Made by a program: the position numbers and the translations under genes | NCBI RefSeq assembly: GCF_036867135.1 | Contig: NZ_JBAJIJ010000001.1 | Coordinates: 744,001 to 808,000, forward strand | DNA from: Aeromicrobium sp. Sec7.5 | GTDB lineage: Bacteria; Actinomycetota; Actinomycetes; Propionibacteriales; Nocardioidaceae | Direction: 5' to 3' | Length of the DNA: 64,000 nt | Shown here: positions 1 through 64,000 of the stretch, piece after piece | How positions within the stretch are numbered: the first letter of the stretch is position 1 | Layout: each line of letters begins with the position of its first letter | Notes under the pieces: model-generated | What the model was told of the DNA's origin: nothing | What the model saw: only the letters and a program-made list of their open reading frames with translations | The model's database searches: none

Positions 1-406
1 TGACGATCCCGCCGTGCCCGCGCGGCGTCATGGCCTTGATCGCCGCGTCCATCAGGTGCATCGGAGCGCGCACGAGGAGGTCGAGCTGGCGGTCCTCCTC
101 GGCGATCTCCGTCGTGCCGAACCACCCGGCCAGCGACGCGCCGGCGTTGTTCACGAGCAGGTCGACCGGCCGGTCGGGGTCCGCGAGGGCCGCGGCGACC
201 CGGTCGACGTCGCCGGGGACGGTGAGATCGGCCGCCAGGACGTCGACCTCGACCCCGTGCGCCGCGCGCAGCTCGGCTGCGACCTCCTCCAACCGCTGCG
301 TGTCGCGGGCGACCAGGATCAGGTCGTCGCCGCGAGCGGCGAGGGCACGGACGAACGAGTGGCCGATGCCGGCGGTGGCGCCGGTGACGAGTGCGCGAGA
401 AGACAT
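1..406 (-). CDS. SDR-family oxidoreductase, N-terminal part (runs off left edge)
   Basis: The reverse strand is open from an ATG at 406 to the window edge, giving about 135 residues without a stop. It starts MSSRALVTGATAGIGH, the TGxxxGIG dinucleotide-binding motif of short-chain dehydrogenases. A VNNAG motif follows about 90 residues in, and the visible part ends in GGIV just before the usual NVSS strand. Only the Rossmann half is present; the catalytic Tyr-x-x-x-Lys would lie to the left. The substrate cannot be told. It is divergent from the ParA gene, with about 60 bp between the two starts. Confidence 0.85.
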   Translation of the reverse strand, partial: MSSRALVTGATAGIGHSFVRALAARGDDLILVARDTQRLEEVAAELRAAHGVEVDVLAADLTVPGDVDRVAAALADPDRPVDLLVNNAGASLAGWFGTTEIAEEDRQLDLLVRAPMHLMDAAIKAMTPRGHGGIV

Positions 407-465
407 GTGCCCCAGCATGCCGCACGCGCGCCGACCGGGGCGTCGCCAGTGGCACAATGGCCGAC

Positions 466-1218
466 GTGACGACGACGATCAGCGTGGTGAACCAGAAGGG
501 CGGGGTCGGCAAGACGACGACCGTCGCCTCCCTCGGCGCGGCGCTGGTCGAGCTCGAGCAGCGGGTGCTGCTCGTCGACCTCGACCCGCAGGGCGGCCTG
601 ACCTTCTCGCTGGGCGTCGACCCGGAGGACCTCGACGTCACGGTCGGCGACGTGCTGCTCGGCACGCACCGCGCCGACGACGCGATCGTGGTGACCGACG
701 ACGGCGTGCACCTGCTGCCGTCGAACATCACCGTCACGCAGGCCGAGGAGGGCCTCGTGACCCGCACGGGACGCGAGCAGCGGCTGCGGGTGGCGCTCGA
801 CAAGGTCGCCGGCGACTACGACGTGATCATCATCGACTGCCCGCCGACCCTCGGAGTCCTCACGGTCGGGGCGCTCTCCGCGTCCGACAAGGTGCTGATC
901 CCGCTGCAGGCCGAGACGCTCGCGCACCGCGGTGTCGGCCAGCTGCTCGAGACGATCAACGACGTGCAGCAGTTCATCAACTCCGGGCTCACGGTCTGGG
1001 GGGTCCTGCCCACGATGTACGACGGGCGCACCAAGCACGCCCAGGCCGTCGTCGAGGCGATCGGCACGACCTACGAGCTGCCGATCATCTCGCCCGCGAT
1101 CCCGAAGTCGATCCGCTTCGCCGAGGCGCCGGCGATCGGCCGCACGATCCTCGGCACGCACCGCACGCACAAGGGCGCCGAGGCGTACCGCGCGGTGGCC
1201 GCCCAGCTGCTGGACTGA
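466..1218 (+). CDS. ParA/Soj-family ATPase
   Basis: About 250 residues. The N-terminus carries the deviant Walker A KGGVGKTTT, followed by DLDPQGG and IDCPPTLG, all typical of ParA/MinD ATPases that form dimers on DNA or membrane. No ParB gene is adjacent, so it is probably an orphan ParA rather than the chromosome partition protein; in M. tuberculosis the Soj-like Rv3213c occupies the same place beside the RhlE helicase. I chose GTG 466 because CACAAT at 453-458 lies 7 bp upstream, the spacing seen for leaderless genes throughout this window. An in-frame ATG at 457 would add three residues. A strong hairpin follows the stop. Confidence 0.85.
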   Translation: MTTTISVVNQKGGVGKTTTVASLGAALVELEQRVLLVDLDPQGGLTFSLGVDPEDLDVTVGDVLLGTHRADDAIVVTDDGVHLLPSNITVTQAEEGLVTRTGREQRLRVALDKVAGDYDVIIIDCPPTLGVLTVGALSASDKVLIPLQAETLAHRGVGQLLETINDVQQFINSGLTVWGVLPTMYDGRTKHAQAVVEAIGTTYELPIISPAIPKSIRFAEAPAIGRTILGTHRTHKGAEAYRAVAAQLLD

Positions 1219-1229
1219 CCCACACCACT

Positions 1230-1284
1230 CCGAGCACGACCGAGGGGCCCGACGCGATGCGTCGGGCCCCTCGGTCGTGCTCGG
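1230..1284. terminator. Bidirectional terminator hairpin
   Basis: A perfect 26-bp inverted repeat (1230-1255 with 1259-1284) closes on a 3-nt loop, GAT. It lies between the converging ParA gene and DEAD-box helicase gene, so it probably terminates both. Confidence 0.85.
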
Positions 1285-1293
1285 TCGCCTCGG

Positions 1294-2763
<1,470 letters not shown>

Positions 2764-2950
2764 TGTCTTCTCGAATCGTGAGAGTGGTGAACGGGATGAA
2801 TCGGTGCGTGTCGTGATGGGCAGACGACGTCGTCCGATGTGCTCACGACCCAGATACGGCCCGAAGGGGCAGTCCCAGCGTACCGGCCAGCCGGGCCCAG
2901 GGCCGCATCCGCAGGGCCGCGGCGAGCGCGGGCGCTACGCTGCGGACATC

Positions 2951-3670
2951 ATGAGCGACGCTGATCCGACGTCGGCCGCGAGCCCGACGACCTCGAACCC
3001 CGCCTTCGACGACCCCGACTACCGCAACGGCATCGTCGAGCTGCTCGGACTGCTCTCCTCGGGCGAGATCATCGCCTGCGAGCGGCTCGCCGAGGACGCC
3101 AAGATGGCCCCTGACCTGCGCACCAAGGTCGAGATCGCGGCCATGGCGACCTCGGAGTTCGGCCACTTCCTGCAGCTGCGCGACCGCCTCGTCGAGCTCG
3201 GCGAGGACGCCTACGCGCGGATGACCCCGTTCGCCGCCACGTTTGAGGCGTTCCACGCCAAGACGCGCCCGGCCGACTGGCTCGAGGGCCTCGTGAAGGC
3301 CTTCGTGTTCGACGGCCTGGCGGCCGACTTCTACCGCGAGATCGCGGCGTTCCTGGACGCCGACACACGTGAGCTCGTGCTCGAGACCATGAGCGGCACG
3401 GGCTCGAGCGAGTTCGTCATCGACGCCGTGCGTGGCGCGATCGAAGTCGATCCCAAGGTCGGCGGACGCCTGGCCCTGTGGGGTCGCCGGCTGATGGGCG
3501 AGGCCCTGAGCCAGGCCCAGATGGTCGTCGCCGAGCGCGACGAGCTCAGCGCGCTGCTGGTCGGGGGCGTCGACTCCCCGGGCATGGACCTCGCGGCGAT
3601 CGGCCGCATGTTCACCCGCCTGACCGAGGCGCACGCGGCCCGCATGGACCGCCTCGGCCTCGCCAGCTGA
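2951..3670 (+). CDS. Ferritin-like protein, MiaE-type (MiaE_2 family)
   Basis: 239 residues. The helical segment EIIACERLAEDAKMAP, followed by EIAAMATSEFGHF, has the E...E..H spacing of a four-helix di-iron carboxylate protein related to tRNA hydroxylase MiaE. A second acidic helix pair follows in the C-terminal half. In actinobacteria this family sits beside the RhlE helicase and the FasR/DUF3107 pair, as here (Rv3210c in M. tuberculosis); its substrate there is not established. The start is ATG 2951, preceded by a TACGCT -10-like box at 2936-2941. The gene is divergent from the helicase. Confidence 0.75.
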   Translation: MSDADPTSAASPTTSNPAFDDPDYRNGIVELLGLLSSGEIIACERLAEDAKMAPDLRTKVEIAAMATSEFGHFLQLRDRLVELGEDAYARMTPFAATFEAFHAKTRPADWLEGLVKAFVFDGLAADFYREIAAFLDADTRELVLETMSGTGSSEFVIDAVRGAIEVDPKVGGRLALWGRRLMGEALSQAQMVVAERDELSALLVGGVDSPGMDLAAIGRMFTRLTEAHAARMDRLGLAS

Positions 3671-3691
3671 CGCCACCGTGTCGCGGTGGCG
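3671..3691. terminator. Hairpin between converging genes
   Basis: An 8-bp GC stem (3671-3678 with 3684-3691) and a 5-nt loop directly follow the stop of the MiaE-like gene, and lie ahead of the convergent DUF3107 stop. Confidence 0.6.
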
Positions 3692-3700
3692 CCAGCGGCG

Positions 3701-3934
3701 TCACATCGCGGTGACCTGGCCGAAGCCGACGGCGCGGCCGGCGTCGGCCGTGAAGTTCAGGTAGGCGATCTTGTCGGCGGGGACCGCGACCGTCGTGCCC
3801 TTCTCGTCGGTCAGCGTGAAGAGCGACTCGTCCTTGATGGACTTGGCGAGCTCCTCGAGCAGGTGCTCGGGGCTGCTCGTCGTCTCGACCGACAGCTCGC
3901 GGGCGGCGTTCTGAACACCGATCTTGACCTCCAT
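3701..3934 (-). CDS. DUF3107 small protein
   Basis: 77 residues beginning MEVKIGVQNAARELSVET. It matches the DUF3107 family (M. tuberculosis TB9.4, Rv3208A), a small beta-rich soluble protein of unknown role found almost only in actinobacteria next to the FasR gene. A strong GGAAGGA ribosome site lies 7 bp before ATG 3934. It is transcribed in the same direction as the TetR gene just upstream, with about 70 bp between them, so the two may form an operon. Confidence 0.85.
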   Translation of the reverse strand: MEVKIGVQNAARELSVETTSSPEHLLEELAKSIKDESLFTLTDEKGTTVAVPADKIAYLNFTADAGRAVGFGQVTAM

Positions 3935-4006
3935 GGAGGGGTCCTTCCGTTCGGGGTGTGCGTGGGTGGAAACCGGGGCGCCGAGGTGGATGTTCCCCGG
4001 CCGGGG

Positions 4007-4654
4007 TCAGACGGTGGGTGGCTCGTCCTTGGGGAAGCCGCCGATGCCGCGCCAGGCGAGGGTCGCGAGCATGCGCACGGCGTCCTCGCGCGACACGGTG
4101 GAGGCCGAGTCGAGCCAGTGCCGTGCGCTGACCTGGCCCATGCTCACGAGGGCGACGGCCAGCAGGTGCGACGCCTCGTCGGACATGCCGGCGTCCTCGC
4201 GGATGACCTCGGCGATCGCGGTGGCCGACTCGGTCGTGACCCGGTCGAGCTGGTCGCGGACCTCCGGGTCGCTCGTGAGGTCGGACTCGAACACGAGCCG
4301 CACGGGGGCGTCGTCGCGGGCGACGTAGTCGAACCACAGCTCCATCGTGGCGCGCACGCGGCGGCGGTTGTCCTGCGTCGAGGCGAGCGCCGTGCGCACG
4401 CCCTCGATGACGGTGTCGCACGCCGTGTTGATGAGCGCGAGGTACAGGTCGAGCTTGCCCGGGAAGTGCTGGTAGAGCACGGGCTTGGAGACGCCGGCAC
4501 GCTCGGCGATCTCGTCCATCGAGGCCGCGTGGTAGCCCTGTTCGACGAAGACGGTGAGGGCGACCTCCAGCAGCTGGGCCTTGCGGGCGGAGCGAGGAAG
4601 TCGGCCGGAGCGGGGTCGGCCCAGCTGGCTCGGCACGGTCGGGGCGTCGGTCAC
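4007..4654 (-). CDS. fasR: TetR-family regulator, FasR ortholog by position
   Basis: 215 residues. The N-terminal helix-turn-helix contains MDEIAERAGVSKPVLYQHF, the canonical TetR recognition element, followed by an all-helical ligand domain. In M. tuberculosis the TetR gene between DUF3107 and MoeZ (Rv3208) is FasR, which controls fas-acpS. The synteny here is exact, and a fas-acpS operon with twin palindromes in its promoter lies in this same window at 31 kb. The name therefore rests on position and fold; binding to those palindromes is inference. GTG 4654 is chosen because TAGGCT (4661-4666) lies 6 bp upstream, indicating a leaderless transcript. Confidence 0.75.
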   Translation of the reverse strand: MTDAPTVPSQLGRPRSGRLPRSARKAQLLEVALTVFVEQGYHAASMDEIAERAGVSKPVLYQHFPGKLDLYLALINTACDTVIEGVRTALASTQDNRRRVRATMELWFDYVARDDAPVRLVFESDLTSDPEVRDQLDRVTTESATAIAEVIREDAGMSDEASHLLAVALVSMGQVSARHWLDSASTVSREDAVRMLATLAWRGIGGFPKDEPPTV

Positions 4655-4824
4655 TCGGCGAGCCTACCGGGCGGTCATCTCAGGACACGGACCTCGGTCA
4701 GCGTCGTTCCCGCGGGGCCGGGACAATGGAGTCAATCCGGTGGCGACGTCGTGCCCGGTCGCGGAACACATCCGCGACAGGCGATGTTGACGCCAGTGAC
4801 ATCGAGACCGAACGAGGAGTAGCC

Positions 4825-5997
4825 GTGGTCGCGCCCCTGGTGGAACCCGCCGACGAGCTGACGATCGACGAAGTGCGTCGTTACAGCCGTCACCTGATCA
4901 TCCCCGACGTCGGGATGATCGGTCAGAAGCGTCTGAAGAACGCCAAGGTGCTGGTCATCGGCGCCGGTGGCCTCGGCAGCCCCGCGCTGCTGTACCTGGC
5001 CGCGGCCGGCGTCGGCACGCTCGGCATCATCGACGACGACGTCGTCGACGAGTCGAACCTGCAGCGCCAGATCATCCACGGCCAGTCCGACATCGACCGT
5101 CCGAAGGCCGTCAGCGCCGCGGAGTCGGTCGCCGAGACCAACCCGTACGTCACGACGATCGTCCACAACGAGCGCCTCGACAACGACAACGTGCTGGAGA
5201 TCTTCGCCCAGTACGACCTGATCGTCGACGGCACCGACAACTTCGCGACGCGCTACCTCGTCAACGACGCGGCCGTGATCCTCGGCAAGCCCTACGTGTG
5301 GGGCTCGATCTACCGCTTCGAGGGCCAGGTCAGCGTCTTCTGGGCCCAGGAGGGTCCGCAGTACCGCGACCTCTACCCCGAGCCGCCGCCGCCGGGCATG
5401 GTGCCGTCGTGCGCCGAGGGCGGCGTGCTGGGCGTCCTGTGCGCCTCGATCGGGTCGATCATGGTCACCGAGGCGATCAAGCTCATCACCGGCATCGGCG
5501 ACCCGCTGATCGGCCGGCTGATGACGTACGACGCGCTCGAGATGCGGTACGCCACGCTCAAGATCCGTCGTGACCCGAACGGCGTGCTGCCGACCGCGCT
5601 CCTCGACGACTACGAGGCGTTCTGCGGGGCGATCAGCGACGAGGCCGCCGAGGCGGCCGCTGACTCCACGATCAGCGTCGCCACGCTCGACGGCTGGCTC
5701 AAGGAGCGCCATGACGGCGGGCGCGACTTCGTGCTGGTCGACGTGCGCGAGCCGGTCGAGCGCGACATCAACCACATCCCGGGCTCGGTCCTGATCCCCA
5801 AGGGCGAGTTCCTCAACGGCAACGCGTTCTCCGAGCTGCCGCAGGACAAGCAGGTCGTCCTGCACTGCAAGTCGGGCGTGCGGTCGGCCGAGGCGCTCGC
5901 GGTGCTCAAGGGCGCCGGCTACTCCGACTCCGTGCACGTCGGGGGCGGCGTGGTGGCCTGGGTCAACCAGATCGACCCCAGCCAGCCGACGTACTGA
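4825..5997 (+). CDS. moeZ: Adenylyltransferase/sulfurtransferase MoeZ
   Basis: 390 residues. The N-terminal ThiF/MoeB domain has the nucleotide loop GAGGLGSPALLYLAAAG (about residues 45-61), DDDVVDESNLQRQ, and VPSCAEGGVLGVLCASIG. The C-terminal rhodanese domain carries the sulfur-accepting cysteine in HCKSGVRS (about residue 348). MoeZ activates and thiolates sulfur-carrier proteins for molybdopterin, thiamine or cysteine synthesis. GTG 4825 has GAGGAG six bases upstream; the longer upstream frame lacks a ribosome site. It is divergent from fasR, as in mycobacteria, where Rv3206c is the counterpart. A hairpin follows the stop. Confidence 0.92.
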   Translation: MVAPLVEPADELTIDEVRRYSRHLIIPDVGMIGQKRLKNAKVLVIGAGGLGSPALLYLAAAGVGTLGIIDDDVVDESNLQRQIIHGQSDIDRPKAVSAAESVAETNPYVTTIVHNERLDNDNVLEIFAQYDLIVDGTDNFATRYLVNDAAVILGKPYVWGSIYRFEGQVSVFWAQEGPQYRDLYPEPPPPGMVPSCAEGGVLGVLCASIGSIMVTEAIKLITGIGDPLIGRLMTYDALEMRYATLKIRRDPNGVLPTALLDDYEAFCGAISDEAAEAAADSTISVATLDGWLKERHDGGRDFVLVDVREPVERDINHIPGSVLIPKGEFLNGNAFSELPQDKQVVLHCKSGVRSAEALAVLKGAGYSDSVHVGGGVVAWVNQIDPSQPTY

Positions 5998-6010
5998 GCC
6001 GGACTTGCTG

Positions 6011-6043
6011 GTCGGGGCCGGAATCACTGATTCCGGCCCCGAC
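6011..6043 (+). terminator. Terminator after moeZ
   Basis: A perfect 15-bp inverted repeat (6011-6025 with 6029-6043) with a 3-nt loop begins 14 bp after the moeZ stop. Confidence 0.75.
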
Positions 6044-6072
6044 GTGTCGCTGGTGGAGGAGATGATGACGGC

Positions 6073-6390
6073 GTGGGCGGATCCGAGGCGGCCGAGGACT
6101 TCACCGAGGCGGTGCTGCGCGTCGTCGAGGCGATCCCGCCCGGCCGCGTCCTGACGTACGGGCTCATCGCCGAGCAGATCGGTCGGGGCGGTCCGCGCCA
6201 GGTCGGCGGGGTCATGGCCCGCGACGGCCACGGTGTCCCGTGGTGGCGCGTCGTGCGCGCGGACGGCTCGCTCCCGGCGCACCTCGTGCTCGACGCCCAA
6301 CGCGAGTGGCAGCGCGAGGGAACGCCGGTCACGCGGGGCCGCGTCGACGTCCCGCAGGCCGTGGTGCCACCGGATGTCGGCGCCCTCTGA
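6073..6390 (+). CDS. MGMT-family alkyltransferase-like (ATL) protein
   Basis: 105 residues. The fold signature PPGRVLTYGLIAEQIG and the motif VPWWRVVRADG match the DNA-binding domain of O6-alkylguanine transferases. The acceptor cysteine of PCHRV is replaced by Trp, and the following His is also Trp. ATL proteins of this kind do not transfer the alkyl group but flag alkylated bases for nucleotide-excision repair. The start is GTG 6073, with GGAGGAG at 6055-6061. Its stop lies 12 bp before adnA, so it is probably in one operon with the repair helicase-nuclease, as Rv3204 is near Rv3202c. Confidence 0.82.
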   Translation: MGGSEAAEDFTEAVLRVVEAIPPGRVLTYGLIAEQIGRGGPRQVGGVMARDGHGVPWWRVVRADGSLPAHLVLDAQREWQREGTPVTRGRVDVPQAVVPPDVGAL

Positions 6391-6402
6391 TTGCATGATC
6401 GC

Positions 6403-9400
6403 GTGACCCTCCAGTACGAGCTCCGCCGACCACGTCAGGTCGAGGTCGTGCCGCCGTCGCTCGACGCGTCCCAGCAGGCCGTCGTCGACCACGGGCTGGA
6501 CCAGACGGTCCCCGCGCCGCTCCTGGTCCTGGCGGGTCCGGGCACGGGCAAGACCACCACGCTCGTCGAGCTCGTGGCCCACCGCATCGCCTCGGGCGAG
6601 GTCACGCCCGACCAGGTCCTCATGCTCACGTTCAGCCGCAAGGCGGCCGAGGAGCTGCGCCACCGCGTCGCGGCCCGCCTCGGTGGCGGAGCCACCGTCG
6701 TCGCCTCCACCTTCCACGCCTGGTGCTACGCCGTGCTGCGCGCCCATGCCGATCCCGAGGTCTTCGCCTCGCCTCCCACGCTCATGACCGCGGCCGAGTC
6801 CGACGCGGTGCTGGCCGAGCTGCTCGCGGGGCACGAGGCCCTCACGTGGCCCGCCGAGCTGCGCCCCGCCCTGCGCACCCGAGGCTTCGCCACCGAGCTG
6901 GGGGCGTTCCTCGGGGCGCTCGCCGCCGGCACCCTCACGACCCACGACCTCCGCGACCTGGCCGTCAGCGCCGACCGACCGCTCTGGGCCCGCGTCGCCG
7001 ACGTGCTCGACGAGTACGGCGAGGTCACCGACGCCGCCAACCTCACCGACTACGCCGAGCTGGTCGTGCGCACCTCGGCACTGCTCGACGACCCCGACCG
7101 TCTCGACGCGGTGCGCGGCCGGCTGCGCCTGGTGGTGGTCGACGAGTACCAGGACACCGACCCGGCCCAGGTCGAGGTGCTGCGCAAGCTCGTGGGTCCG
7201 GCCCAGCAGCTGGTCGCGGTCGGCGATCACGACCAGTCGATCTATGCCTTCCGGGGTGCCGATGCGGAGGGGGTCGGCCTGTTCCCCCGTCACTTCCCGG
7301 GTGCCGAGGTCATGGTGCTCGGCACCACCCGTCGTTTCGGGCAGCACATCCGCGACGCCGCGGTCACGGTGCTGCCACCGCTGCAGGCACGGGGTCTGCC
7401 GCTCGAGGTCGTGCAGCGGCACCGGCAGCTCGACTGCGTCGCAGAGTCCGGCGACGGCACGGTCGAGGTCCTCACCTTCACGAGCGAGACCGCCGAGGTC
7501 GAGCACGTCGCCGAGACGCTCCGGCGGCAGCACCTCGAGCAGGGCCGGCCGTGGTCCGACATGGCGGTCCTGGTTCGCACGTCGGCCCAGCTCTCGCGCC
7601 TGCAGCGGGCGCTCGTCGAGGCCGACGTGCCGTGCGAGGTCTCGGGCGACGAGGTGCCGCTCGTGGCCGAGCCCGCGGTCCGGGTGCTGCTCGGCGCGCT
7701 GGCCGCCGCCGACACCCTCGCAGCGGGCGACGAGCTCGATCCCGAGGTCGCCCACACGTTGCTGACGGGTCCGCTCGCCGGGGTCGACGCCCCCGATCTG
7801 CGAGCGCTGGGTCGTCGGCTCCGCGCCGACGACCGCGAGACGCCGTCCCGGGTGCTCCTGTCGCGCGCCCTGTCCGGCCTCGCGTCCGCCGACGAGACCG
7901 GTGCCACCGATCCCGTCGTGCGACGCCTGGCCCGCCTCCTCGCCGCGGCAGCCGACATGATCGCCGCGGGTGAGCCGTCCGAGCAGGTGCTCTGGGTGCT
8001 GTGGGACGGCACCGACTGGCCCAGCCGCCTGGAGCAGGCCTGGGAGTCCGGCGGCAGCGAGCGTGTCGCGGCCGACCGCGACCTCGACGCCCTGGTCGCG
8101 CTCTTCCAGCACGCCGCGCGGTCGGAGGAGCGGGTCCGCCGGCGCTCCGTCGCCGGGTTCCTGGCCGACCTGCGGGCGCAGCGGCTCCCCGCCGACCGGC
8201 TCGCCGACAGCACGGCGCGCCCGGCGGCGGTGCGACTCATGACGGCGCACCGGGCCAAGGGCCTGGAGTGGCCCGTCGTCGTGGTGGCCGGGGTCCAGGA
8301 GGACGTCTGGCCCGACCTCACGCCGCGGCCCACGCTGCTCCGTCCGGATCTGCTCGCCGGTCCAGCGCCCACCGCCCGCGATCGTCTCCACGAGGAACGT
8401 CGAGTCATGTACGTCGCGCTGACGCGGGCCCGCGAGCACCTCGTGGTCACGGCGGTCGACTCCGGGTCCGACGAGGCCGGCGGGCCGTCGCGATTCCACG
8501 CCGAGCTGCTGGCGGCCGGGTTCGGCACGGGCGAGCGGCGCGGTCGTCCGGCCCGACCGCTGTCGTTGCGCGGGCTCGTCACCGAGCTCCGGCGAGCGGC
8601 CGACGACCCTGACCCGGCAGTGCGGGCCTCTGCGGCCGGGCTGCTCGCCCGCATCGCCCGCAGCCACGCGGGTCGTGCCCGCGCGGCGCACCCCGACACG
8701 TGGTGGGGGCTGGCCGAGCCCACCGCCTCCGACGTGCCGCTGCGCGATCCCGACCAGCCGCTCGGCCTGTCCGGGTCGAGCCTCACGAGCATCACCGGCT
8801 GCTCGCTCAAGTGGTTCCTCGCCAGCGAGGCCCAGGGCTCCCGTGGATCCACCACGGCCCAAGGGTTCGGGCTGGTCGTGCACGCCGTGGCGGCCGACGT
8901 CGTGCGCCGCGGGCTGGAGCGTCCCACGGTCGCCGAGCTGCACGCCCACCTCGACGGCGTGTGGCACCGGTTGGGGCACGAGACCTCCTGGATCAGCGAG
9001 CGTGAGAAGGCCGACGCCCACCAGGCGCTGGTGCGGTTCGCCTCCTGGCACGTCGCCAACACGCGTACCCCGCTCGCGGCCGAGCACGAGTTCGTCGCCG
9101 AGCTCACGGTCGACGGCGAGCAGGTCGTCCTGCGGGGCTCGATGGACCGGGTCGAGCTCGACGCCGAGGGCCGGGTGCACGTCGTCGACCTCAAGAACAG
9201 CAAGACCGCACCACCCGCCGCCGACGTCGCCGAGCACCCGCAGCTCGGCGTCTACACGCTCGCGGTGCGCGAGGGGGCCGTCGAGGGGCACCGGGAGGTC
9301 GGGGGCAGCGAGCTCGTCCAGCTGCGGGTCGCGGAGGGCGCCAAGGCGCCGGACTCGCCCAAGGTGCAGCGCCAGCCCGCCCCCGACGACGAGGGCGAGT

Positions 9401-9543
9401 TCTTCGTCCACGACCTCGTGCGCCGCGCGGTCCGCACGATGCGCTCCGAGGAGCTCGCGGCCACGCCGGCCACCTGCTCGTTCTGCGAGTTCGACGCCGT
9501 CTGCCCCGCCAAGACCACCTTCACGATCGGCTCGGCCCGATGA
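6403..9543 (+). CDS. adnA: AdnA-like helicase-nuclease subunit (UvrD motor, Fe-S nuclease)
   Basis: 1,046 residues. The UvrD-type motor has Walker A AGPGTGKTTT (about residue 44), LTFSRKAAEELR, DEYQDTDPAQ (about 246), MTAHRAKGLEW and YVALTRAREH. The C-terminal RecB-type nuclease shows GSMDRVE (about 912), VVDLKNSK (about 928) and HPQLGVY. Cysteines in TGCSLKW (about 799) and CSFCEFDAVC (about 1024-1033) make the C...CxxCx5C set of an iron-sulfur nuclease. With AdnB it forms the actinobacterial double-strand-break end-resection motor. GTG 6403 fits homologue length; a TTG at 6391 would add four residues. Its stop overlaps the adnB start by ATGA. Confidence 0.9.
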   Translation: MTLQYELRRPRQVEVVPPSLDASQQAVVDHGLDQTVPAPLLVLAGPGTGKTTTLVELVAHRIASGEVTPDQVLMLTFSRKAAEELRHRVAARLGGGATVVASTFHAWCYAVLRAHADPEVFASPPTLMTAAESDAVLAELLAGHEALTWPAELRPALRTRGFATELGAFLGALAAGTLTTHDLRDLAVSADRPLWARVADVLDEYGEVTDAANLTDYAELVVRTSALLDDPDRLDAVRGRLRLVVVDEYQDTDPAQVEVLRKLVGPAQQLVAVGDHDQSIYAFRGADAEGVGLFPRHFPGAEVMVLGTTRRFGQHIRDAAVTVLPPLQARGLPLEVVQRHRQLDCVAESGDGTVEVLTFTSETAEVEHVAETLRRQHLEQGRPWSDMAVLVRTSAQLSRLQRALVEADVPCEVSGDEVPLVAEPAVRVLLGALAAADTLAAGDELDPEVAHTLLTGPLAGVDAPDLRALGRRLRADDRETPSRVLLSRALSGLASADETGATDPVVRRLARLLAAAADMIAAGEPSEQVLWVLWDGTDWPSRLEQAWESGGSERVAADRDLDALVALFQHAARSEERVRRRSVAGFLADLRAQRLPADRLADSTARPAAVRLMTAHRAKGLEWPVVVVAGVQEDVWPDLTPRPTLLRPDLLAGPAPTARDRLHEERRVMYVALTRAREHLVVTAVDSGSDEAGGPSRFHAELLAAGFGTGERRGRPARPLSLRGLVTELRRAADDPDPAVRASAAGLLARIARSHAGRARAAHPDTWWGLAEPTASDVPLRDPDQPLGLSGSSLTSITGCSLKWFLASEAQGSRGSTTAQGFGLVVHAVAADVVRRGLERPTVAELHAHLDGVWHRLGHETSWISEREKADAHQALVRFASWHVANTRTPLAAEHEFVAELTVDGEQVVLRGSMDRVELDAEGRVHVVDLKNSKTAPPAADVAEHPQLGVYTLAVREGAVEGHREVGGSELVQLRVAEGAKAPDSPKVQRQPAPDDEGEFFVHDLVRRAVRTMRSEELAATPATCSFCEFDAVCPAKTTFTIGSAR

Positions 9544-12500
9544 GCGACGAGCGGCGCGCCGTGCGCGATGTCGACCACCTGTGCCAGGTGCTCGACATCC
9601 CCTTCAGCCCCGAGCAGCGCGCCGCCATCACGGCCCCGCGCGAGGGCACCTACTCGATCATCGCCGGGGCCGGGTCGGGCAAGACCGCCGTCATGGCCGC
9701 GCGGGTCGTGTGGCAGGTCGGTCACGTGGGCGTGGACCCGGAGCGGGTCCTGGGCCTCACCTTCACGGCCAAGGCGGCGGGCGAGCTGGCCGGCCGCGTG
9801 CGGGCGTCGTTGAACGCCGCGATGGTCCTCGCCGACACCGGCGAGCCCACGATCTCCACGTACCACGCGTTCGCCGGCCGCCTCATCGCCGAGCACGGCC
9901 TACGGCTCGGCCTGGAGCCCGACCTCACGGTGCTCACTGACGCGCGTCGCCACCAGCTGGTCGTCCGGGTGCTGCGGTCGGTCGACGAGCCGCTTCACCA
10001 CGTCTCCACCAGTCTGCCCAACCTGGTCCGCGACGTCCTCGCGCTCGACGGCCAGCTCTCGGAGCACCTGGTGGAGCCGGACGACCTGCGCACGTTCGAC
10101 CGTGACGTCGTCCTCGAGATGCAGAGCCAGCCCAAGCAGCTCAAGCTGCACGACGAGATCGCCACGGCGGCCCTGCGCCGCACGGAGCTGAGCCGGCTCG
10201 TCGAGCGGTACCGGGCCGCCAAGTCCGAGGCCGGGGTCATGGACTTCTCCGACCAGATGGCCTGGGGCACGCGGCTGGCGCAGCTGCCCGAGGTCGCGGC
10301 CGAGATCGGCGACCGCTTCGACCTCGTGCTCCTCGACGAGTACCAGGACACCTCGGTGGCCCAGCGCGACCTGCTCGCCTCGCTCTTCCAGGGGCGTGTC
10401 ACGGCCGTCGGCGATCCCGCCCAGGGCATCTACGGCTGGCGCGGCGCCGCCACAGGCAACCTCGAAGGCTTCATCGAGCAGTTCACACCGCCGGGGGCCG
10501 ACCCCAGCACGCCCTTCAGCCTCGCGGTCAGCCGACGCTGCGGGCATCGCATCATCGACCTCGCGGGCCACGTCGCGCGCGAGTTCTACGCCGAGTCCGA
10601 CGTCGTGCGACCGCTCGAGGCGGCCCCCAGCAACCCCGAGGGCGAGGTCACGGTCGCGCTGCACCGCACGGTGGCCGATGAGGTCGAGGCCGTGGCCGAC
10701 GCCGTCGTGGTCGCCGGGCTGCGCCACGACCCGCCGGTGTGGAACGAGATCGGGGTGCTGGTGCGCACCAAGAACGAGAACGCCGAGATCGTCCAGGCCC
10801 TGCGCGCCCGTGACGTCCCGGTCGAGATCGTGGGCCTGACGGGCCTCCTGGCGCAGCCCGAGGTGCTCGACGTCCTGTCGGTGCTCGAGGTGCTCGACGA
10901 CATGACGGCCAATCCCTCCATGCTGCGCCTGCTCGCCGGACCGCGCTGGCGCCTCGGCGACCGCGACCTCGCGCTGCTGGGCCGTCGCGCTCGCCGGCTG
11001 AGCGAGTCGTACCGGTCGGGGGACGACCCCGACGCCGGCGACCTCGAGGCCACGCTCGCGGCCGAGCTGGACCGTGCCACCGCCGGGGTCGACCCCACGG
11101 AGGTCGTGTCGTTGGCGGAGGCCGTCGCGGACCCCGGGCCCGCGGGCTACTCGCCCGAGGCGCTCCGCCGGTTCGGGGAGATCGCCACACTGCTGGCGCG
11201 TCTGCGCCGATCGGCGCACGAGCCCCTGACCGACCTCGTCCACCGGGTCGTCCGTGAGCTGCAGCTCGACGTCGAGCTCGACGTCGCCGGCCTCGGTACC
11301 GACAACCTCGCGCTGCTGCACGAGGCCGTGGCCGGGTACGCGTCCGCCGATCCGCACGCCTCGCTGGGCGGTCTGATGGCCTACCTCTCGGCCGAGCGCG
11401 ACCATGCCGACGGACTCGACGTCAGTGCGCCGTCGGAGGCCAACTCGGTCAAGGTGCTCACGGTGCACAAGGCCAAGGGCCTGGAGTACGACGAGGTGTT
11501 CGTGCCGTTCCTGGCCGACGGCGTGTTTCCCTCCCGCAAGGCCCGGAGCCGGTGGACCACGACCGCCTCGGCCCTGCCCACCGCGCTGCGGGGCGATGGC
11601 GACACCCTGTCCGACCTCGAGGACTTCACCACCGCCGGCGTGGCGGAGTACAAGAAGGCCACGGCGCGCGAGACGTACCTCGAGGAGGTCCGCCTCGCCT
11701 ACGTCGCACTGACCCGGGCCAAGTCGCGCCTGCACCTCAGCGGTCACCGCTGGGGCCGCACGCAGAAGCAGCCGCGCCTCGTCTCCCCGTTCCTGGCCGA
11801 CGCGGCGCTGTGGCTGGAGGGGCACGGCGGCGTGCCGGTCGTCTGGGCCCCGGAGGTCGCGACCGACGAGAGCAACCCGCTGGTCGACGACGTGGCGTAC
11901 GCATGGCCCCACCCGGTCGTCGGCATGGAGTCCCGCCGGGCGTTCGCCGAGGAGGTCCGTGCCGCCCTGGACGCCGAGGCGCCGGCACCGGTCCACGCCT
12001 CGCACACCGAGCTCACCGAGGAGCTCGAGCTCGTGCTGGCCCAGGCCGAGCGGGCCGAGAGCTCGCTGGTCGAGGTCACGCTGCCCTCGACCTTGTCGGC
12101 CACGCAGACGATGGCGCTGGTGTCCGACGAGGAGGGATTCGTGCGCGACCTCGCCCGCCCGATGCCCCGTCGGCCCTCGAGCGCCGCGCGGTTCGGCACG
12201 GCCTTCCACGCCTGGGTGGAGTCGCACTACGAGGAGCAGCGGCAGGAGGCCTTCTTCGACCCCGACGACCTGCCGGGTCGCGCCGACGTCGACATCGACG
12301 ACGACACCGAGCTCGCCGATCTGCGTGAGGCCTTCGCGTCCGGTGACTTCGCCCGCCGCGTGCCGTTCTCGATCGAGGAGGGGTTCTCGGTCCAGCTGGG
12401 CGCGCAGCGCCTGATCGGGCGCATCGACGCCGTCTTCCCGGTCACGCTGCCGGGTGGCACCGAGGGCTTCGAGATCGTCGACTGGAAGACCAACCGGCGG

Positions 12501-12677
12501 GCGAGTGCCGACCCGCTCCAGCTCGCGGTCTACCGGCTCGCCTGGGCCGAGCAGCACGGCGTCGATCCCGCTCGGGTGCTCGGCTCGTTCCATTACGTCC
12601 GGCTCGGTCAGACCGTCACCTACGACGACCTGCCCGGACGTGACGACCTCGAGCGCCTCCTCGCCGGCGGCGCCTGA
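9540..12677 (+). CDS. adnB: AdnB-like helicase-nuclease subunit
   Basis: 1,045 residues. Motor motifs are IAGAGSGKTAV (about residue 42), LTFTAKAAGEL, LLDEYQDTSVAQ (about 265), TVHKAKGLEYDEV and YVALTRAKSRL. The nuclease end has GTAFHAWVESH (about 885), GRIDAVF (about 960), IVDWKTN (about 980) and QLAVYRLAW. It lacks the Fe-S cysteines of its partner. AdnB pairs with AdnA; both subunits bear a motor and a nuclease in mycobacteria. Translational coupling through the 4-bp ATGA overlap fits a 1:1 complex. Confidence 0.9.
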   Translation: MSDERRAVRDVDHLCQVLDIPFSPEQRAAITAPREGTYSIIAGAGSGKTAVMAARVVWQVGHVGVDPERVLGLTFTAKAAGELAGRVRASLNAAMVLADTGEPTISTYHAFAGRLIAEHGLRLGLEPDLTVLTDARRHQLVVRVLRSVDEPLHHVSTSLPNLVRDVLALDGQLSEHLVEPDDLRTFDRDVVLEMQSQPKQLKLHDEIATAALRRTELSRLVERYRAAKSEAGVMDFSDQMAWGTRLAQLPEVAAEIGDRFDLVLLDEYQDTSVAQRDLLASLFQGRVTAVGDPAQGIYGWRGAATGNLEGFIEQFTPPGADPSTPFSLAVSRRCGHRIIDLAGHVAREFYAESDVVRPLEAAPSNPEGEVTVALHRTVADEVEAVADAVVVAGLRHDPPVWNEIGVLVRTKNENAEIVQALRARDVPVEIVGLTGLLAQPEVLDVLSVLEVLDDMTANPSMLRLLAGPRWRLGDRDLALLGRRARRLSESYRSGDDPDAGDLEATLAAELDRATAGVDPTEVVSLAEAVADPGPAGYSPEALRRFGEIATLLARLRRSAHEPLTDLVHRVVRELQLDVELDVAGLGTDNLALLHEAVAGYASADPHASLGGLMAYLSAERDHADGLDVSAPSEANSVKVLTVHKAKGLEYDEVFVPFLADGVFPSRKARSRWTTTASALPTALRGDGDTLSDLEDFTTAGVAEYKKATARETYLEEVRLAYVALTRAKSRLHLSGHRWGRTQKQPRLVSPFLADAALWLEGHGGVPVVWAPEVATDESNPLVDDVAYAWPHPVVGMESRRAFAEEVRAALDAEAPAPVHASHTELTEELELVLAQAERAESSLVEVTLPSTLSATQTMALVSDEEGFVRDLARPMPRRPSSAARFGTAFHAWVESHYEEQRQEAFFDPDDLPGRADVDIDDDTELADLREAFASGDFARRVPFSIEEGFSVQLGAQRLIGRIDAVFPVTLPGGTEGFEIVDWKTNRRASADPLQLAVYRLAWAEQHGVDPARVLGSFHYVRLGQTVTYDDLPGRDDLERLLAGGA

Positions 12678-12701
12678 TGGCTGCGGGGCTAGCCTGACGG
12701 C

Positions 12702-13565
12702 GTGAGCAGATTCGCCTTCGACGGTGCCCGTCATGACCGCGCCGCGCTTCACCGGGCTGCCAGCCGCGATCTCGACGACGTCCGGGTCATGGTGCTCGGC
12801 GGCGAGCACGTGGCCACGGTCGACGGACCCGCGCTGGCCTGGATGCCTGCCGGCGAGGCGCCCGAGGGGGAGTGGATCTGGCTCGGGGAGCAGGGCGGAC
12901 GACGCCATGCGGCGGTCGTCGTCGATGGCCGCGTGCCCGCCGAGCTGAACCCGACGAGCATCCGCGTCCTCGCACCGCAGCTGGACCCCGACGAGCTCTC
13001 CCTCGCGGTCCACGCCGTGGCGATCGCGCGCTGGCTCGCCTCGACGCCGTTCTGCCCGCGCTGCGGGTCGCGCACCGAGGTGCAGCAGGCGGGGCACCTG
13101 CGCACGTGCCCCGAGTGCGGAGCGAGCCACTTCCCCCGCACCGACCCGGCCGCCATCATGCTCATCACCGACGACCAGGACCGTGCCCTCCTGGCCCGGA
13201 ACCCCGCCTGGCCCGAGGGCCGCTTCTCGACGCTCGCCGGGTTCGTCGAGCCGGGGGAGTCGCTCGAGGACGCCGTGCGGCGCGAGGTCTTCGAGGAGGT
13301 CGGCGTCACCGTCGGCGAGGTCACATACGGCGCCAGCCAGCCGTGGCCGTTCCCGGCCAGCCTCATGCTCGGCTTCTTCGGCACCGCCACCTCCACCGAC
13401 ATCACGGTCGACGCGAACGAGATCGCCGAGGCGGCCTGGATCACGCGCGACGAGCTCGTCGCCTACGGCGAGGCCGGCACGCTCCTGCTCCCGCCCAGCG
13501 GGATCTCGATCTCGAGCTGGCTCATCGAGACCTGGCTCGGCAAGGACCTCACAGCTGCCTGGTGA
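12702..13565 (+). CDS. nudC: NAD(+) diphosphatase / deNADing Nudix hydrolase NudC
   Basis: 287 residues. A zinc ribbon FCPRCG...CPECG (from about residue 117) precedes the Nudix box GFVEPGESLEDAVRREVFEE (about 180-199), and SQPWPFPASLM is the NudC-specific motif after it. NudC cleaves NAD(H) and removes NAD caps from RNA. Leaderless start: TAGCCT at 12690-12695 lies 6 bp before GTG 12702, so it can be transcribed apart from adnAB although only 24 bp separate them. Its place after adnB matches Rv3199c. Confidence 0.93.
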   Translation: MSRFAFDGARHDRAALHRAASRDLDDVRVMVLGGEHVATVDGPALAWMPAGEAPEGEWIWLGEQGGRRHAAVVVDGRVPAELNPTSIRVLAPQLDPDELSLAVHAVAIARWLASTPFCPRCGSRTEVQQAGHLRTCPECGASHFPRTDPAAIMLITDDQDRALLARNPAWPEGRFSTLAGFVEPGESLEDAVRREVFEEVGVTVGEVTYGASQPWPFPASLMLGFFGTATSTDITVDANEIAEAAWITRDELVAYGEAGTLLLPPSGISISSWLIETWLGKDLTAAW

Positions 13566-13645
13566 GGCGCGCGACTCGTACCTCGTCGCTTCACCGGTTC
13601 GTTCCTCACCGGTGCCGGGCTTCGCCCGGGCGCCTGCCTCGCTTC

Positions 13646-13727
13646 GCTCGGCCCGTGGTCACCACCGGGCCTCTCTCCGCTCGGCCCGTGGTCACCACCG
13701 GTGCTCGCGTCGCTCGGCCCGGGTTGG
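13646..13727. repeat. 33-bp tandem repeat, about 2.5 units
   Basis: The motif GCTCGGCCCGTGGTCACCAC recurs at 13646 and 13679, and GCTCGGCCCG a third time at 13712, an exact 33-bp period. GTGGT-C-ACCAC within it is an odd-centred palindrome. It fills the gap between the converging nudC and DUF4235 genes, where it may act as a terminator; no coding potential is seen. Confidence 0.7.
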
Positions 13728-13736
13728 CGTCGTCGG

Positions 13737-14042
13737 TCAGCTGCCGGGCCACTCGCCGGTCCACCGCTCGAACAGGCGAGCACCGCCACGATCGATCAGT
13801 GCCTTGACGACCGAGTAGATCGCACCCTGGGCGAGGGCCGCGAGCACGATCTTGGGCAGGCGATACTCCGACTGCAGGGCCGTGGGTGGGTCGTCCGTGG
13901 CCTGCGGGTCGACCCGCTTCCAGATCTGGTGGAACACCTTGCTCGCGACGAGACCACCCAGGATGCTCGCCACGAGACCCCAGGGCCGGTACAGGATCTT
14001 GGCCGTCTTGCTCGGCGTCTTGGTCTCCCGCGGTGTGCTCAT
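13737..14042 (-). CDS. DUF4235 small membrane protein
   Basis: 101 residues. A hydrophobic segment WGLVASILGGLVASKVFHQIW lies near the N-terminus and a second amphipathic stretch (IVLAALAQGAIYSVVKALID) near the C-terminus, the pattern of DUF4235 proteins, whose role is unknown. Its ATG overlaps the stop of the YihY gene by ATGA, so the two are translationally coupled; DUF4235 genes are often found beside YihY or phage-shock-like envelope genes. Confidence 0.75.
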   Translation of the reverse strand: MSTPRETKTPSKTAKILYRPWGLVASILGGLVASKVFHQIWKRVDPQATDDPPTALQSEYRLPKIVLAALAQGAIYSVVKALIDRGGARLFERWTGEWPGS

Positions 14043-15232
14043 GAGCTGCCTTCCTCGTGGTCGTGGTCGACCGGGTCGGTGGTGCGGCCTGCCGTGAGTC
14101 GCAGGCGGCGGCCCCGGTCGATGTCATCCTGCTGCTTCTCGGCGGCCTTCGCGATCTGACGGGTGTCGCGCAGCGGCAGCTGGATCGCGACTTCCGCGAC
14201 CATCCCGGCCTGCAGCTGCCGACCGCGCACCAGCTCGGAGTCGAGCTCGGCGCCGAACAGCAGGGCCAGGTTGGTGATCCACAGCCAGAGCAGGAACACG
14301 ATGACGCCGGCCAGTGAGCCGTAGGTGGCGTCGTAGCGGGAGAAGTTCGCGACGTAGAAGCCGAACACCGCCGACGCCGCCGCCCAGACGAGGATCGCGA
14401 GGATCGCCCCCGGGCTGATCCAGCGGAACTTCGGCTGCTGCACGTTGGGCGTGGCGTAGTACAGCAACGCCACGACGAGGGCGACGGCCACGAGCATGAA
14501 GGGCCACTTGGCGATGTTCCAGACCAGCACGGCCGTCGAGCCCAGTCCCACTGCCTCCCCGACCGCCCGTGCGGCGGGGCCGGTCAGCACCAACCCGATG
14601 GCCACGACCGCGGCGAGCACGACCGTCACGAGGGTGACGACGAGCATCGCGGGTCGACGCGTCCAGATGGGCCGCCCCTCCTCGATCTCATAGATGCGGT
14701 TCAGGCCGCGGCCGAAGGCTCCGACGTAGCCGGACGCCGTCCACATCGCGGTGAGCAGACCGAGCACGACACCCACGCCGAGACCGGGGGTCTGGCTCAT
14801 CTCGGCCAGGATCGGCTCGAGGGTGTCGGCCACCCCCGTCGCACCGAGGTCGCGCAGGATGTCCGTCACGGTCCGCACGGTCTCCTGCCCCTGCCCGACG
14901 ACGCCCACCAGCGACAGCAGCGCGATGGCGGCCGGGAACAGGGCCAGGACGGCGTAGTAGGTCAGGGCCGCGGCGACGTCGGTGCACTGGTCGCGGGTGA
15001 ACTCGCGTGCGGTCTTGCGCAGGACGAAGATCCAGGACGCGCGAGTCAGGTCGTCGGGCGAGTCCGGCTTCTCGGGCGCATCGGGGTCAGGGTCGCGACC
15101 ATCGGGATCCGCGGCAGCCGGCGCCGCCTCGTCGGGCCCGCCCAGGCCGGGCCCGCGCCGGCGCCGGGCCACTGCGGCCGCGACGACTCCCACGAGGGTC
15201 AACCCCCCGATCGTCTTGATCGTGCTGGTCAT
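14039..15232 (-). CDS. YihY/BrkB-family inner membrane protein
   Basis: 397 residues. A short N-terminal hydrophobic helix and a Pro/Asp-rich linker precede the YihY core, which has the family motif DVAALTYYAVLALFPAAIAL and five further hydrophobic segments, including a YGSLAGVIVFLLWLWITNLA helix. The C-terminus is charged and cytoplasmic. The transport or envelope role of the family is unsettled. ATG 15232 has GGAGGACGC just upstream. It is first of a two-gene unit with DUF4235. Confidence 0.88.
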   Translation of the reverse strand: MTSTIKTIGGLTLVGVVAAAVARRRRGPGLGGPDEAAPAAADPDGRDPDPDAPEKPDSPDDLTRASWIFVLRKTAREFTRDQCTDVAAALTYYAVLALFPAAIALLSLVGVVGQGQETVRTVTDILRDLGATGVADTLEPILAEMSQTPGLGVGVVLGLLTAMWTASGYVGAFGRGLNRIYEIEEGRPIWTRRPAMLVVTLVTVVLAAVVAIGLVLTGPAARAVGEAVGLGSTAVLVWNIAKWPFMLVAVALVVALLYYATPNVQQPKFRWISPGAILAILVWAAASAVFGFYVANFSRYDATYGSLAGVIVFLLWLWITNLALLFGAELDSELVRGRQLQAGMVAEVAIQLPLRDTRQIAKAAEKQQDDIDRGRRLRLTAGRTTDPVDHDHEEGSS

Positions 15233-15290
15233 GCGTCCTCCCGACGCGTTCGTTGTCCGTCAGGTACCCGCCGACGACCCCGAACATGCA

Positions 15291-15322
15291 GAACGGTCCT
15301 GGCGAACACGCCAGGACCGTTC
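15291..15322 (-). terminator. Terminator of tRNA-His
   Basis: A perfect 14-bp stem (15291-15304 with 15309-15322) with loop AACA begins 4 bp beyond the encoded CCA of tRNA-His in its direction of transcription. Confidence 0.8.
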
Positions 15323-15325
15323 ACA

Positions 15326-15401
15326 TGGGGTGGACGACGGGACTTGAACCCGCGACCACCGGCACCACAAGCCGGGGCTCTACCAACTGAGCTACGCCCA
15401 C
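15326..15401 (-). tRNA. tRNA-His (GTG anticodon)
   Basis: Acceptor strands GTGGGCG and CGTCCAC pair, the T-arm GGTTCAAGTCC is intact, the anticodon loop reads TTGTGGT with GTG, and CCA is encoded. Base 15402 on the reverse strand is the extra G(-1) opposite C73 that marks histidine tRNAs. Confidence 0.95.
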
Positions 15402-15451
15402 CACGCGCCCCGGGCTGGACCCGGAACGGCGAGGTAGAGCATAGCGCAGGC

Positions 15452-16063
15452 TCAGAGGGTGTCGGTCACCGAGCCGCCGACCTCGGCCGCGATGGCGCGA
15501 GCCGAGTCGGAGTCGATGCCGGGGTCGGGCGTGAAGACGGCACGACGGTAGTACCGCAGCTCCTCGATGCTCTCGGCGATGTCGGCGAGGGCGCGATGAT
15601 GGCCGGCCTTCGACGGGGCCGCGAAGTACGCCCGCGGGAACCAGCGCCGTGCGAGCTCCTTGATGCTGGAGACGTCGATGATGCGGTAGTGCAGGTGCTG
15701 CTCGAGCTCGACCATGTCGCGGGCGAGGAACGCGCGGTCGGTGCCGACCGAGTTGCCCGCGAGCGGTGCCTTGCGGGGCTCGGGCACGAAGCCGCGGACG
15801 TAGTCGAGCACCTGCGCGTGGGCGTCGGCCAGGGACAGCCCCGCGTCGAGCTCGGTGATCAGGCCCGACGAGGTGTGCATCGTGGTGACGACCTCGTTCA
15901 TCTGGTCGAGCGCCTCCTGGGGAGGCTTGATGACCAGGTCGATGCCCTCGCCCTTGACCTCGAGGTCGAAGTCGGTCACCAGGACCGCGACCTCGACCAG
16001 CGCGTCGTTCTCCAGCGACAGTCCGGTCATCTCGCAGTCGATCCACACCAAGGAGTCGTTCAC
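15452..16063 (-). CDS. orn: Oligoribonuclease Orn
   Basis: 203 residues. The DEDDh exonuclease starts with LVWIDCEMTGL (Asp9, Glu11), continues with FLARDMVELEQ, and ends with the catalytic His/Asp helix in HHRALADIAESIEELRYYR. Orn degrades 2-5-mer RNAs and pGpG to mononucleotides and is essential in many bacteria. GTG 16063 is preceded by TAGGGT (16072-16077) 8 bp upstream. It lies immediately upstream of tRNA-His on the same strand. Confidence 0.95.
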   Translation of the reverse strand: MNDSLVWIDCEMTGLSLENDALVEVAVLVTDFDLEVKGEGIDLVIKPPQEALDQMNEVVTTMHTSSGLITELDAGLSLADAHAQVLDYVRGFVPEPRKAPLAGNSVGTDRAFLARDMVELEQHLHYRIIDVSSIKELARRWFPRAYFAAPSKAGHHRALADIAESIEELRYYRRAVFTPDPGIDSDSARAIAAEVGGSVTDTL

Positions 16064-16251
16064 GGTCGATCACCCTACGCTCAACCCGCGATCCGTACCC
16101 GGCCGAACCCGTGTCATCGGGTCCTCGGGCCGTGGGGGAACTCGTGGTGGGTGCTCGGTCGTTACGATCGACGAGAGCTGCGGATTCTCCCGCCCCAAGA
16201 CTGAGCCCCAGAACTGATGCCGTGTGGCACGGAACCCGAAGAGGAAACCTC

Positions 16252-17079
16252 GTGAGCAAAGACCGCCAGGAGCGCGCCGCCCGCGCCGAGCAGATGCGCA
16301 AGGAGCGGGAGAAGGCCGCCAAGCGCCAGCGCAGCGTCATCACCGGTGCCATCGTCGCCGTCGTGATCGTGCTCGTCGCCGTCGCCGGCTACGGCATCAG
16401 CACGATCAACAGCGACAACGCTCCTGAGGCCTTCAGCATCGAGTACACCGCGGCGGACGCCGCCGGCAGCGACGCCGGTGCCGACACCCCGGCCGACTAC
16501 GAGCCCGTCGTCGTCGAGATCTACGAGGACTTCCAGTGCCCCGCGTGCCAGGCGCTCGAGCAGGTCTACGGCCAGCAGCTGGAGACGCTCGTCGCCTCGG
16601 GCGACATCACGATGGAGTACCACCCGTTCTCGTTCCTCGACGAGCGCGGCGGCAGCCCGAACGAGTACTCGAAGCGCGCGACCAACGCCGCCATCTGCGT
16701 GTTCGAGGAGTACGACGCGGCGGCGTACAAGACGTTCCACGACTACCTCTACGCGAACCAGCCCTCGGAGGGCTCGCCCGGTCCGGAGGACGAGGAGCTC
16801 GTCGCCGCGGCGGAGACGCTCGGGTTCACCGGTATCGAGTCGTGCGTCACCGACCACACGTACTTCGATCGCATCCAGAAGGCCAAGGAGGCCGGCGGTG
16901 AGCGCGGCGTCACCGGTACCCCGACCATCTACATCGGTGACGAGAAGGTCGAGGACAACGGCACGCTGATCGAGCAGATCAACGCCGCGGTCGCCGAGAA
17001 GAAGGGGCTCCCGGCCCCGACGGCCGACCCGTCGACGGATCCCACGTCGGCGCCGACCGCCACGACGCCCGCGGGCTGA
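16252..17079 (+). CDS. Membrane-anchored DsbA-like thioredoxin-fold protein
   Basis: 275 residues. A charged cytoplasmic N-terminus (about 27 residues) is followed by one membrane helix (SVITGAIVAVVIVLVAVAGY), then an extracytoplasmic thioredoxin-fold domain with FQCPACQALE as active site, a cis-proline GTPTIYI, and a Pro/Thr-rich tail. It is probably a thiol oxidoreductase acting on exported proteins. GTG 16252 is preceded by AGAGGAAACCTC; the frame upstream lacks such a site. The GAP-family gene follows in 26 bp. Confidence 0.88.
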   Translation: MSKDRQERAARAEQMRKEREKAAKRQRSVITGAIVAVVIVLVAVAGYGISTINSDNAPEAFSIEYTAADAAGSDAGADTPADYEPVVVEIYEDFQCPACQALEQVYGQQLETLVASGDITMEYHPFSFLDERGGSPNEYSKRATNAAICVFEEYDAAAYKTFHDYLYANQPSEGSPGPEDEELVAAAETLGFTGIESCVTDHTYFDRIQKAKEAGGERGVTGTPTIYIGDEKVEDNGTLIEQINAAVAEKKGLPAPTADPSTDPTSAPTATTPAG

Positions 17080-17105
17080 CCGTCTCGCGCTGAGACGCGG
17101 CCGCC

Positions 17106-17816
17106 GTGGAGCTGACGACGCTCGCGGTGCTGGTGGGGTTGGCCCTGGTCGACTCCACCAGCATCGGCACCCTCGTCATCCCGCTGGTCTGGCTGCTGCG
17201 GCCCGGGCCGGTCGCCTGGCGGCCCCTGCTGGTCTTCCTCGCGACCGTCGCGGCGATGTACGCGGCCATCGGCGCCGTGCTGCTCCTGGTCGGGCAGTCG
17301 GTCGCGCCGGTGCTCAACGGCCTGGGCGACGTCGATGCCGTGCGATGGGTCCAGCTCGTGCTCGGCGCGGGGCTGTTCGCCGTGGCGTTCAGCGACACCG
17401 TGATGGGCCGCCTCGCGGGCGGCGCGCTGCGCTGGCGTGACCGGCTCCGTGGCGACGACGGCAGTGACGAGACCGGTGTCGGACGCTCGGTGGTCGCCAC
17501 GGCCGCCGTGGCCGTTGCCGTCGAGGTGCCGACGATGCTGCCGTACCTCGCCGCGATCGGGATCCTCGCCGCCACCGACGTCGCCGTTGGCGTCCAGCTG
17601 GGCCTGCTCGGCGGCTACGCAGTCGTGATGGTCGGGCCCGCGCTGGCGCTCGCCGTCGTGCGTGGTGCGGCGGGCCGTCGGGTCGAGGCACCGCTGCGCC
17701 GTCTGGACGGCTGGCTGACCCGCCAGGCCGACGAGATGACCGGCTGGGTCTTCGGCATCGTCGGCTTCCTGCTGGCGGGCGACGCGGCGCAGGCGCTGGA
17801 GCTGTTCGCCACCTGA
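17106..17816 (+). CDS. GAP-family (Sap-like) integral membrane protein
   Basis: 236 residues with six hydrophobic segments. It opens with LVGLALVDSTSIGTLVIPLVW, the pattern of the GAP/Sap family (sulfolipid-1-addressing protein), which is structurally akin to LysE-type exporters. A cytoplasmic Arg/Asp-rich loop of about 25 residues divides two three-helix halves. Specific cargo cannot be told. It is probably co-transcribed with the DsbA-like gene. Confidence 0.72.
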   Translation: MELTTLAVLVGLALVDSTSIGTLVIPLVWLLRPGPVAWRPLLVFLATVAAMYAAIGAVLLLVGQSVAPVLNGLGDVDAVRWVQLVLGAGLFAVAFSDTVMGRLAGGALRWRDRLRGDDGSDETGVGRSVVATAAVAVAVEVPTMLPYLAAIGILAATDVAVGVQLGLLGGYAVVMVGPALALAVVRGAAGRRVEAPLRRLDGWLTRQADEMTGWVFGIVGFLLAGDAAQALELFAT

Positions 17817-17847
17817 GCGCGGAATACGGTCAGCGGTGTCGTCCACT

Positions 17848-18021
17848 TGGCGCGCCCGGCAGGGATCGAACCTGCGACCGGGGGATGAGAAGGTCTCGTG
17901 CGCTGTTCGGTGAGGTGGTGGCGGCGGTGGGGTCTGGCGCGCCCGGCAGGGATCGAACCTGCGACCGGGGGATGAGAAGGTCTCGTGCGCTGTTCGGTGA
18001 GGTGGTGGCGGCGGTGGGGTC
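17848..18021. repeat. Two perfect 87-bp tandem repeats carrying the 3' half of tRNA-Arg
   Basis: Units 17848-17934 and 17935-18021 are identical. Read on the tRNA strand, each ends in a copy of tRNA-Arg from the anticodon loop through CCA (about 46 nt with two changes), preceded by a 41-nt spacer unrelated to tRNA. The units lie directly 3' of the intact tRNA. They lack a 5' acceptor strand and D-arm, so they are not functional tRNAs. They resemble attachment sites for tRNA-targeting integrases. Confidence 0.85.
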
Positions 18022-18097
18022 TGGCGCGCCCGGCAGGGATCGAACCTGCGACCGGGAGATTAGAAGGCTCCTGCTCTGTCCTCTGAGCTACGGGCGC
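18022..18097 (-). tRNA. tRNA-Arg (TCT anticodon)
   Basis: Acceptor GCGCCCG pairs with CGGGCGC, the D-arm contains AGCTCAGAGGACAGAGC, the anticodon loop is CTTCTAA, the T-arm is GGTTCGATCCC, and CCA is encoded. It reads AGA/AGG, rare codons in this GC-rich genome. The two tandem repeats follow its 3' end. Confidence 0.94.
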
Positions 18098-18138
18098 TCC
18101 GGACCAGCGTAGTGGGAGCCTCGCCTACGATGCGTGAC

Positions 18139-19347
18139 GTGACCCCGGACGCCGCGCTGCCACCCGTGACGGACCCGTGGCGCCAGCGTGGGCGTCTGCC
18201 GCTCATGATCGGGACGGTCCTGCTCGGTGTGGCCGCCGTCGGCCTGGTCGTCTTCTTCGGGTTCCGGGCCGAGTCGGCCCGCGCCGTCGGCGTCGGTCTG
18301 GCGCTCGGTCTCGTGCCGCTGCCCCTGCTCGGCCTCTTCTACTGGTGGATCGACCGCTACGAGCCGGAGCCGCGACGCTACGTGCTGGCGGCCTTCCTCT
18401 GGGGCACGGCAGGGGCCGTGGGGATCGCCCTGGTGGGCAACACGTTCCTGTCCGAGTCGCTCGACCTGACCGACGCTCAGACCGCCACGTTCGTCGCGCC
18501 GCTCGTGGAGGAGACCGCGAAGGGCCTGTTCCTGGTGGCCACCTTCCTGCGTGCGCGCAGGGTCATCGGTGGCGTCCTCGACGGGCTGTTCTACGCCGGT
18601 CTGGTCGGCCTCGGCTTCGCCTTCATCGAGAACATCATCTACTACTCCGCCAGCTACCTCGGGGGCCCCGAGCTCGGCGTCAGCGGCGCGCAGGGCGCCA
18701 CCGCGACCTTCGTGATCCGCGGGGTCGTGAGCCCGTTCGCCCACCCGCTGTTCACGGCCAGCCTCGGCCTCGCGCTGGGTGCCGCCGTGCTGACCCGGTC
18801 CTGGTGGGCCCGGGTGCCGCTGGTCCTCGGCGGATGGGCGGGGAGCATGGTGCTCCACGGGCTCTGGAACGGATCGATCAGCTACGCCGGCATCGCCGGG
18901 TTCGCGCTCCTCTACCTCGTGCTCGTGCTCGTGTTCTTCGGCTTCGTGGCGCTGGTGATCGTCCTGCGGCAGCGTCAGTTCGTCGTCCTGCGGCGCTCCC
19001 TCTCGTACGTCGCGGACCGAGGCTGGATCCACCCCGCCGAGCTGCCGTGGCTCACGTGGTTCGGGTACCGCGCGCAGGCACGTCGCCACGCCAAGGTCCA
19101 GGGCGGGTCCGAGGCCGCGGCGGCGGTGCGCCGGTACCAGAGCCTGGCCACCCAGCTCGCCTTCGTCCACGACGCCGTCATGCTCGGTCGTCCGGGGCGT
19201 CGAGGGGTCGAGCGAACCCTGGCGATCCGGGCCCAGATGGACGAGCTGCGACCGCAGCTCCGGCTGCCTCCGGCCCTCGCCCCGCTGCCGCGGCCGGTGA
19301 CGCCGGCGCCTCCCCGGTACGCCGTTCCACCGGTTCCATGGTCCTGA
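18139..19347 (+). CDS. PrsW-family glutamic-type intramembrane protease
   Basis: 402 residues, eight or so membrane helices. The family motifs are PLVEETAKGLF (the catalytic EE pair), FAFIENIIYY, FAHPLFTASLG and HGLWNG. PrsW enzymes cleave anti-sigma factors within the membrane in Bacillus; the substrate here is unknown and no anti-sigma gene is adjacent. The C-terminus is a long cytoplasmic Arg/Pro-rich tail. TACGAT at 18126-18131 lies 7 bp before GTG 18139, arguing for a leaderless start; ATG 18130 overlaps the -10 box and is less likely. Confidence 0.9.
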   Translation: MTPDAALPPVTDPWRQRGRLPLMIGTVLLGVAAVGLVVFFGFRAESARAVGVGLALGLVPLPLLGLFYWWIDRYEPEPRRYVLAAFLWGTAGAVGIALVGNTFLSESLDLTDAQTATFVAPLVEETAKGLFLVATFLRARRVIGGVLDGLFYAGLVGLGFAFIENIIYYSASYLGGPELGVSGAQGATATFVIRGVVSPFAHPLFTASLGLALGAAVLTRSWWARVPLVLGGWAGSMVLHGLWNGSISYAGIAGFALLYLVLVLVFFGFVALVIVLRQRQFVVLRRSLSYVADRGWIHPAELPWLTWFGYRAQARRHAKVQGGSEAAAAVRRYQSLATQLAFVHDAVMLGRPGRRGVERTLAIRAQMDELRPQLRLPPALAPLPRPVTPAPPRYAVPPVPWS

Positions 19348-19430
19348 GGTGGTGGTCCGCAGTCCCTGGGCCCGTCGTCCACTAGGCTTTCCACGAACCG
19401 TGTGACAGGCGAGACGTGTGAGGAGTGGTT

Positions 19431-21167
19431 GTGGTCGGCGTAGACGCCCCGGGCGAGCTCCTCGGCGCGCTCAGCACGCTTCTCGACCGCGTCCGGCACG
19501 CTGAGCTCCCGCTCGCGACGGAGGACGTCGAGGGAGCCCGCCGCCTGCAGGCCGGGGTCGCCGACCAGCTCTCCGACTACGTCCTGCCCCGTCTCGTGCA
19601 GCTCGACGCGCCCGTCCTCGTGGTGGTCGGTGGCTCGACCGGCGCCGGCAAGTCCACCCTGGTCAACTCGATCGTGGGTGAGGTCGTCAGCGAGTCGGGC
19701 GTCCTGCGACCCACCACCCGCTCGCCGGTCCTCACGCACCACCCTGACGACGGTGCGTGGTTCCAGGCCGACCGCGTCCTCCCGGACCTCCCGCGCACCG
19801 ACGTCCCGGGCAACTCGACCTACGGGCTGCGGCTCCGTGCCAGCAGCAAGGTGCCGAAGGGCCTCGCGATCCTCGACGCGCCCGACGTCGACTCGATCGA
19901 CGAGGGCAACCGTGTGCTCGCGGCCCAGCTCCTCGCGGCCGCGGACCTCTGGCTGTTCGTCACCTCCGCCGCCCGCTACGCCGACCAGGTGCCGTGGGAC
20001 TACCTGCGCCAGGCGTCCGAGCGCAGCACCTCGGTCGCCGTGGTGCTCGACCGCACGGCTCGCGACGGCATCGTCGAGGTCCGGAGCCACCTGGCACGCA
20101 TGATGACGTCGCGCGGCCTGTCCGACTCCCCGCTGTTCACGGTTCCCGAGACATCGGTCGACACCGATGGACTCCTCCCCGCCGACGCGGTGAAGCCGAT
20201 CGTCGACTGGCTGCACGACCTCGCCAGCAACGACGAGACCCGCGCCCTGATCGTCCGCTCGACCCTCGACGGCGCGGTCCGCCACAACGTCCTGCGCAGC
20301 CACGACCTGGCTGATGCATACGACTCCCAGGTGCGGGCGGCCGACAAGCTCCGGACCGCCGTCGACGACACCTTCGCCGAGTCCGAGCGCGCGGTGCGCG
20401 CCGCCCTGACCGACGGCGGCCTCGTGAGCGGCGACGTGGCGGCCCGCTGGCAGAGCTTCGTCGGCACGGGCGAGATGCTCCGATCGGTCGAGGGCAAGGT
20501 CGGACGCATCCGCGAGCGACTCGTCGACGGCGTCACCGGCAAGCGGTCCAAGGCCGACGACGTCGCCGCCGCCATCGAGCACGACCTCGCGGTGATGCTC
20601 GTCGAGCGTGCCGAGTCCTCCGCGACCGTGGTCGTCGCGCAGTGGGCCTCGGTCCCCGCGGGCGAGGCCCTCGTCGCGGCACGGCCGGGCCTGGACCGCG
20701 CGCCGCGCGACCTCCGTGCGCGAGCTGAACGGGTCGCGCGCGACTGGCAGCAGCAGGTCACGGAGCAGGTGCGCCTGGCCGTGGCCGACCGCCGACTGTC
20801 CACCGACGTTCTCGCGATCGGCGTCCCGGGGCTCGCGGTCTCGGTCATGATCACGGCGCTCGGCGCCGGCGGCACCGACGCGGGCCGCATCAGCCGCCGC
20901 GTCCTCGACGCCGTCCTGTCGAGCGACGTCGTCGACCGCCTCGCGGCGGAGGCCCTCAGCGCGCTGGAGATCCAGGTCGTGCGGCTCGCGCGCGAGGAGC
21001 GGGCGCGGTTCGCCGCGCTGTCGCCCGACCCCGACCTCGTGCGAGAGTCGCAGAAGACGTTGCGCGACGCGGCCCGCCGGGCCGAGTACGCGCGCCACCT
21101 CGACGACCTCGAGACGCGCGTCGTCCGTGGCACGCACTCGACCGGGCAAGGGGGAACTGGTTCATGA
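19431..21167 (+). CDS. Dynamin-like GTPase, first of a pair
   Basis: 578 residues. The P-loop is GGSTGAGKSTLVNS (about residue 67), followed by RPTTRSPVL (switch I Thr), ILDAPDVDS (G3-like) and VLDRTA (G4-like). The C-terminal half is helical with a moderately hydrophobic stretch (AIGVPGLAVSVMITALGAGG) that may touch membrane. Adjacent GTPase pairs of this type are common in actinobacteria, and DynA/DynB of Streptomyces act in cell division; a similar role is inference. GAGGAG (19420-19425) is 5 bp before GTG 19431, and TAGGCT at 19383-19388 is a likely -10. Confidence 0.82.
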   Translation: MVGVDAPGELLGALSTLLDRVRHAELPLATEDVEGARRLQAGVADQLSDYVLPRLVQLDAPVLVVVGGSTGAGKSTLVNSIVGEVVSESGVLRPTTRSPVLTHHPDDGAWFQADRVLPDLPRTDVPGNSTYGLRLRASSKVPKGLAILDAPDVDSIDEGNRVLAAQLLAAADLWLFVTSAARYADQVPWDYLRQASERSTSVAVVLDRTARDGIVEVRSHLARMMTSRGLSDSPLFTVPETSVDTDGLLPADAVKPIVDWLHDLASNDETRALIVRSTLDGAVRHNVLRSHDLADAYDSQVRAADKLRTAVDDTFAESERAVRAALTDGGLVSGDVAARWQSFVGTGEMLRSVEGKVGRIRERLVDGVTGKRSKADDVAAAIEHDLAVMLVERAESSATVVVAQWASVPAGEALVAARPGLDRAPRDLRARAERVARDWQQQVTEQVRLAVADRRLSTDVLAIGVPGLAVSVMITALGAGGTDAGRISRRVLDAVLSSDVVDRLAAEALSALEIQVVRLAREERARFAALSPDPDLVRESQKTLRDAARRAEYARHLDDLETRVVRGTHSTGQGGTGS

Positions 21168-21246
21168 GCGAGCGCGAGCGAGCGAACGATCAAGCTTCGG
21201 TCATGCCGGTGCCGCCTACTATTGCTCTTCTCACGGCGGAGGCGGC

Positions 21247-22899
21247 ATGACCCAGCTGAGCGACGGACCCGCGCCGGTGTACCGCGACGACGTCGGGGAG
21301 ATCGGCCGCAAGGTCGACGGACTCGTGGCCGCGGCCGACGCGGCTCACGGTCGGCTGCCGCAGTCCGTGCTCGCCGCGGCCGACCAGCTCTCCGGCCGTG
21401 CGGTCGAGCGCCTGCGCCTGTCGGGCGAGCACACGATCGTGGCCCTCGCCGGCGCCACCGGCTCCGGCAAGTCGTCGCTGTTCAACGCCTTGACCGACCT
21501 CGACCTCGCCGGTGTCGGCCTGCGGCGACCCACCACCTCGTGGGCGCTGGCCTGCGCGTGGGGTCCCGACGGCGCCCAGGGCCTGCTGGAGTGGATGGGC
21601 ATCCCGCCGCGTCACCAGGTCTCCCGCATGAGCATGCTCGATCGCTCGTCGGAGGACACCAAGCTCGACGGCCTCGTGCTGCTCGACCTCCCCGACCACG
21701 ACTCCACCGAGGTCTCGCACCACGTCGAGATGGATCGCCTGGTCCAGTACGCCGACCTCATCGTGTGGGTGCTCGATCCGCAGAAGTACGCCGACGCCGC
21801 GATCCACGACCGGTACCTGCGGCCCATGGCGTCGTACAACGACGTCTCGCTCGTCGTGCTGAACCAGATCGACCGGATCCCCTACGAGCAGCGCGGTCGT
21901 GCCGTCGAGGACGTCCGCCGCATCGTGGCTGCCGGCGGCATGACCGACGTCCCGGTCATCGGCGTCTCGGCGACCCGCGGCGACGGGGTCGACGACCTGC
22001 GCCGTGAGCTCGCCACCCGCATCCGGGCGCGTGCCTCGGCCAAGGACCGCCTGGGTGCCGATATCCGGGCTGCCGCCGAGCAGATCGCGGCCGTGGGCGG
22101 GCGGAGCAACGTCCCGGGCGTCACGGAGGCCGATCGCGACGAGCTCGACCGCGCCCTGTTCGACGCGGTCGGCGGTGGGCAGCTGGCGTCCGCGGTGGGT
22201 GCCTCGAGCCGCCGCCGGGCCGTTCGCCTCACGGGTTGGCCCCTGACCCGGTGGATCGGCGGGCTGCGCAAGGACCCGCTCAGCGAGCTCGGCCTCGAGG
22301 TCGACGAGCGTGAGCTCGAGCGGTCGAGCCTGCCCGACTCGATCCGGCCCCAGCGGTCGGCGGTCGAGACCTCCGTCCGCGTCTTCGTCGAGAAGGCGTC
22401 CGTGGGTCTCGAGCGTCCCTGGCGCGACGCGGTGCGTGTCGCCTCCGACGCCGCGGCCGAGGGATCGCAGGTGGCCGACGCGGTCGAGGGGGCCGTGGCC
22501 TCCACCCGCATCGACCTGCGCGGAGCCGCGTGGCTGCACCTGCTCAACGCGCTGCAGTGGCTCCTGCTCGCCACGACCGCCGGCGGGCTCGGGCTGTGGC
22601 TGCTCGGGCTGCTCGGCATGGGCATCCCCGACGGGCCCGACGTGTCCGGCTTCGGTCCGGCTGACGGCCACCCGCTGTCGCTCGTGCTGGGGGTCGCGGC
22701 GCTCGTCGCCAGCGGGGTGATCGCCCTCGGCACGCGTCTGGCGTCCCGCTTCGTGGCGCGGAGCCAGGCGGCCCGCGTGGAGCGTGAGCTGCGCACCGCG
22801 ATCGGCCAGGTCAGTGCGGAGCTCGTCGTCTCACCCGTCGAGGCCGAGCTCCAGGCGTACGAGCGCTACCGCGCCGGCGTCGTCGCGGCTCTGGGCTGA
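21247..22899 (+). CDS. Dynamin-like/Era-like GTPase with C-terminal membrane anchor
   Basis: 550 residues. P-loop GATGSGKSSLFNAL (about residue 69), RRPTTSWAL, LLDLPDHDS (about 148) and LNQIDRI (about 206) make a complete GTPase domain. Two membrane helices follow near residues 431-458 and 477-498, then a short helical tail. ATG 21247 has GGAGG 6 bp upstream. It is the partner of the preceding GTPase; a TACTAT box at 21217-21222 in the 79-bp gap could give it its own promoter. The gap also holds the repetitive run GAGCGAGCGCGAGCGAGCG. Confidence 0.85.
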   Translation: MTQLSDGPAPVYRDDVGEIGRKVDGLVAAADAAHGRLPQSVLAAADQLSGRAVERLRLSGEHTIVALAGATGSGKSSLFNALTDLDLAGVGLRRPTTSWALACAWGPDGAQGLLEWMGIPPRHQVSRMSMLDRSSEDTKLDGLVLLDLPDHDSTEVSHHVEMDRLVQYADLIVWVLDPQKYADAAIHDRYLRPMASYNDVSLVVLNQIDRIPYEQRGRAVEDVRRIVAAGGMTDVPVIGVSATRGDGVDDLRRELATRIRARASAKDRLGADIRAAAEQIAAVGGRSNVPGVTEADRDELDRALFDAVGGGQLASAVGASSRRRAVRLTGWPLTRWIGGLRKDPLSELGLEVDERELERSSLPDSIRPQRSAVETSVRVFVEKASVGLERPWRDAVRVASDAAAEGSQVADAVEGAVASTRIDLRGAAWLHLLNALQWLLLATTAGGLGLWLLGLLGMGIPDGPDVSGFGPADGHPLSLVLGVAALVASGVIALGTRLASRFVARSQAARVERELRTAIGQVSAELVVSPVEAELQAYERYRAGVVAALG

Positions 22900-22931
22900 C
22901 CGGCCTCGGGCTGACCGGCCTCGGGCTGACC
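22893..22931. repeat. 15-bp tandem repeat including the stop codon (2.6 units)
   Basis: GGGCTGACCGGCCTC recurs at 22893, 22908 and (partly) 22923. The first TGA (22897) is the stop of the GTPase gene, and the repeats supply two more TGA codons in the same frame. Confidence 0.8.
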
Positions 22932-22978
22932 CTCCGGCCGACCGGCGCGACCAGGTCCCTCGCTAGGCTGGAGGCACC

Positions 22979-24658
<1,680 letters not shown>

Positions 24659-24661
<3 letters not shown>

Positions 24662-24733
24662 CCCCCGCCCCAGATTTGCGCCGAGTTGTGCAGTTCTGCG
24701 ATCGCGGAATCTCACAACTCGGCGCATTTCTTG
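24659..24733 (+). repeat. Palindrome A, left copy
   Basis: The outer arms TGCGCCGAGTTGTG (24677-24690) and CACAACTCGGCGCA (24713-24726) pair perfectly over 14 bp. An inner palindrome TTCTGCGATCGCGGAA (24694-24709) sits in the loop. It begins within the ettA stop codon and ends 2 bp before the nuclease-fold gene's stop, so it may also serve as a terminator for both. Confidence 0.85.
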
Positions 24734-24734
24734 G

Positions 24735-25601
24735 TCAGTCCGAGGAGTTGAGCGCCTGACGGATCCGGGTGATCACCCGGCGAGGGTTGGCCATGTCAAT
24801 GCTGGTGACGACGATGAGTCGCCATCCCGCGGCCTCGAGCTGCTCGCGCCTGATGTGGTCCCACTGCCGCTGCGCGGCGTCTCGTTCGTGCTGCCAGCCG
24901 TCGTACTCCACGAGTATCTTCTGGCGCCGGTAGACGAGATCGCCCCGGGCGAGCCACCGACCGTGATCATCGAGGATGTCGACGTTCACCTCCGGCTCGG
25001 GGAGGCCGCCCCGGTGGATCCACCAGCGCAGGTCGGACTCCCGCACCGATGCCACCCGCTCCCGCACCAGCTTCACCACGCGCCGGGCACGACGGACGCC
25101 ATCGAGGTGTGAGTCGAGGCAGAACCAGTGGAGCTCGTCGAGGTCGACCAAACCCGTCCCGACCATCCAGTCGCCCACTCGCAGCAGGCGCCGGTCGTCG
25201 AGCTGGGTGCCGAGGTCGACGAAGGTCCTCGCTGGCGAAGTGACGAGGAACCCGCGCAGCACGTCAACGGCGAAGTCGCGGCGGTAACGATGCAGGACGA
25301 CGTCTGGGTCTCGGTGCTGATGGGGGTGACAGGTCGCGAAGTGCAGGGGGAGTAGCGGCCCGACGGCGAGGCCACGAAGCCGAAGACTGGTGACGTGGCT
25401 GACGGCCGCATCGCCCGGAAGCGTGAGTCCGGCGGCCTGTAGCCGCAGCTCGACTGTCGGCTCGGTCTGGGCCGTGCGGTAGACGCCCTCATGAAGTCGG
25501 ACGAATCGCCGGCCCCGCAGTGAGCCGTCGGTCAGGCCGAGCGACAGCGCCTCACGGCGGGTGAATGGCCGGCCGTGGAGTGTCGGGGGCACGGGATGCA
25601 T
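24735..25601 (-). CDS. Winged-helix + DUF559 (Vsr-like PD-(D/E)XK) protein of cassette A
   Basis: 288 residues. The N-terminal about 60 residues (FTRREALSLGLTDGSLRGRR, then LHEGVYRTA) resemble the AbiEi-antitoxin-type winged helix. The C-terminus is a DUF559/Vsr-like nuclease fold: Asp in ARGDLVYRR (about 219), VEYDGWQHE (about 230-238), then a helix RREQLEAAGWRLIVVT. The D...ExDG..H set matches a possible PD-(D/E)XK site. The function of these proteins is unknown; no toxin gene is adjacent. CATTGT (25608-25613) lies 6 bp before ATG 25601, consistent with a leaderless transcript starting inside the cassette. Confidence 0.75.
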   Translation of the reverse strand: MHPVPPTLHGRPFTRREALSLGLTDGSLRGRRFVRLHEGVYRTAQTEPTVELRLQAAGLTLPGDAAVSHVTSLRLRGLAVGPLLPLHFATCHPHQHRDPDVVLHRYRRDFAVDVLRGFLVTSPARTFVDLGTQLDDRRLLRVGDWMVGTGLVDLDELHWFCLDSHLDGVRRARRVVKLVRERVASVRESDLRWWIHRGGLPEPEVNVDILDDHGRWLARGDLVYRRQKILVEYDGWQHERDAAQRQWDHIRREQLEAAGWRLIVVTSIDMANPRRVITRIRQALNSSD

Positions 25602-25683
25602 CTTGCGACAATGCCGCCACGGGTGGTCTTCGTGGAGCGCCCGTCAGGCTGCTGGGGATGAAGCCGGCCTGTGGACCACGGCG

Positions 25684-25750
25684 TGCGCCGAGTTGTGCGT
25701 TCCGCGCCGGGAAGAATTGCGCAACTCGGCGCAAATCTGGGGCGGGGTCA
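25684..25750 (-). repeat. Palindrome A, right copy (inverted)
   Basis: Outer arms 25684-25698 and 25719-25733 pair over 14 of 15 bp, with an inner TTCC...GGAA stem in the loop. Read on the minus strand, 23 bp at the outer edge (through GAGTTG) are identical to the left copy. It ends in the marR stop codon at 25748-25750. Confidence 0.85.
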
Positions 25751-26233
25751 GGGGGCGGGGCAGGAGTTGTTGTCGTCGAGCTGGTCGACGACGCGCTGCA
25801 TGACACGGCCGAGGACGTCGAGCTCCTCCGGGGAGGCGTGCTCGACGAGGTGGGCGTGGACGCCCCGCACGTGCGTGTGCGCCGCCTGCTCGAGCACCGA
25901 GAACCCGTGGTCGGTCAGCACCGCGGACACGCCGCGTCCGTCGCCGACGGCCTGGGTGCGCTGCACGATGCCCTTGCGCTCGAGGCGGGAGATCGTGTGG
26001 GTCACACGGCTGCGGGAGTGCGAGACCTGCGCCGCGAGCGTGGCCATGCGGATGGACCGGTCGGGTGACTCCGACAGGCGGACGAGGATCTCGTACTCGG
26101 GCATCGAGAGGTCGTGCGCGGTACGCAGGTCACGGTCGAGACGGTCCATGAGCAGCGTCGTGGCGCCCAGGTACGACCGCCACACGTGCTGCTGGGGCTC
26201 GGTGAGCCACGGCGTCTCGGTGGTCGTGTCCAT
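25748..26233 (-). CDS. MarR-family transcriptional regulator
   Basis: 161 residues. The winged helix contains MATLAAQVSHSRSRVTHTISRLERKG, followed by the wing VGDGRGVSAVLT. The helices on either side make the dimer interface. It is divergent from the YceI gene with two TTGA-N4-TCAA palindromes in the gap, so it probably represses yceI and itself. ATG 26233 is chosen because TAGGAT (26241-26246) lies 7 bp upstream; ATG 26242 would overlap the -10 box. Its ligand is unknown. Confidence 0.88.
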   Translation of the reverse strand: MDTTTETPWLTEPQQHVWRSYLGATTLLMDRLDRDLRTAHDLSMPEYEILVRLSESPDRSIRMATLAAQVSHSRSRVTHTISRLERKGIVQRTQAVGDGRGVSAVLTDHGFSVLEQAAHTHVRGVHAHLVEHASPEELDVLGRVMQRVVDQLDDNNSCPAP

Positions 26234-26263
26234 GTCGGGCATCCTAACGCGGGGCGGTGTTTG

Positions 26264-26309
26264 TTGAAGCATCAATTACATGGTACCGTCTCTCTTGTTG
26301 AACACTCAA
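26264..26309. promoter_or_regulatory. Two MarR-type operators between marR and yceI
   Basis: TTGA-AGCA-TCAA at 26264-26275 and TTGA-ACAC-TCAA at 26298-26309 are 34 bp apart. Each lies within TTGTTGA on its left side. The second is just upstream of the yceI ribosome site; the first lies where the marR -35 would be. Confidence 0.65.
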
Positions 26310-26333
26310 CCACAGACCAACGCAGGAGCAGTC

Positions 26334-26873
26334 ATGACCGTCGTCACCCCGGGTACCTGGAACCTCGACCCCACCCACACCGAGATCGGCTTCTCGGTCC
26401 GTCACCTCATGAGCAAGGTCCGCGGCAAGTTCGAGGCCTTCGAGGGCTCGCTCGTCACCGCCGAGGACGTCACCGACTCCAAGGTCACCGTCGAGGTCGA
26501 CCTCAGCTCGATCAGCACGGGCACCGCCGACCGCGACAACCACCTGCGCAGCAGCGACTTCTTCGACGTCGAGACGCACCCCAAGATGGTCTTCGCGACC
26601 AACGGCGTCACGCAGAAGAGCGACTCCGAGTTCGTCGTGAACGGCGACCTCACGATCAAGGGCGTCACCAAGCCGCTCGAGCTCAAGGTCGAGTTCCTCG
26701 GCGAGGGCGGCGACCCGTGGGGCGGCACCCGTGTCGGCGTCGAGGCCACCGGTGAGATCAGCCGCAAGGAGTTCGGCATCGACTTCAACATCCCCGTCGC
26801 CGGCGCCGACAAGGCCATGATCGGCGACAAGATCTCGCTGACGATCAACGCCGAGGCCGTGCTGCAGGCCTGA
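26334..26873 (+). CDS. YceI-family lipid-binding protein
   Basis: 179 residues and no signal peptide, so cytoplasmic unlike the E. coli periplasmic YceI. The lipocalin-like barrel shows GTWNLDPTHTEIGFSVRHLM, HLRSSDFFDVETHP and a FLGEGGDPWGGTRVG loop typical of the family, which bind isoprenoid or amide-type lipids. The gene is preceded by AGGAG 8 bp before ATG 26334 and by MarR operators. Confidence 0.92.
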   Translation: MTVVTPGTWNLDPTHTEIGFSVRHLMSKVRGKFEAFEGSLVTAEDVTDSKVTVEVDLSSISTGTADRDNHLRSSDFFDVETHPKMVFATNGVTQKSDSEFVVNGDLTIKGVTKPLELKVEFLGEGGDPWGGTRVGVEATGEISRKEFGIDFNIPVAGADKAMIGDKISLTINAEAVLQA

Positions 26874-26917
26874 CTCCGTCAGGGGCTGCAGACCTGACTC
26901 CGTCAGGGGCTGCAGCC
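26867..26917. repeat. 24-bp tandem repeat including the yceI stop codon
   Basis: CCTGACTCCGTCAGGGGCTG recurs with a 24-bp period (TGA at 26871 and 26895, the same frame). The embedded CTGACTCCGTCAG can form a small hairpin, and the unit is preceded by a partial match, GTGCTGCAGGCC, inside the gene. Confidence 0.75.
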
Positions 26918-26925
26918 CCGAAGCG

Positions 26926-27504
26926 CTAGGCCCCGCTGGGGCGCAGCATGCGGACCGCAAGGTCGGCGTGCAGGCGTCCCAGCTCGGCCGCGGTGTGAGC
27001 GCCTCCGGCCTCGAACCACCGCACCAGATCGACGCTCAGCGAGAGCACGGCCCGCGCCGTTCCGCGCACGTCGGTCACCTCCAGGACGCCCTCGTCGACC
27101 CCCGCGACGAGGGCGTCCCGCATGTGGTGCTCCATACGCCTGCGCAGGTCCGCGATGACCGCCCGATGATCGGGTGAGAGCGCACCGAACTCGTACTGCA
27201 CGACCCGGCCGATGCGGCTGTTGCGCGCGTGCCACTCGCTGAACGCCCGCACCATCGAGGCGACCTGCTCCACGGGGGAGGCGCTGTCGGACGTGGCGTT
27301 CGCCAGGACGTCGAGCGCCTCCTGGTGGCCGCGCAGGGAGATCGCGAACAGCAGCTCCTCCTTGGTCGCGTGGTGCACGTAGACCGCGGCCGGGCTCATG
27401 TGGGCGCGGGCCGCGATGTCGCGCGTCGTCGTGCCACCGAATCCGTGCTCGGCGAACGCCTCGACGGCGGCGTCGAGCAGCCGGTCACGGGCGGTGGTGG
27501 TCAC
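26926..27504 (-). CDS. TetR-family regulator of the acyl-CoA operon
   Basis: 192 residues from GTG 27504 (VTTTARDRLLDAA), which has GGAG 9 bp upstream; an in-frame ATG at 27546 would add 14 residues and has no ribosome site. The helix-turn-helix is TTTRDIAARAHMSPAAVYVHH. It is divergent from the acyl-CoA dehydrogenase operon, and the palindrome CTAAGC-AAGC-GCTTAG (27564-27579) sits between them. It probably represses that operon, with an acyl-CoA as likely effector by family analogy. Confidence 0.82.
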   Translation of the reverse strand: MTTTARDRLLDAAVEAFAEHGFGGTTTRDIAARAHMSPAAVYVHHATKEELLFAISLRGHQEALDVLANATSDSASPVEQVASMVRAFSEWHARNSRIGRVVQYEFGALSPDHRAVIADLRRRMEHHMRDALVAGVDEGVLEVTDVRGTARAVLSLSVDLVRWFEAGGAHTAAELGRLHADLAVRMLRPSGA

Positions 27505-27563
27505 GGCAGGGTCTCCAGACGAGGGGCGGGGCGTGGTGGACAGCATGGACCAGCGGTGGCATG

Positions 27564-27579
27564 CTAAGCAAGCGCTTAG
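27564..27579. promoter_or_regulatory. TetR-type operator CTAAGC-N4-GCTTAG
   Basis: A 16-bp palindrome with 6-bp arms and centre AAGC, in the gap between the divergent TetR and acyl-CoA dehydrogenase genes. A TAAGC-N4-GCTTA copy recurs at 44304-44317 before the FabG-like gene. Confidence 0.65.
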
Positions 27580-27650
27580 TGACCCAGCGGTAACCAGTGC
27601 CGACCGGGAGAGCGCCTCGCCCTGAACCCCTCCGCCCCCGAGAGGCCACC

Positions 27651-28796
27651 ATGGACCGCACCATCTACACCGACGACCACGAGGCGTTCCGCGAGAGCTG
27701 CGCCGGCTTCCTCGCGAAGAAGGTCGCCCCGCACATCGAGCAGTACATCGAGGACAAGGCGCTCCCGCGCGACTTCTGGCTCCAGGCCGGCGAGCTGGGT
27801 CTGCTCGGCCTGGAGGTCCCCGAGGAGTTCGGCGGCGCCGGCGCCGAGGACTTCCGCTTCAACGCGGTGTTCGCCGAGGAGCTCAGCAAGGTCAGCGCGG
27901 CGCTCGCGTCGTGCGTCGGCATCCACACCGACATCACGGCGCCCTACATCGTCGCGCTCGGCACGCAGGAGCAGAAGGAGCGCTGGCTCCCGGGCATCGT
28001 GTCCGGCGAGATCCTGCTCGCGATCGGCATGACCGAGCCCGGCGGCGGCTCCGACCTCGCCGCGCTCAAGACCACGGCGGTGCGCGACGGCGACGGCTGG
28101 GTCATCAACGGCTCCAAGACCTTCATCACGAACGGCTACAGCGCCGATCTCGTGGTCACCGCGGTGCGCACCTCGCCCGAGAAGGGCGCCAAGGGCATCT
28201 CGCTGTTCGCGATCGAGGCCGGTGACGAGGGCTTCAGCCGCGGCCGCAAGCTCGACAAGGTCGGCCAGACGGAGTCCGACACCGCCGAGCTGTTCTTCGA
28301 GAACGTCCGCGTCGGCGACGACCGCATCATCGGCGAGGTCGACCGCGGCTTCATCCACATGATGCAGAAGCTGCCGCAGGAGCGTCTGAGCTGCGCGATC
28401 TCCAACGTCGCGCACGCCAAGCAGATCCTGGCCGAGACGATCCAGTACGCCCACGACCGCAAGGCGTTCGGCGAGTCGATCGGCAGCTTCCAGTGGAACA
28501 AGTTCCTGATCGCCGAGCTCGTGACGCAGGTCGAGGTGGCCGAGGCCTACATCGACCAGGCCGTGCTCGCCCACGCCGAGGGTCGCTTCACGGCGATCGA
28601 CGCCGCCAAGGCCAAGTGGTACACCTCCGACCTGCAGAACAAGGTCCTCGACCACTGCGTCCAGATCCACGGCGGCTACGGCTTCATGAACGAGTACCGG
28701 GTGGCCCGCGCGTGGCGCGACGCCCGCGTGACCCGGATCTGGGCCGGCTCGAACGAGATCATGAAGGAGCTCATCGGCCGCGATCTCGGCTTCTGA
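27651..28796 (+). CDS. Acyl-CoA dehydrogenase
   Basis: 381 residues. Family signatures: IGMTEPGGGSDL (FAD and substrate contact), TFITNGYSADL, GRKLDKVGQTESDT, and the C-terminal CVQIHGGYGFMNEYRVARAWRDAR's region, followed by IWAGSNEIMKELIGR with the catalytic-base glutamate of short/medium-chain enzymes. It introduces the alpha-beta double bond of acyl-CoA using FAD. ATG 27651 has GAGAGG 5 bp upstream. It heads a three-gene operon with thiolase and SDR. Confidence 0.93.
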   Translation: MDRTIYTDDHEAFRESCAGFLAKKVAPHIEQYIEDKALPRDFWLQAGELGLLGLEVPEEFGGAGAEDFRFNAVFAEELSKVSAALASCVGIHTDITAPYIVALGTQEQKERWLPGIVSGEILLAIGMTEPGGGSDLAALKTTAVRDGDGWVINGSKTFITNGYSADLVVTAVRTSPEKGAKGISLFAIEAGDEGFSRGRKLDKVGQTESDTAELFFENVRVGDDRIIGEVDRGFIHMMQKLPQERLSCAISNVAHAKQILAETIQYAHDRKAFGESIGSFQWNKFLIAELVTQVEVAEAYIDQAVLAHAEGRFTAIDAAKAKWYTSDLQNKVLDHCVQIHGGYGFMNEYRVARAWRDARVTRIWAGSNEIMKELIGRDLGF

Positions 28797-28843
28797 GCCC
28801 TTCGAACCACGACACCCATCCCGCTGGACCTGAGGAGAACACC

Positions 28844-30061
28844 ATGCCCGAAGCCGTCATCGTCTCGACCGCCCGCTCGCCGATCGGTCGCGCCGTCAAG
28901 GGGTCGCTCAAGGACATGCGTCCCGACGACCTGACCGTGCAGATGGTCAAGGCCGCGCTGGCCAAGGTCGAGGCGCTCGACCCCCGCGACATCACTGACC
29001 TGCACCTGGGCATCGGTCAGCCCGCGGGCGAGGGCGGTCACAACATCGCTCGCGCCGTCGCGGTGCTGTCGGGCCTGGACCACCTGCCGGGCGTCACCGT
29101 GAACCGGTACTGCTCGTCGTCGCTGCAGACCACGCGCATGGCGTTCCACGCGATCAAGTCCGGCGAGGGCGACGCGTTCATCTCCGGTGGGGTCGAGACC
29201 GTGAGCCGCTTCCAGAACGGCTTCTCGGACCTGCCCGGCTCGGAGAACCCGCTGTTCGCCGACGCGATCGCGCGCACCGCGAAGCGTGCCGAGGGTGGCG
29301 CCGACACGTGGACCGATCCGCGGGACTCCGGTGAGCTGCCCGACCTCTACATCGCGATGGGTCAGACCGCCGAGAACGTCGCCCAGCACCTCGGCATGAG
29401 CCGCGAGGAGCAGGACGAGTTCGCGGTCCGCAGCCAGAACCTCGCCGAGGCGGCCATCGCCAACGGCTTCTGGGCCAAGGACATCACCCCCGTCACGCTG
29501 CCCGACGGCACGCAGGCCACGAAGGACGACGGCCCCCGTGCCGGCACGACCCTCGAGGCCATCAGCGGCCTGAAGCCGGTCTTCCGTCCCGACGGCACCG
29601 TCACGGCCGGCAACGCCTGCCCGCTCAACGACGGCGCCGCGGCGGTCGTCATCATGAGCGACACCAAGGCCAAGGAGCTGGGCCTGACCCCGCTGGCGCG
29701 CATCGTCTCGACGGCGGTCACGGGCCTGTCGCCGGAGGTCATGGGCCTCGGTCCGGTCGAGGCCATCCCGGCCGCGCTCAAGAACGCCGGCCTCGGCATC
29801 GACGACATCGACCTCTACGAGATCAACGAGGCCTTCGCGGTCCAGGCGTGGGGCTCGGCCAAGGTCCTGGGCATCCCGCTGGACAAGCTCAACGTCAACG
29901 GCGGCGCGATCGCGGTCGGCCACCCGTTCGGCATGACGGGTGCCCGCATCACGAGCACCCTGATCAACTCGCTGCAGCACCACGACAAGCAGTTCGGCGT
30001 CGAGTCGATGTGCGTCGGCGGTGGCATGGGCATGGCCATGGTCCTGGAGCGCCTGTCGTGA
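28844..30061 (+). CDS. Acetyl-CoA C-acyltransferase (thiolase)
   Basis: 405 residues. The nucleophile Cys is in VNRYCSSSLQTT (about residue 92), the catalytic His in AVGHPFGMTGAR, and the second Cys in ESMCVGGGMG, all in canonical positions. It carries out thiolytic cleavage of 3-ketoacyl-CoA (or condensation). TGAGGAG lies 7 bp before ATG 28844. The stop overlaps the SDR start (GTGA). Confidence 0.94.
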   Translation: MPEAVIVSTARSPIGRAVKGSLKDMRPDDLTVQMVKAALAKVEALDPRDITDLHLGIGQPAGEGGHNIARAVAVLSGLDHLPGVTVNRYCSSSLQTTRMAFHAIKSGEGDAFISGGVETVSRFQNGFSDLPGSENPLFADAIARTAKRAEGGADTWTDPRDSGELPDLYIAMGQTAENVAQHLGMSREEQDEFAVRSQNLAEAAIANGFWAKDITPVTLPDGTQATKDDGPRAGTTLEAISGLKPVFRPDGTVTAGNACPLNDGAAAVVIMSDTKAKELGLTPLARIVSTAVTGLSPEVMGLGPVEAIPAALKNAGLGIDDIDLYEINEAFAVQAWGSAKVLGIPLDKLNVNGGAIAVGHPFGMTGARITSTLINSLQHHDKQFGVESMCVGGGMGMAMVLERLS

Positions 30062-30828
30062 CGGCCGCCTCGTCAGGGACCCGTCACGCGGGAAAGGTCG
30101 CGATCGTCACCGGCGCCAGCCGGGGCATCGGGTTCGCGGTCGCCGAGCGCATCGTCGCCGAGGGTGGTCGGGTCGTCATCACGGCCCGCAAGCCGGAGGC
30201 CCTCGAGGAGGCTGCTACGTCGCTGGGTGGCCCGGAGAAGGCCCGCTGGGTCGCGGGCAATGCCGGCGACGACGACCACCAGACCGAGGTCGTCGCCATG
30301 GCGATGGAGGCGTTCGGCGGCCTGGACCACCTGGTCAACAACACCGGCATCAATCCGGCGTACGGTCGCATGATCGACGTCGACCTGGGTGCGGCCAACA
30401 AGATCTTCGCGACCAACGTCGTCGCGGCGATCGGCTGGGCGCAGAAGGCCTACCGGGCGTCGTTCGAGGCGAACGGCGGTTCGATCGTCAACATCGCGTC
30501 GGTCGCCGGGCGTCGTCCGGCGCCGAACATCGGTACGTACGGTGCCTCGAAGGCCGCGCTGATCCACGTGACCGAGGAGCTGGCCGTCGAGCTGGGTCCG
30601 AACATCCGGGTCAACGCCGTCGCGCCCGCGGTCGTCAAGACCAAGTTCGCGGAGGCCCTCTACGAGGACCGCGAGGCCGAGGTCTCGGCGCCGTACCCGC
30701 TCAAGCGCCTGGGGGAGCCGGAGGACATCGGGTCGCTGGTGTCGTTCCTGCTGTCCGACGAGGCGAGCTGGATCACGGGCCAGACCGTCTCGATCGATGG
30801 TGGTCTGCTGCTCACCGGGGGCGTCTGA
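30058..30828 (+). CDS. SDR-family oxidoreductase (FabG-like)
   Basis: 256 residues from GTG 30058, overlapping the thiolase stop by 4 bp. Motifs: VTGASRGIGFAVAER (NAD(P) binding), VNNTGINP, SIVNIASVAG, catalytic YGASKAA and the C-terminal WITGQTVSIDGG. In this operon it could supply the 3-hydroxyacyl-CoA dehydrogenase step, which is otherwise missing; that role is inference. Confidence 0.9.
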   Translation: MTAASSGTRHAGKVAIVTGASRGIGFAVAERIVAEGGRVVITARKPEALEEAATSLGGPEKARWVAGNAGDDDHQTEVVAMAMEAFGGLDHLVNNTGINPAYGRMIDVDLGAANKIFATNVVAAIGWAQKAYRASFEANGGSIVNIASVAGRRPAPNIGTYGASKAALIHVTEELAVELGPNIRVNAVAPAVVKTKFAEALYEDREAEVSAPYPLKRLGEPEDIGSLVSFLLSDEASWITGQTVSIDGGLLLTGGV

Positions 30829-30845
30829 GCGACGTCGTCGACACA

Positions 30846-30885
30846 ACACGAGGGGCGCCGGCCGGATGGCTGGCGCCCCTCGTGT
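30846..30885 (+). terminator. Terminator of the acyl-CoA operon
   Basis: A 14-bp perfect stem (30846-30859 with 30872-30885) with a 12-nt loop, 18 bp after the SDR stop. Confidence 0.75.
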
Positions 30886-30925
30886 CGTGTCGGGTGGACC
30901 AGTGGACAGTCCACGTGACGAAAAA

Positions 30926-30966
30926 CATGAGGAATCCCTCATGAAAAACTTGAGGAAACCCTCACG
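30926..30966 (+). promoter_or_regulatory. Twin palindromic operators upstream of fas
   Basis: CATGAGG-AATC-CCTCATG (30926-30943) is a perfect 7-bp-armed palindrome. CTTGAGG-AAAC-CCTCACG (30949-30966) is a near-perfect one 23 bp further on, centre to centre. The same pair, nearly base for base, lies upstream of the acyl-CoA carboxylase at 44407-44452. FasR is the leading candidate regulator; this is not shown by sequence alone. Confidence 0.7.
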
Positions 30967-31008
30967 TTTTGCGAGGATGGGAGGACACCGCACCTGAGGG
31001 GTTTTTCC

Positions 31009-34000
31009 GTGACGACGTTCGACACGCCTGTTCTTCCCGCCCACGACCGCACGCCCGTCCACGGCACGCCCGGTTCCGTCCGCGCCCTGGTCGACGACCT
31101 GCGCGACGGGACCGACCGCTTCGGCGTCGTGTTCGGGGGCCAGGGCACGGCCTGGCTCCCGACCCTCGCGACCCTGGTGCGCGACCACGCGACCGGGGCG
31201 GAGCTCGCCGAGCTGGTGGAGCGGGTCGAGGGGCGGCTCGCGCCCGTCGCCACCGAGATCGCCCGCGTCGACGCACGGTTCACACCGCTCGCCTGGGCGG
31301 ACGCCCTGGCGTCGGGAGAGTCGGTCGACACCGGCGACGACGTCGAGGCCGCACCCGCGCACCCGTCCGAGGCTGAGCTCGCCGTCCCCTCGCTCTCGGT
31401 GCCGGGCATCCTCCTGACGCAGATCGCCGCGATCCGGGCCCTGCGCGGCTGGGGCCTCGACCCCGACCAGGGCGCGACGTCCGCCGCCGGTCACTCGCAG
31501 GGCGTCCTGGCCGTCGAGGTCCTGCGCGGCCGTGACGAGGCCGACGTCCTGGTCGTCGCCCGCCTCGCGGGTGTCGCGACGCAGCTCGTGGCCCGCCGCC
31601 GCGGGCTGACCGGATCGGCCGACGCGCCGGTCATGGTCTCGGTGCGGGAGGTCGACCCGGGCGCCGTCGACGCGGTGCTCGAGTCGCTGCCGGGGACGCG
31701 CGCGGTGCGCGGCCTTCGCAACGGCCGCCGCTCGGTCGTGCTGACGGGCCCGTCGACCGACGTCGCCGCGGTGCTCGCGGCGTTCGACCGCCGCACGGCC
31801 ACCGAGAAGGACGCCCGCGACCAGAAGCTGACCGGCGGTGCGGTGTTCGCGCCGGTCGTCGAGCCGCTCGGCTCGGCGATCTCCTTCCACCATCCCGACC
31901 TCGGCGAGGCCGCCGACCTGGTGGCCGGCTGGGCCGCCACCCTGGGGCTCGACCCGACGTGGGCGCGGGACCTCACGCGGACCGCCTTCATCGACCCGGT
32001 CGACTGGGTCGTCCAGCTCGACGACGTCCTCGCGACCGGTGCCGCCTGGCTGCTCGACCTCGGCCCAGCGGCCCTGGCGGCGACCGTCACGGCCGACGAG
32101 GCCGCTCCCCGGGGGGTCGGCGTCGTCACGACCACGACCCGCCGTGGTCGCCGTGAGCTCACCGTGCCCGGAGCGGCGCCCACGCGGCCGACCCCGTGGT
32201 CGAGCCACCTCCCGACCGTCGTGCACCTGCCGGACGGCACCGTGCGCCTCGAGACGGCGTTCAGCCGCCTCACGGGCAAGTCCCCGGTGCTGCTGGCGGG
32301 CATGACGCCGACGACGGTCGACGCCAAGATCGTCGCCGCCGCCGCGAACGCCGGCTTCTGGGCCGAGCTCGCCGGGGGTGGCCAGGTCACCGCGGAGATC
32401 TTCGGCGACCGCATGGCCGAGCTCGACGAGCTGCTCGAGCCCGGTCGCAGCTTCCAGTTCAACTCCCTCCTGCTCGACCCCTACCTGTGGAAGCTCCAGC
32501 TGGGCCAACAGCGGCTGGTCCAGCGCGCGCGGGCCGCGGGCTCCCCGATCGACTCCGTGATCGTCACGGCCGGCGTCCCCGAGCTCGACGAGGCGGTGGC
32601 GCTGGTCGAGGACCTGCACGCCGTCGGCATCGAGCACGTCGTGTTCAAGCCCGGCACGGTCCGCCAGATCCGTCAGGTCCTCGCGATCGCGACGGCGCTG
32701 GGCGAGACCGAGCGGGACGGCACCAGCCTGATCGTCCAGATCGAGGGCGGCCAGGCCGGAGGTCACCACTCCTGGGAGGACCTCGACGACCTGCTCGTCG
32801 CGACCTACGCCGACCTGCGGGCCACCCCCGGCGTCGTCGTGTGCGTCGGCGGCGGCATCGGCACGCCCGAGGCCGCGTCGTCCTACCTCACGGGGGAGTG
32901 GGCGCGTCGTCACGACCTGCCGCTCATGCCCGTCGACGGCGTGCTGATCGGCACCGCCGCGATGGCTGCAGCCGAGGCGACGACGTCGCCGCAGGTCAAG
33001 CAGCTCCTGGTCGACACCCCCGGCACCGCCGCCTGGATCGGGGCCGGCAAGGCCGTCCGCGGTATGTCGTCGGGGCGCAGCCAGCTCGGTGCCGACATCC
33101 ACGAGATCGACAACACCGCCTCGCGGACGGGCCGCCTCCTCGACGAGGTCGCGGGTGACGCCGACGCCGTCGCCGCGCGCCGCGACGAGATCATCGTGGC
33201 CCTCGACGCCACCGCGAAGCCGTACTTCGGCGACGTGGCCCACATGTCGTACGGCGCACTCCTGCAGCGCTACGTCGACCTGACGACGGTGACCGACCAC
33301 GAGGGCTCCGGCACGTGGATCGACGTCTCGTTCCGCGACCGGTTCCACGAGCTGGCGCAGCGCGCCGAGGCGCGTCTCGTGGCGGCCGACCACGGCGACG
33401 TCCCGACCCTGTTCGCGACGCCCTCCGACGTCGAGTCGGCCGTGACGGCCCTGGCCGAGCTCCGTGCCGAGCACGGCGCGCTCGACGAGGTCGTGCTGCA
33501 CCCCGCCGACGTCAGCTTCTTCCTCGACGTCTGCCGGCGCCCCGGCAAGCCCGTCACGTTCGTGCCGGTCGTCGACGCCGACGTGCGTCGCTGGTGGCGC
33601 TCCGACTCCCTCTGGCAGGCCCACGACCCGCGCTACGGCGCCGACGCCGTGTGCGTCATCCCCGGCCCGACCTCGGTCCGCGGCATCACCCGGGTCGACG
33701 AGCCGGTCGCCGAGCTGCTGCAGCGCTTCGAGGACGAGACGATCGACGGCCTGCTGGCGGCCGGACGCTCGACCTGCCGCGTGTCCGGCCGCCGCCGCGA
33801 CGACCGTGCGGCTGGCGCGCTCGGCCTCGTGCTGGCCGCCCACGACGTCCTGTGGGCCGGCCGCACCGTGATCAATCCCGTGCACCGACTGGGTCACGGG
33901 CTGGGTCACGATCTGGGCGACGGGTGGACCGTCACCTCGGACACCCGCGCCGACCATGCCCCCACCGGCGCCACGCTGCTGGCGTCCGACACCAGGGTGA

Positions 34001-37000
34001 CCCTGGCGGTCCCGGTGGGCGACGGACGGGTCGTGGAGCTGCCGATCGACGTCCCGGACGGTGCCCCCCTCGGCGCCGCGCCGGTGATCGCGATCGAGAC
34101 GGCTGCCGCGGCCATGACCGACCTGCTGCGCGGTGCGGCAGGCGGTTCCCTCCCACGGCCGGGCGGGGACTCCCTCCTCCACGCCTGGTCGTGGGACCTC
34201 GTCGCCGACCATGCGGGCGTCACGACCCCCGCCGTGGCCGGTACTGACGCGCTGGCCGAGGGCTTCGTGCCCGACGTCCTGGTCGGGCTCGCCTGGCCGG
34301 CGGTCTTCGCCGAGCTCACCGACGCCACGACCGCGTCGGGCCTGCCCGTCGTGGAGGGTGCGCTCGACCTGGTGCACCTCGACCACGAGATCGCCGTCAG
34401 CGAGGTGCCCGCCGAGGGTGCGGAGCTGTCGATCTCCGCCTCGCTGTCGGGCGTCGAGGACACCGAGGTGGGTCGCGTGGTCACGGTCGACGTCGTCGTC
34501 ACCTCCGGCGGCGCCCCGGTGGCCACCCTGCGCGAACGACTCGCGATCCGCGGGCGTGCCGGAGCGGGAGCCTTGACCGACCCCCCGCGTGGTGGAGGCC
34601 TGCTGGTCGACCCGCGTGACACCCCGCGCCGGGCGCGGGCCAAGGTCCGCGTCTCGGCCCCGCTCGACATGCGCGCCTTCGCCGCGGTCTCGGGCGACCA
34701 CAACCCCATCCACACGAGCGCCGCGGCCGCCCGCCTGGCCGGCCTCGGCGGCCCGATCGTCCACGGCATGTGGATCTCCGCGCTGGCCCAGCGTGCCGTC
34801 GGCCGCCGGGTCGAGGGCTGGACGGCCCGCTTCCTCAGCCCGGTTCACCCGGGTGCGGAGCTCGACGTCCGCGTCGAGCGGGTCGGGCTCGACCAGGGTG
34901 CGGAGGTCGTCGAGGTGACGGTCCGCGCCGGCGGCGAGCTCGCGATGGCAGCCACCGCCCGCGTCGTCGCGCCGCGCACCGCCTACGTGTTCCCCGGCCA
35001 GGGCATCCAGCACGCCGGCATGGGGATGGACGGGTACCAGCGCTCCGCCGCCGCGCGTGAGGTCTGGGACCGCGCGGACAGCCACACCCGTGAGGTGCTC
35101 GGCTTCTCGATCCTCACGGTCGTGCGCGACAACCCGACCGTCCTCGTGGCGAACGGCGTGACGCACCGCCACCCGGACGGCGTCCTCTTCCTGACGCAGT
35201 TCACGCAGGTCGCGATGGCCGTGCTGGGCTCGGCGCAGACGGCCGAGCTGCGGGAGTCCGGTGCCTTCGTCGAGGGTGCGATCCTCGCCGGGCACTCGGT
35301 CGGCGAGTACAACGCGCTCGCCGCGGTCTCGGGGGTCATCCCGCTCGAGGCCGTCGTCGAGGTCGTGTTCCAGCGCGGGTCCGTCATGCACACCCTGGTC
35401 GAGCGCGACGCGCAGGGACGCAGCGACTACCGCCTCGCCGCGATCCGCCCGTCGCAGATCGGCCTGGACGACGGAACGGTCGGCGCGTACGTCGACGAGC
35501 TCGCCGAGCGCACGGGCGAGTTCCTGCAGATCGTCAACCTGAACCTGCGCGACTCGCAGTACGCGCTCGCCGGCAGCGTCCGCGGGCTGAAGGCCCTTGA
35601 GGCCGATGTCGCCGAGCGCCGTGAGCGGTTCGGGGGCAAGGGTGCCTTCATCCTGGTGCCGGGCATCGACGTGCCGTTCCACTCGCGCGTCCTGCACGGC
35701 GGCGTCGACGACTTCCGGTCGCGCCTCGACGAGCTGCTCCCCGCGGAGATCGACCCGGACGTGCTGATCGGTCGCTACGTGCCGAACCTGGTGCCGCGCC
35801 CGTTCACCCTCGACCGGGCCTACGTGACCGAGGTCGCCGAGCTGGTCGATCCCGAGAACCGCTCGATCGGCGTCCTCCGCGGTGTCCTGGCCGACTTCGA
35901 CGCCTGGAGTGCCCGCCCGGGCGCGCTGTGCCGCACGCTCCTGATCGAGCTGCTCGCGTGGCAGTTCGCGAGCCCGGTGCGCTGGATCGAGACGCAGGAC
36001 CTGATGTTCGCCCCGCTCAGCGAGGGCGGACTCGGGGTCGAGCGCCTCGTGGAGATCGGGGTCGGCCAGTCGCCGACGATCGCGAACCTCGCCTCCTCGA
36101 CGCTGAAGCTGCCCGTCGGCTCCCACACGCGTCGACGTGACGCGGTGCAGGTGCTCAACGTCGAGCGTGACGCCGCCGTGGTCTTCTCCACCGACGAGGA
36201 GGTGGTCGTCGACGACGACGATGCAGACCTCGACTCGGGCTCGGAGACCTCGAGCGACGCGGCACCGACCTCGGCGGCTCCGGCCCCCGCTGCTGCCGCT
36301 GGTGGCGGCCCGGCCGAGCAGACCGCCGCCGACCTGCCGTTCACCGCCTCCGCGGCCACCTCGGTGCTGATCGCCTGGTGGACCAAGCTCCGGCCCGAGC
36401 AGATCGGCGTGGCCGACACGATCGAGTCGCTGTGCGACGGCGCGTCGTCGCGCCGCAACCAGCTGCTGCTCGACCTCGGCGGCGAGCTCTCGCTCGGCGC
36501 CATCGATGGCGCGGCCGAGGCCGACGTCGTGACGCTCGGCGCCCAGGTCGACGGGCTCGCCCGTGGCTACAAGCCGCTCGGGCCCGTGCTCTCGGCCGCG
36601 ATCGGCGACCACCTCAAGAAGGTGCTCGGCCCGACCGGCAAGCGTCCCGCCGCGATCACCGACCGGGTGACGCAGACCTGGGGCCTCGGCGCCGGATGGG
36701 CCCAGCACGTGCTGGTGCGCGTCGCGCTCGACACCCGCGAGGGGGCCAGCGTCCGCGGTGGGCAGCTCGGTGAGCTGACGATCGGCTCGGCCGGCGACCT
36801 CGACGCCGCGGTCGACACGGCCGTCGCCGCGGTCGCCGCCTCGAACGGCACCTCCGTGCAGATGCCGAGCACCGGCGGCGGTGGCGGCGGCACGGTCGAC
36901 GTCGAGGCCCTGGGCGAGCTGACCGCGCACATCGCCGGTCCGAACGGCGCACTCGCGTCGGCCGCCCGCATCGTGCTCGATCGCCTCGGCCTGGCCGACA

Positions 37001-40000
37001 CGGCCGACACCGTGGCCCTCGGCGAGTCCGATGCCGACGACGCCGCCGTCCTGGAGCTGGTCTCGACCGAGCTCGGTCCCGACTGGGCGCAGCGCGTGGC
37101 GCCGGCGTTCGACGCCCGTCGTGCGCTGCTGCTCGACGACCGCTGGGCCTCGGCGCGCGAGGACCTCGCGCGGATCGCCCTCGGTGACGACGTACGGGCC
37201 ACCTTCACGGGTACCGGTGAGATCGTCGCCCGTCAGGCCCGCTTCTGGGCTGGTTCGGTCAGCGATCCCGAGCTGACGGCCCGACTGGAGCAGATCGCCG
37301 CGGATGCGGTCGACACCTCCACCGGACCCTGGGCCGACGAGGTCGCGGTCGTGACGGGTGCCAGCCCGGGCTCGATCGCGGCTGCGGTAGCGGGTGAGCT
37401 CCTGGCCGGTGGTGCCACGGTCGTCGCGACGACGTCGTCGCTCGGCGCCTCACGCCTCGCCGCGTTCCGCGACCTCTACCGGTCGCACGCCCGCGGTGGC
37501 GCCACCCTGTGGGTCGTCCCCGCGAACATGGCGTCCTTCACCGACGTCGACGCCTTGGCGTCGTGGGTCGTCACCGAGCAGGTCGACACGTCGGGCCCGG
37601 TCTCGACGGTCGTCAAGCCGGCCATGACGCCCACGCTCCTCCTGCCCTTCGCGGCGGGTCCGGTGCGTGGCGACCTCGCCGAGGCCGGACCCTCGAACGA
37701 GATCGACATGCGCATCCTCGTGTGGTCGGTCGAGCGGCTGATCGGGGCGTTCGCGCTCCAGGGGCGCGGGCACGACATCGCCTCCCGCCTGCACGTCGTG
37801 CTGCCGGGTTCGCCCAACCGCGGCACGTTCGGCGGCGACGGCGCGTACGGCGAGGCCAAGGCTGCGCTCGACGCGATCGTGGCGAAGTGGCGCGTCGAGA
37901 AGCGCTGGTCCCAGCGCGTCACCCTCGTGCACGCCCTGATCGGCTGGGTGCGCGGCACGGGCCTGATGGGCGGCAACGACCCGCTGGTCGAGGCCATCGA
38001 GGCCCGTGGGATCCGTACCTGGGCGCCGCAGGAGATGGCCGCCGCACTGCTCGACACGTGCACCGTCAGAGCGCGCGACGAGGCGCTCTCGGGTCCGCTC
38101 GTGCGTGACTTCACCGGAGGACTCGCCGGCGCCGACGTCGACCTGCCGGGGCTCGCTGCCTCGCTGGGCCGTCCGGTGGCCGCCGAGTCGGCGGAGGTCG
38201 CGACGATCAAGGCACTCGCCCCGGCACCGACCGCACCGCGTGAGGTCGCGGAGGCTCCCACGTGGCCCGAGATCCCGGCATCCCCCGAGGACCTCGTGGT
38301 CATCGTCGGAGCCGGCGAGCTCGGCCCGTACGGCTCGTCGCGCACGCGCTTCGAGGCCGAGGTGGAGGACCGCCTGTCCGCCGCCGGCGTGGCCGAGATC
38401 GCCTGGAGCACCGGCCTCATCCGCTGGGAGAACGGCAGCTGGGTCGACACCGAGTCCGACGAGGACGTGGACGAGGCCGACCTGGTCGAGCGCTACCACG
38501 ACGCCGTCCGGGAGCGGGTCGGCGTGCGCACCTACGGCGACGACCAGACGATCAAGGACCACACGGTCCCGCTGCTCGCGAGCGTCTTCCTCGACCAGGA
38601 CCTGACGTTCACGGTCGGCACGCGCGCCGAGGCGGAGGCCATGAAGGCCGCCGACGCGGAGCACACGCGCATCGTCGAAGGTGCCGACGGCGAGTGGACC
38701 GTGACCCGGCTCGCCGGCACCGAGATCCGGGTCCCGCGCCGCATGAAGCTGACCCGCACGGTGGGCGGCCAGATCCCGACGGGCTTCGACCCGACGGTGT
38801 GGGGCGTCCCGGCCGAGATGGTCGAGTCGGTCGACCGCGTGGCGCTGTGGAACCTCGTCTGCACGGTGGACGCGTTCCTCTCGAGCGGGTTCGACCCGTC
38901 CGAGCTGATGCGCTGGGTCCACCCGGCGTTCGTGGCGAACACGCAGGGCACCGGCATGGGTGGCATGTCGTCGATGCAGTCGCTCTACATCGACACGCTG
39001 CTCGGTGAGGCCAAGGCCAACGACATCCTCCAGGAGGCGCTGCCGAACGTCATCGCGGCTCACGTCGTGCAGTCGTACGTCGGCTCGTACGGGGCGATGG
39101 TGCACCCGGTCGCGGCCTGCGCCACCACGGCGATCTCGGTCGAGGAGGGCGTCGACAAGATCCGTCTCGGCAAGGCGGAGTTCGTCGTGGCCGGCGGCTT
39201 CGACGACCTGAGCGCGGAGGGCATCATCGGCTTCGCCGACATGTCCGCCACGGCCGACACCGAGGTCATGCGCGCCAAGGGCCTGCAGGACCGGTACTTC
39301 AGCCGGGCCAACGACCGCCGTCGCGGCGGGTTCGTGGAGTCGCAGGGCGGTGGCACGATCCTGCTGGCCCGCGGCGACGTGGCCCTCGCGGCCGGTCTGC
39401 CGGTCCTGGGTGTCGTGGCCTACGCCGGCTCCTTCGCCGACGGTGTCCACACCTCGATCCCGGCACCCGGCATCGGCGCCCTGGCGGCGAGCCTGGGTGG
39501 CGCACGGTCGCCGCTCGGTCGTGGTCTCGCGGCGCTCGGCCTGACGCACGACGACGTCGCCCTGGTGTCGAAGCACGACACCTCGACGAACGCGAACGAC
39601 CCGAACGAGTCGGACCTGCACGAGCGGATCTCCGCCGCGCTGGGTCGCGACGAGGGGCGTCCGCTGTACGTCGTGTCGCAGAAGTCGTTGACGGGTCACG
39701 CGAAGGGCGGCGCCGCGGCGTTCCAGCTCATCGGCCTCTGCCAGGTGCTGGAGACGGGCACGATCCCGCCGAACCGGAGCCTGGACTGCGTCGACGACGT
39801 GCTGTCCGAGCACGAGCACCTGGTGTGGCTTCGGAGCCCGCTCGCGACCTCGGGCCTGCGGGCGGGGCTCGTCACGAGCCTCGGCTTCGGGCACGTCGCC
39901 GGACTCATCGCGCTGGCGCACCCGGCCGCCTTCCTGGCCACCGTGCCGGCGGAGCAGCGGACCGAGTACCTCGGGCGGGCGGAGGCCCGTCGGATGGCGG

Positions 40001-40167
40001 GTCGCCGTCGGCTCGCCGAGGTCATGCACGGGGGGCAGGCGGCGTACACGCGTCCGGTCGACCGCCGTCTGGGCGACTCCGGCGTCAAGGCCCGCGAGGC
40101 CGCACTCCTGCAGGACCCGGAGGCCCGCCTCGTCGGTGACGTCTACGCGGGTCCGGGCTGCTCGTGA
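31009..40167 (+). CDS. fas: Type I fatty acid synthase, fused multidomain
   Basis: 3,052 residues, near the size of mycobacterial Fas. Domain order by motif: acyltransferase (AAGHSQGVLAVE, about 160), FMN enoyl reductase (EGGQAGGHHSWED, about 580), MaoC-type dehydratase (SGDHNPIHTS, about 1227), malonyl/palmitoyl transferase (GHSVGEYNALAAVSG, about 1427), an Ala/Pro/Asp linker, acyl carrier domain (CDGASSRRNQLL, about 1809), ketoreductase (VVTGASPGSIAAA, about 2114), ketosynthase (AACATTAIS with the catalytic Cys, about 2702; KHDTSTNAND; KSLTGHAKGG). It makes acyl-CoAs directly. No phosphopantetheinyl transferase domain is fused; acpS follows. GTG 31009 has GAGGGG 7 bp upstream. Confidence 0.96.
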   Translation: MTTFDTPVLPAHDRTPVHGTPGSVRALVDDLRDGTDRFGVVFGGQGTAWLPTLATLVRDHATGAELAELVERVEGRLAPVATEIARVDARFTPLAWADALASGESVDTGDDVEAAPAHPSEAELAVPSLSVPGILLTQIAAIRALRGWGLDPDQGATSAAGHSQGVLAVEVLRGRDEADVLVVARLAGVATQLVARRRGLTGSADAPVMVSVREVDPGAVDAVLESLPGTRAVRGLRNGRRSVVLTGPSTDVAAVLAAFDRRTATEKDARDQKLTGGAVFAPVVEPLGSAISFHHPDLGEAADLVAGWAATLGLDPTWARDLTRTAFIDPVDWVVQLDDVLATGAAWLLDLGPAALAATVTADEAAPRGVGVVTTTTRRGRRELTVPGAAPTRPTPWSSHLPTVVHLPDGTVRLETAFSRLTGKSPVLLAGMTPTTVDAKIVAAAANAGFWAELAGGGQVTAEIFGDRMAELDELLEPGRSFQFNSLLLDPYLWKLQLGQQRLVQRARAAGSPIDSVIVTAGVPELDEAVALVEDLHAVGIEHVVFKPGTVRQIRQVLAIATALGETERDGTSLIVQIEGGQAGGHHSWEDLDDLLVATYADLRATPGVVVCVGGGIGTPEAASSYLTGEWARRHDLPLMPVDGVLIGTAAMAAAEATTSPQVKQLLVDTPGTAAWIGAGKAVRGMSSGRSQLGADIHEIDNTASRTGRLLDEVAGDADAVAARRDEIIVALDATAKPYFGDVAHMSYGALLQRYVDLTTVTDHEGSGTWIDVSFRDRFHELAQRAEARLVAADHGDVPTLFATPSDVESAVTALAELRAEHGALDEVVLHPADVSFFLDVCRRPGKPVTFVPVVDADVRRWWRSDSLWQAHDPRYGADAVCVIPGPTSVRGITRVDEPVAELLQRFEDETIDGLLAAGRSTCRVSGRRRDDRAAGALGLVLAAHDVLWAGRTVINPVHRLGHGLGHDLGDGWTVTSDTRADHAPTGATLLASDTRVTLAVPVGDGRVVELPIDVPDGAPLGAAPVIAIETAAAAMTDLLRGAAGGSLPRPGGDSLLHAWSWDLVADHAGVTTPAVAGTDALAEGFVPDVLVGLAWPAVFAELTDATTASGLPVVEGALDLVHLDHEIAVSEVPAEGAELSISASLSGVEDTEVGRVVTVDVVVTSGGAPVATLRERLAIRGRAGAGALTDPPRGGGLLVDPRDTPRRARAKVRVSAPLDMRAFAAVSGDHNPIHTSAAAARLAGLGGPIVHGMWISALAQRAVGRRVEGWTARFLSPVHPGAELDVRVERVGLDQGAEVVEVTVRAGGELAMAATARVVAPRTAYVFPGQGIQHAGMGMDGYQRSAAAREVWDRADSHTREVLGFSILTVVRDNPTVLVANGVTHRHPDGVLFLTQFTQVAMAVLGSAQTAELRESGAFVEGAILAGHSVGEYNALAAVSGVIPLEAVVEVVFQRGSVMHTLVERDAQGRSDYRLAAIRPSQIGLDDGTVGAYVDELAERTGEFLQIVNLNLRDSQYALAGSVRGLKALEADVAERRERFGGKGAFILVPGIDVPFHSRVLHGGVDDFRSRLDELLPAEIDPDVLIGRYVPNLVPRPFTLDRAYVTEVAELVDPENRSIGVLRGVLADFDAWSARPGALCRTLLIELLAWQFASPVRWIETQDLMFAPLSEGGLGVERLVEIGVGQSPTIANLASSTLKLPVGSHTRRRDAVQVLNVERDAAVVFSTDEEVVVDDDDADLDSGSETSSDAAPTSAAPAPAAAAGGGPAEQTAADLPFTASAATSVLIAWWTKLRPEQIGVADTIESLCDGASSRRNQLLLDLGGELSLGAIDGAAEADVVTLGAQVDGLARGYKPLGPVLSAAIGDHLKKVLGPTGKRPAAITDRVTQTWGLGAGWAQHVLVRVALDTREGASVRGGQLGELTIGSAGDLDAAVDTAVAAVAASNGTSVQMPSTGGGGGGTVDVEALGELTAHIAGPNGALASAARIVLDRLGLADTADTVALGESDADDAAVLELVSTELGPDWAQRVAPAFDARRALLLDDRWASAREDLARIALGDDVRATFTGTGEIVARQARFWAGSVSDPELTARLEQIAADAVDTSTGPWADEVAVVTGASPGSIAAAVAGELLAGGATVVATTSSLGASRLAAFRDLYRSHARGGATLWVVPANMASFTDVDALASWVVTEQVDTSGPVSTVVKPAMTPTLLLPFAAGPVRGDLAEAGPSNEIDMRILVWSVERLIGAFALQGRGHDIASRLHVVLPGSPNRGTFGGDGAYGEAKAALDAIVAKWRVEKRWSQRVTLVHALIGWVRGTGLMGGNDPLVEAIEARGIRTWAPQEMAAALLDTCTVRARDEALSGPLVRDFTGGLAGADVDLPGLAASLGRPVAAESAEVATIKALAPAPTAPREVAEAPTWPEIPASPEDLVVIVGAGELGPYGSSRTRFEAEVEDRLSAAGVAEIAWSTGLIRWENGSWVDTESDEDVDEADLVERYHDAVRERVGVRTYGDDQTIKDHTVPLLASVFLDQDLTFTVGTRAEAEAMKAADAEHTRIVEGADGEWTVTRLAGTEIRVPRRMKLTRTVGGQIPTGFDPTVWGVPAEMVESVDRVALWNLVCTVDAFLSSGFDPSELMRWVHPAFVANTQGTGMGGMSSMQSLYIDTLLGEAKANDILQEALPNVIAAHVVQSYVGSYGAMVHPVAACATTAISVEEGVDKIRLGKAEFVVAGGFDDLSAEGIIGFADMSATADTEVMRAKGLQDRYFSRANDRRRGGFVESQGGGTILLARGDVALAAGLPVLGVVAYAGSFADGVHTSIPAPGIGALAASLGGARSPLGRGLAALGLTHDDVALVSKHDTSTNANDPNESDLHERISAALGRDEGRPLYVVSQKSLTGHAKGGAAAFQLIGLCQVLETGTIPPNRSLDCVDDVLSEHEHLVWLRSPLATSGLRAGLVTSLGFGHVAGLIALAHPAAFLATVPAEQRTEYLGRAEARRMAGRRRLAEVMHGGQAAYTRPVDRRLGDSGVKAREAALLQDPEARLVGDVYAGPGCS

Positions 40168-40177
40168 CGGTGTCGCC

Positions 40178-40597
40178 GTGACCGCGCCTAGGCCGATGGT
40201 GCTGGGGGTGGGGGTCGACCTCGTCCACGTGCCCTCGTTCGCCGCCCAGCTGGCGGTGCCGGGGACGCGGTTCGCGGAGGCCTTCACGCCGGGGGAGCGG
40301 GCGGACGCGGCCGATCGGGCCGATCCGTCGGCCTCCCTCGCGGCCCGCTGGGCGGCGAAGGAGGCAGTCGTCAAGGCGTGGTCGGCCGCCCTGTTCGGTT
40401 CACCCCCGGTGCTGCCCGAGGCGGTGCACCGCCGGATCGAGGTCGTGACCGACGCGTGGAACCGGCCGGCCGTGCGCCTCCTCGGCGAGGTCGCGACCGC
40501 CGCCGCCTCCTCCCTCGGCCCCGATCTGACCTGGCACCTCAGCCTCTCCCACGACGCCGACCTCGCGACCGCCTACGTCACCCTCACCCGCCCCTGA
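40178..40597 (+). CDS. acpS: Holo-ACP synthase AcpS
   Basis: 139 residues. LGVGVDLVHV carries the Mg-binding Asp, and ARWAAKEAVVKAW the catalytic Glu and Lys; LSLSHDADLATAYV closes the fold. It attaches phosphopantetheine to the acyl carrier domain of Fas. It starts 10 bp after fas (GTG 40178; ATG 40196 is an alternative) and must be co-transcribed with it, as Rv2523c is with Rv2524c. Its stop is followed at 5 bp by the left palindrome of cassette B. Confidence 0.92.
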   Translation: MTAPRPMVLGVGVDLVHVPSFAAQLAVPGTRFAEAFTPGERADAADRADPSASLAARWAAKEAVVKAWSAALFGSPPVLPEAVHRRIEVVTDAWNRPAVRLLGEVATAAASSLGPDLTWHLSLSHDADLATAYVTLTRP

Positions 40598-40602
40598 CCC
40601 CC

Positions 40603-40680
40603 GGTCGAATTACGGAGTGGACCAGGCAACTGGTCGCCGGACACGGGAAATTTGCCGTGCTCGGCGACCAACTGCCGTGT
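40603..40680 (+). repeat. Palindrome B, left copy
   Basis: 78 bp. The outer arms GGCAACTGGTCGCCG and CGGCGACCAACTGCC pair at 13 of 15 positions. The inner arms CACGG and CCGTG enclose GGAAATTTG, so the whole folds as a nested hairpin. It lies between the acpS stop and the stop of the cassette gene. Confidence 0.85.
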
Positions 40681-40684
40681 TGGG

Positions 40685-41665
40685 TCAGGCGCCGAGGTCA
40701 ATGATCCGTCGCCAGATCCTCCGCGACCGGCCGAGGTCGGCCTTGATGCGCGCGGCCGTCGTGGCGGATCGACGTGGCTCCAGGTCTGACCACGTCCACC
40801 GACTGACGCCGTGGTCCAGTCCGCGGATCGCGTCCTCCCGCCGCTTCTCGTCGACGAGCACGCGGCCGACGTCGGTGTCGTACGGATTGAGACGGCCGTA
40901 CTTCACGAGCCCGTCGAACTCGCCGACGTGGTGGAAGAGCTCCCACCAGAAGTCTGACCGCCCGACGAGGCGACCGGTGCTGTCGCGGATCTCGTGCTGA
41001 GGTTCGGGCAGGGGGATCGCGTGGGTCGAGAAGAAGCACATCGACCGCACCTCACCGACCGACTCCATGCGAGCATCTGCGAGGCCTGCAGCCCGATGCG
41101 CGGTGACCGCCCCGGCCCAGGTCCGGACACTCTTGAGCATGTCCTCGAGCTGACCAGCGCTGACACCGAGGTCGCGCATCGCCGACGTGATGGCCACGGC
41201 GCCGGCCTCGAGTGATGCGCCGAGTGCTGTCTCGACGGCTGCTCGGACCGGCGGGACCACGAGGACCCCGCCGATCTCGACGAGCGATGCCGAGTCGATG
41301 GCGCCGCAGTGGTAGCGCACGCCGGCGTCGACCCGATCCGTGCGGCCGTCGAGGCGCCCCACCTGCACCTCGCTCAGGTCGACGTCCCAGACCTCGATGC
41401 CGAGCAGGGCCGCCGCGGAGTAGTGGGACGCGTAGACGTGGCGACCGAGCTTGCCCAGCACGGCCCGGGTCAGCACCCGATGGCGCTCCACGGGGGTGGA
41501 GTGCTGCCAGGTGGGCCCGTGCGCATAGGTGCCGAACCGGATGCGGACGATGTCCCCGTCGCGGAGCGCACGACGGATCGCGCCGTCGGTCCACCCGAGG
41601 TCGAGGAGCTCATGGCGCTCCAGCGCACCGCCGTGGGCGTGGAACAGTGGTCCGAGCTCGTTCAT
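40685..41665 (-). CDS. Winged-helix + PD-(D/E)XK-like protein of cassette B
   Basis: 326 residues. N-terminal winged helix (LERHELLDLGWTDGAIRRAL, then IRFGTYAHG) of the AbiEi type. A middle region contains SHYSAAALLGIEVWDVDLS, and a C-terminal nuclease-like fold RSDFWWELFHHVGEFDGLVK (Asp about 237, Glu and Asp about 248-250), followed by LVDEKRREDAIRG. The D...ExDG pattern parallels the cassette A protein, but the rest is dissimilar. No partner toxin is adjacent. ATG 41665 is preceded by CAGTCT 6 bp away. Function unknown. Confidence 0.72.
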   Translation of the reverse strand: MNELGPLFHAHGGALERHELLDLGWTDGAIRRALRDGDIVRIRFGTYAHGPTWQHSTPVERHRVLTRAVLGKLGRHVYASHYSAAALLGIEVWDVDLSEVQVGRLDGRTDRVDAGVRYHCGAIDSASLVEIGGVLVVPPVRAAVETALGASLEAGAVAITSAMRDLGVSAGQLEDMLKSVRTWAGAVTAHRAAGLADARMESVGEVRSMCFFSTHAIPLPEPQHEIRDSTGRLVGRSDFWWELFHHVGEFDGLVKYGRLNPYDTDVGRVLVDEKRREDAIRGLDHGVSRWTWSDLEPRRSATTAARIKADLGRSRRIWRRIIDLGA

Positions 41666-41753
41666 GACTCCAGACTGCGGCCGATCTGGCGGTCCCCGGT
41701 TGCTGAGCCTGGTTCCTGTGGATTCATCCGGTCGGTGGATGAGCCGCAGCACC

Positions 41754-41831
41754 ACACGGGAGTTCGTCGCCGAACACGGCAAATTTCCCGTGTTCGGGAA
41801 CCATCTGCCTGGTTCACTCCGTAATTCGACC
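41754..41831 (-). repeat. Palindrome B, right copy (inverted)
   Basis: The reverse complement matches the left copy at 69 of 78 positions. Mismatches cluster in the outer arms; the central ACACGGGAAATTTGCCGTG is identical in all three copies. It lies 9 bp beyond the tetR stop. Confidence 0.85.
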
Positions 41832-41840
41832 TGGGGGGGG

Positions 41841-42455
41841 TTAGGCCTCGGCGGCGAGGAGGTAGGCGGCGAGGAGGCGCTTGAGCTCGATGACGGCCTC
41901 GGCGTGGGCCTGGCCGTCGCGGATGGAGAAGTTGAGCATCGAGTACGTGACGTGCACGAGGACCTCGGCGACGATGCGGCGGCGCTCGCGGGGGGTGCCG
42001 GGGGTCAGCGGCGCGAGCGCGTGGGCGACGGAGGCGGCGAGGTCACGCTCGGTGACGGCCGCGGTCGCCCGGGTGGCCGGCGTGGCCTGCACCGCGTGCC
42101 AGACCGCCCGGCGGGACGGGTCGGCGACCCACAGTGCCGCGATGTGATCGATCAGGCGGTCGAGGAAGCGCAGCCAGTCGAGCGACGGGATCTGGCCCGC
42201 GAACGCCTCGAGCTCGGACTTGACCGCCACGGCGTCCTGGCGATCGAGCTCGCACACGATGACGTACTTGTTCGCGAAGAACTGGTAGAGCGTGCCGATG
42301 GGCAGCTCGGCGCGCTGCGCGACCTCCTCGCAGGTGAACGACTCGAAGCCGACCTCCAGCAGGAGCTCGCGCGAGACCGCCAGGAGAAGATCGAACTTCT
42401 TCTGGCTGCGCTCCTGCGTCGGGCGCTTGCGTGGCTCGAGGATCTCGACGGTCAC
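41841..42455 (-). CDS. TetR-family regulator
   Basis: 204 residues. An Arg/Lys-rich start (RKRPTQERSQKKFDLLL) leads into the helix-turn-helix CEEVAQRAELPIGTLYQFF. It ends an operon with a phosphotransferase and a FabG-like SDR, with 3 bp to the gene ahead. TAGGGT (42463-42468) lies 7 bp before GTG 42455, giving it a private leaderless promoter as well. It is a second candidate, besides FasR, for the twin operators at fas and the carboxylase, or for the TAAGC-N4-GCTTA site upstream of its own operon. Confidence 0.85.
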   Translation of the reverse strand: MTVEILEPRKRPTQERSQKKFDLLLAVSRELLLEVGFESFTCEEVAQRAELPIGTLYQFFANKYVIVCELDRQDAVAVKSELEAFAGQIPSLDWLRFLDRLIDHIAALWVADPSRRAVWHAVQATPATRATAAVTERDLAASVAHALAPLTPGTPRERRRIVAEVLVHVTYSMLNFSIRDGQAHAEAVIELKRLLAAYLLAAEA

Positions 42456-42458
42456 GCG

Positions 42459-43496
42459 TCACACCCTAGTGGCCTCCAGCCCGGCGGCCACGAGGACGAC
42501 GACGGCGTCGCCGAGTCCGTCGAAACCACCGCCGCGGGTCTGGCCCTGGCTGTGCCGGAAGTGGATGCCCTCGAGGATCACGGCGAGCTTGAAGAACGCG
42601 AGCCCGACGTGGAACCCCATCGCACCGAGGTCGCGCCCGGAACCGGCGGCGTACCGCTGCAGGATGTCGTCCGGCGACGGGTAGCCCGGTGCCAGCGGTG
42701 CGTCGGTCACGGCCGCGCCGCCGCCCGCCATCGCCATCTGCTGGTACGCCAGCATCAGGGCGACGTCGGTGAGCGGGTCACCGAGCGTGCTCATCTCCCA
42801 GTCGAGGACGGCCGTGATGCGGTCGCCGCCCGACGGGGTGGAGTCGACGAGCGCGTTGTCGAGCCGGTAGTCACCGTGGACGATCGTGCCCTCGGAGTGG
42901 GAGGGCAGCTGGCGGTCGAGCTGCGTGGCGAGCTCGTCGATCCCCGGGATGTCGCGGCTGCGCGAGGCGTCGAGCTGCTTGCGCCAGCGGCGCAGCTGCC
43001 GCTCCAGGTACCCGTCGGGCCGGCCGAACTCCGCCAGACCCACGGACGCCGGGTCGACCGCGTGCAGGTCGACGAGGGTGTCGGTGAGTCGTTCGGCGAT
43101 GGCGCGGGTGCGCTCGGCACCGAGCTCCTCGAGCTGGCTGGCGCGGGAGTAGGGCGTGCCCGGCACCGACGCCATGACGTAGAACGGGGCGCCGGTCACG
43201 TCGACGTCGTCGCAGTGCGCGTGCACGACCGGTACAGGCACGGCGGTGTCGGCGAGGGCCTTCATGACGCGGTACTCGCGACCCATGTCGTGGGCCGTGG
43301 CCAGCACGTGCCCCATGGGCGGGCGCCGGACGACGACCTCGGTGGCGCCGTCGGTGACCCGGTACGTCAGGTTCGACTTGCCACCCGTGATCAGCGAGGC
43401 CGTGAGCGGCTCGCCGAGCAGTCCGGGGACCTCCCCGGCGAGCCAGGCACCGACGGCGTCGAGGTCGAGGCCGTCGCCCCGCTCACTGTCAACCAC
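42459..43496 (-). CDS. APH-family phosphotransferase (ACAD10/11-type)
   Basis: 345 residues. The kinase-like fold shows VVVRRPPMGHVLATAHDMGRE, the catalytic loop IVHGDYRLDNAL (HxDxxxxN) and the metal motif AVLDWEMSTLGDP. This subfamily is usually found beside acyl-CoA genes, like the kinase domain of eukaryotic ACAD10/11 that phosphorylates 4-hydroxyacyl-CoAs; antibiotic phosphorylation is unlikely. GTG 43496 lies 7 bp after the SDR stop. Confidence 0.8.
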   Translation of the reverse strand: MVDSERGDGLDLDAVGAWLAGEVPGLLGEPLTASLITGGKSNLTYRVTDGATEVVVRRPPMGHVLATAHDMGREYRVMKALADTAVPVPVVHAHCDDVDVTGAPFYVMASVPGTPYSRASQLEELGAERTRAIAERLTDTLVDLHAVDPASVGLAEFGRPDGYLERQLRRWRKQLDASRSRDIPGIDELATQLDRQLPSHSEGTIVHGDYRLDNALVDSTPSGGDRITAVLDWEMSTLGDPLTDVALMLAYQQMAMAGGGAAVTDAPLAPGYPSPDDILQRYAAGSGRDLGAMGFHVGLAFFKLAVILEGIHFRHSQGQTRGGGFDGLGDAVVVLVAAGLEATRV

Positions 43497-43503
43497 GGGT
43501 CCG

Positions 43504-44259
43504 TCAGTCCTTCGGTCCGCCGGCGACGTAGATGACCTGGCCCGACACGAAGCCGGCACCCTCGCTGACCAGGAACGAGACGGTGTGGGCGATGTCCTCG
43601 GGCTGGCCGACACGCGCCACCGGGATCTGATCGGCGCTGAACTTGATGAAGTCGTCGAAGGGCACGCCGATGCGCTCGGCCGTGGCGGCCGTCATGTCGG
43701 TCTGGATGAAGCCGGGAGCCACGGCATTGGCCGTGACGCCGTACTTGCCGAGCTCGATCGCGAGGGTCTTGGTGTAGCCCTGCAGGCCGGCCTTGGCGGC
43801 GGAGTAGTTGGCCTGGCCGCGGTTGCCCTGCGCCGAGGTCGACGACAGGTTCACGACGCGGCCGAACTTGGCCTCGGTCATGTACTTCTGGGTGGCCTTG
43901 ACGGTGTTGAAGGCGCCGCGCAGGTGGACCGCCATGACGGAGTCCCAGTCCTCGACGGTCATCTTGAACAGCAGGTTGTCGCGGATGATGCCCGCGTTGT
44001 TGACGACGACCGTCGGCGCGCCGAGCTCCTCGGCGACCTTCGCCACGGCCGCGTCGACGCTGGCCGGATCGGACACGTCGGCACCGACCGCGAGGGCCGT
44101 GCCGCCGGCGGCGGTGATGGCGTCGACGACGGGCTGGGCCCGGTCGGCGTCCAGGTCGAGGACGGCCACCTGCAGGCCGTCGGCGGCGAGGCGCTGGGCC
44201 GTGGCGGCCCCGATGCCCTGGGCGGCTCCGGTCACGATCGCGGTACGGGTCTCGGTCAC
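43504..44259 (-). CDS. FabG-like 3-oxoacyl reductase (SDR)
   Basis: 251 residues. IVTGAAQGIGAATAQ, VNNAGIIRDNLL, VVNLSSTSAQGN, catalytic YSAAKAGLQG, and C-terminal FVSGQVIYVAGG. The IIRDNLLFKM segment is characteristic of FabG-type acyl reductases. GTG 44259 has CAGGAG 7 bp upstream; a longer frame reaching 44517 has none. It heads the operon with the phosphotransferase and TetR genes, and a TAAGC-N4-GCTTA site lies about 45 bp upstream. Confidence 0.88.
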   Translation of the reverse strand: MTETRTAIVTGAAQGIGAATAQRLAADGLQVAVLDLDADRAQPVVDAITAAGGTALAVGADVSDPASVDAAVAKVAEELGAPTVVVNNAGIIRDNLLFKMTVEDWDSVMAVHLRGAFNTVKATQKYMTEAKFGRVVNLSSTSAQGNRGQANYSAAKAGLQGYTKTLAIELGKYGVTANAVAPGFIQTDMTAATAERIGVPFDDFIKFSADQIPVARVGQPEDIAHTVSFLVSEGAGFVSGQVIYVAGGPKD

Positions 44260-44303
44260 GAGTTCTCCTGGGAGTTGCGGGAAGTCAGGGTCAGGCTGCC
44301 CGG

Positions 44304-44317
44304 TAAGCGCTCGCTTA
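44304..44317. promoter_or_regulatory. TetR-type operator TAAGC-N4-GCTTA
   Basis: TAAGC-GCTC-GCTTA, a perfect 5-bp-armed palindrome, about 45 bp before the FabG-like start. It is the same half-site and spacing as at 27564-27579. Confidence 0.6.
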
Positions 44318-44406
44318 GTCAGGCCCTTGCACCGTAGCGCATCGCGACGGCGCGGGGGAGGGGTGGCGTGACGCTGGACACGGCCGGGGCAGGACACCTC
44401 CAGAAA

Positions 44407-44452
44407 CATGAGGAATGCCTCATGTTGTGCTTTACTTGAGGAAACCCTCATG
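44407..44452 (+). promoter_or_regulatory. Twin palindromic operators upstream of the acyl-CoA carboxylase
   Basis: CATGAGG-AATG-CCTCATG (44407-44424) and CTTGAGG-AAAC-CCTCATG (44435-44452), 28 bp apart centre to centre. The first differs from its fas counterpart by one base of the centre; the second differs by one base of the right arm. The second ends just before the ribosome site, so binding there would block the start region. Confidence 0.7.
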
Positions 44453-44462
44453 TTTTGGAGGC

Positions 44463-45956
44463 ATGGTGTCCCAGCTCGATCTCGCCGCACTCGATGCGAC
44501 CACCCACCGTTCGGCACTCACGCAGCGCCGTCGCGACCGGATGGCCCGCGTCGAGCCACGCGGAGCCCGCCAGCACACCGCCCGTGAGCGGGTCGAGCTG
44601 CTCGTCGACGCCGGCTCCTTCGTCGAGATCGGTCCGTTGCGCACGGCCGGCGGCTCGGGCACCGGGGTCCTGACCGGATGGGGGCTCGTCGACGGCCGCC
44701 ACGTCGTGGTGATCGCGCACGACGCCGCCGTCGCCTCGGGCGCGATCGGCGCGGTGTTCGCCGATGCCGTGGTCAAGGCCCAGCGGCTGGCGATCGACCG
44801 GGGCTTCCCGATCGTCTACCTGAACGACTCCGGCGGCGCCCGCGTGCCCGACGGCGTCTTCGCGCTCCACGGGTGCGGCGAGGTCTTCACGCACAACGTC
44901 CTGGCGCAGCGTCGCGTGCCGCAGATCTCCGTGATCCTCGGCCCGTGCGCAGGTGCCGCCGCTTACTCGCCGGCCCTGACGGACTGGACGATCATGGTCA
45001 AGGGCCACGGCCACATGTTCCTGACCGGCCCCGACATCGTGAAGGCGGCCACGGGCGAGGACGCCACGGCCGACGAGATCGGCGGGTCCCAGCTGCACAC
45101 CGTCACGTCGGGCGTCGCCCACCTCGAGGTCCCCGACGAGCTCGCGGCCCTCGCCGAGACCCGCCGGTTGCTGTCGTTCCTGCCGTCGCACGCCGGCGGG
45201 CCGATGCCCTTCGCTGCGCCGGCCGAGCCCGACCAGGCCGCGGTCGACGCGCTGCCGTTCGTCGTCCCCGAGAAGGCCAGCATCGTCTTCGACATGAACC
45301 GCGTGCTCGACGGCGTCCTCGACGCCGGCGAGCGCTTCGAGCTCATGCCCGAGCACGCCCCCAGCATCCTCACGGTGCTGGCTCGCCTCGAGGGTCGTCC
45401 GGTCGGCATCATCGCCAACCAGCCCGGTGCCCGCGGCGGGATCCTCGACTCCAAGGCCTCCGTGAAGGCCGCCCGCTTCGTCGACTTCTGCGGGCGCTTC
45501 GGCCTCCCGGTGCTGACTTTCGTCGACGTCCCCGGATTCCTCCCCGGCACGGTCGAGGAGGGTCGCGGAGTCATCACCCACGGTGCGAAGCTCCTGAAGG
45601 CCTACATCGAGTCGTCCGCGCCCGTGCTGACCGTCGTGGTCCGCAAGGCGTACGGCGGCGCGTACATCGCGATGGGGGCGAAGTCGCTCGGTGCGGACTT
45701 CCAGTGGGCCTGGTCGAACGCCGAGATCGCGGTCATGGGCCCCGGCGGCGCGGTGACGCTGCTGCACCGGCGTGCGCTTGCGGCGGCCGACGACCCGGTG
45801 GCGCTGCGTGACGAGCTGGCGGCGCAGTACCGCGAGGAGGTCGCCCGCCCGTACGTCGCGGCCGAGTCGGGCATCGTCGACGACGTCATCGTTCCCGAGG
45901 AGACGCGTGGTCGCCTGTCGGACGCCCTGCGCATGCTCAGTGCGGACCCCGCGTGA
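44463..45956 (+). CDS. Acyl-CoA carboxylase carboxyltransferase subunit
   Basis: 497 residues from ATG 44463; GTG 44466 is better spaced from GGAGG (44457-44461) and may be the true start. Both crotonase-like halves are present: YLNDSGGARVPDG, LGPCAGAAAYSPAL and FLTGPDIVKAATGE in the first; VDVPGFLPGTVEE, RKAYGGAYIAMG and AVMGPGGAV in the second. It transfers carboxyl from biotin to acetyl- or propionyl-CoA. Its operators match those of fas, so it probably supplies malonyl-CoA to it. No biotin carboxylase gene is in the window. Confidence 0.92.
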   Translation: MVSQLDLAALDATTHRSALTQRRRDRMARVEPRGARQHTARERVELLVDAGSFVEIGPLRTAGGSGTGVLTGWGLVDGRHVVVIAHDAAVASGAIGAVFADAVVKAQRLAIDRGFPIVYLNDSGGARVPDGVFALHGCGEVFTHNVLAQRRVPQISVILGPCAGAAAYSPALTDWTIMVKGHGHMFLTGPDIVKAATGEDATADEIGGSQLHTVTSGVAHLEVPDELAALAETRRLLSFLPSHAGGPMPFAAPAEPDQAAVDALPFVVPEKASIVFDMNRVLDGVLDAGERFELMPEHAPSILTVLARLEGRPVGIIANQPGARGGILDSKASVKAARFVDFCGRFGLPVLTFVDVPGFLPGTVEEGRGVITHGAKLLKAYIESSAPVLTVVVRKAYGGAYIAMGAKSLGADFQWAWSNAEIAVMGPGGAVTLLHRRALAAADDPVALRDELAAQYREEVARPYVAAESGIVDDVIVPEETRGRLSDALRMLSADPA

Positions 45957-46183
45957 CGACGGCGGCGCGCGCCGACATCGTCGCGAACGTCTGGAAGATC
46001 GTCGTCCGCGAGGGCGACCCCGTCGCCGCCGGTGACGAGCTCGCGGTCCTCGAGACCATGAAGATGGAGATCCCGGTCGTGGCGCCGTCGGGCGGGCACG
46101 TCGTGCGGGTGTGCGTCCAGGAGGGGCAGATCGTCCAGGAGGGTGACGTCGTGATCGAGATCGACGGCACACCCGGAGCCTGA
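45953..46183 (+). CDS. Biotinyl (BCCP-like) carrier protein
   Basis: 76 residues; a stand-alone lipoyl/biotinyl domain with the biotin-accepting Lys in LETMKMEIPV and the second hairpin motif VQEGQIVQEGDVVIEI. GTG 45953 overlaps the carboxyltransferase stop (GTGA), so the two are coupled. It carries carboxybiotin between the carboxylase and the transferase subunits. Confidence 0.9.
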   Translation: MTTAARADIVANVWKIVVREGDPVAAGDELAVLETMKMEIPVVAPSGGHVVRVCVQEGQIVQEGDVVIEIDGTPGA

Positions 46184-46214
46184 GGCGGCTCCCCGCCGCT
46201 GACATGATCGCCCG

Positions 46215-46958
46215 GTGATGCCCTACCGCCTGCCGATGCGCTGGTCCGACCTCGACCAGCTCAACCACGTCAACAACGTCGTCTACCTGTCCTACGCGGC
46301 CGAGGCGCGAGCGGCGCTCGTCGAGGACGGCGTCCTGGACGGGGACCTCGAGCCGGTCTCGATCTCGATCGACTTCGCACGACCCATGCTCCTGTCGAGT
46401 CGCACCGTCGTGGTCGAGCAGGAGCTCGACGGCGACGTGCTGACCCAGCTGATCACCCAGGAGAGCGATCCGTCAGCAGGTCCGGGACCGCGCGGCGAGC
46501 GGGTCGTCTACGCCTCGATCGCGACGCGGCTCGGTGCCCGGAGCGACCTCGGGGCGCCTCAGGTCGACGGCTCGATGGCGCCGTTCCGCGGTCGCCGCGG
46601 TGACGTCGGCCCGTCGGGCCGGGTCGATCCCGTGCGGGTGTTCGAGTACTTCCAGGAGTCGCGCATCATCTGGATGTCGCAGGGCGGGCGCACCCGGCAG
46701 CTCGGGCACGTGGTCGTGGCCAATCTCGAGGTCGAGTACGGGCTGCCGGTTCCGTGGCGTCGCGAGCCGTGGGAGATGGTGGTCGCCGTCGCGAAGTTCG
46801 GCACCAAGTCGGTCACGCTCGCCTGCGAGTGGCGCGACGGACCGACCGTGCTGGCCCGCAACTCCGCGGTGCTCGTGGCCTTCGACATCGAGACCCAGAA
46901 GGCGCGGTCACTGACCGACGCCGAGCGCATCTACCTCGAGGGACTCGGCCCCGCCTGA
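46215..46958 (+). CDS. Acyl-CoA thioesterase, double hot-dog
   Basis: 247 residues. The first hot-dog shows MRWSDLDQLNHVNNVVYLSY with the catalytic-type Asp; the second, EYFQESRIIWMSQGG. Two tandem domains fit the 4-hydroxybenzoyl-CoA thioesterase-like class. GTG 46215 is preceded by CATGAT (46203-46208) 6 bp away, consistent with a leaderless start. It sits downstream of the carboxylase pair. Substrate chain length cannot be told. Confidence 0.85.
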   Translation: MMPYRLPMRWSDLDQLNHVNNVVYLSYAAEARAALVEDGVLDGDLEPVSISIDFARPMLLSSRTVVVEQELDGDVLTQLITQESDPSAGPGPRGERVVYASIATRLGARSDLGAPQVDGSMAPFRGRRGDVGPSGRVDPVRVFEYFQESRIIWMSQGGRTRQLGHVVVANLEVEYGLPVPWRREPWEMVVAVAKFGTKSVTLACEWRDGPTVLARNSAVLVAFDIETQKARSLTDAERIYLEGLGPA

Positions 46959-47000
46959 CGGCCCTGCCTGACGGCCCTGCCTGACGGCCCTGCCTGACGC
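46953..47000. repeat. 13-bp tandem repeat including the stop codon
   Basis: GCCTGACGGCCCT recurs with TGA at 46956, 46969, 46982 and 46995. The first TGA ends the thioesterase; since 13 is not a multiple of three, the copies offer stops in all three frames. Confidence 0.85.
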
Positions 47001-47008
47001 CCGCGGGG

Positions 47009-47401
47009 TCAGCCGGGGGTGTTCACCATGAACTGCGCGGCGTGCTGGGCGTAGGTCCAGAATCGCTCGTCCTGCTCCGCGGTCAGGTCCGCCGCGTCGA
47101 GCCCGGCCCGGAAGTGGCCGAGCCAGCGGTCGCGGGCCTCGGGGGTGACCTCGAACGGTGCGTGACGCATCCGGAGCCGCGGGTGGCCGCGCTGCTCGCT
47201 GTACGTGGTGGGCCCGCCCCAGTACTGCTCGAGGAACTGCGTGAAACGTTCCTCCGCGGGGCCGAGGTCGGCCTCGGGGTACATCGGGCGCAGCACCGGG
47301 TCAGCGGCCACTCCCGCGTAGAAGACGTGCACGATCGCGGCGATCGTGGCCCGACCGCCGATCTCGTCGTAGTAGCTGGCCTCGGGGCCTGGGGTGGTCA
47401 C
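47009..47401 (-). CDS. glbO: Group II truncated hemoglobin GlbO
   Basis: 130 residues from GTG 47401, overlapping the MscS stop (GTGA). It follows the trHbO pattern closely: HVFYAGVAADPVLRPMYPE (Tyr B10), FLEQYWGGPTTYSEQRGHP, the proximal His in RMRHAPFEV and Trp G8 in RWLGHF. trHbO binds O2 tightly and is membrane-associated in mycobacteria; glbO (Rv2470) is near pepN there as well. Confidence 0.93.
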   Translation of the reverse strand: MTTPGPEASYYDEIGGRATIAAIVHVFYAGVAADPVLRPMYPEADLGPAEERFTQFLEQYWGGPTTYSEQRGHPRLRMRHAPFEVTPEARDRWLGHFRAGLDAADLTAEQDERFWTYAQHAAQFMVNTPG

Positions 47402-48309
47402 TCTGCCTCCGGGGCCGAGGCGAGGACGGAGGACGGGATGCGGATGCCGGCCTCGTCGAAGCTGGCCTTGATGCGCTCGCGCATCGTGCGGGCCACGGTC
47501 CACTGCTCGAGCGGAGCCGTCTTCAGCACGACGCGCACGACGGCTCCGTCCTTGTCGAAGCGCTCGACGCCCCAGACCTCGGGCTCCTCGATGATGATGC
47601 CGCGCAGGGCCGGCTCCTCGTACAACGTGTGGGCGACGTCGGCGAGCACGCGCTGCACCTGGGCCAGGTCGGCGTCATAGGTGACCGTGACGTCGAGGAC
47701 CGTGCGGGCCCAGTTCTGCGACTTGTTGCCCACGCGGGCCACCTCGCCGTTGCGGGCGTACCAGACGGTTCCGTTGATGTCGCGCAGTCGCGTGACGCGC
47801 AGGCCGACCGCCTCGACCGTGCCGGTGGCCTCGCCCATGTCGATGACGTCACCGACGCCGTACTGGTCCTCCATGATCATGAAGATGCCGGCGAGGAAGT
47901 CCTTCACGAGCGTCTGGGCACCGAAGCCGAGCGCGACGCCGAGGATGCCGGCGCCGGTCAGGAGCGGCGCGATGTTGACGCCGACCTGGTCGAGGATCAT
48001 GACGAAGGCGATGCCGACGATGACGATCGTGGCAATCGAGCCCAGCAGGTCGCCCATGGCCTCGGCGCGCTGGCGGCGCCGCTCGGAGGCGCCGGGCCTG
48101 AGGTCGGCGAGCATCTCGCCAGCCTTGGACTTGGCGAGCACCCCGGGCACGGCGCCGCCGCTGGCGCGTCGCACCACGCGGCCGATGAATCGCTTGACGA
48201 GCCAGCGGATGATCAGGGCGACGGTGATGATGACGAGGACGCCCGCGGGGCGTTCGACGAGGTACTCGTAGAGCTTTCCGTCGGGCAACGACAGGTCGAG
48301 GTCCGGCAT
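47398..48309 (-). CDS. MscS-family small-conductance mechanosensitive channel
   Basis: 303 residues. Three membrane helices; the pore-lining third begins GAGILGVALGFGAQTLVKDFLAG, followed by the beta domain (YGVGDVIDMGEATGTVEAVG) and a C-terminal alpha/beta domain. It releases solutes on hypo-osmotic shock. TAGGCT (48317-48322) is 7 bp before ATG 48309, so the start is leaderless and the longer upstream frame is excluded. It is upstream of and coupled to glbO. Confidence 0.9.
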   Translation of the reverse strand: MPDLDLSLPDGKLYEYLVERPAGVLVIITVALIIRWLVKRFIGRVVRRASGGAVPGVLAKSKAGEMLADLRPGASERRRQRAEAMGDLLGSIATIVIVGIAFVMILDQVGVNIAPLLTGAGILGVALGFGAQTLVKDFLAGIFMIMEDQYGVGDVIDMGEATGTVEAVGLRVTRLRDINGTVWYARNGEVARVGNKSQNWARTVLDVTVTYDADLAQVQRVLADVAHTLYEEPALRGIIIEEPEVWGVERFDKDGAVVRVVLKTAPLEQWTVARTMRERIKASFDEAGIRIPSSVLASAPEAE

Positions 48310-48316
48310 GTCCTCC

Positions 48317-48336
48317 AGCCTACGGGCCGGTACGAT
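48317..48336. promoter_or_regulatory. Back-to-back leaderless promoters
   Basis: TAGGCT on the minus strand (48317-48322) and TACGAT on the plus strand (48331-48336) are only 8 bp apart, each 6-7 bp from a start codon. The two start codons are 33 bp apart, so each -35 region must lie in the opposite gene's -10 region or coding sequence. Confidence 0.6.
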
Positions 48337-48342
48337 GGCGTC

Positions 48343-48615
48343 ATGTCGACCCCCGCGCGTCTGCTCGCCCTCGCCACGACCGTGGTCACGATGATCGTGA
48401 TCGCCCCGGCCGCCGCCCTGGCCGATGCCCCCGCTGCCTGGGAGACCGAGGAAGGCCTGGGCTGGCTCGGCTACCTGGTCCTGCTGGCCGGCATCCCGGT
48501 CGGGCTGATCGCCGTGATCTGGGTCCTCACGGCGCTGCTGTCGCGCAAGAACTACGTGCCGCCGGCGCCGGGCAACGAGATCCACGTCTCGTCGGGCGCC
48601 GTCGACCACCACTAG
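48343..48615 (+). CDS. Small membrane protein with N-terminal signal segment
   Basis: 90 residues. An N-terminal hydrophobic segment ending in AAALADAP looks like a cleavable signal peptide (ALA-D). A single membrane helix (LGYLVLLAGIPVGLIAVIWV) follows, then a short tail NEIHVSSGAVDHH. No known family is recognised. ATG 48343 is 6 bp after TACGAT. It is divergent from MscS. Confidence 0.7.
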   Translation: MSTPARLLALATTVVTMIVIAPAAALADAPAAWETEEGLGWLGYLVLLAGIPVGLIAVIWVLTALLSRKNYVPPAPGNEIHVSSGAVDHH

Positions 48616-48660
48616 ACCACGGGGGCCGAGGCGTTCTCATCTCCCGGTCCCTCACGGCCT

Positions 48661-48692
48661 GACGCCGCCCGGAGCCTGCTCCGGGCGGCGTC
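48661..48692. terminator. Terminator between converging genes
   Basis: A 14-bp perfect GC stem (48661-48674 with 48679-48692), loop CCTG. A second imperfect hairpin follows at about 48699-48731. They separate the small membrane protein gene from pepN. Confidence 0.75.
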
Positions 48693-48740
48693 GTGTCGCC
48701 CGCGACCCGGAGGCGAGCCGGGCCGCGGGCGTCGGAGCCG

Positions 48741-51263
48741 TCAGGCGCTGACGCCCCCGCGGGCCCGCAGCGCACGCGCGAGGTCGTCGCGGCCCTCCCT
48801 GACGTAGCGGACGGCAGCGGCGGGGGCCGACGTCGTCTGCAGCCAGCTGTCGACGCGGTCCAACGTGGCCAGCTCCGGGTTGGCGTTGGGGAACAGGTTG
48901 ACCAGCGCGGTCTGCCCGATCCAGACGCCCATCTCGTCGATGACCGTCTCGGCCATCTCGAGGTACTTCTCGACGTAGGGACGGAGCACCTCGGCCTGGC
49001 CCGCGACCTGGACGCCGCCGGCGATGCTGCGCCGGGTCTCGTTGGGCGTGCTCTTGTCCTCGACGGCGCGACGCCAGGCCTCGGCCTTGGCCTCGGCCAG
49101 TGGTCGAAGCGCGAGGGCGCCGGCAGCATGCTCCCGGCCCGAGCTCGTGGCGTCGCGCTCGAGCTCGGCGGCGATCTCGTCGGCGTCGGCATGACCGATC
49201 CGGGCGAGCGCGGAGACGAGGGTCCAGCGGAGGTCGGCGTCGACCGTCAGGCCGTCGAGCTCACCGGCGAGCAGCGAGCGCAGGTACTCCGGCGAACGCG
49301 CAGCGCCGGAGTAGCCGCGCACGAGGGCGAGCTGGTGGTCGCTGCCGGGCTCGGCACGCTCGACGAGGGCGCGGACACCGGACTCCCAGCGCTCGGCGAG
49401 GGCGTCGAGATCGGCCTCCGGCGTGTAGAGGTTGACCGCCCCCAGGCCCTGACGCAGCAGGGCACCCACCGCGACAAGGTCGGTCTCGGTGCCGATGCCG
49501 GCGAGCACGAGGTCGATGAAGTCGCTCGAGGCGAGCTCGGCGTCGCGGGTCATGTCCCACGCGGCGCCCCAGCAGAGGGCGCGCGGCAGGGAGTCGGTGA
49601 ACGTCGAGATGCCCCGCTTCAGGGTCGCGAACGACCGCTCGTCGAGGCGGATCTTGGCGTACGTGAGGTCGTCGTCGTTGAGCAGCACCAGATCGGGCTG
49701 GCGGACGCCGACCAGCTCGGCGACGGGGGTGCGCTCGCCCCGCACGTCGGTCTCGATCCGCTCGCGGCGCACGAGCGCCCCGTCGACGAGGTCGTAGAGG
49801 CCGATCGCGATGCGGTGGCGGCGCAGGGTGGGGTGGTCCGGGTGCGCCGTCTGCGCGACGTCGAAGGAGGTGAAGGCGCCCTCGGAGTCGGTCTCCAGCT
49901 CGGCGCGCAGCGTGTTGACGCCCGTGGTCTGCAACCACTCGGCCGACCACGACTGCAGCTCGCGGCCGGACGCCTCCTCGAGCTCGTGCAGCAGGTCGCC
50001 GAGCTCGGTGTTGCCGTAGGCGTGCTTCGCGAAGTAGGCGCGCAGGCCGGCGAGGAAGTCGTCCAGCCCGACCCAGCTCACGAGCTGCTTGAGGCTCGAG
50101 GCGCCCTTGGCGTACGTGATGCCGTCGAAGTTGGCCTCGACCGCGTGCAGGTCGTAGTTGTCGGCCGCGATCGGGTGGGTCGAGGGGAGCTGGTCCTGGC
50201 GGTAGGCCCAGTTCTTGCGGCTGTTGGTGAAGCCGGTCCACGCGTCGGTGAAGCGGGTGGCCTCGACGCTCGAGTGGTGCGCGGCCCACTCGGCGAACGA
50301 CTCGTTGAGCCACAGGTCGTCCCACCACTTCATCGTCACGAGGTCGCCGAACCACATGTGGGCCATCTCGTGCAGGATCGTGTTGGCGCGGCTCTCGTAG
50401 GCGGCCTGGGTCTGACGGCTGCGGAAGATCATCTCGTCGCGGAAGGTCACGCAGCCCGCGTTCTCCATCGCGCCCATGTTGTACTCCGGCACGAAGAGCT
50501 GGTCGTACTTGCCGAACGGGTAGCCCATCTGGAAGGCGTCCTCGAAGAACCCGAAGCCCTGCTTCGTGATCAGCAGGATGTCGTCGGCGTCCAGGTGCTC
50601 CACGAGCGACTGGCGGCAGAACACGCCGAGCGGGATCTCGCCGTGCTCGCCGGTGTAGCTGTCGCGGACGACGTGGTAGTCGCCGGCCACGAGCGCCGTG
50701 ATGTAGGTCGACATCGTCTTGGTCGGCGCGAAGTGCCACGTGCTGGCGCCGTCGGATCCGGCGACCGGGTCCGGCGTGGGGGAGTTGGAGACGACCTGCC
50801 AGTGCGACGGCGCGGTGACGTGGAACGTGAACTCGGCCTTCAGGTCGGGCTGCTCGAACGTCGCGAACACCCGACGGGCGTCGGGCACCTCGAACTGGGT
50901 GTAGAGGTAGACCTTGTCGTCGCTGGGGTCGACGAAGCGGTGCAGGCCCTCGCCCGAGTGCGAGTACAGGTTGCGGGACGTGACGACGAGCTCGTTGCGC
51001 TCCTGCAGTCCCTCGAGCGGGATGCGGCTGTCGGCGTAGACGGCAGGATCGATCGCGTCGCCGTTGAGCGTGATCGCGTCGACCTCGGCGTCGACGAGGT
51101 CGACGAACGTGGAGGCTCCCGCGGTGGCGGAGAACGTCAGGGTCGTGACGGAGCCGAAGCGCTCGTCGCCGACCGTCAGGTCGAGCGCGACGTCGTAGGT
51201 CGGGTCGGACACGACGGACGCGCGCGCTTGGGCTTCTTCACGGGTGAGGTTGGTGCCGGGCAT
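48741..51263 (-). CDS. pepN: Aminopeptidase N (M1 metallopeptidase)
   Basis: 840 residues. The exopeptidase motif NMGAMENAGCVTF precedes the zinc site LHEMAHMWFGDLV (HExxH) with the third ligand Glu in WLNESFAEW 18 residues on. A C-terminal ERAP1-like helical domain of about 300 residues follows. It removes N-terminal residues from cytosolic peptides. ATG 51263 (MPGTNLTREEAQ) is preferred; ATG 51299 would add 12 residues. In M. tuberculosis pepN (Rv2467) is divergent from Rv2466c; here a methyltransferase and a ligase gene have come between. Confidence 0.94.
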   Translation of the reverse strand: MPGTNLTREEAQARASVVSDPTYDVALDLTVGDERFGSVTTLTFSATAGASTFVDLVDAEVDAITLNGDAIDPAVYADSRIPLEGLQERNELVVTSRNLYSHSGEGLHRFVDPSDDKVYLYTQFEVPDARRVFATFEQPDLKAEFTFHVTAPSHWQVVSNSPTPDPVAGSDGASTWHFAPTKTMSTYITALVAGDYHVVRDSYTGEHGEIPLGVFCRQSLVEHLDADDILLITKQGFGFFEDAFQMGYPFGKYDQLFVPEYNMGAMENAGCVTFRDEMIFRSRQTQAAYESRANTILHEMAHMWFGDLVTMKWWDDLWLNESFAEWAAHHSSVEATRFTDAWTGFTNSRKNWAYRQDQLPSTHPIAADNYDLHAVEANFDGITYAKGASSLKQLVSWVGLDDFLAGLRAYFAKHAYGNTELGDLLHELEEASGRELQSWSAEWLQTTGVNTLRAELETDSEGAFTSFDVAQTAHPDHPTLRRHRIAIGLYDLVDGALVRRERIETDVRGERTPVAELVGVRQPDLVLLNDDDLTYAKIRLDERSFATLKRGISTFTDSLPRALCWGAAWDMTRDAELASSDFIDLVLAGIGTETDLVAVGALLRQGLGAVNLYTPEADLDALAERWESGVRALVERAEPGSDHQLALVRGYSGAARSPEYLRSLLAGELDGLTVDADLRWTLVSALARIGHADADEIAAELERDATSSGREHAAGALALRPLAEAKAEAWRRAVEDKSTPNETRRSIAGGVQVAGQAEVLRPYVEKYLEMAETVIDEMGVWIGQTALVNLFPNANPELATLDRVDSWLQTTSAPAAAVRYVREGRDDLARALRARGGVSA

Positions 51264-51311
51264 GGAGACCACTCTGTCACCGGTGACCGACCGGCTCATC
51301 CCGGGGACGCG

Positions 51312-51974
51312 TCAGGCGCGGGTCGCGGTGACGTAGGTGAGCCCGCCGGCGGCGCGCAGGTCGAGGTCGACAAGTCCTGCCTCGGTGGCCCAGGCGCGCA
51401 GCTCTGCGCGGGAGCACCCCGGGCCCAGGACGCCGGCGGCGCGTCCGACCGGCCAGACGCCGCGATACGGCCAGGCGGCGTCGGTCACGATCGTGCTGAG
51501 CGCCAGGCGCCCGCCCGGCGCGAGGACCCGGGCGATCTCGCGGACGGCAGCCCGCGGGTCCGGGAAGCAGTGCAGGCTCGTGAAGGCGAGCACGAGCTGG
51601 ACGGCTCCGTCGTCCAGGGGCAGGTGGCCGACGTCCATCTCCACGGTCTCGATGCCGGCGAGGCCGAGGCGCCGGGCCTCGGCCCGGGTGCGCTCGAGCA
51701 TCGTGGGGGAGATGTCGGCCGCGAGGTACCGCAGGCCGTGTCCGTCCGTGAGGTCGCGGAGCGCGACCCCGCCGCCGCAGGGGATGTCCAGCACCGTGTC
51801 GCCCGGGTCGAGCCGTGCGAGCTCGTGCCCTGCGGCCCGGTGCAGCACGTCGATGCCGGATCCCACGCCGATCCGCCACAGGAGCGCACCGAGTCGCGGG
51901 TCGCCCGAGATGCGGTCGTACACGAACGCCCACGGGTGGTCGCGCTGCCAGCTTCGGCTCGAGCCCTCTGCCAT
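51312..51974 (-). CDS. Class I SAM-dependent methyltransferase
   Basis: 220 residues. Motif I VLDIPCGGGVALRDL, an acidic ribose-binding MDVGHLPLDDGAVQLVL, and VLAPGGRLALS make a Methyltransf_11-type fold. The substrate is unknown. TACGGT (51981-51986) lies 6 bp before ATG 51974, marking a leaderless start and excluding the longer frame. It is divergent from the YbdK gene, about 110 bp away. Confidence 0.85.
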   Translation of the reverse strand: MAEGSSRSWQRDHPWAFVYDRISGDPRLGALLWRIGVGSGIDVLHRAAGHELARLDPGDTVLDIPCGGGVALRDLTDGHGLRYLAADISPTMLERTRAEARRLGLAGIETVEMDVGHLPLDDGAVQLVLAFTSLHCFPDPRAAVREIARVLAPGGRLALSTIVTDAAWPYRGVWPVGRAAGVLGPGCSRAELRAWATEAGLVDLDLRAAGGLTYVTATRA

Positions 51975-52083
51975 GGGCTCACCGTAGGGCTCGCCGCTGC
52001 TGGCGACCACCTTTCCCGCGGGGCGCGTCACGCGGAGCACGCCGGGGCGGCGCCGTGCCGGTCGCTCGGGCAGGATGGTGCCC

Positions 52084-53226
52084 ATGGCCGTTCCCTTCGC
52101 CGTCTCCGAGCGTTCCACGGTCGGCATCGAGTGGGAGCTGGCCCTCGTCGACGCCGACTCCGGCGACCTGCGTCAGGTCGCCGAGTACGTGCTCGACGCC
52201 GTCGCCCCCGTGGGGGGTGGGCAGCACCCGCACATCCGCCAGGAGCTGCTGGTCAACACCGTCGAGATCGTCTCCGGCGTGTCGCGGACCGTGGCCGAGG
52301 CGGGCCGTGACCTGGAGCAGAGCATCGAGCTCATCCGCACCGTCACCGATCGGCTCAGGGTCGAGCTCCTGTGCGCCGGCACCCACCCGTTCTCGCGCTG
52401 GGACATGCAGAAGGTCACCGACAAGGAGCGTTACGCGACGCTGATCGACCGCACCCAGTGGTGGGGCCGACAGATGTTGATCTACGGCGTGCACGTGCAC
52501 GTGGGCATCGAGGACCGCGACAAGGTCCTGCCGATCAGCCGGGCCCTGCTCGGTCACTACGGCCACCTGCTCGCGCTCAGCGCCTCCTCGCCCTACTGGG
52601 GTGGCAAGGACACGGGGTACGCGTCGAACCGGGCCCTCATGTTCCAGCAGCTCCCCACCGCGGGCCTCGGCTTCCAGTTCGACACCTGGCCCGAGCTCGA
52701 GGGCTACGTCGACGACATGCTGCACACCGGCGTGATCGACTCGTTCGACGAGATCCGGTGGGACATCCGGCCGTCGCCGAAGTTCGGCACGGTCGAGGTC
52801 CGCGTCTGCGACGGCATCCCCACGCTGACCGAGGTTCTCAGCATCTCGGCGCTGATCCACTGCCTGGTCGAGCACTTCTCGCGTGAGCTCGACGCCGGCC
52901 GCGAGCTGCCCACGATGCCGCCGTGGTTCGTGCAGGAGAACAAGTGGCGCGCGGCCCGGTACGGGATGGACGCCATCTTGATCCTCGACCGCGCCGCCGA
53001 CGAGCAGCTCGTCACCGACGACCTCGCCCGTTGGCTCACGATCCTGGAGCCCGTGGCGCACGACCTGGGCTGCACCCAGGAGCTGGCCGGCGTCGCCGAC
53101 ATCATCGCCGGGGGTGCCTCCTACCAGCGGCAGCGAGCCGTCGCTGCCGCGCACAGTGGAGAGCTCGACGCCGTGGCGGCCGCGCTGGTCGAGGAAATGC
53201 GCACGGGCCGGCCGGTGTTCTCCTAG
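52084..53226 (+). CDS. YbdK-type carboxylate-amine/glutamate-cysteine ligase
   Basis: 380 residues. Family motifs: TVGIEWELALVD, QELLVNTVEIVSG, GTHPFSRW, YGVHVHVGI, and EIRWDIRPSPKFGTVEVRVCD. This is the GCS2/YbdK family, which has weak gamma-glutamylcysteine ligase activity; in actinobacteria a relative, EgtA, makes gamma-Glu-Cys for ergothioneine. No other egt gene is adjacent, so I leave it unnamed. CAGGAT (52071-52076) is 7 bp before ATG 52084. Confidence 0.85.
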   Translation: MAVPFAVSERSTVGIEWELALVDADSGDLRQVAEYVLDAVAPVGGGQHPHIRQELLVNTVEIVSGVSRTVAEAGRDLEQSIELIRTVTDRLRVELLCAGTHPFSRWDMQKVTDKERYATLIDRTQWWGRQMLIYGVHVHVGIEDRDKVLPISRALLGHYGHLLALSASSPYWGGKDTGYASNRALMFQQLPTAGLGFQFDTWPELEGYVDDMLHTGVIDSFDEIRWDIRPSPKFGTVEVRVCDGIPTLTEVLSISALIHCLVEHFSRELDAGRELPTMPPWFVQENKWRAARYGMDAILILDRAADEQLVTDDLARWLTILEPVAHDLGCTQELAGVADIIAGGASYQRQRAVAAAHSGELDAVAAALVEEMRTGRPVFS

Positions 53227-53260
53227 ACAGACCTGACTTCCCCCAACCTGAGGAGCTCCC

Positions 53261-53866
53261 GTGGCCACCGAGAACGTCGACTTCTGGTTCGACCCGCTGT
53301 GCCCGTTCGCCTGGATCACGTCGCGCTGGATGCTCCAGGTCGAGAAGGTCCGCGACGTGAAGACCACCTTCCACGTCATGAGCCTGTCGGTCCTCAACGA
53401 GGACAAGGACGTGCCCCAGGACTACAAGGACATGATCCAGCGCGGCTGGGGTCCGGTGCGCCTGGCCATCGCGATCGAGCAGCAGCACGGCACGGAGAAG
53501 CTCGCCGAGTACTACACCTCCATCGGCACCAAGCGGCACAACGAGGGTCGTGAGTTCGAGCCGGAGCTCTTCGCCGAGGTGCTCGCCGAGGTCGGCCTGC
53601 CCGCCGAGCTCGCGTCGGCCGCCGACGACGCGTCGCTCGACGACGCGGTCCGCGCCTCCCACCAGGTCGGCATCGACAAGGTCGGCGAGGAGGTCGGCAC
53701 CCCGGTCATCGAGATCGCGGGCACCGCGTTCTTCGGGCCCGTGCTCCAGTCGATCCCGCGCGGCGAGACGGCCGGCACGGTCTTCGACGGCGCCCGCGCC
53801 CTGGCCGGGTTCCCCGACTTCTTCGAGCTCAAGCGCACCCGCCACGGCGAGCTCGACTTCAGCTGA
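53261..53866 (+). CDS. Rv2466c-like mycothiol-dependent oxidoreductase, lacking second cysteine
   Basis: 201 residues. [38 protein letters not shown] and [13 protein letters not shown] follow M. tuberculosis Rv2466c (mycothiol-dependent nitroreductase, DsbA-like fold) nearly motif for motif. Rv2466c has CPWC; here it is CPFA, so only Cys14 remains. A mycothiol-assisted monothiol mechanism would still be possible. GTG 53261 has GAGGAG 5 bp upstream. The next gene starts 2 bp after its stop. Confidence 0.87.
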
Positions 53867-53868
53867 GC

Positions 53869-54738
53869 GTGCTCCATCCCGAGGCCCGCGCCTACCTGGC
53901 GGCGATGGGGGAGCCCGAGGTCGTGACGGCCGAGGCGATCACGGCCGCTCGCGCCCAGATGCGCGAGGCAGTGCCCCCGCCCGACGAGCGGGTCGCCGTC
54001 GAGCACGTGAGCGACGTCGACGCGCACGGTGTTCCGTGCCGGCTCTACCGACCACGTCCCGGCGCCCCGGTGGCGCTGTACGTGCACGGGGGCGGCTGGG
54101 CGCTGCACGACCTGGAGACCCACGACGCGTTCTGCCGCTACCTGGCTGACGCATCGGGCTTCGCCCTGCTCGCTGTCGACTACCGGCGCACTCCGGAGCA
54201 CCCGTACCCGGCGCCGCTCGACGACGTCGAGACCGCCGCCGGGTGGCTCCGCGGGGCCGCGTCCGCCATGGACGTCGACGCCACGCGGCTCCCGGCGATC
54301 GGCGACTCAGCAGGCGGCAACCTCGTGGCCGGGCTCGCGGTGCGCGCCCCGCGGGCCATCGACCTTCAGGTGCTGCTCTATCCGGCGACCGACCGTCGCG
54401 CCGTGCTGCCTGCCGAGGACAACGCGGCCCTGGACGCCAGGGCGATGGAGTGGTTCTGGGAGGCCTACGCCCCCGGAGAGGTGGGTGACCTCCCGGAGGT
54501 CTCCCCGCTGCGGGCCGAGCTGGCCGGACTCCCCCCGGCGGTGGTCGTCACCGCTGAGCACGACTCCCTGCGGGACCAGGGCGAGGCGTACGCGGCCGCG
54601 CTGGCCGAGGCCGGGGTCGCGGTCGTCGCCCACCGCGTGCTCGGCCAGGTGCACGGTTTCTGGCGCCAGCCCGACCTCTTCGGCGCGTCCCGGTCCACCG
54701 TGGCCACCGTCGCCGCACTCCTCCACCACCGGTACTGA
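53869..54738 (+). CDS. HSL-family alpha/beta hydrolase (esterase)
   Basis: 289 residues. The oxyanion motif YVHGGGWALHD and nucleophile GDSAGGNLV are those of hormone-sensitive-lipase-type esterases; the late Asp (AEHDSLRDQG) and His (QVHGFW) complete the triad. No signal peptide. Ester substrate unknown. It follows the Rv2466c-like gene with 2 bp between; in M. tuberculosis a lipase gene (lipP) is also in this neighbourhood. Confidence 0.9.
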   Translation: MLHPEARAYLAAMGEPEVVTAEAITAARAQMREAVPPPDERVAVEHVSDVDAHGVPCRLYRPRPGAPVALYVHGGGWALHDLETHDAFCRYLADASGFALLAVDYRRTPEHPYPAPLDDVETAAGWLRGAASAMDVDATRLPAIGDSAGGNLVAGLAVRAPRAIDLQVLLYPATDRRAVLPAEDNAALDARAMEWFWEAYAPGEVGDLPEVSPLRAELAGLPPAVVVTAEHDSLRDQGEAYAAALAEAGVAVVAHRVLGQVHGFWRQPDLFGASRSTVATVAALLHHRY

Positions 54739-54751
54739 CACACTGGCCCGC

Positions 54752-55237
54752 ATGCGCGTCCACGTCGCGGCGGACCACGCCGGATACGAGCTCAAGACCC
54801 ATCTCCTGGCCTGGTTGGCCGACAGCGGCTACGAGCCCGTCGACCACGGCGCGTTCGCCTACGACGCGCTCGACGACTACCCGCCGTTCTGCGTCGCCGC
54901 CGCTGAGGCCGTCGCCGCCGAGCCGGGTTCGCTCGGCATCGTGATCGGGGGCTCGGGCAACGGCGAGCAGATCGCGGCCAACAAGGTCACCGGCATCCGT
55001 GCCGCCCTGGCCTGGAGCACCGAGATCGCCTCGCTCGCCCGCCAGCACAACAACGCGCAGGTCGTCTCGATCGGCGCGCGGATGCACTCCGTGGAGGAGG
55101 CCACGGCGATCGTCGAGACGTTCCTGACCACTCCGTGGAGCGACGAGGCGCGGCACCAGCGCCGCATCGACCTGCTGCTCGGCTACGAGACCACCGGCGC
55201 GTTTCCCGGCGGATCTGGCCCCGACGCAGGTGCCTGA
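54752..55237 (+). CDS. rpiB: Ribose-5-phosphate isomerase B
   Basis: 161 residues. AADHAGYELK (catalytic His/Asp area), YDALDDYPPFC, IGGSGNGEQIAANK and RQHNNAQVVSIGAR are RpiB signatures. GSGNGE, with Gly in place of Cys, is the actinobacterial form in which Glu is the base. It interconverts ribose-5-P and ribulose-5-P. CACACT (54739-54744) is 7 bp before ATG 54752. Its end overlaps nei by 8 bp, the same order as Rv2465c-Rv2464c. Confidence 0.94.
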   Translation: MRVHVAADHAGYELKTHLLAWLADSGYEPVDHGAFAYDALDDYPPFCVAAAEAVAAEPGSLGIVIGGSGNGEQIAANKVTGIRAALAWSTEIASLARQHNNAQVVSIGARMHSVEEATAIVETFLTTPWSDEARHQRRIDLLLGYETTGAFPGGSGPDAGA

Positions 55238-56066
55238 GGGCCACACCCTCCACCGGCTCGCCGCCGACCTCACGGACGCGTTCGCGGGCCGTCGGGTCCG
55301 GTCGACGAGCCCGCAGGGGCGCTTCGCGGCCGGTCGGGTGGACGGTCACACCCTCGTGGGGGCGCAGGCCTGGGGCAAGCACCTGTTCGTGGCGGTGCGG
55401 GACGTCCCGTGGCAGGTGCACGTGCACCTGGGCCTCTACGGCTCCTTCCGGCTCCAGCCCGGCTCCCGACACGCCGTGGTGGGGCAGGTCCGCTGGCGCC
55501 TCACGGCCTCGGCGCGGTCCGGGTCCCCGGTGACGGCGGACCTGCGAGGACCGACGACCTGCGAGCTGCTCCTGCCGGGCGAGGTGGAGTCGGTGATCGC
55601 TCGTCTCGGACCGGACCCGCTCCGGGCCGACGCGGACCCAGACCGGGCGTGGGCGCGCCTGCACCGGTCGCGCAGGTCGGTGGCGGCGCTGCTCCTGGAC
55701 CAGACCGTCCTGTCCGGGGTCGGCAACGTCTACCGGGCCGAGGTGCTGTTCCGCCACGGCATCGACCCGATGACGCCGGGATCGGCGATCGACCGCACGA
55801 CCTGGCAGGGGATCTGGGACGACCTCGCGGCCCTGATGCGCACCGGTGTCGAGCGCAACCGCATCGACACGGTCCGCCCCGAGCACGAGCCCGAGGCGAT
55901 GGGTCGTCCCGCTCGTGACGACGACCACGGCGGCGAGGTCTACGTGTACCGGCGCGACGGGATGCCGTGCTGGGTCTGCGGCGCACCGGTGGCGACGACC
56001 GACCTCGACCAACGTCGGCTGTTCTGGTGCCCCACGTGCCAGCCCGCGGCTAGGGTCGGGGCGTGA
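55230..56066 (+). CDS. nei: Fpg/Nei-family DNA glycosylase
   Basis: 278 residues. The mature N-terminus PEGHTLHRL supplies the catalytic Pro2-Glu3; a helix-two-turn-helix ALLLDQTVLSGVGNVYRAE binds DNA; the C-terminal zinc finger is CWVCG...FWCPTC. PEGHT rather than PELPE marks the endonuclease VIII (oxidised pyrimidine) branch. The GTG start lies within rpiB. Syntenic with Rv2464c. Confidence 0.93.
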   Translation: MPEGHTLHRLAADLTDAFAGRRVRSTSPQGRFAAGRVDGHTLVGAQAWGKHLFVAVRDVPWQVHVHLGLYGSFRLQPGSRHAVVGQVRWRLTASARSGSPVTADLRGPTTCELLLPGEVESVIARLGPDPLRADADPDRAWARLHRSRRSVAALLLDQTVLSGVGNVYRAEVLFRHGIDPMTPGSAIDRTTWQGIWDDLAALMRTGVERNRIDTVRPEHEPEAMGRPARDDDHGGEVYVYRRDGMPCWVCGAPVATTDLDQRRLFWCPTCQPAARVGA

Positions 56067-57166
56067 CCAGCCCGGCTCGTCGAGCGTTCCGCGCGATGCG
56101 CGAGTACGTCAACGACACCGTCGTGCGGTGGCGCAGCGGCACGCGTGAGGGGCAGCTCAAGGTCTTGGCGGCGATCGCCGGTCTCGACGTGGCCTTCCTG
56201 GCGATCTCGCTCTACGACTACAGCCGGATGCCGATCAGCGGCTTCTACCTGCCGCTCCTGCTCGGCATGCTGCTGCTGCGTTTCTGGCCCTTGGTCTCGC
56301 TGGTCTCCCTGACCGTCGTGTTCGGCGTGATCACGGTCGTCGACCAAGGTGCCCTCACCCCGGCCCGCACCACCTCGATCCTGCTGATGGCGTGCTCCAT
56401 CAGCCTGATCCTCTACCAGGCCAGCCGCCAGCGCTCCGGGCTCCCCGGTCCACTCGGCCAGGCGATGCTGGTCGACCTGCGCGACCGGTTGCAGTCGCAG
56501 AGCACGATCCCGGACCTCCCGGCGGGCTGGCGCAGCCAGTCGGCGATGAAGACCGCGAGCGGCATCAACTTCGCCGGTGACTTCCTGGTGGCCAACCTCT
56601 CCAAGGACGAGCGTCGTCTGGAGATGGTTCTGGTCGACGTGTGCGGCAAGGGTGTCGGCGCGGGGTCGCAGTCCCTGCAGTTTGCCGGTGCGCTCGGCGG
56701 TCTGATCGGGGCGCTGCCCCCCATCGGGCTGTTCGGCGCGGCCAACGACTTCCTGCTCCGGCAGCGCTGGGACGACGGCTTCGCCACCGCGGTCCACGTC
56801 CTGGTCGACCTGCGGACGGGGGAGTACTCGATCCTCAACGCCGGCCATCCGCCGGCGATGCGCTGGGACGCCGTGAACGGCGAGTGGGGCGTCGACGGTG
56901 CCCGTGGCCTGGCCCTCGGGATCGACGAGCGGCCCGAGTTCCACCAGACGACCGGTCGGCTCGACCTCGGGGACGCGCTGATGTTCTACACCGACGGCGT
57001 CGTCGAGTCGCGCACGCGCGACATCGGTGCCGGGATCGAGTGGTTGCGCGACGTGGCCCGGCCGATCGCCGCGGCCGGCCTGGACAACGCGCCCCGGCGG
57101 ATCCTCGCGCTCGTGACCGAGGGTGGCGACGACCGCGCGGTCCTGGTCGTCGAACGCCGCGCCTGA
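56063..57166 (+). CDS. Membrane-anchored PP2C/SpoIIE-type serine phosphatase
   Basis: 367 residues. Three or four membrane helices lie between residues 35 and 120 (LKVLAAIAGLDVAFLAISLY and on). A SpoIIE-type phosphatase follows: MVLVDVCGKGVGAG (metal Asp), DDGFATAVHVLVDL, ILNAGHPPA, and MFYTDGVVESR. Such enzymes usually dephosphorylate anti-sigma-factor antagonists; no partner is adjacent. GTG 56063 overlaps the nei stop, but TAGGGT (56051-56056), 6 bp upstream, gives it its own leaderless promoter. Confidence 0.88.
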   Translation: MTSPARRAFRAMREYVNDTVVRWRSGTREGQLKVLAAIAGLDVAFLAISLYDYSRMPISGFYLPLLLGMLLLRFWPLVSLVSLTVVFGVITVVDQGALTPARTTSILLMACSISLILYQASRQRSGLPGPLGQAMLVDLRDRLQSQSTIPDLPAGWRSQSAMKTASGINFAGDFLVANLSKDERRLEMVLVDVCGKGVGAGSQSLQFAGALGGLIGALPPIGLFGAANDFLLRQRWDDGFATAVHVLVDLRTGEYSILNAGHPPAMRWDAVNGEWGVDGARGLALGIDERPEFHQTTGRLDLGDALMFYTDGVVESRTRDIGAGIEWLRDVARPIAAAGLDNAPRRILALVTEGGDDRAVLVVERRA

Positions 57167-57226
57167 CAGCGCTCAGGTGACCCCGTCGCCGCCTATACCT
57201 GCTTGAGGGCGAGGGGAGGCACACTC

Positions 57227-57388
57227 ATGGGACGCAGGTGGATCGAGGACGACCCGTTGGACGCGGGCGTCACGCTCGCGCAGCCCGCGGACGAGCTGCG
57301 TGCCCCGGGCATCGCGTCCGTGCTGGGTCTCGGCCCGGTGGTCTCGGTGCTGGTCCTGGTCGTCACCGTGATCGCGCTGGTCGACTAG
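57227..57388 (+). CDS. Small single-helix membrane protein
   Basis: 53 residues, MGRRWIEDDPLD at the start and one C-terminal membrane helix (VVSVLVLVVTVIALVD) reaching the stop, the layout of a tail-anchored micro-protein. GAGGGGAGG lies 6-8 bp before ATG 57227 and a TATACC box at about 57194-57199. No family recognised. It is alone between the phosphatase and tRNA-Gly. Confidence 0.6.
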   Translation: MGRRWIEDDPLDAGVTLAQPADELRAPGIASVLGLGPVVSVLVLVVTVIALVD

Positions 57389-57452
57389 GTCGAACGGACC
57401 GTGGCCGTGCGGGTGTTCTGTGGCATCATGGGGGCGCCGCGCGAGCGGCATC

Positions 57453-57528
57453 GCGGACGTAGCTCAATGGCTAGAGTCTCTGCCTTCCAAGCAGAATGTT
57501 GCGGGTTCGAGTCCCGTCGTCCGCTCCA
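57453..57528 (+). tRNA. tRNA-Gly (TCC anticodon)
   Basis: Acceptor GCGGACG pairs with CGTCCGC; stem TCTGC/GCAGA encloses loop CTTCCAA with TCC; T-arm GGGTTCGAGTCCC; CCA encoded. Confidence 0.95.
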
Positions 57529-57816
57529 CGGCCCCGTCGTCTCGGTGCGCCACAGAAAAGACCGCGGGTACGCCCGTTCGGTGTGACACTGAGGGCGCAG
57601 GACTGCTGCTGCTCCGGGAGATCTTCATCTGAGCGTCGCTGCGGTCCGCGCCACCGCTGGGCTTCGGGAGGAAGCGCAGGCACGCTCGACGCGACCTTGG
57701 CCGATATCACATCCTGGCCGTCGCGGAGTGGTCCGCCAACCGCGATGCCTTTCGCTGGCGTGGACGATCAGAAGCCGCGACCCTTCTCCAGCTGGTCGTG
57801 AGAATCGAACCGCACC
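57529..57816. other. Intergenic region without a recognisable gene
   Basis: 288 bp between tRNA-Gly and the ice-binding gene. The open frames here are continuations of the tRNA or have no ribosome site and no recognisable product. A bulged hairpin around 57569-57590 (ACCGCGGG...CCCGTTCGGT) could terminate the tRNA transcript. No clear promoter for the downstream gene is seen. Confidence 0.5.
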
Positions 57817-58914
57817 ATGTTCTTCCCCTCGTCGTCCTCATTCGTGCCGTCCCGCCGCATGCGCCGGTCCCCACGACTCGTCCTCGGTGTGGCCCTGGCC
57901 GCCGGGGCAGCGTTGGCCGCCGCGCCCCACGCGTACGCCGCGGATCCCGCGATCGACCTGCAGTCGGCCGGTGGGTTCTCCGTGCTGGCCGGATCGGGTA
58001 TCAGCAACACGGGCCTCACCCGTGTGGCGCAGAGCATCGGCTCCTTCGAGACCCCGACCATCTCGACCGACACGCCCTTCGACTACACGGCCCCGGGCGC
58101 CACGAACCATGCCGGCAACGCCGTCACGCAGCTGGCCAAGGCTCATCTCCTGGACGCGTACAACGCCGCCGTCGGTGCGGGTCCGCCCAGTTCCATCCCG
58201 CAGGAGCTGGTGCGCATCGCCCCGTACCTGCCTGGGGTCTACGCCGTCGAGAGCAGCATGCTGCTGAGCGGTCCCATCACCTTGGACGGCGGCGGCCGGT
58301 CCGACGGGGTGTTCGTGTTCCAGGCGCCCACCTCGTTGACCACAGCCTCGAACTCCGCCGTGCAGTTCGTCAACGGGGCACAGCCGTGCAACGTCTACTG
58401 GCAGGTCGGCAGCTCGGCGACCTTCGGCACCGGGACGACGTTCGTCGGCAACGTGCTGGCCTCCACGAGCATCACCGCGAACACCAACGCGACCTTCCAG
58501 GGTCGGCTCCTCGCGAGCAACGGTGCGGTGACCCTCGACACCAACACCATCACCGCGCCGGCCTGCGCCACCGACGGCGACGGCGACGGCGATGGTGACG
58601 GCGATGGAGACGGTGACGGTGACGGCGATGGTGACGGTGACGGCGACGGCGATGGTGATGGTGACGGCGGGACGACCGTCCCCGGGGGTGGCACGGGCGC
58701 CGGGCCCGGCACACCGGCTGGCCTCCCGGGTGTCGGCGGGCCGGGCTCCGGCCTCGACGGCGGGACCGGCCTGTCGACGGGCCCGCGGCCCCCATCGGGC
58801 GAACCGCGGCTGCCGGACACCGGCGGACCCGCCGGGCTGCTCCTGGCGACAGGTCTGCTCGCGGTGTCCGGCGGTGGTCTGCTCCTGCACCGACGCCGGG
58901 CTGAGCGGGGCTAG
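57817..58914 (+). CDS. LPxTG-anchored ice-binding-like (DUF3494) surface protein
   Basis: 365 residues. A signal peptide (LVLGVALAAGAALAAAPHAYA) precedes a DUF3494-type ice-binding beta-solenoid: FSVLAGSGISNTG, the cap segment with AHLLDAYNAA, PGVYAVESSMLLSGPITLDG, FGTGTTFVGNVLAS and FQGRLLASNGAVTLDTNTI. Sixteen Asp-Gly dipeptides (58573-58668), then a Gly/Pro spacer, lead to a sortase signal LPDTGG, a membrane helix and an RRR tail. It is probably displayed on the cell wall, where such domains bind ice. ATG 57817 has no ribosome site; ATG 57859 is another option. No sortase gene is in the window. Confidence 0.88.
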   Translation: MFFPSSSSFVPSRRMRRSPRLVLGVALAAGAALAAAPHAYAADPAIDLQSAGGFSVLAGSGISNTGLTRVAQSIGSFETPTISTDTPFDYTAPGATNHAGNAVTQLAKAHLLDAYNAAVGAGPPSSIPQELVRIAPYLPGVYAVESSMLLSGPITLDGGGRSDGVFVFQAPTSLTTASNSAVQFVNGAQPCNVYWQVGSSATFGTGTTFVGNVLASTSITANTNATFQGRLLASNGAVTLDTNTITAPACATDGDGDGDGDGDGDGDGDGDGDGDGDGDGDGDGGTTVPGGGTGAGPGTPAGLPGVGGPGSGLDGGTGLSTGPRPPSGEPRLPDTGGPAGLLLATGLLAVSGGGLLLHRRRAERG

Positions 58915-58947
58915 CTGTCCCCGGTCGCACTAGACTCGCGGCGACCA

Positions 58948-59024
58948 CGGGATGTAGCGCAGCTTGGTAGCGCATCCGCTTTGGGAGCGGAGGGTCGCAG
59001 GTTCAAATCCTGTCATCCCGACCA
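58948..59024 (+). tRNA. tRNA-Pro (TGG anticodon)
   Basis: 77 nt. CGGGATG pairs with CATCCCG, D-arm AGCGCAGCTTGGTAGCGC, anticodon loop TTTGGGA with TGG, T-arm GGTTCAAATCC, CCA encoded. TAGACT at 58931-58936 is a probable -10 box. Confidence 0.95.
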
Positions 59025-59157
59025 GCCGATCCACGGGGTGGATTTGAGGAGGAGGCGCGCCAGCGCCGACGGGGTCCTGTCATCCCGACCAGCCGATCCA
59101 CGGGGTGGATTTGAGGAGGAGGCGCGCCAGCGCCGACGGGGTCCTGTCATCCCGACC
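59008..59157. repeat. 67-bp tandem repeats carrying the 3' end of tRNA-Pro
   Basis: The last 17 nt of tRNA-Pro (TCCTGTCATCCCGACCA, 59008-59024) recur at 59075 and, minus the last base, at 59142. They are joined by two identical 50-bp spacers that contain an ATCCAC-GGG-GTGGAT hairpin and a GGCGC-GCCA-GCGCC hairpin. Confidence 0.88.
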
Positions 59158-59333
59158 GTGTGATCCACCACCACATGTGTGCAGGAGCTCGGCCGCCCGG
59201 CCGGGTTTGCGCACACATCCGGTGGGCTCCGGCTGGTCGGTCGGCCGCGCCGACCTCGACTCTTGAGAGTCCGGTCGGGTGACGTTCACCTGCACGGCAC
59301 CGCCGCGTCCGCCGCGGCTGGGGCAATGGGGTC
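59158..59333. other. Intergenic stretch before phoD
   Basis: No gene is seen. ATGTGTGCAGG (59174-59184) and TTTGCGCACACAT (59207-59219) form a loose inverted repeat around GGCCGCCCGGCCGG. The last 12 bp hold a weak -10 (GGCAAT, 59322-59327) 6 bp before the phoD start. Confidence 0.5.
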
Positions 59334-60971
59334 GTGCAGCGGTTCGAGGCGCCGACACGTCGCCAGGTCCTGATCGGTGGCATGAGTCTCGCGGCGGTCG
59401 CGGGGGTCGTGGGTCCGGCCGCCTTCCCCTCACCCGCCACGGGGTACCGCCACCACCGGTTCCAGCACGGGGTCGCCTCGGGAGACCCGTTGTCCGACGC
59501 CGTGGTGCTGTGGACGCGGGTGACCCCGTCGATCGAAGCCGTGCCCGGCTCCGGGCTGGGCGAGCCCACCGACGTGGTCTGGGAGGTCGCGACCGACGCG
59601 GGGTTCACCGAGCTGGTCGCCTCCGGCAGCGTCACGACCGATCCGCGGAGCGACCACACCGTGAAGGTCGACGCGACGGGCCTGCTCCCGGGCCTCACGT
59701 ACTACTACCGGTTCCGCAGCGGCCCGGATTCCTCGCCCGTCGGTCGTACCCGCACGACCCCCGCGAACCACGCGGTGGCCGGCACGCTCCGGTTCGGCGT
59801 CGTGTCCTGCGCCAACTGGCAGGCCGGATGGTTCAGCTCCTACCGGCACCTCGCCGAGCGCGGCGACCTCGACGCCGTGATCCATCTCGGCGACTACGTC
59901 TACGAGTACGAGCAGGGCAAGTACTCCTTCGGCTACGACTGGGTCGACGTCCGCAGCCACCAGCCACCGCACGAGACCGTCACGCTGGCCGACTACCGCA
60001 CCCGGCACGCCCAGTACAAGACCGATCCCGACCTCCAGGCGCTGCACGCGCTCGTGCCCTTCGTCGTGACGTGGGACGACCACGAGGTCGCCGATGGCTG
60101 GTTCCCCGGAGGCGCCTTCGAGCACCAGCCCGACGAGGGCAGCTTCGCCGAGCGGCTGTGGGCCGCGCAGCGCGCGTACGACGAGTGGATGCCGGTGCGG
60201 CTGGGAGGCACCGCGGTCGTCGGGGACGGCAACCGGATCTACCGCCGAGTCCGGTTCGGCCACCTGGTCGACCTCCTGATGCTGGACCTGCGCGGGTACC
60301 GCGACGAGAGGAGCGACTCCGGCGACCCGGCCTTGGCCGCGCCCGGTCGCCAGCTCACGGGGGCCGAGCAGTACGACTGGCTGGTCGGCGAGCTCGAGTC
60401 CTCGCCCGCGCGCTGGAAGCTCATCGGCAACCCGGTCATGGTCGCGCCGATGCTGATGCCGCAGCGTCCTCGCGGGCAGCAGCTCGCGCTCGTCACCACG
60501 ACCGACCCGATGTCGTGGGGACCCGCCGAGCCGAACACCGACACGTGGGACGGGTACCCGGCGCAGCGGCGGGCGCTCCTGCAGCGCATCGAGGACCGAG
60601 AGATCTCCGACGTGGTGTTCCTCAGCGGCGACGTGCACACCGCGTGGGCCAACGAGATCCGCGGTTCCCGGGGCGCTCCGGTCGCGGCCGAGTTCGTCTG
60701 CGCGTCGATCACGAGCAACAACGTCGACGACTACATGGGCACGGCGCCCCGATCGGTGTCCGTGGCGATGGAGGAGGCGATCGTCGACCTCAATCCGCAC
60801 GTCCGCTTCGTCAATCTCGACGACCACGGGTACTGCGTCCTGGAGGTCGACGACGCGGGGGCGCGGATGGAGTGGTGGGCGATCAGCGACCGCACCGACC
60901 CGGACGCGTCCGCCCGGCGACTGGCGACGCGGACCCTGACCGCGGGATCCTCGCGGATCCAGACGGTCTGA
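59334..60971 (+). CDS. phoD: PhoD-family alkaline phosphatase/phosphodiesterase
   Basis: 545 residues. The N-terminus TRRQVLIGGMSLAAVAGVVG is a twin-arginine-type signal. A fibronectin-like PhoD_N domain follows (FQHGVASGDPLSDAVVLWTR), then the metallophosphatase domain: FGVVSCANWQ, VIHLGDYVYEYEQG, VTWDDHEVADG, KLIGNPVMVAP, VFLSGDVHTAW. PhoD enzymes use Fe3+/Ca2+ and are secreted to scavenge phosphate. A Pho box was not identified. GTG 59334 lacks a good ribosome site and may be leaderless. Confidence 0.93.
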   Translation: MQRFEAPTRRQVLIGGMSLAAVAGVVGPAAFPSPATGYRHHRFQHGVASGDPLSDAVVLWTRVTPSIEAVPGSGLGEPTDVVWEVATDAGFTELVASGSVTTDPRSDHTVKVDATGLLPGLTYYYRFRSGPDSSPVGRTRTTPANHAVAGTLRFGVVSCANWQAGWFSSYRHLAERGDLDAVIHLGDYVYEYEQGKYSFGYDWVDVRSHQPPHETVTLADYRTRHAQYKTDPDLQALHALVPFVVTWDDHEVADGWFPGGAFEHQPDEGSFAERLWAAQRAYDEWMPVRLGGTAVVGDGNRIYRRVRFGHLVDLLMLDLRGYRDERSDSGDPALAAPGRQLTGAEQYDWLVGELESSPARWKLIGNPVMVAPMLMPQRPRGQQLALVTTTDPMSWGPAEPNTDTWDGYPAQRRALLQRIEDREISDVVFLSGDVHTAWANEIRGSRGAPVAAEFVCASITSNNVDDYMGTAPRSVSVAMEEAIVDLNPHVRFVNLDDHGYCVLEVDDAGARMEWWAISDRTDPDASARRLATRTLTAGSSRIQTV

Positions 60972-61033
60972 CGCGGACCCGGGGCGCCGTCGCGCCCGCG
61001 CGACCTGCGTGCGGGCCCCTGCCCCCGGACCCG

Positions 61034-61134
61034 TAGACTCGGTACCGGCCCGCGTGAGGTTTTGCCGCGGGCCCGGCTGTTCATGCAGCCCCGTGTCACC
61101 CACCGCACAGTCGTCCACCGCAGGAGTCATCCAC
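61034..61134 (+). promoter_or_regulatory. tig promoter and structured leader
   Basis: TAGACT (61034-61039) is a probable -10, giving a 5' leader of about 90 nt. The leader opens with a strong GC hairpin: CCGGCCCGCG (61045-61054) pairs with CGCGGGCCCGG (about 61066-61076), with one bulged base. The ribosome site AGGAG is 8 bp before GTG 61135. Confidence 0.5.
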
Positions 61135-62511
61135 GTGAAGAGCACCACCGAGAACCTGAGCCCCACCCGGGTCAAGCTCACCATCGAGGTGCCGTTCGAC
61201 GAGTTCAAGCCCGCTCTCGACAAGGCCTACAAGTCCATCGGCTCGCAGATCCAGGTGCCCGGCTTCCGTCGCGGCAAGGTGCCGTCGGCCGTCGTCGACC
61301 AGCGTGTCGGTCGCGGCGTCGTCCTCGACGAGGCCATCAACGCCGCGCTGCCCGACTGGTACCGCGAGGCCCTGCAGGAGACCGACCTGCAGCCGCTCGG
61401 CCAGCCCGAGATCGACCTCACCAAGTTCTCCGACGGCGAGGACATCGAGATCACGGCCGAGCTCGACGTCCGTCCCGAGGTCGAGCTCCCCGACCTGACC
61501 TCGGTCGAGGTCGAGGTCGCCGCGATCGAGGTCGCCGACTCCGACGTCGACGAGCAGCTCGAGGCGCTCCGCGAGCGCTTCGCCACCTACACCGCGGTCG
61601 AGCGCGCTGCGGCCAAGGGCGACCAGGTCACGCTCGGCCTGGCGGCCGCGCACAAGGACGGCACCGTCATCGAGGACGCCACCGCCGAGGACCTGCCCTA
61701 CCGCGTCGGCGGCGCCGAGATGCTCGACGGGCTCGACGACGCCGTCACGGGCCTCGAGCCCGGCGGCACCGCGACTTTCGCCACGACCCTCGTCGGCGGC
61801 GAGCTCAAGGACTCCGAGGTCGACGTCACGGTCACCGTGACCGAGGTCAAGCAGACCGAGCTCCCCGAGCTCGACGAGGAGTTCGTCCAGATGGCCTCGG
61901 AGTTCGACACGCTCGAGGAGCTCCGCGCCGACCTGCTCGAGCGCATCACGCGCGGCAAGCGCATGGAGCAGGCCGCCGAGGCCCGCGACCTCGTCCTCGA
62001 CGAGCTGCTGAGCAAGGTCGAGGTCCCGCTGCCCGAGGCGCTCGTCGCCGAGGAGCTCGCGGCCCGTCGTCAGCAGATCGAGCAGCAGCTCGCCTACTCC
62101 GGCGTCGCGTTCGAGCAGTACCTCGACGACCAGGAGCAGACGGCCGACGAGTTCGAGGCGGAGCTCGAGAAGTCCGTCCACGACTCGATCGTGTCGCAGT
62201 TCATCCTCGACCAGATCGTCAAGACCGACGAGATCGGCCTGGACGACAACGAGCTGACGCAGCACATCATGCGGCGCGCGCAGCAGTCGGGCGAGGACCC
62301 GAACTCCTACATCCAGCACATCATGGAGCACAACCACGTGCCCGAGATGGTCAGCGAGGTGCTGCGCGGCAAGGCACTCGCGTCGCTGGTCGAGGGTGCG
62401 AAGGTCAAGGACTCCGCCGGCGCCGACGTCGACCTCGCGTCGCTCCAGGCCGACGGCTCGCTCAAGAGCGAGTCCGACGCGGCCGAGGACGAGGCGTCCG
62501 ACCAGGACTGA
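61135..62511 (+). CDS. tig: Trigger factor
   Basis: 458 residues. Ribosome-binding signature VPGFRRGKVPSAVVDQRVG in the N-terminal domain, a central FKBP-type prolyl isomerase domain (KGDQVTLGLAAAHKDG to VTVTEVKQTELPEL), and the helical C-terminal chaperone domain ending in an acidic tail. It binds at the ribosome exit tunnel and folds nascent chains. GTG 61135 matches the family start (VKSTTENLSPTRVKL). tig (Rv2462c) is likewise next to nei in M. tuberculosis. Confidence 0.96.
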   Translation: MKSTTENLSPTRVKLTIEVPFDEFKPALDKAYKSIGSQIQVPGFRRGKVPSAVVDQRVGRGVVLDEAINAALPDWYREALQETDLQPLGQPEIDLTKFSDGEDIEITAELDVRPEVELPDLTSVEVEVAAIEVADSDVDEQLEALRERFATYTAVERAAAKGDQVTLGLAAAHKDGTVIEDATAEDLPYRVGGAEMLDGLDDAVTGLEPGGTATFATTLVGGELKDSEVDVTVTVTEVKQTELPELDEEFVQMASEFDTLEELRADLLERITRGKRMEQAAEARDLVLDELLSKVEVPLPEALVAEELAARRQQIEQQLAYSGVAFEQYLDDQEQTADEFEAELEKSVHDSIVSQFILDQIVKTDEIGLDDNELTQHIMRRAQQSGEDPNSYIQHIMEHNHVPEMVSEVLRGKALASLVEGAKVKDSAGADVDLASLQADGSLKSESDAAEDEASDQD

Positions 62512-62531
62512 CCGGCACCTGCTTCACGCCG

Positions 62532-62563
62532 ACGGGCGCTCGACCTCCGGGTCGGGCGCCCGT
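62532..62563 (+). terminator. Terminator of tig
   Basis: A 14-bp stem with one wobble pair (62532-62545 with 62550-62563), loop TCCG, 20 bp after the stop. Confidence 0.75.
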
Positions 62564-62659
62564 TCTGCTGGGTGGGGGGCGATGTCGGCGAGGCCCGGAG
62601 GATCGGGCAGGACAAGCGGCTGCGGACCACGAGGGTGGTGGCGGCCCGGCGTGATCGAG

Positions 62660-62737
62660 CGGCGAATTGCGGAGTGGACACGGCAGATGGTCGCTGAACA
62701 CGGGAAATTTGCCGTGCCCAGGGACCAGTTGCCTTGC
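62660..62737 (+). repeat. Palindrome B, solitary copy
   Basis: Matches the left repeat of cassette B at 62 of 78 positions, same orientation, with the core ACACGGGAAATTTGCCGTG unchanged. Arms GGCAGATGGTC and GACCAGTTGCC still largely pair. There is no cassette gene or inverted partner nearby. It occupies the 364-bp gap between tig and the next gene, which otherwise holds only the tig terminator and a promoter. Confidence 0.8.
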
Positions 62738-62875
62738 TTGGCGGTCGGATGGCCACCCCCGAGGCCTGCCGCCCTGGTCCGCGGCCGCTTGTCAGTTGCA
62801 TCGCCCACCCCCGTGACCAACGACGCTCCCCGGTGGTCTTGGCAGCACGTGGTGCGACTTGTCACACTGAGTGAC

Positions 62876-64000
62876 ATGCCCACTGACCCTGCCCGGACGA
62901 CCGACGTCGCAGCCCTGGCGCTCGAGTACGGCGACCGGATCGTGGTGGGCACGGTGCGCGACGTGCACCGCGCCGTGGCCGAGCGTGCCTTCCGCGCCAC
63001 GCGGATCGTCGGCGGCCGGGTTCCGGAGTCCCTGCACGACGCCGTGGCCACCTCGATCTACGGCGCCATCAGTGGCGTCCTGCGCGTCTCCAGCGGCTCG
63101 GTGCGGGCCCTGTCCGCCCGAGGGGTGGGTCGCCCGGTCGAGTCCACGCGTCTCGGTCGCGGTGTCGTCGCGGCCGTGAACGGGCTGGTCGGCGACGAGC
63201 TGCGCCGACTCGACGACCCCCAGGCCATCACGATGGCCGTGCGGGTCGAGGGCGCCGACGTCCCGGCCACCGGCTGGCCGCTCGCGGAGGCCTTCCGTGA
63301 CGCCTCCAGCCACGTCGTGGTCTTCCTGCACGGCCTCTGCGAGGACGACGAGTCCTGGGAGCAGGGCCGCCGGGCTCACGGCACGTCCTACGCCGATCGC
63401 GTCGCCGACGAGACCGACGGCACGCCGGTCTTCGTGCGGTACAACACCGGCCTGCACATCTCGGAGAACGGCAAGCACCTCGACGCCCTCCTGCGCCAGC
63501 TCGTGGAGTCGTGGCCCGTGCGGATCACCCGGCTGACCCTCGTCGGTCACTCGATGGGCGGGCTCGTCGCCCGCGCCGCCACCAACCACGCCACGGCCAC
63601 CGGTGGCACGTGGACCGGGCTGGTCCGCGACGTCGTCTGCCTCGGCACGCCGCACGCCGGCGCCGTCCTGGAGAAGGCCGTGCACGCCGGTTCGCGCGTG
63701 CTCCGGTTCCTGCCCGAGTCGCGTCCCTTCGGGCACCTGCTCGACAGCCGGTCCGCCGGCATCGTCGACCTGAGGCACGGGTACATCAGCGCCGACGAGT
63801 GGGAGGGCCAGGACCTCACGGCACGGTGGGGCCTGGACCGCATCGCGGCGGCGCCGCTCGCCCACGCCGAGTACCACTTCGTGGTGGCCACGATGGGCGC
63901 CACGCAGCGCCACCCGCTCAGCGCGGTGCTGGGCGACCTGCTGGTCCACTTCTCCTCGGCTGCCGGCGTCGGGCGCAGCGGCCCGATCGTCGACGGTGCG
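62876..64000 (+). CDS. Lipase-like alpha/beta hydrolase (runs off right edge)
   Basis: 375 residues visible, no stop before the window end. The N-terminal about 130 residues are Ala/Val/Arg-rich helices of no recognised family. The hydrolase core has VVFLHGLCEDDESW (oxyanion), VRYNTGLHISENG, LVGHSMGGLVARAA (nucleophile Ser) and VVCLGTPHAGAVLEKAVHAG, the pattern of PGAP1/LipA-type lipases. No signal peptide. CACACT (62863-62868) lies 7 bp before ATG 62876, suggesting a leaderless start. Confidence 0.85.
   Translation, partial: MPTDPARTTDVAALALEYGDRIVVGTVRDVHRAVAERAFRATRIVGGRVPESLHDAVATSIYGAISGVLRVSSGSVRALSARGVGRPVESTRLGRGVVAAVNGLVGDELRRLDDPQAITMAVRVEGADVPATGWPLAEAFRDASSHVVVFLHGLCEDDESWEQGRRAHGTSYADRVADETDGTPVFVRYNTGLHISENGKHLDALLRQLVESWPVRITRLTLVGHSMGGLVARAATNHATATGGTWTGLVRDVVCLGTPHAGAVLEKAVHAGSRVLRFLPESRPFGHLLDSRSAGIVDLRHGYISADEWEGQDLTARWGLDRIAAAPLAHAEYHFVVATMGATQRHPLSAVLGDLLVHFSSAAGVGRSGPIVDGA

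Follow-up and report, generated by a model that had tools for sequence, protein, structure and literature searches.

A putative nuclease-palindrome element in Aeromicrobium: a single-gene cassette with long inverted arms and dispersed gene-less arm copies

Described systems and the cassette B locus

RAYTs are HUH/Y1 single-strand transposases to which REP-type palindromes are attributed, and type IV AbiE toxin-antitoxin systems are bicistronic, the toxin being the nucleotidyltransferase AbiEii. In REPIN/RAYT systems, as described in parts of PMC8266576 and PMC3116915, a resident, usually single-copy and housekeeping-like gene lies near palindromes that are also dispersed, gene-less, throughout the genome. 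TIRtrons, in a portion of PMC3733652, carry a tyrosine transposase gene between terminal inverted repeats, some of these repeats forming repeat families. For Rpn/YhgA-like PD-(D/E)XK nucleases, a role in helping cells to acquire genes in the absence of any classical transposase has been proposed (PMC5350276).

The locus analysed here, cassette B, lies in a 64,000-nucleotide stretch of Aeromicrobium sp. Sec7.5 (the whole of it hereafter the window) and works most like REPIN/RAYT and TIRtron systems, without being a member of either. It resembles the former in that a resident gene lies near palindromes and palindromes of identical type are dispersed gene-less (in relatives, with 33 analysed in a trio of species and at least 42 in Nocardioides TF02-7), but the folds assigned over the length of its protein are those of AbiEi and Vsr/I-Bth0305I, not HUH. 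It shares with TIRtrons a single gene between terminal inverted repeats, but not the enzyme family. The nuclease fold is, in the predicted model, that of the EDxHD homing endonuclease I-Bth0305I and the Vsr repair endonuclease; unlike these, it is fused to an AbiEi-like region, lies outside an intron and is flanked by palindromes with dispersed copies. The AbiEi antitoxin of type IV systems and Rv2827c have the AbiEi-like DNA-binding region in common with cassette B, which in contrast has an extra nuclease domain and no adjoining AbiEii toxin gene. We found no published description of such a system in the open-access PMC literature, outside which most subscription papers and preprints lie. In our view, cassette B is probably a selfish, resident element of two parts that functions like a REPIN/RAYT pair but with a different enzyme.

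The features are listed in Table 1. The cassette B arms are 83 nt each, 88% complementary and 1073 nt apart, and the 78-bp inverted copies described in the initial annotation were located inside them and are indeed identical at 69 of 78 positions. The inverted match score was 61 (287/285-nt flanks), whereas none of 946 random same-size placements within the window scored above 34 (99th percentile 17.8), on which chance repeats were rejected as the source of the arms. Both arms fold better than shuffled sequences (z -5.3 for 40603-40684 and z -4.0 for 41754-41831). GTAG, the tag at one end of the palindrome in REPIN/RAYT systems, was absent from both strands of the arms and of the solo copy at 62663, and one internal CGTC occurs in the right arm. 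The gene's stop is 4 nt from the left arm and its start 88 nt from the right one (about 90 had been claimed), and the ORF positions agree with the earlier statement that acpS and tetR converge on the cassette.

Table 1. Coordinates of the two cassettes, the neighbours of cassette B and the solo arm copy in the window
Feature	Position	Strand	Remarks
Cassette A left arm	24646..24697	+	
Cassette A gene	24735..25601	-	288 aa; AbiEi-like region and DUF559/MTES_1575-type nuclease
Cassette A right arm	25713..25764	-	
acpS (label by eye)	40175..40597	+	Part used as query; left convergent neighbour of cassette B; ORF ends at 40597
Cassette B left terminal inverted arm	40598..40680	+	Outer half-palindrome (CGAATTACGGAGTG..), then inner imperfect hairpin 40625-40676 (26+26 nt, 81%)
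Cassette B gene	40685..41665	-	326 aa; AbiEi-like region and Vsr/I-Bth0305I-type nuclease; ATG start, coding part 41665..40688, stop codon 40685-40687
Cassette B right terminal inverted arm	41754..41836	-	Inner imperfect hairpin 41758-41809 (26+26 nt, 77%)
tetR-family gene (label by eye)	41841..42455	-	Right convergent neighbour of cassette B; stop from 41841
Solo gene-less cassette B arm copy	62663..62741	+	82% identical; fold z -3.3; downstream of trigger-factor-like gene (label by eye)

In the predicted model, residues ~1-197 of the cassette B protein form an AbiEi-like DNA-binding region and residues ~200-317 a Vsr/I-Bth0305I-type PD-(D/E)XK nuclease. The domain plan given earlier stands: an AbiEi-type winged helix comes first, and D238 and the E249-F-D251-G motif lie after it. 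In the 80 best of 575 relatives, an acidic and basic motif is conserved, with E205 kept in 80/80, D238 in 79/80, and E273 and K274 in 80/80, all four lying outside the search pattern; GEFDG..KY was part of the search pattern for this set and is invariant there by construction. Neither the Y1 (HUH) transposase nor transposase_31 (PF04754) gave a Pfam match in the protein or in 30 relatives, and in the latter respect cassette B differs from Rpn/YhgA. There was likewise no Pfam match to a DDE transposase, the catalytic region having the Vsr/I-Bth0305I fold in the model. NCBIfam and PHROGs scans returned zero matches. A PDB sequence search with query A1 returned nothing, and query A2 gave two weak matches, one at E 0.58 and one, to an endonuclease-like protein, at E 0.75. 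Rfam gave two weak, sub-threshold miRNA matches. The cassette gene is under purifying selection (dN/dS 0.11-0.29).

It might be argued that cassette B is a single-gene regulator, a toxin-antitoxin-like gene or a defence gene whose palindromes are operators, with no mobility. The AbiEi-like region would fit, and AbiEi autoregulates via inverted repeats according to part of PMC3985639. However, one arm lies past the stop codon, gene-less solo copies number in the dozens, and by reading no AbiEii toxin gene was seen between the arms or adjoining them in the window. We regard such an operator role as highly improbable. A two-gene AbiE toxin-antitoxin system was rejected, since a single gene lies between the arms and its neighbours are acpS and tetR (labels by eye).

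The cassette family and its protein-arm pairs

Genus searches covered 49 Aeromicrobium genomes, one per species, with G000 being the window's own. The cassette B protein had matches at E<=0.001 in 37 of these (some weak and possibly A-type), and the cassette A protein had matches in 46, with at most 10 per genome. Flanking inverted arms were present, by reading, at all 30 examined genus B loci, that is, those returned as loci by the protein search and not every match. Their scores ranged from 31 to 82, and 28 of them exceeded the 95th percentile of 35 in a control of 198 mismatched-locus pairs (median 17; maximum 226, from same-site pairs); L017 (34) and L032 (31) fell below it. Flanking arms at 44 of 50 A-type loci were above the control 95th percentile, which alone was used because the 99th (89), exceeded by 0/50, is spoilt by many one-site loci. 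Cassettes A and B had been proposed to belong to a family of cassettes, and these counts bear this out. Their proteins are homologous across the full length and share the nuclease fold; thus the two are diverged proteins of one architecture, as had been suggested, and not unrelated ones.

The arms commonly follow one plan with differing letters, an outer small palindrome, e.g. CGGTTTACCA..TGGTAAACCG, being followed by an inner hairpin, and 27 of the 30 genus arms fold with z below -2 versus mononucleotide shuffles. Each locus has its own matching pair: across the 30 loci, mean arm identity was 82% within a locus (minimum 75%) and 26% between loci. Arm similarity correlated with protein similarity (Spearman 0.42), and none of 1000 Mantel permutations was as high. 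The matched protein-palindrome pairs proposed in the initial annotation are supported by this. This correlation is consistent with matched specificity but is weaker than proof because physical linkage alone predicts some correlation; we infer that the protein may be physically specific for its own palindrome.

Related cassettes, each with repeats of its own, are found widely in soil actinobacteria. We compared the 80 best of 575 named actinobacterial relatives, from Nocardioides, Marmoricola, Blastococcus, Geodermatophilus, Pseudonocardia, Jiangella, Nocardia, Rhodococcus and other genera; of these, 57 loci scored above the 99th percentile of the mismatched control (maximum 134) and 67 above the 95th. 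Seventeen of these 80 belong to Aeromicrobium and largely repeat the 30-locus set; by our own split, outside the genus, 40 of 63 exceeded the 99th and 50 of 63 the 95th percentile. The remaining 23 of the 80 fell below the 99th percentile. The four catalytic-type residues were kept in all 23 of these arm-poor loci and in 56 of the 57 with clear arms, and recognisable arms are therefore no requirement for an intact nuclease.

Gene-less copies of the arms and their placement

The dispersal of gene-less arm copies is new here. The initial annotation had missed one in the same window (Table 1). In relatives, the corresponding gap holds a solo hairpin and outer palindrome in swapped order (G031), an unrelated hairpin (G032), or no hairpin/outer-palindrome unit (G042 and G018). 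The cassette B palindrome had 0 matches in the other 48 Aeromicrobium genomes. A search for the outer palindrome TTACGGAGTNNACTCCGTAA, allowing at most 3 mismatches, located one place in G000, six in G031 and two in G032 but none in four other genomes; a reversed control pattern gave 0. At all six places listed outside the acpS-tetR gap, a hairpin adjoins this palindrome. The G000 place (C3:106810) has a hairpin and a perfect outer palindrome of the G031 type, unlike the inner hairpin of the window cassette. Solo copies in the window's own genome are thus few, namely one full-arm copy and one related-type outer palindrome on C3.

Larger numbers were found in relatives. A second palindrome family, searched with the gene-less unit in the 138-bp acpS-tetR gap of G023, matched only G010, G020 and G023 among the 49 genomes. 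We analysed 33 solo copies of 79-125 bp (13 in G023, 14 in G020 and 6 in G010). Each of the three species has one autonomous cassette with arms of this family, at one orthologous place, so that for the one family searched genus-wide all 3 of the 49 genomes with solo copies also carry a cassette with matching arms. In Nocardioides TF02-7, an arm query found at least 42 solo places besides the two cassette arms, and four further Nocardioides genomes had related arm matches (2-16 each, both strands counted). These copy numbers are lower bounds, as 18 candidates per genome were scored in the genus search and 40 in the Nocardioides search. A 95-bp palindrome forms two tandem arrays in TF02-7, of four and three copies, with a spacing of ~143 bp. 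Four pairs of TF02-7 copies lie ~0.6-1 kb apart, one flanking a DUF559-like ORF and the rest other ORFs (labels by eye).

These pairs bear on the possibility that another transposase (HUH/RAYT or DDE) moves the palindromes in trans and that the AbiEi-nuclease gene is cargo caught between two copies. Some pairs do flank ordinary-looking genes, and the cassette gene itself is site-stable, as this would have it. However, the presence of arms at 30/30 genus loci and in many actinobacterial genera, with their own sequences, is too regular for chance cargo, and we think movement by such a transposase very unlikely. Homing by a free-standing endonuclease would be another route: the enzyme would cut a cassette-free or differently occupied allele at one fixed site, repair would copy the cassette in, and the arms would be the target halves. 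Gene-less palindromes at dozens of unrelated places, however, are unexpected under plain homing. Moreover, the outer palindrome is kept at both ends of the G031 cassette (0 and 1 mismatches), and insertion is therefore not obviously target-destroying. We judge homing unlikely.

The gene-less units vary between species. In seven of nine gaps compared across G010, G020 and G023 (c, d, 20c, jk, 23l, 20n and acpS), one or two species carry the unit, while the others lack it or have a reduced form; copies 20c and 20n are in G020 alone. The nine consist of eight gaps from ten flank queries (23m had no orthologous match and 20f was a known shared site) together with the acpS-tetR gap, and gaps ef and 20l received no presence/absence call because their right flanks are non-orthologous. 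In the filled/empty alignments, whose junctions are diverged, inspection by eye revealed no target-site duplication of the kind expected from a DDE-type insertion sequence with MITEs. At site d, the empty allele holds a GC-rich hairpin instead of the unit.

Such a hairpin, and the placement of the copies, would suit palindromes that serve the host where convergent genes end, acting there as bidirectional terminators or insulators, the nuclease gene being a passenger or regulator. Among 32 classified gene-less sites in Aeromicrobium, 19 were convergent, 13 tandem and 0 divergent (1 more was undetermined), whereas 41 other gaps comprised 3 convergent, 34 tandem and 4 divergent ones; for 32 of 33 copies, a called gene boundary was no more than 20 nt away on one side or both. 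These placements come from a crude GC3-heuristic gene caller, and orthologous sites are not independent. On the other side, no terminator-like site turned up when the arms were scanned for such patterns, arms lie on both sides of the gene, also upstream of its start, and the sequences are specific to their cassette family (3 of 49 genomes for the one searched genus-wide) and polymorphic. In TF02-7, the 31 placements include 7 convergent, 10 tandem and 3 divergent ones and 1 apparently inside an ORF (10 undetermined). Plain terminators were rejected on the pattern scan and the family-specific sequences, which also weakens the reservation, raised in the initial annotation, that the repeats might be ordinary terminators. 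The host-useful role is for us an unlikely explanation. Several gene-less copies in the trio abut a stop codon, TGA being followed immediately by CGGTTTACC, as if the unit end could supply the stop.

Proposed mechanism and turnover at fixed sites

For the selfish two-part element that we prefer, the following mechanism is possible. The AbiEi-like winged-helix part would bind the long imperfect palindromes, and the Vsr/I-Bth0305I-type domain would nick or cut them or the adjoining DNA. Repair of the break or template switching might then place copies of the palindromic units, alone or together with the gene, in the gaps where genes end; by the same repair route, diverged cassette alleles could be exchanged for one another at fixed sites. 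Long inverted repeats are bound by AbiEi (PMC3985639), and the target on which I-Bth0305I forms a dimer spans nearly 60 bp (PMC3943268); it is therefore plausible that the fusion binds imperfect palindromes of 50-80 bp. That the cassette protein binds and cuts its palindromes and so causes their spread, and by which repair route, we infer. The broader proposal is that of a new class of selfish elements widespread in Actinobacteria, in which an AbiEi-Vsr-type nuclease recognises and spreads long palindromes, REP-like but independent of HUH transposases, with its own nuclease-palindrome pair in each lineage; we see the balance for and against it as even. If true, a second, unrelated enzyme family would have the REP signature, and systems of a resident nuclease plus dispersed palindromes would have arisen more than once. 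It would also hint at what a large group of DUF559/AbiEi-type proteins does, offer natural pairs of a nuclease and a long palindromic target, and perhaps account for odd hairpins found between convergent genes of actinobacteria. One purified protein, together with its own arms, would allow a direct test.

Cassette-free alleles, whose comparison the initial annotation had proposed, do occur. We examined 43 acpS loci, of which 37 have tetR alongside and 6 do not. A B-type cassette occupies eleven of the 37 acpS-tetR gaps, one of them 5.4 kb long, and a lone 27-bp palindrome occupies one more; 6 gaps are of 81-148 bp, 7 of just 0-17 bp, and 12 have other contents of 0.7-2.4 kb. The lone palindrome, an outer one, is in the 40-bp gap of G032, whose TetR is 99.5% identical to that of the window. 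Among the 81-148 bp gaps, those of G020, G023, G022 and G042 are visibly palindromic.

Where cassettes are present, they have diverged in excess of their surroundings. Element identity was 0.70-0.84 versus 0.87-0.96 for the 1-kb flanks, and dS was 0.77 for cassette B (G000-G031), 0.60 and 1.08 for the trio cassettes (G010/G020/G023), and 0.58 and 1.04 for cassette A, whereas the compared acpS and tetR pairs gave 0.09-0.34. This points to replacement or very fast change at fixed sites, although the high cassette dS could partly come from weak codon constraint instead of replacement. On the 30-member B tree, the acpS-site cassettes require 2 changes versus a mean of ~9 for shuffles (0/500 as low). 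As they mostly form one cluster, the notion of a freely hopping autonomous gene was abandoned. The cassette protein was found in 0 of 50,697 phage records and had 4 distant matches among 72,556 plasmid records, on which phage or plasmid cargo was rejected. Against the selfish-element reading, we weighed the site-stable gene, this near absence from phages and plasmids, the lack of visible duplication, the 23 arm-poor loci in the best 80 of 575 and the few solo copies in the window genome.

The cassette A site varies as well. In G032, the left flank is 97% identical, the palindrome differs from that of G000, and the gene is interrupted by an insertion that resembles an IS3-type element (label by eye). 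In G018, the orthologous cassette lies in the same gap in opposite orientation, possibly because its two inverted arms have recombined. In G000, a further A-type cassette (C1:1791400-1793900) has an arm that resembles the gene-less 148-bp acpS-tetR gap sequence of G042. Cassette A-style palindromes (GAGATTTGCTCC..) were also observed in the acpS-tetR gaps of G005, G045 and G017, so that a single hot spot seems to serve different families of cassettes.
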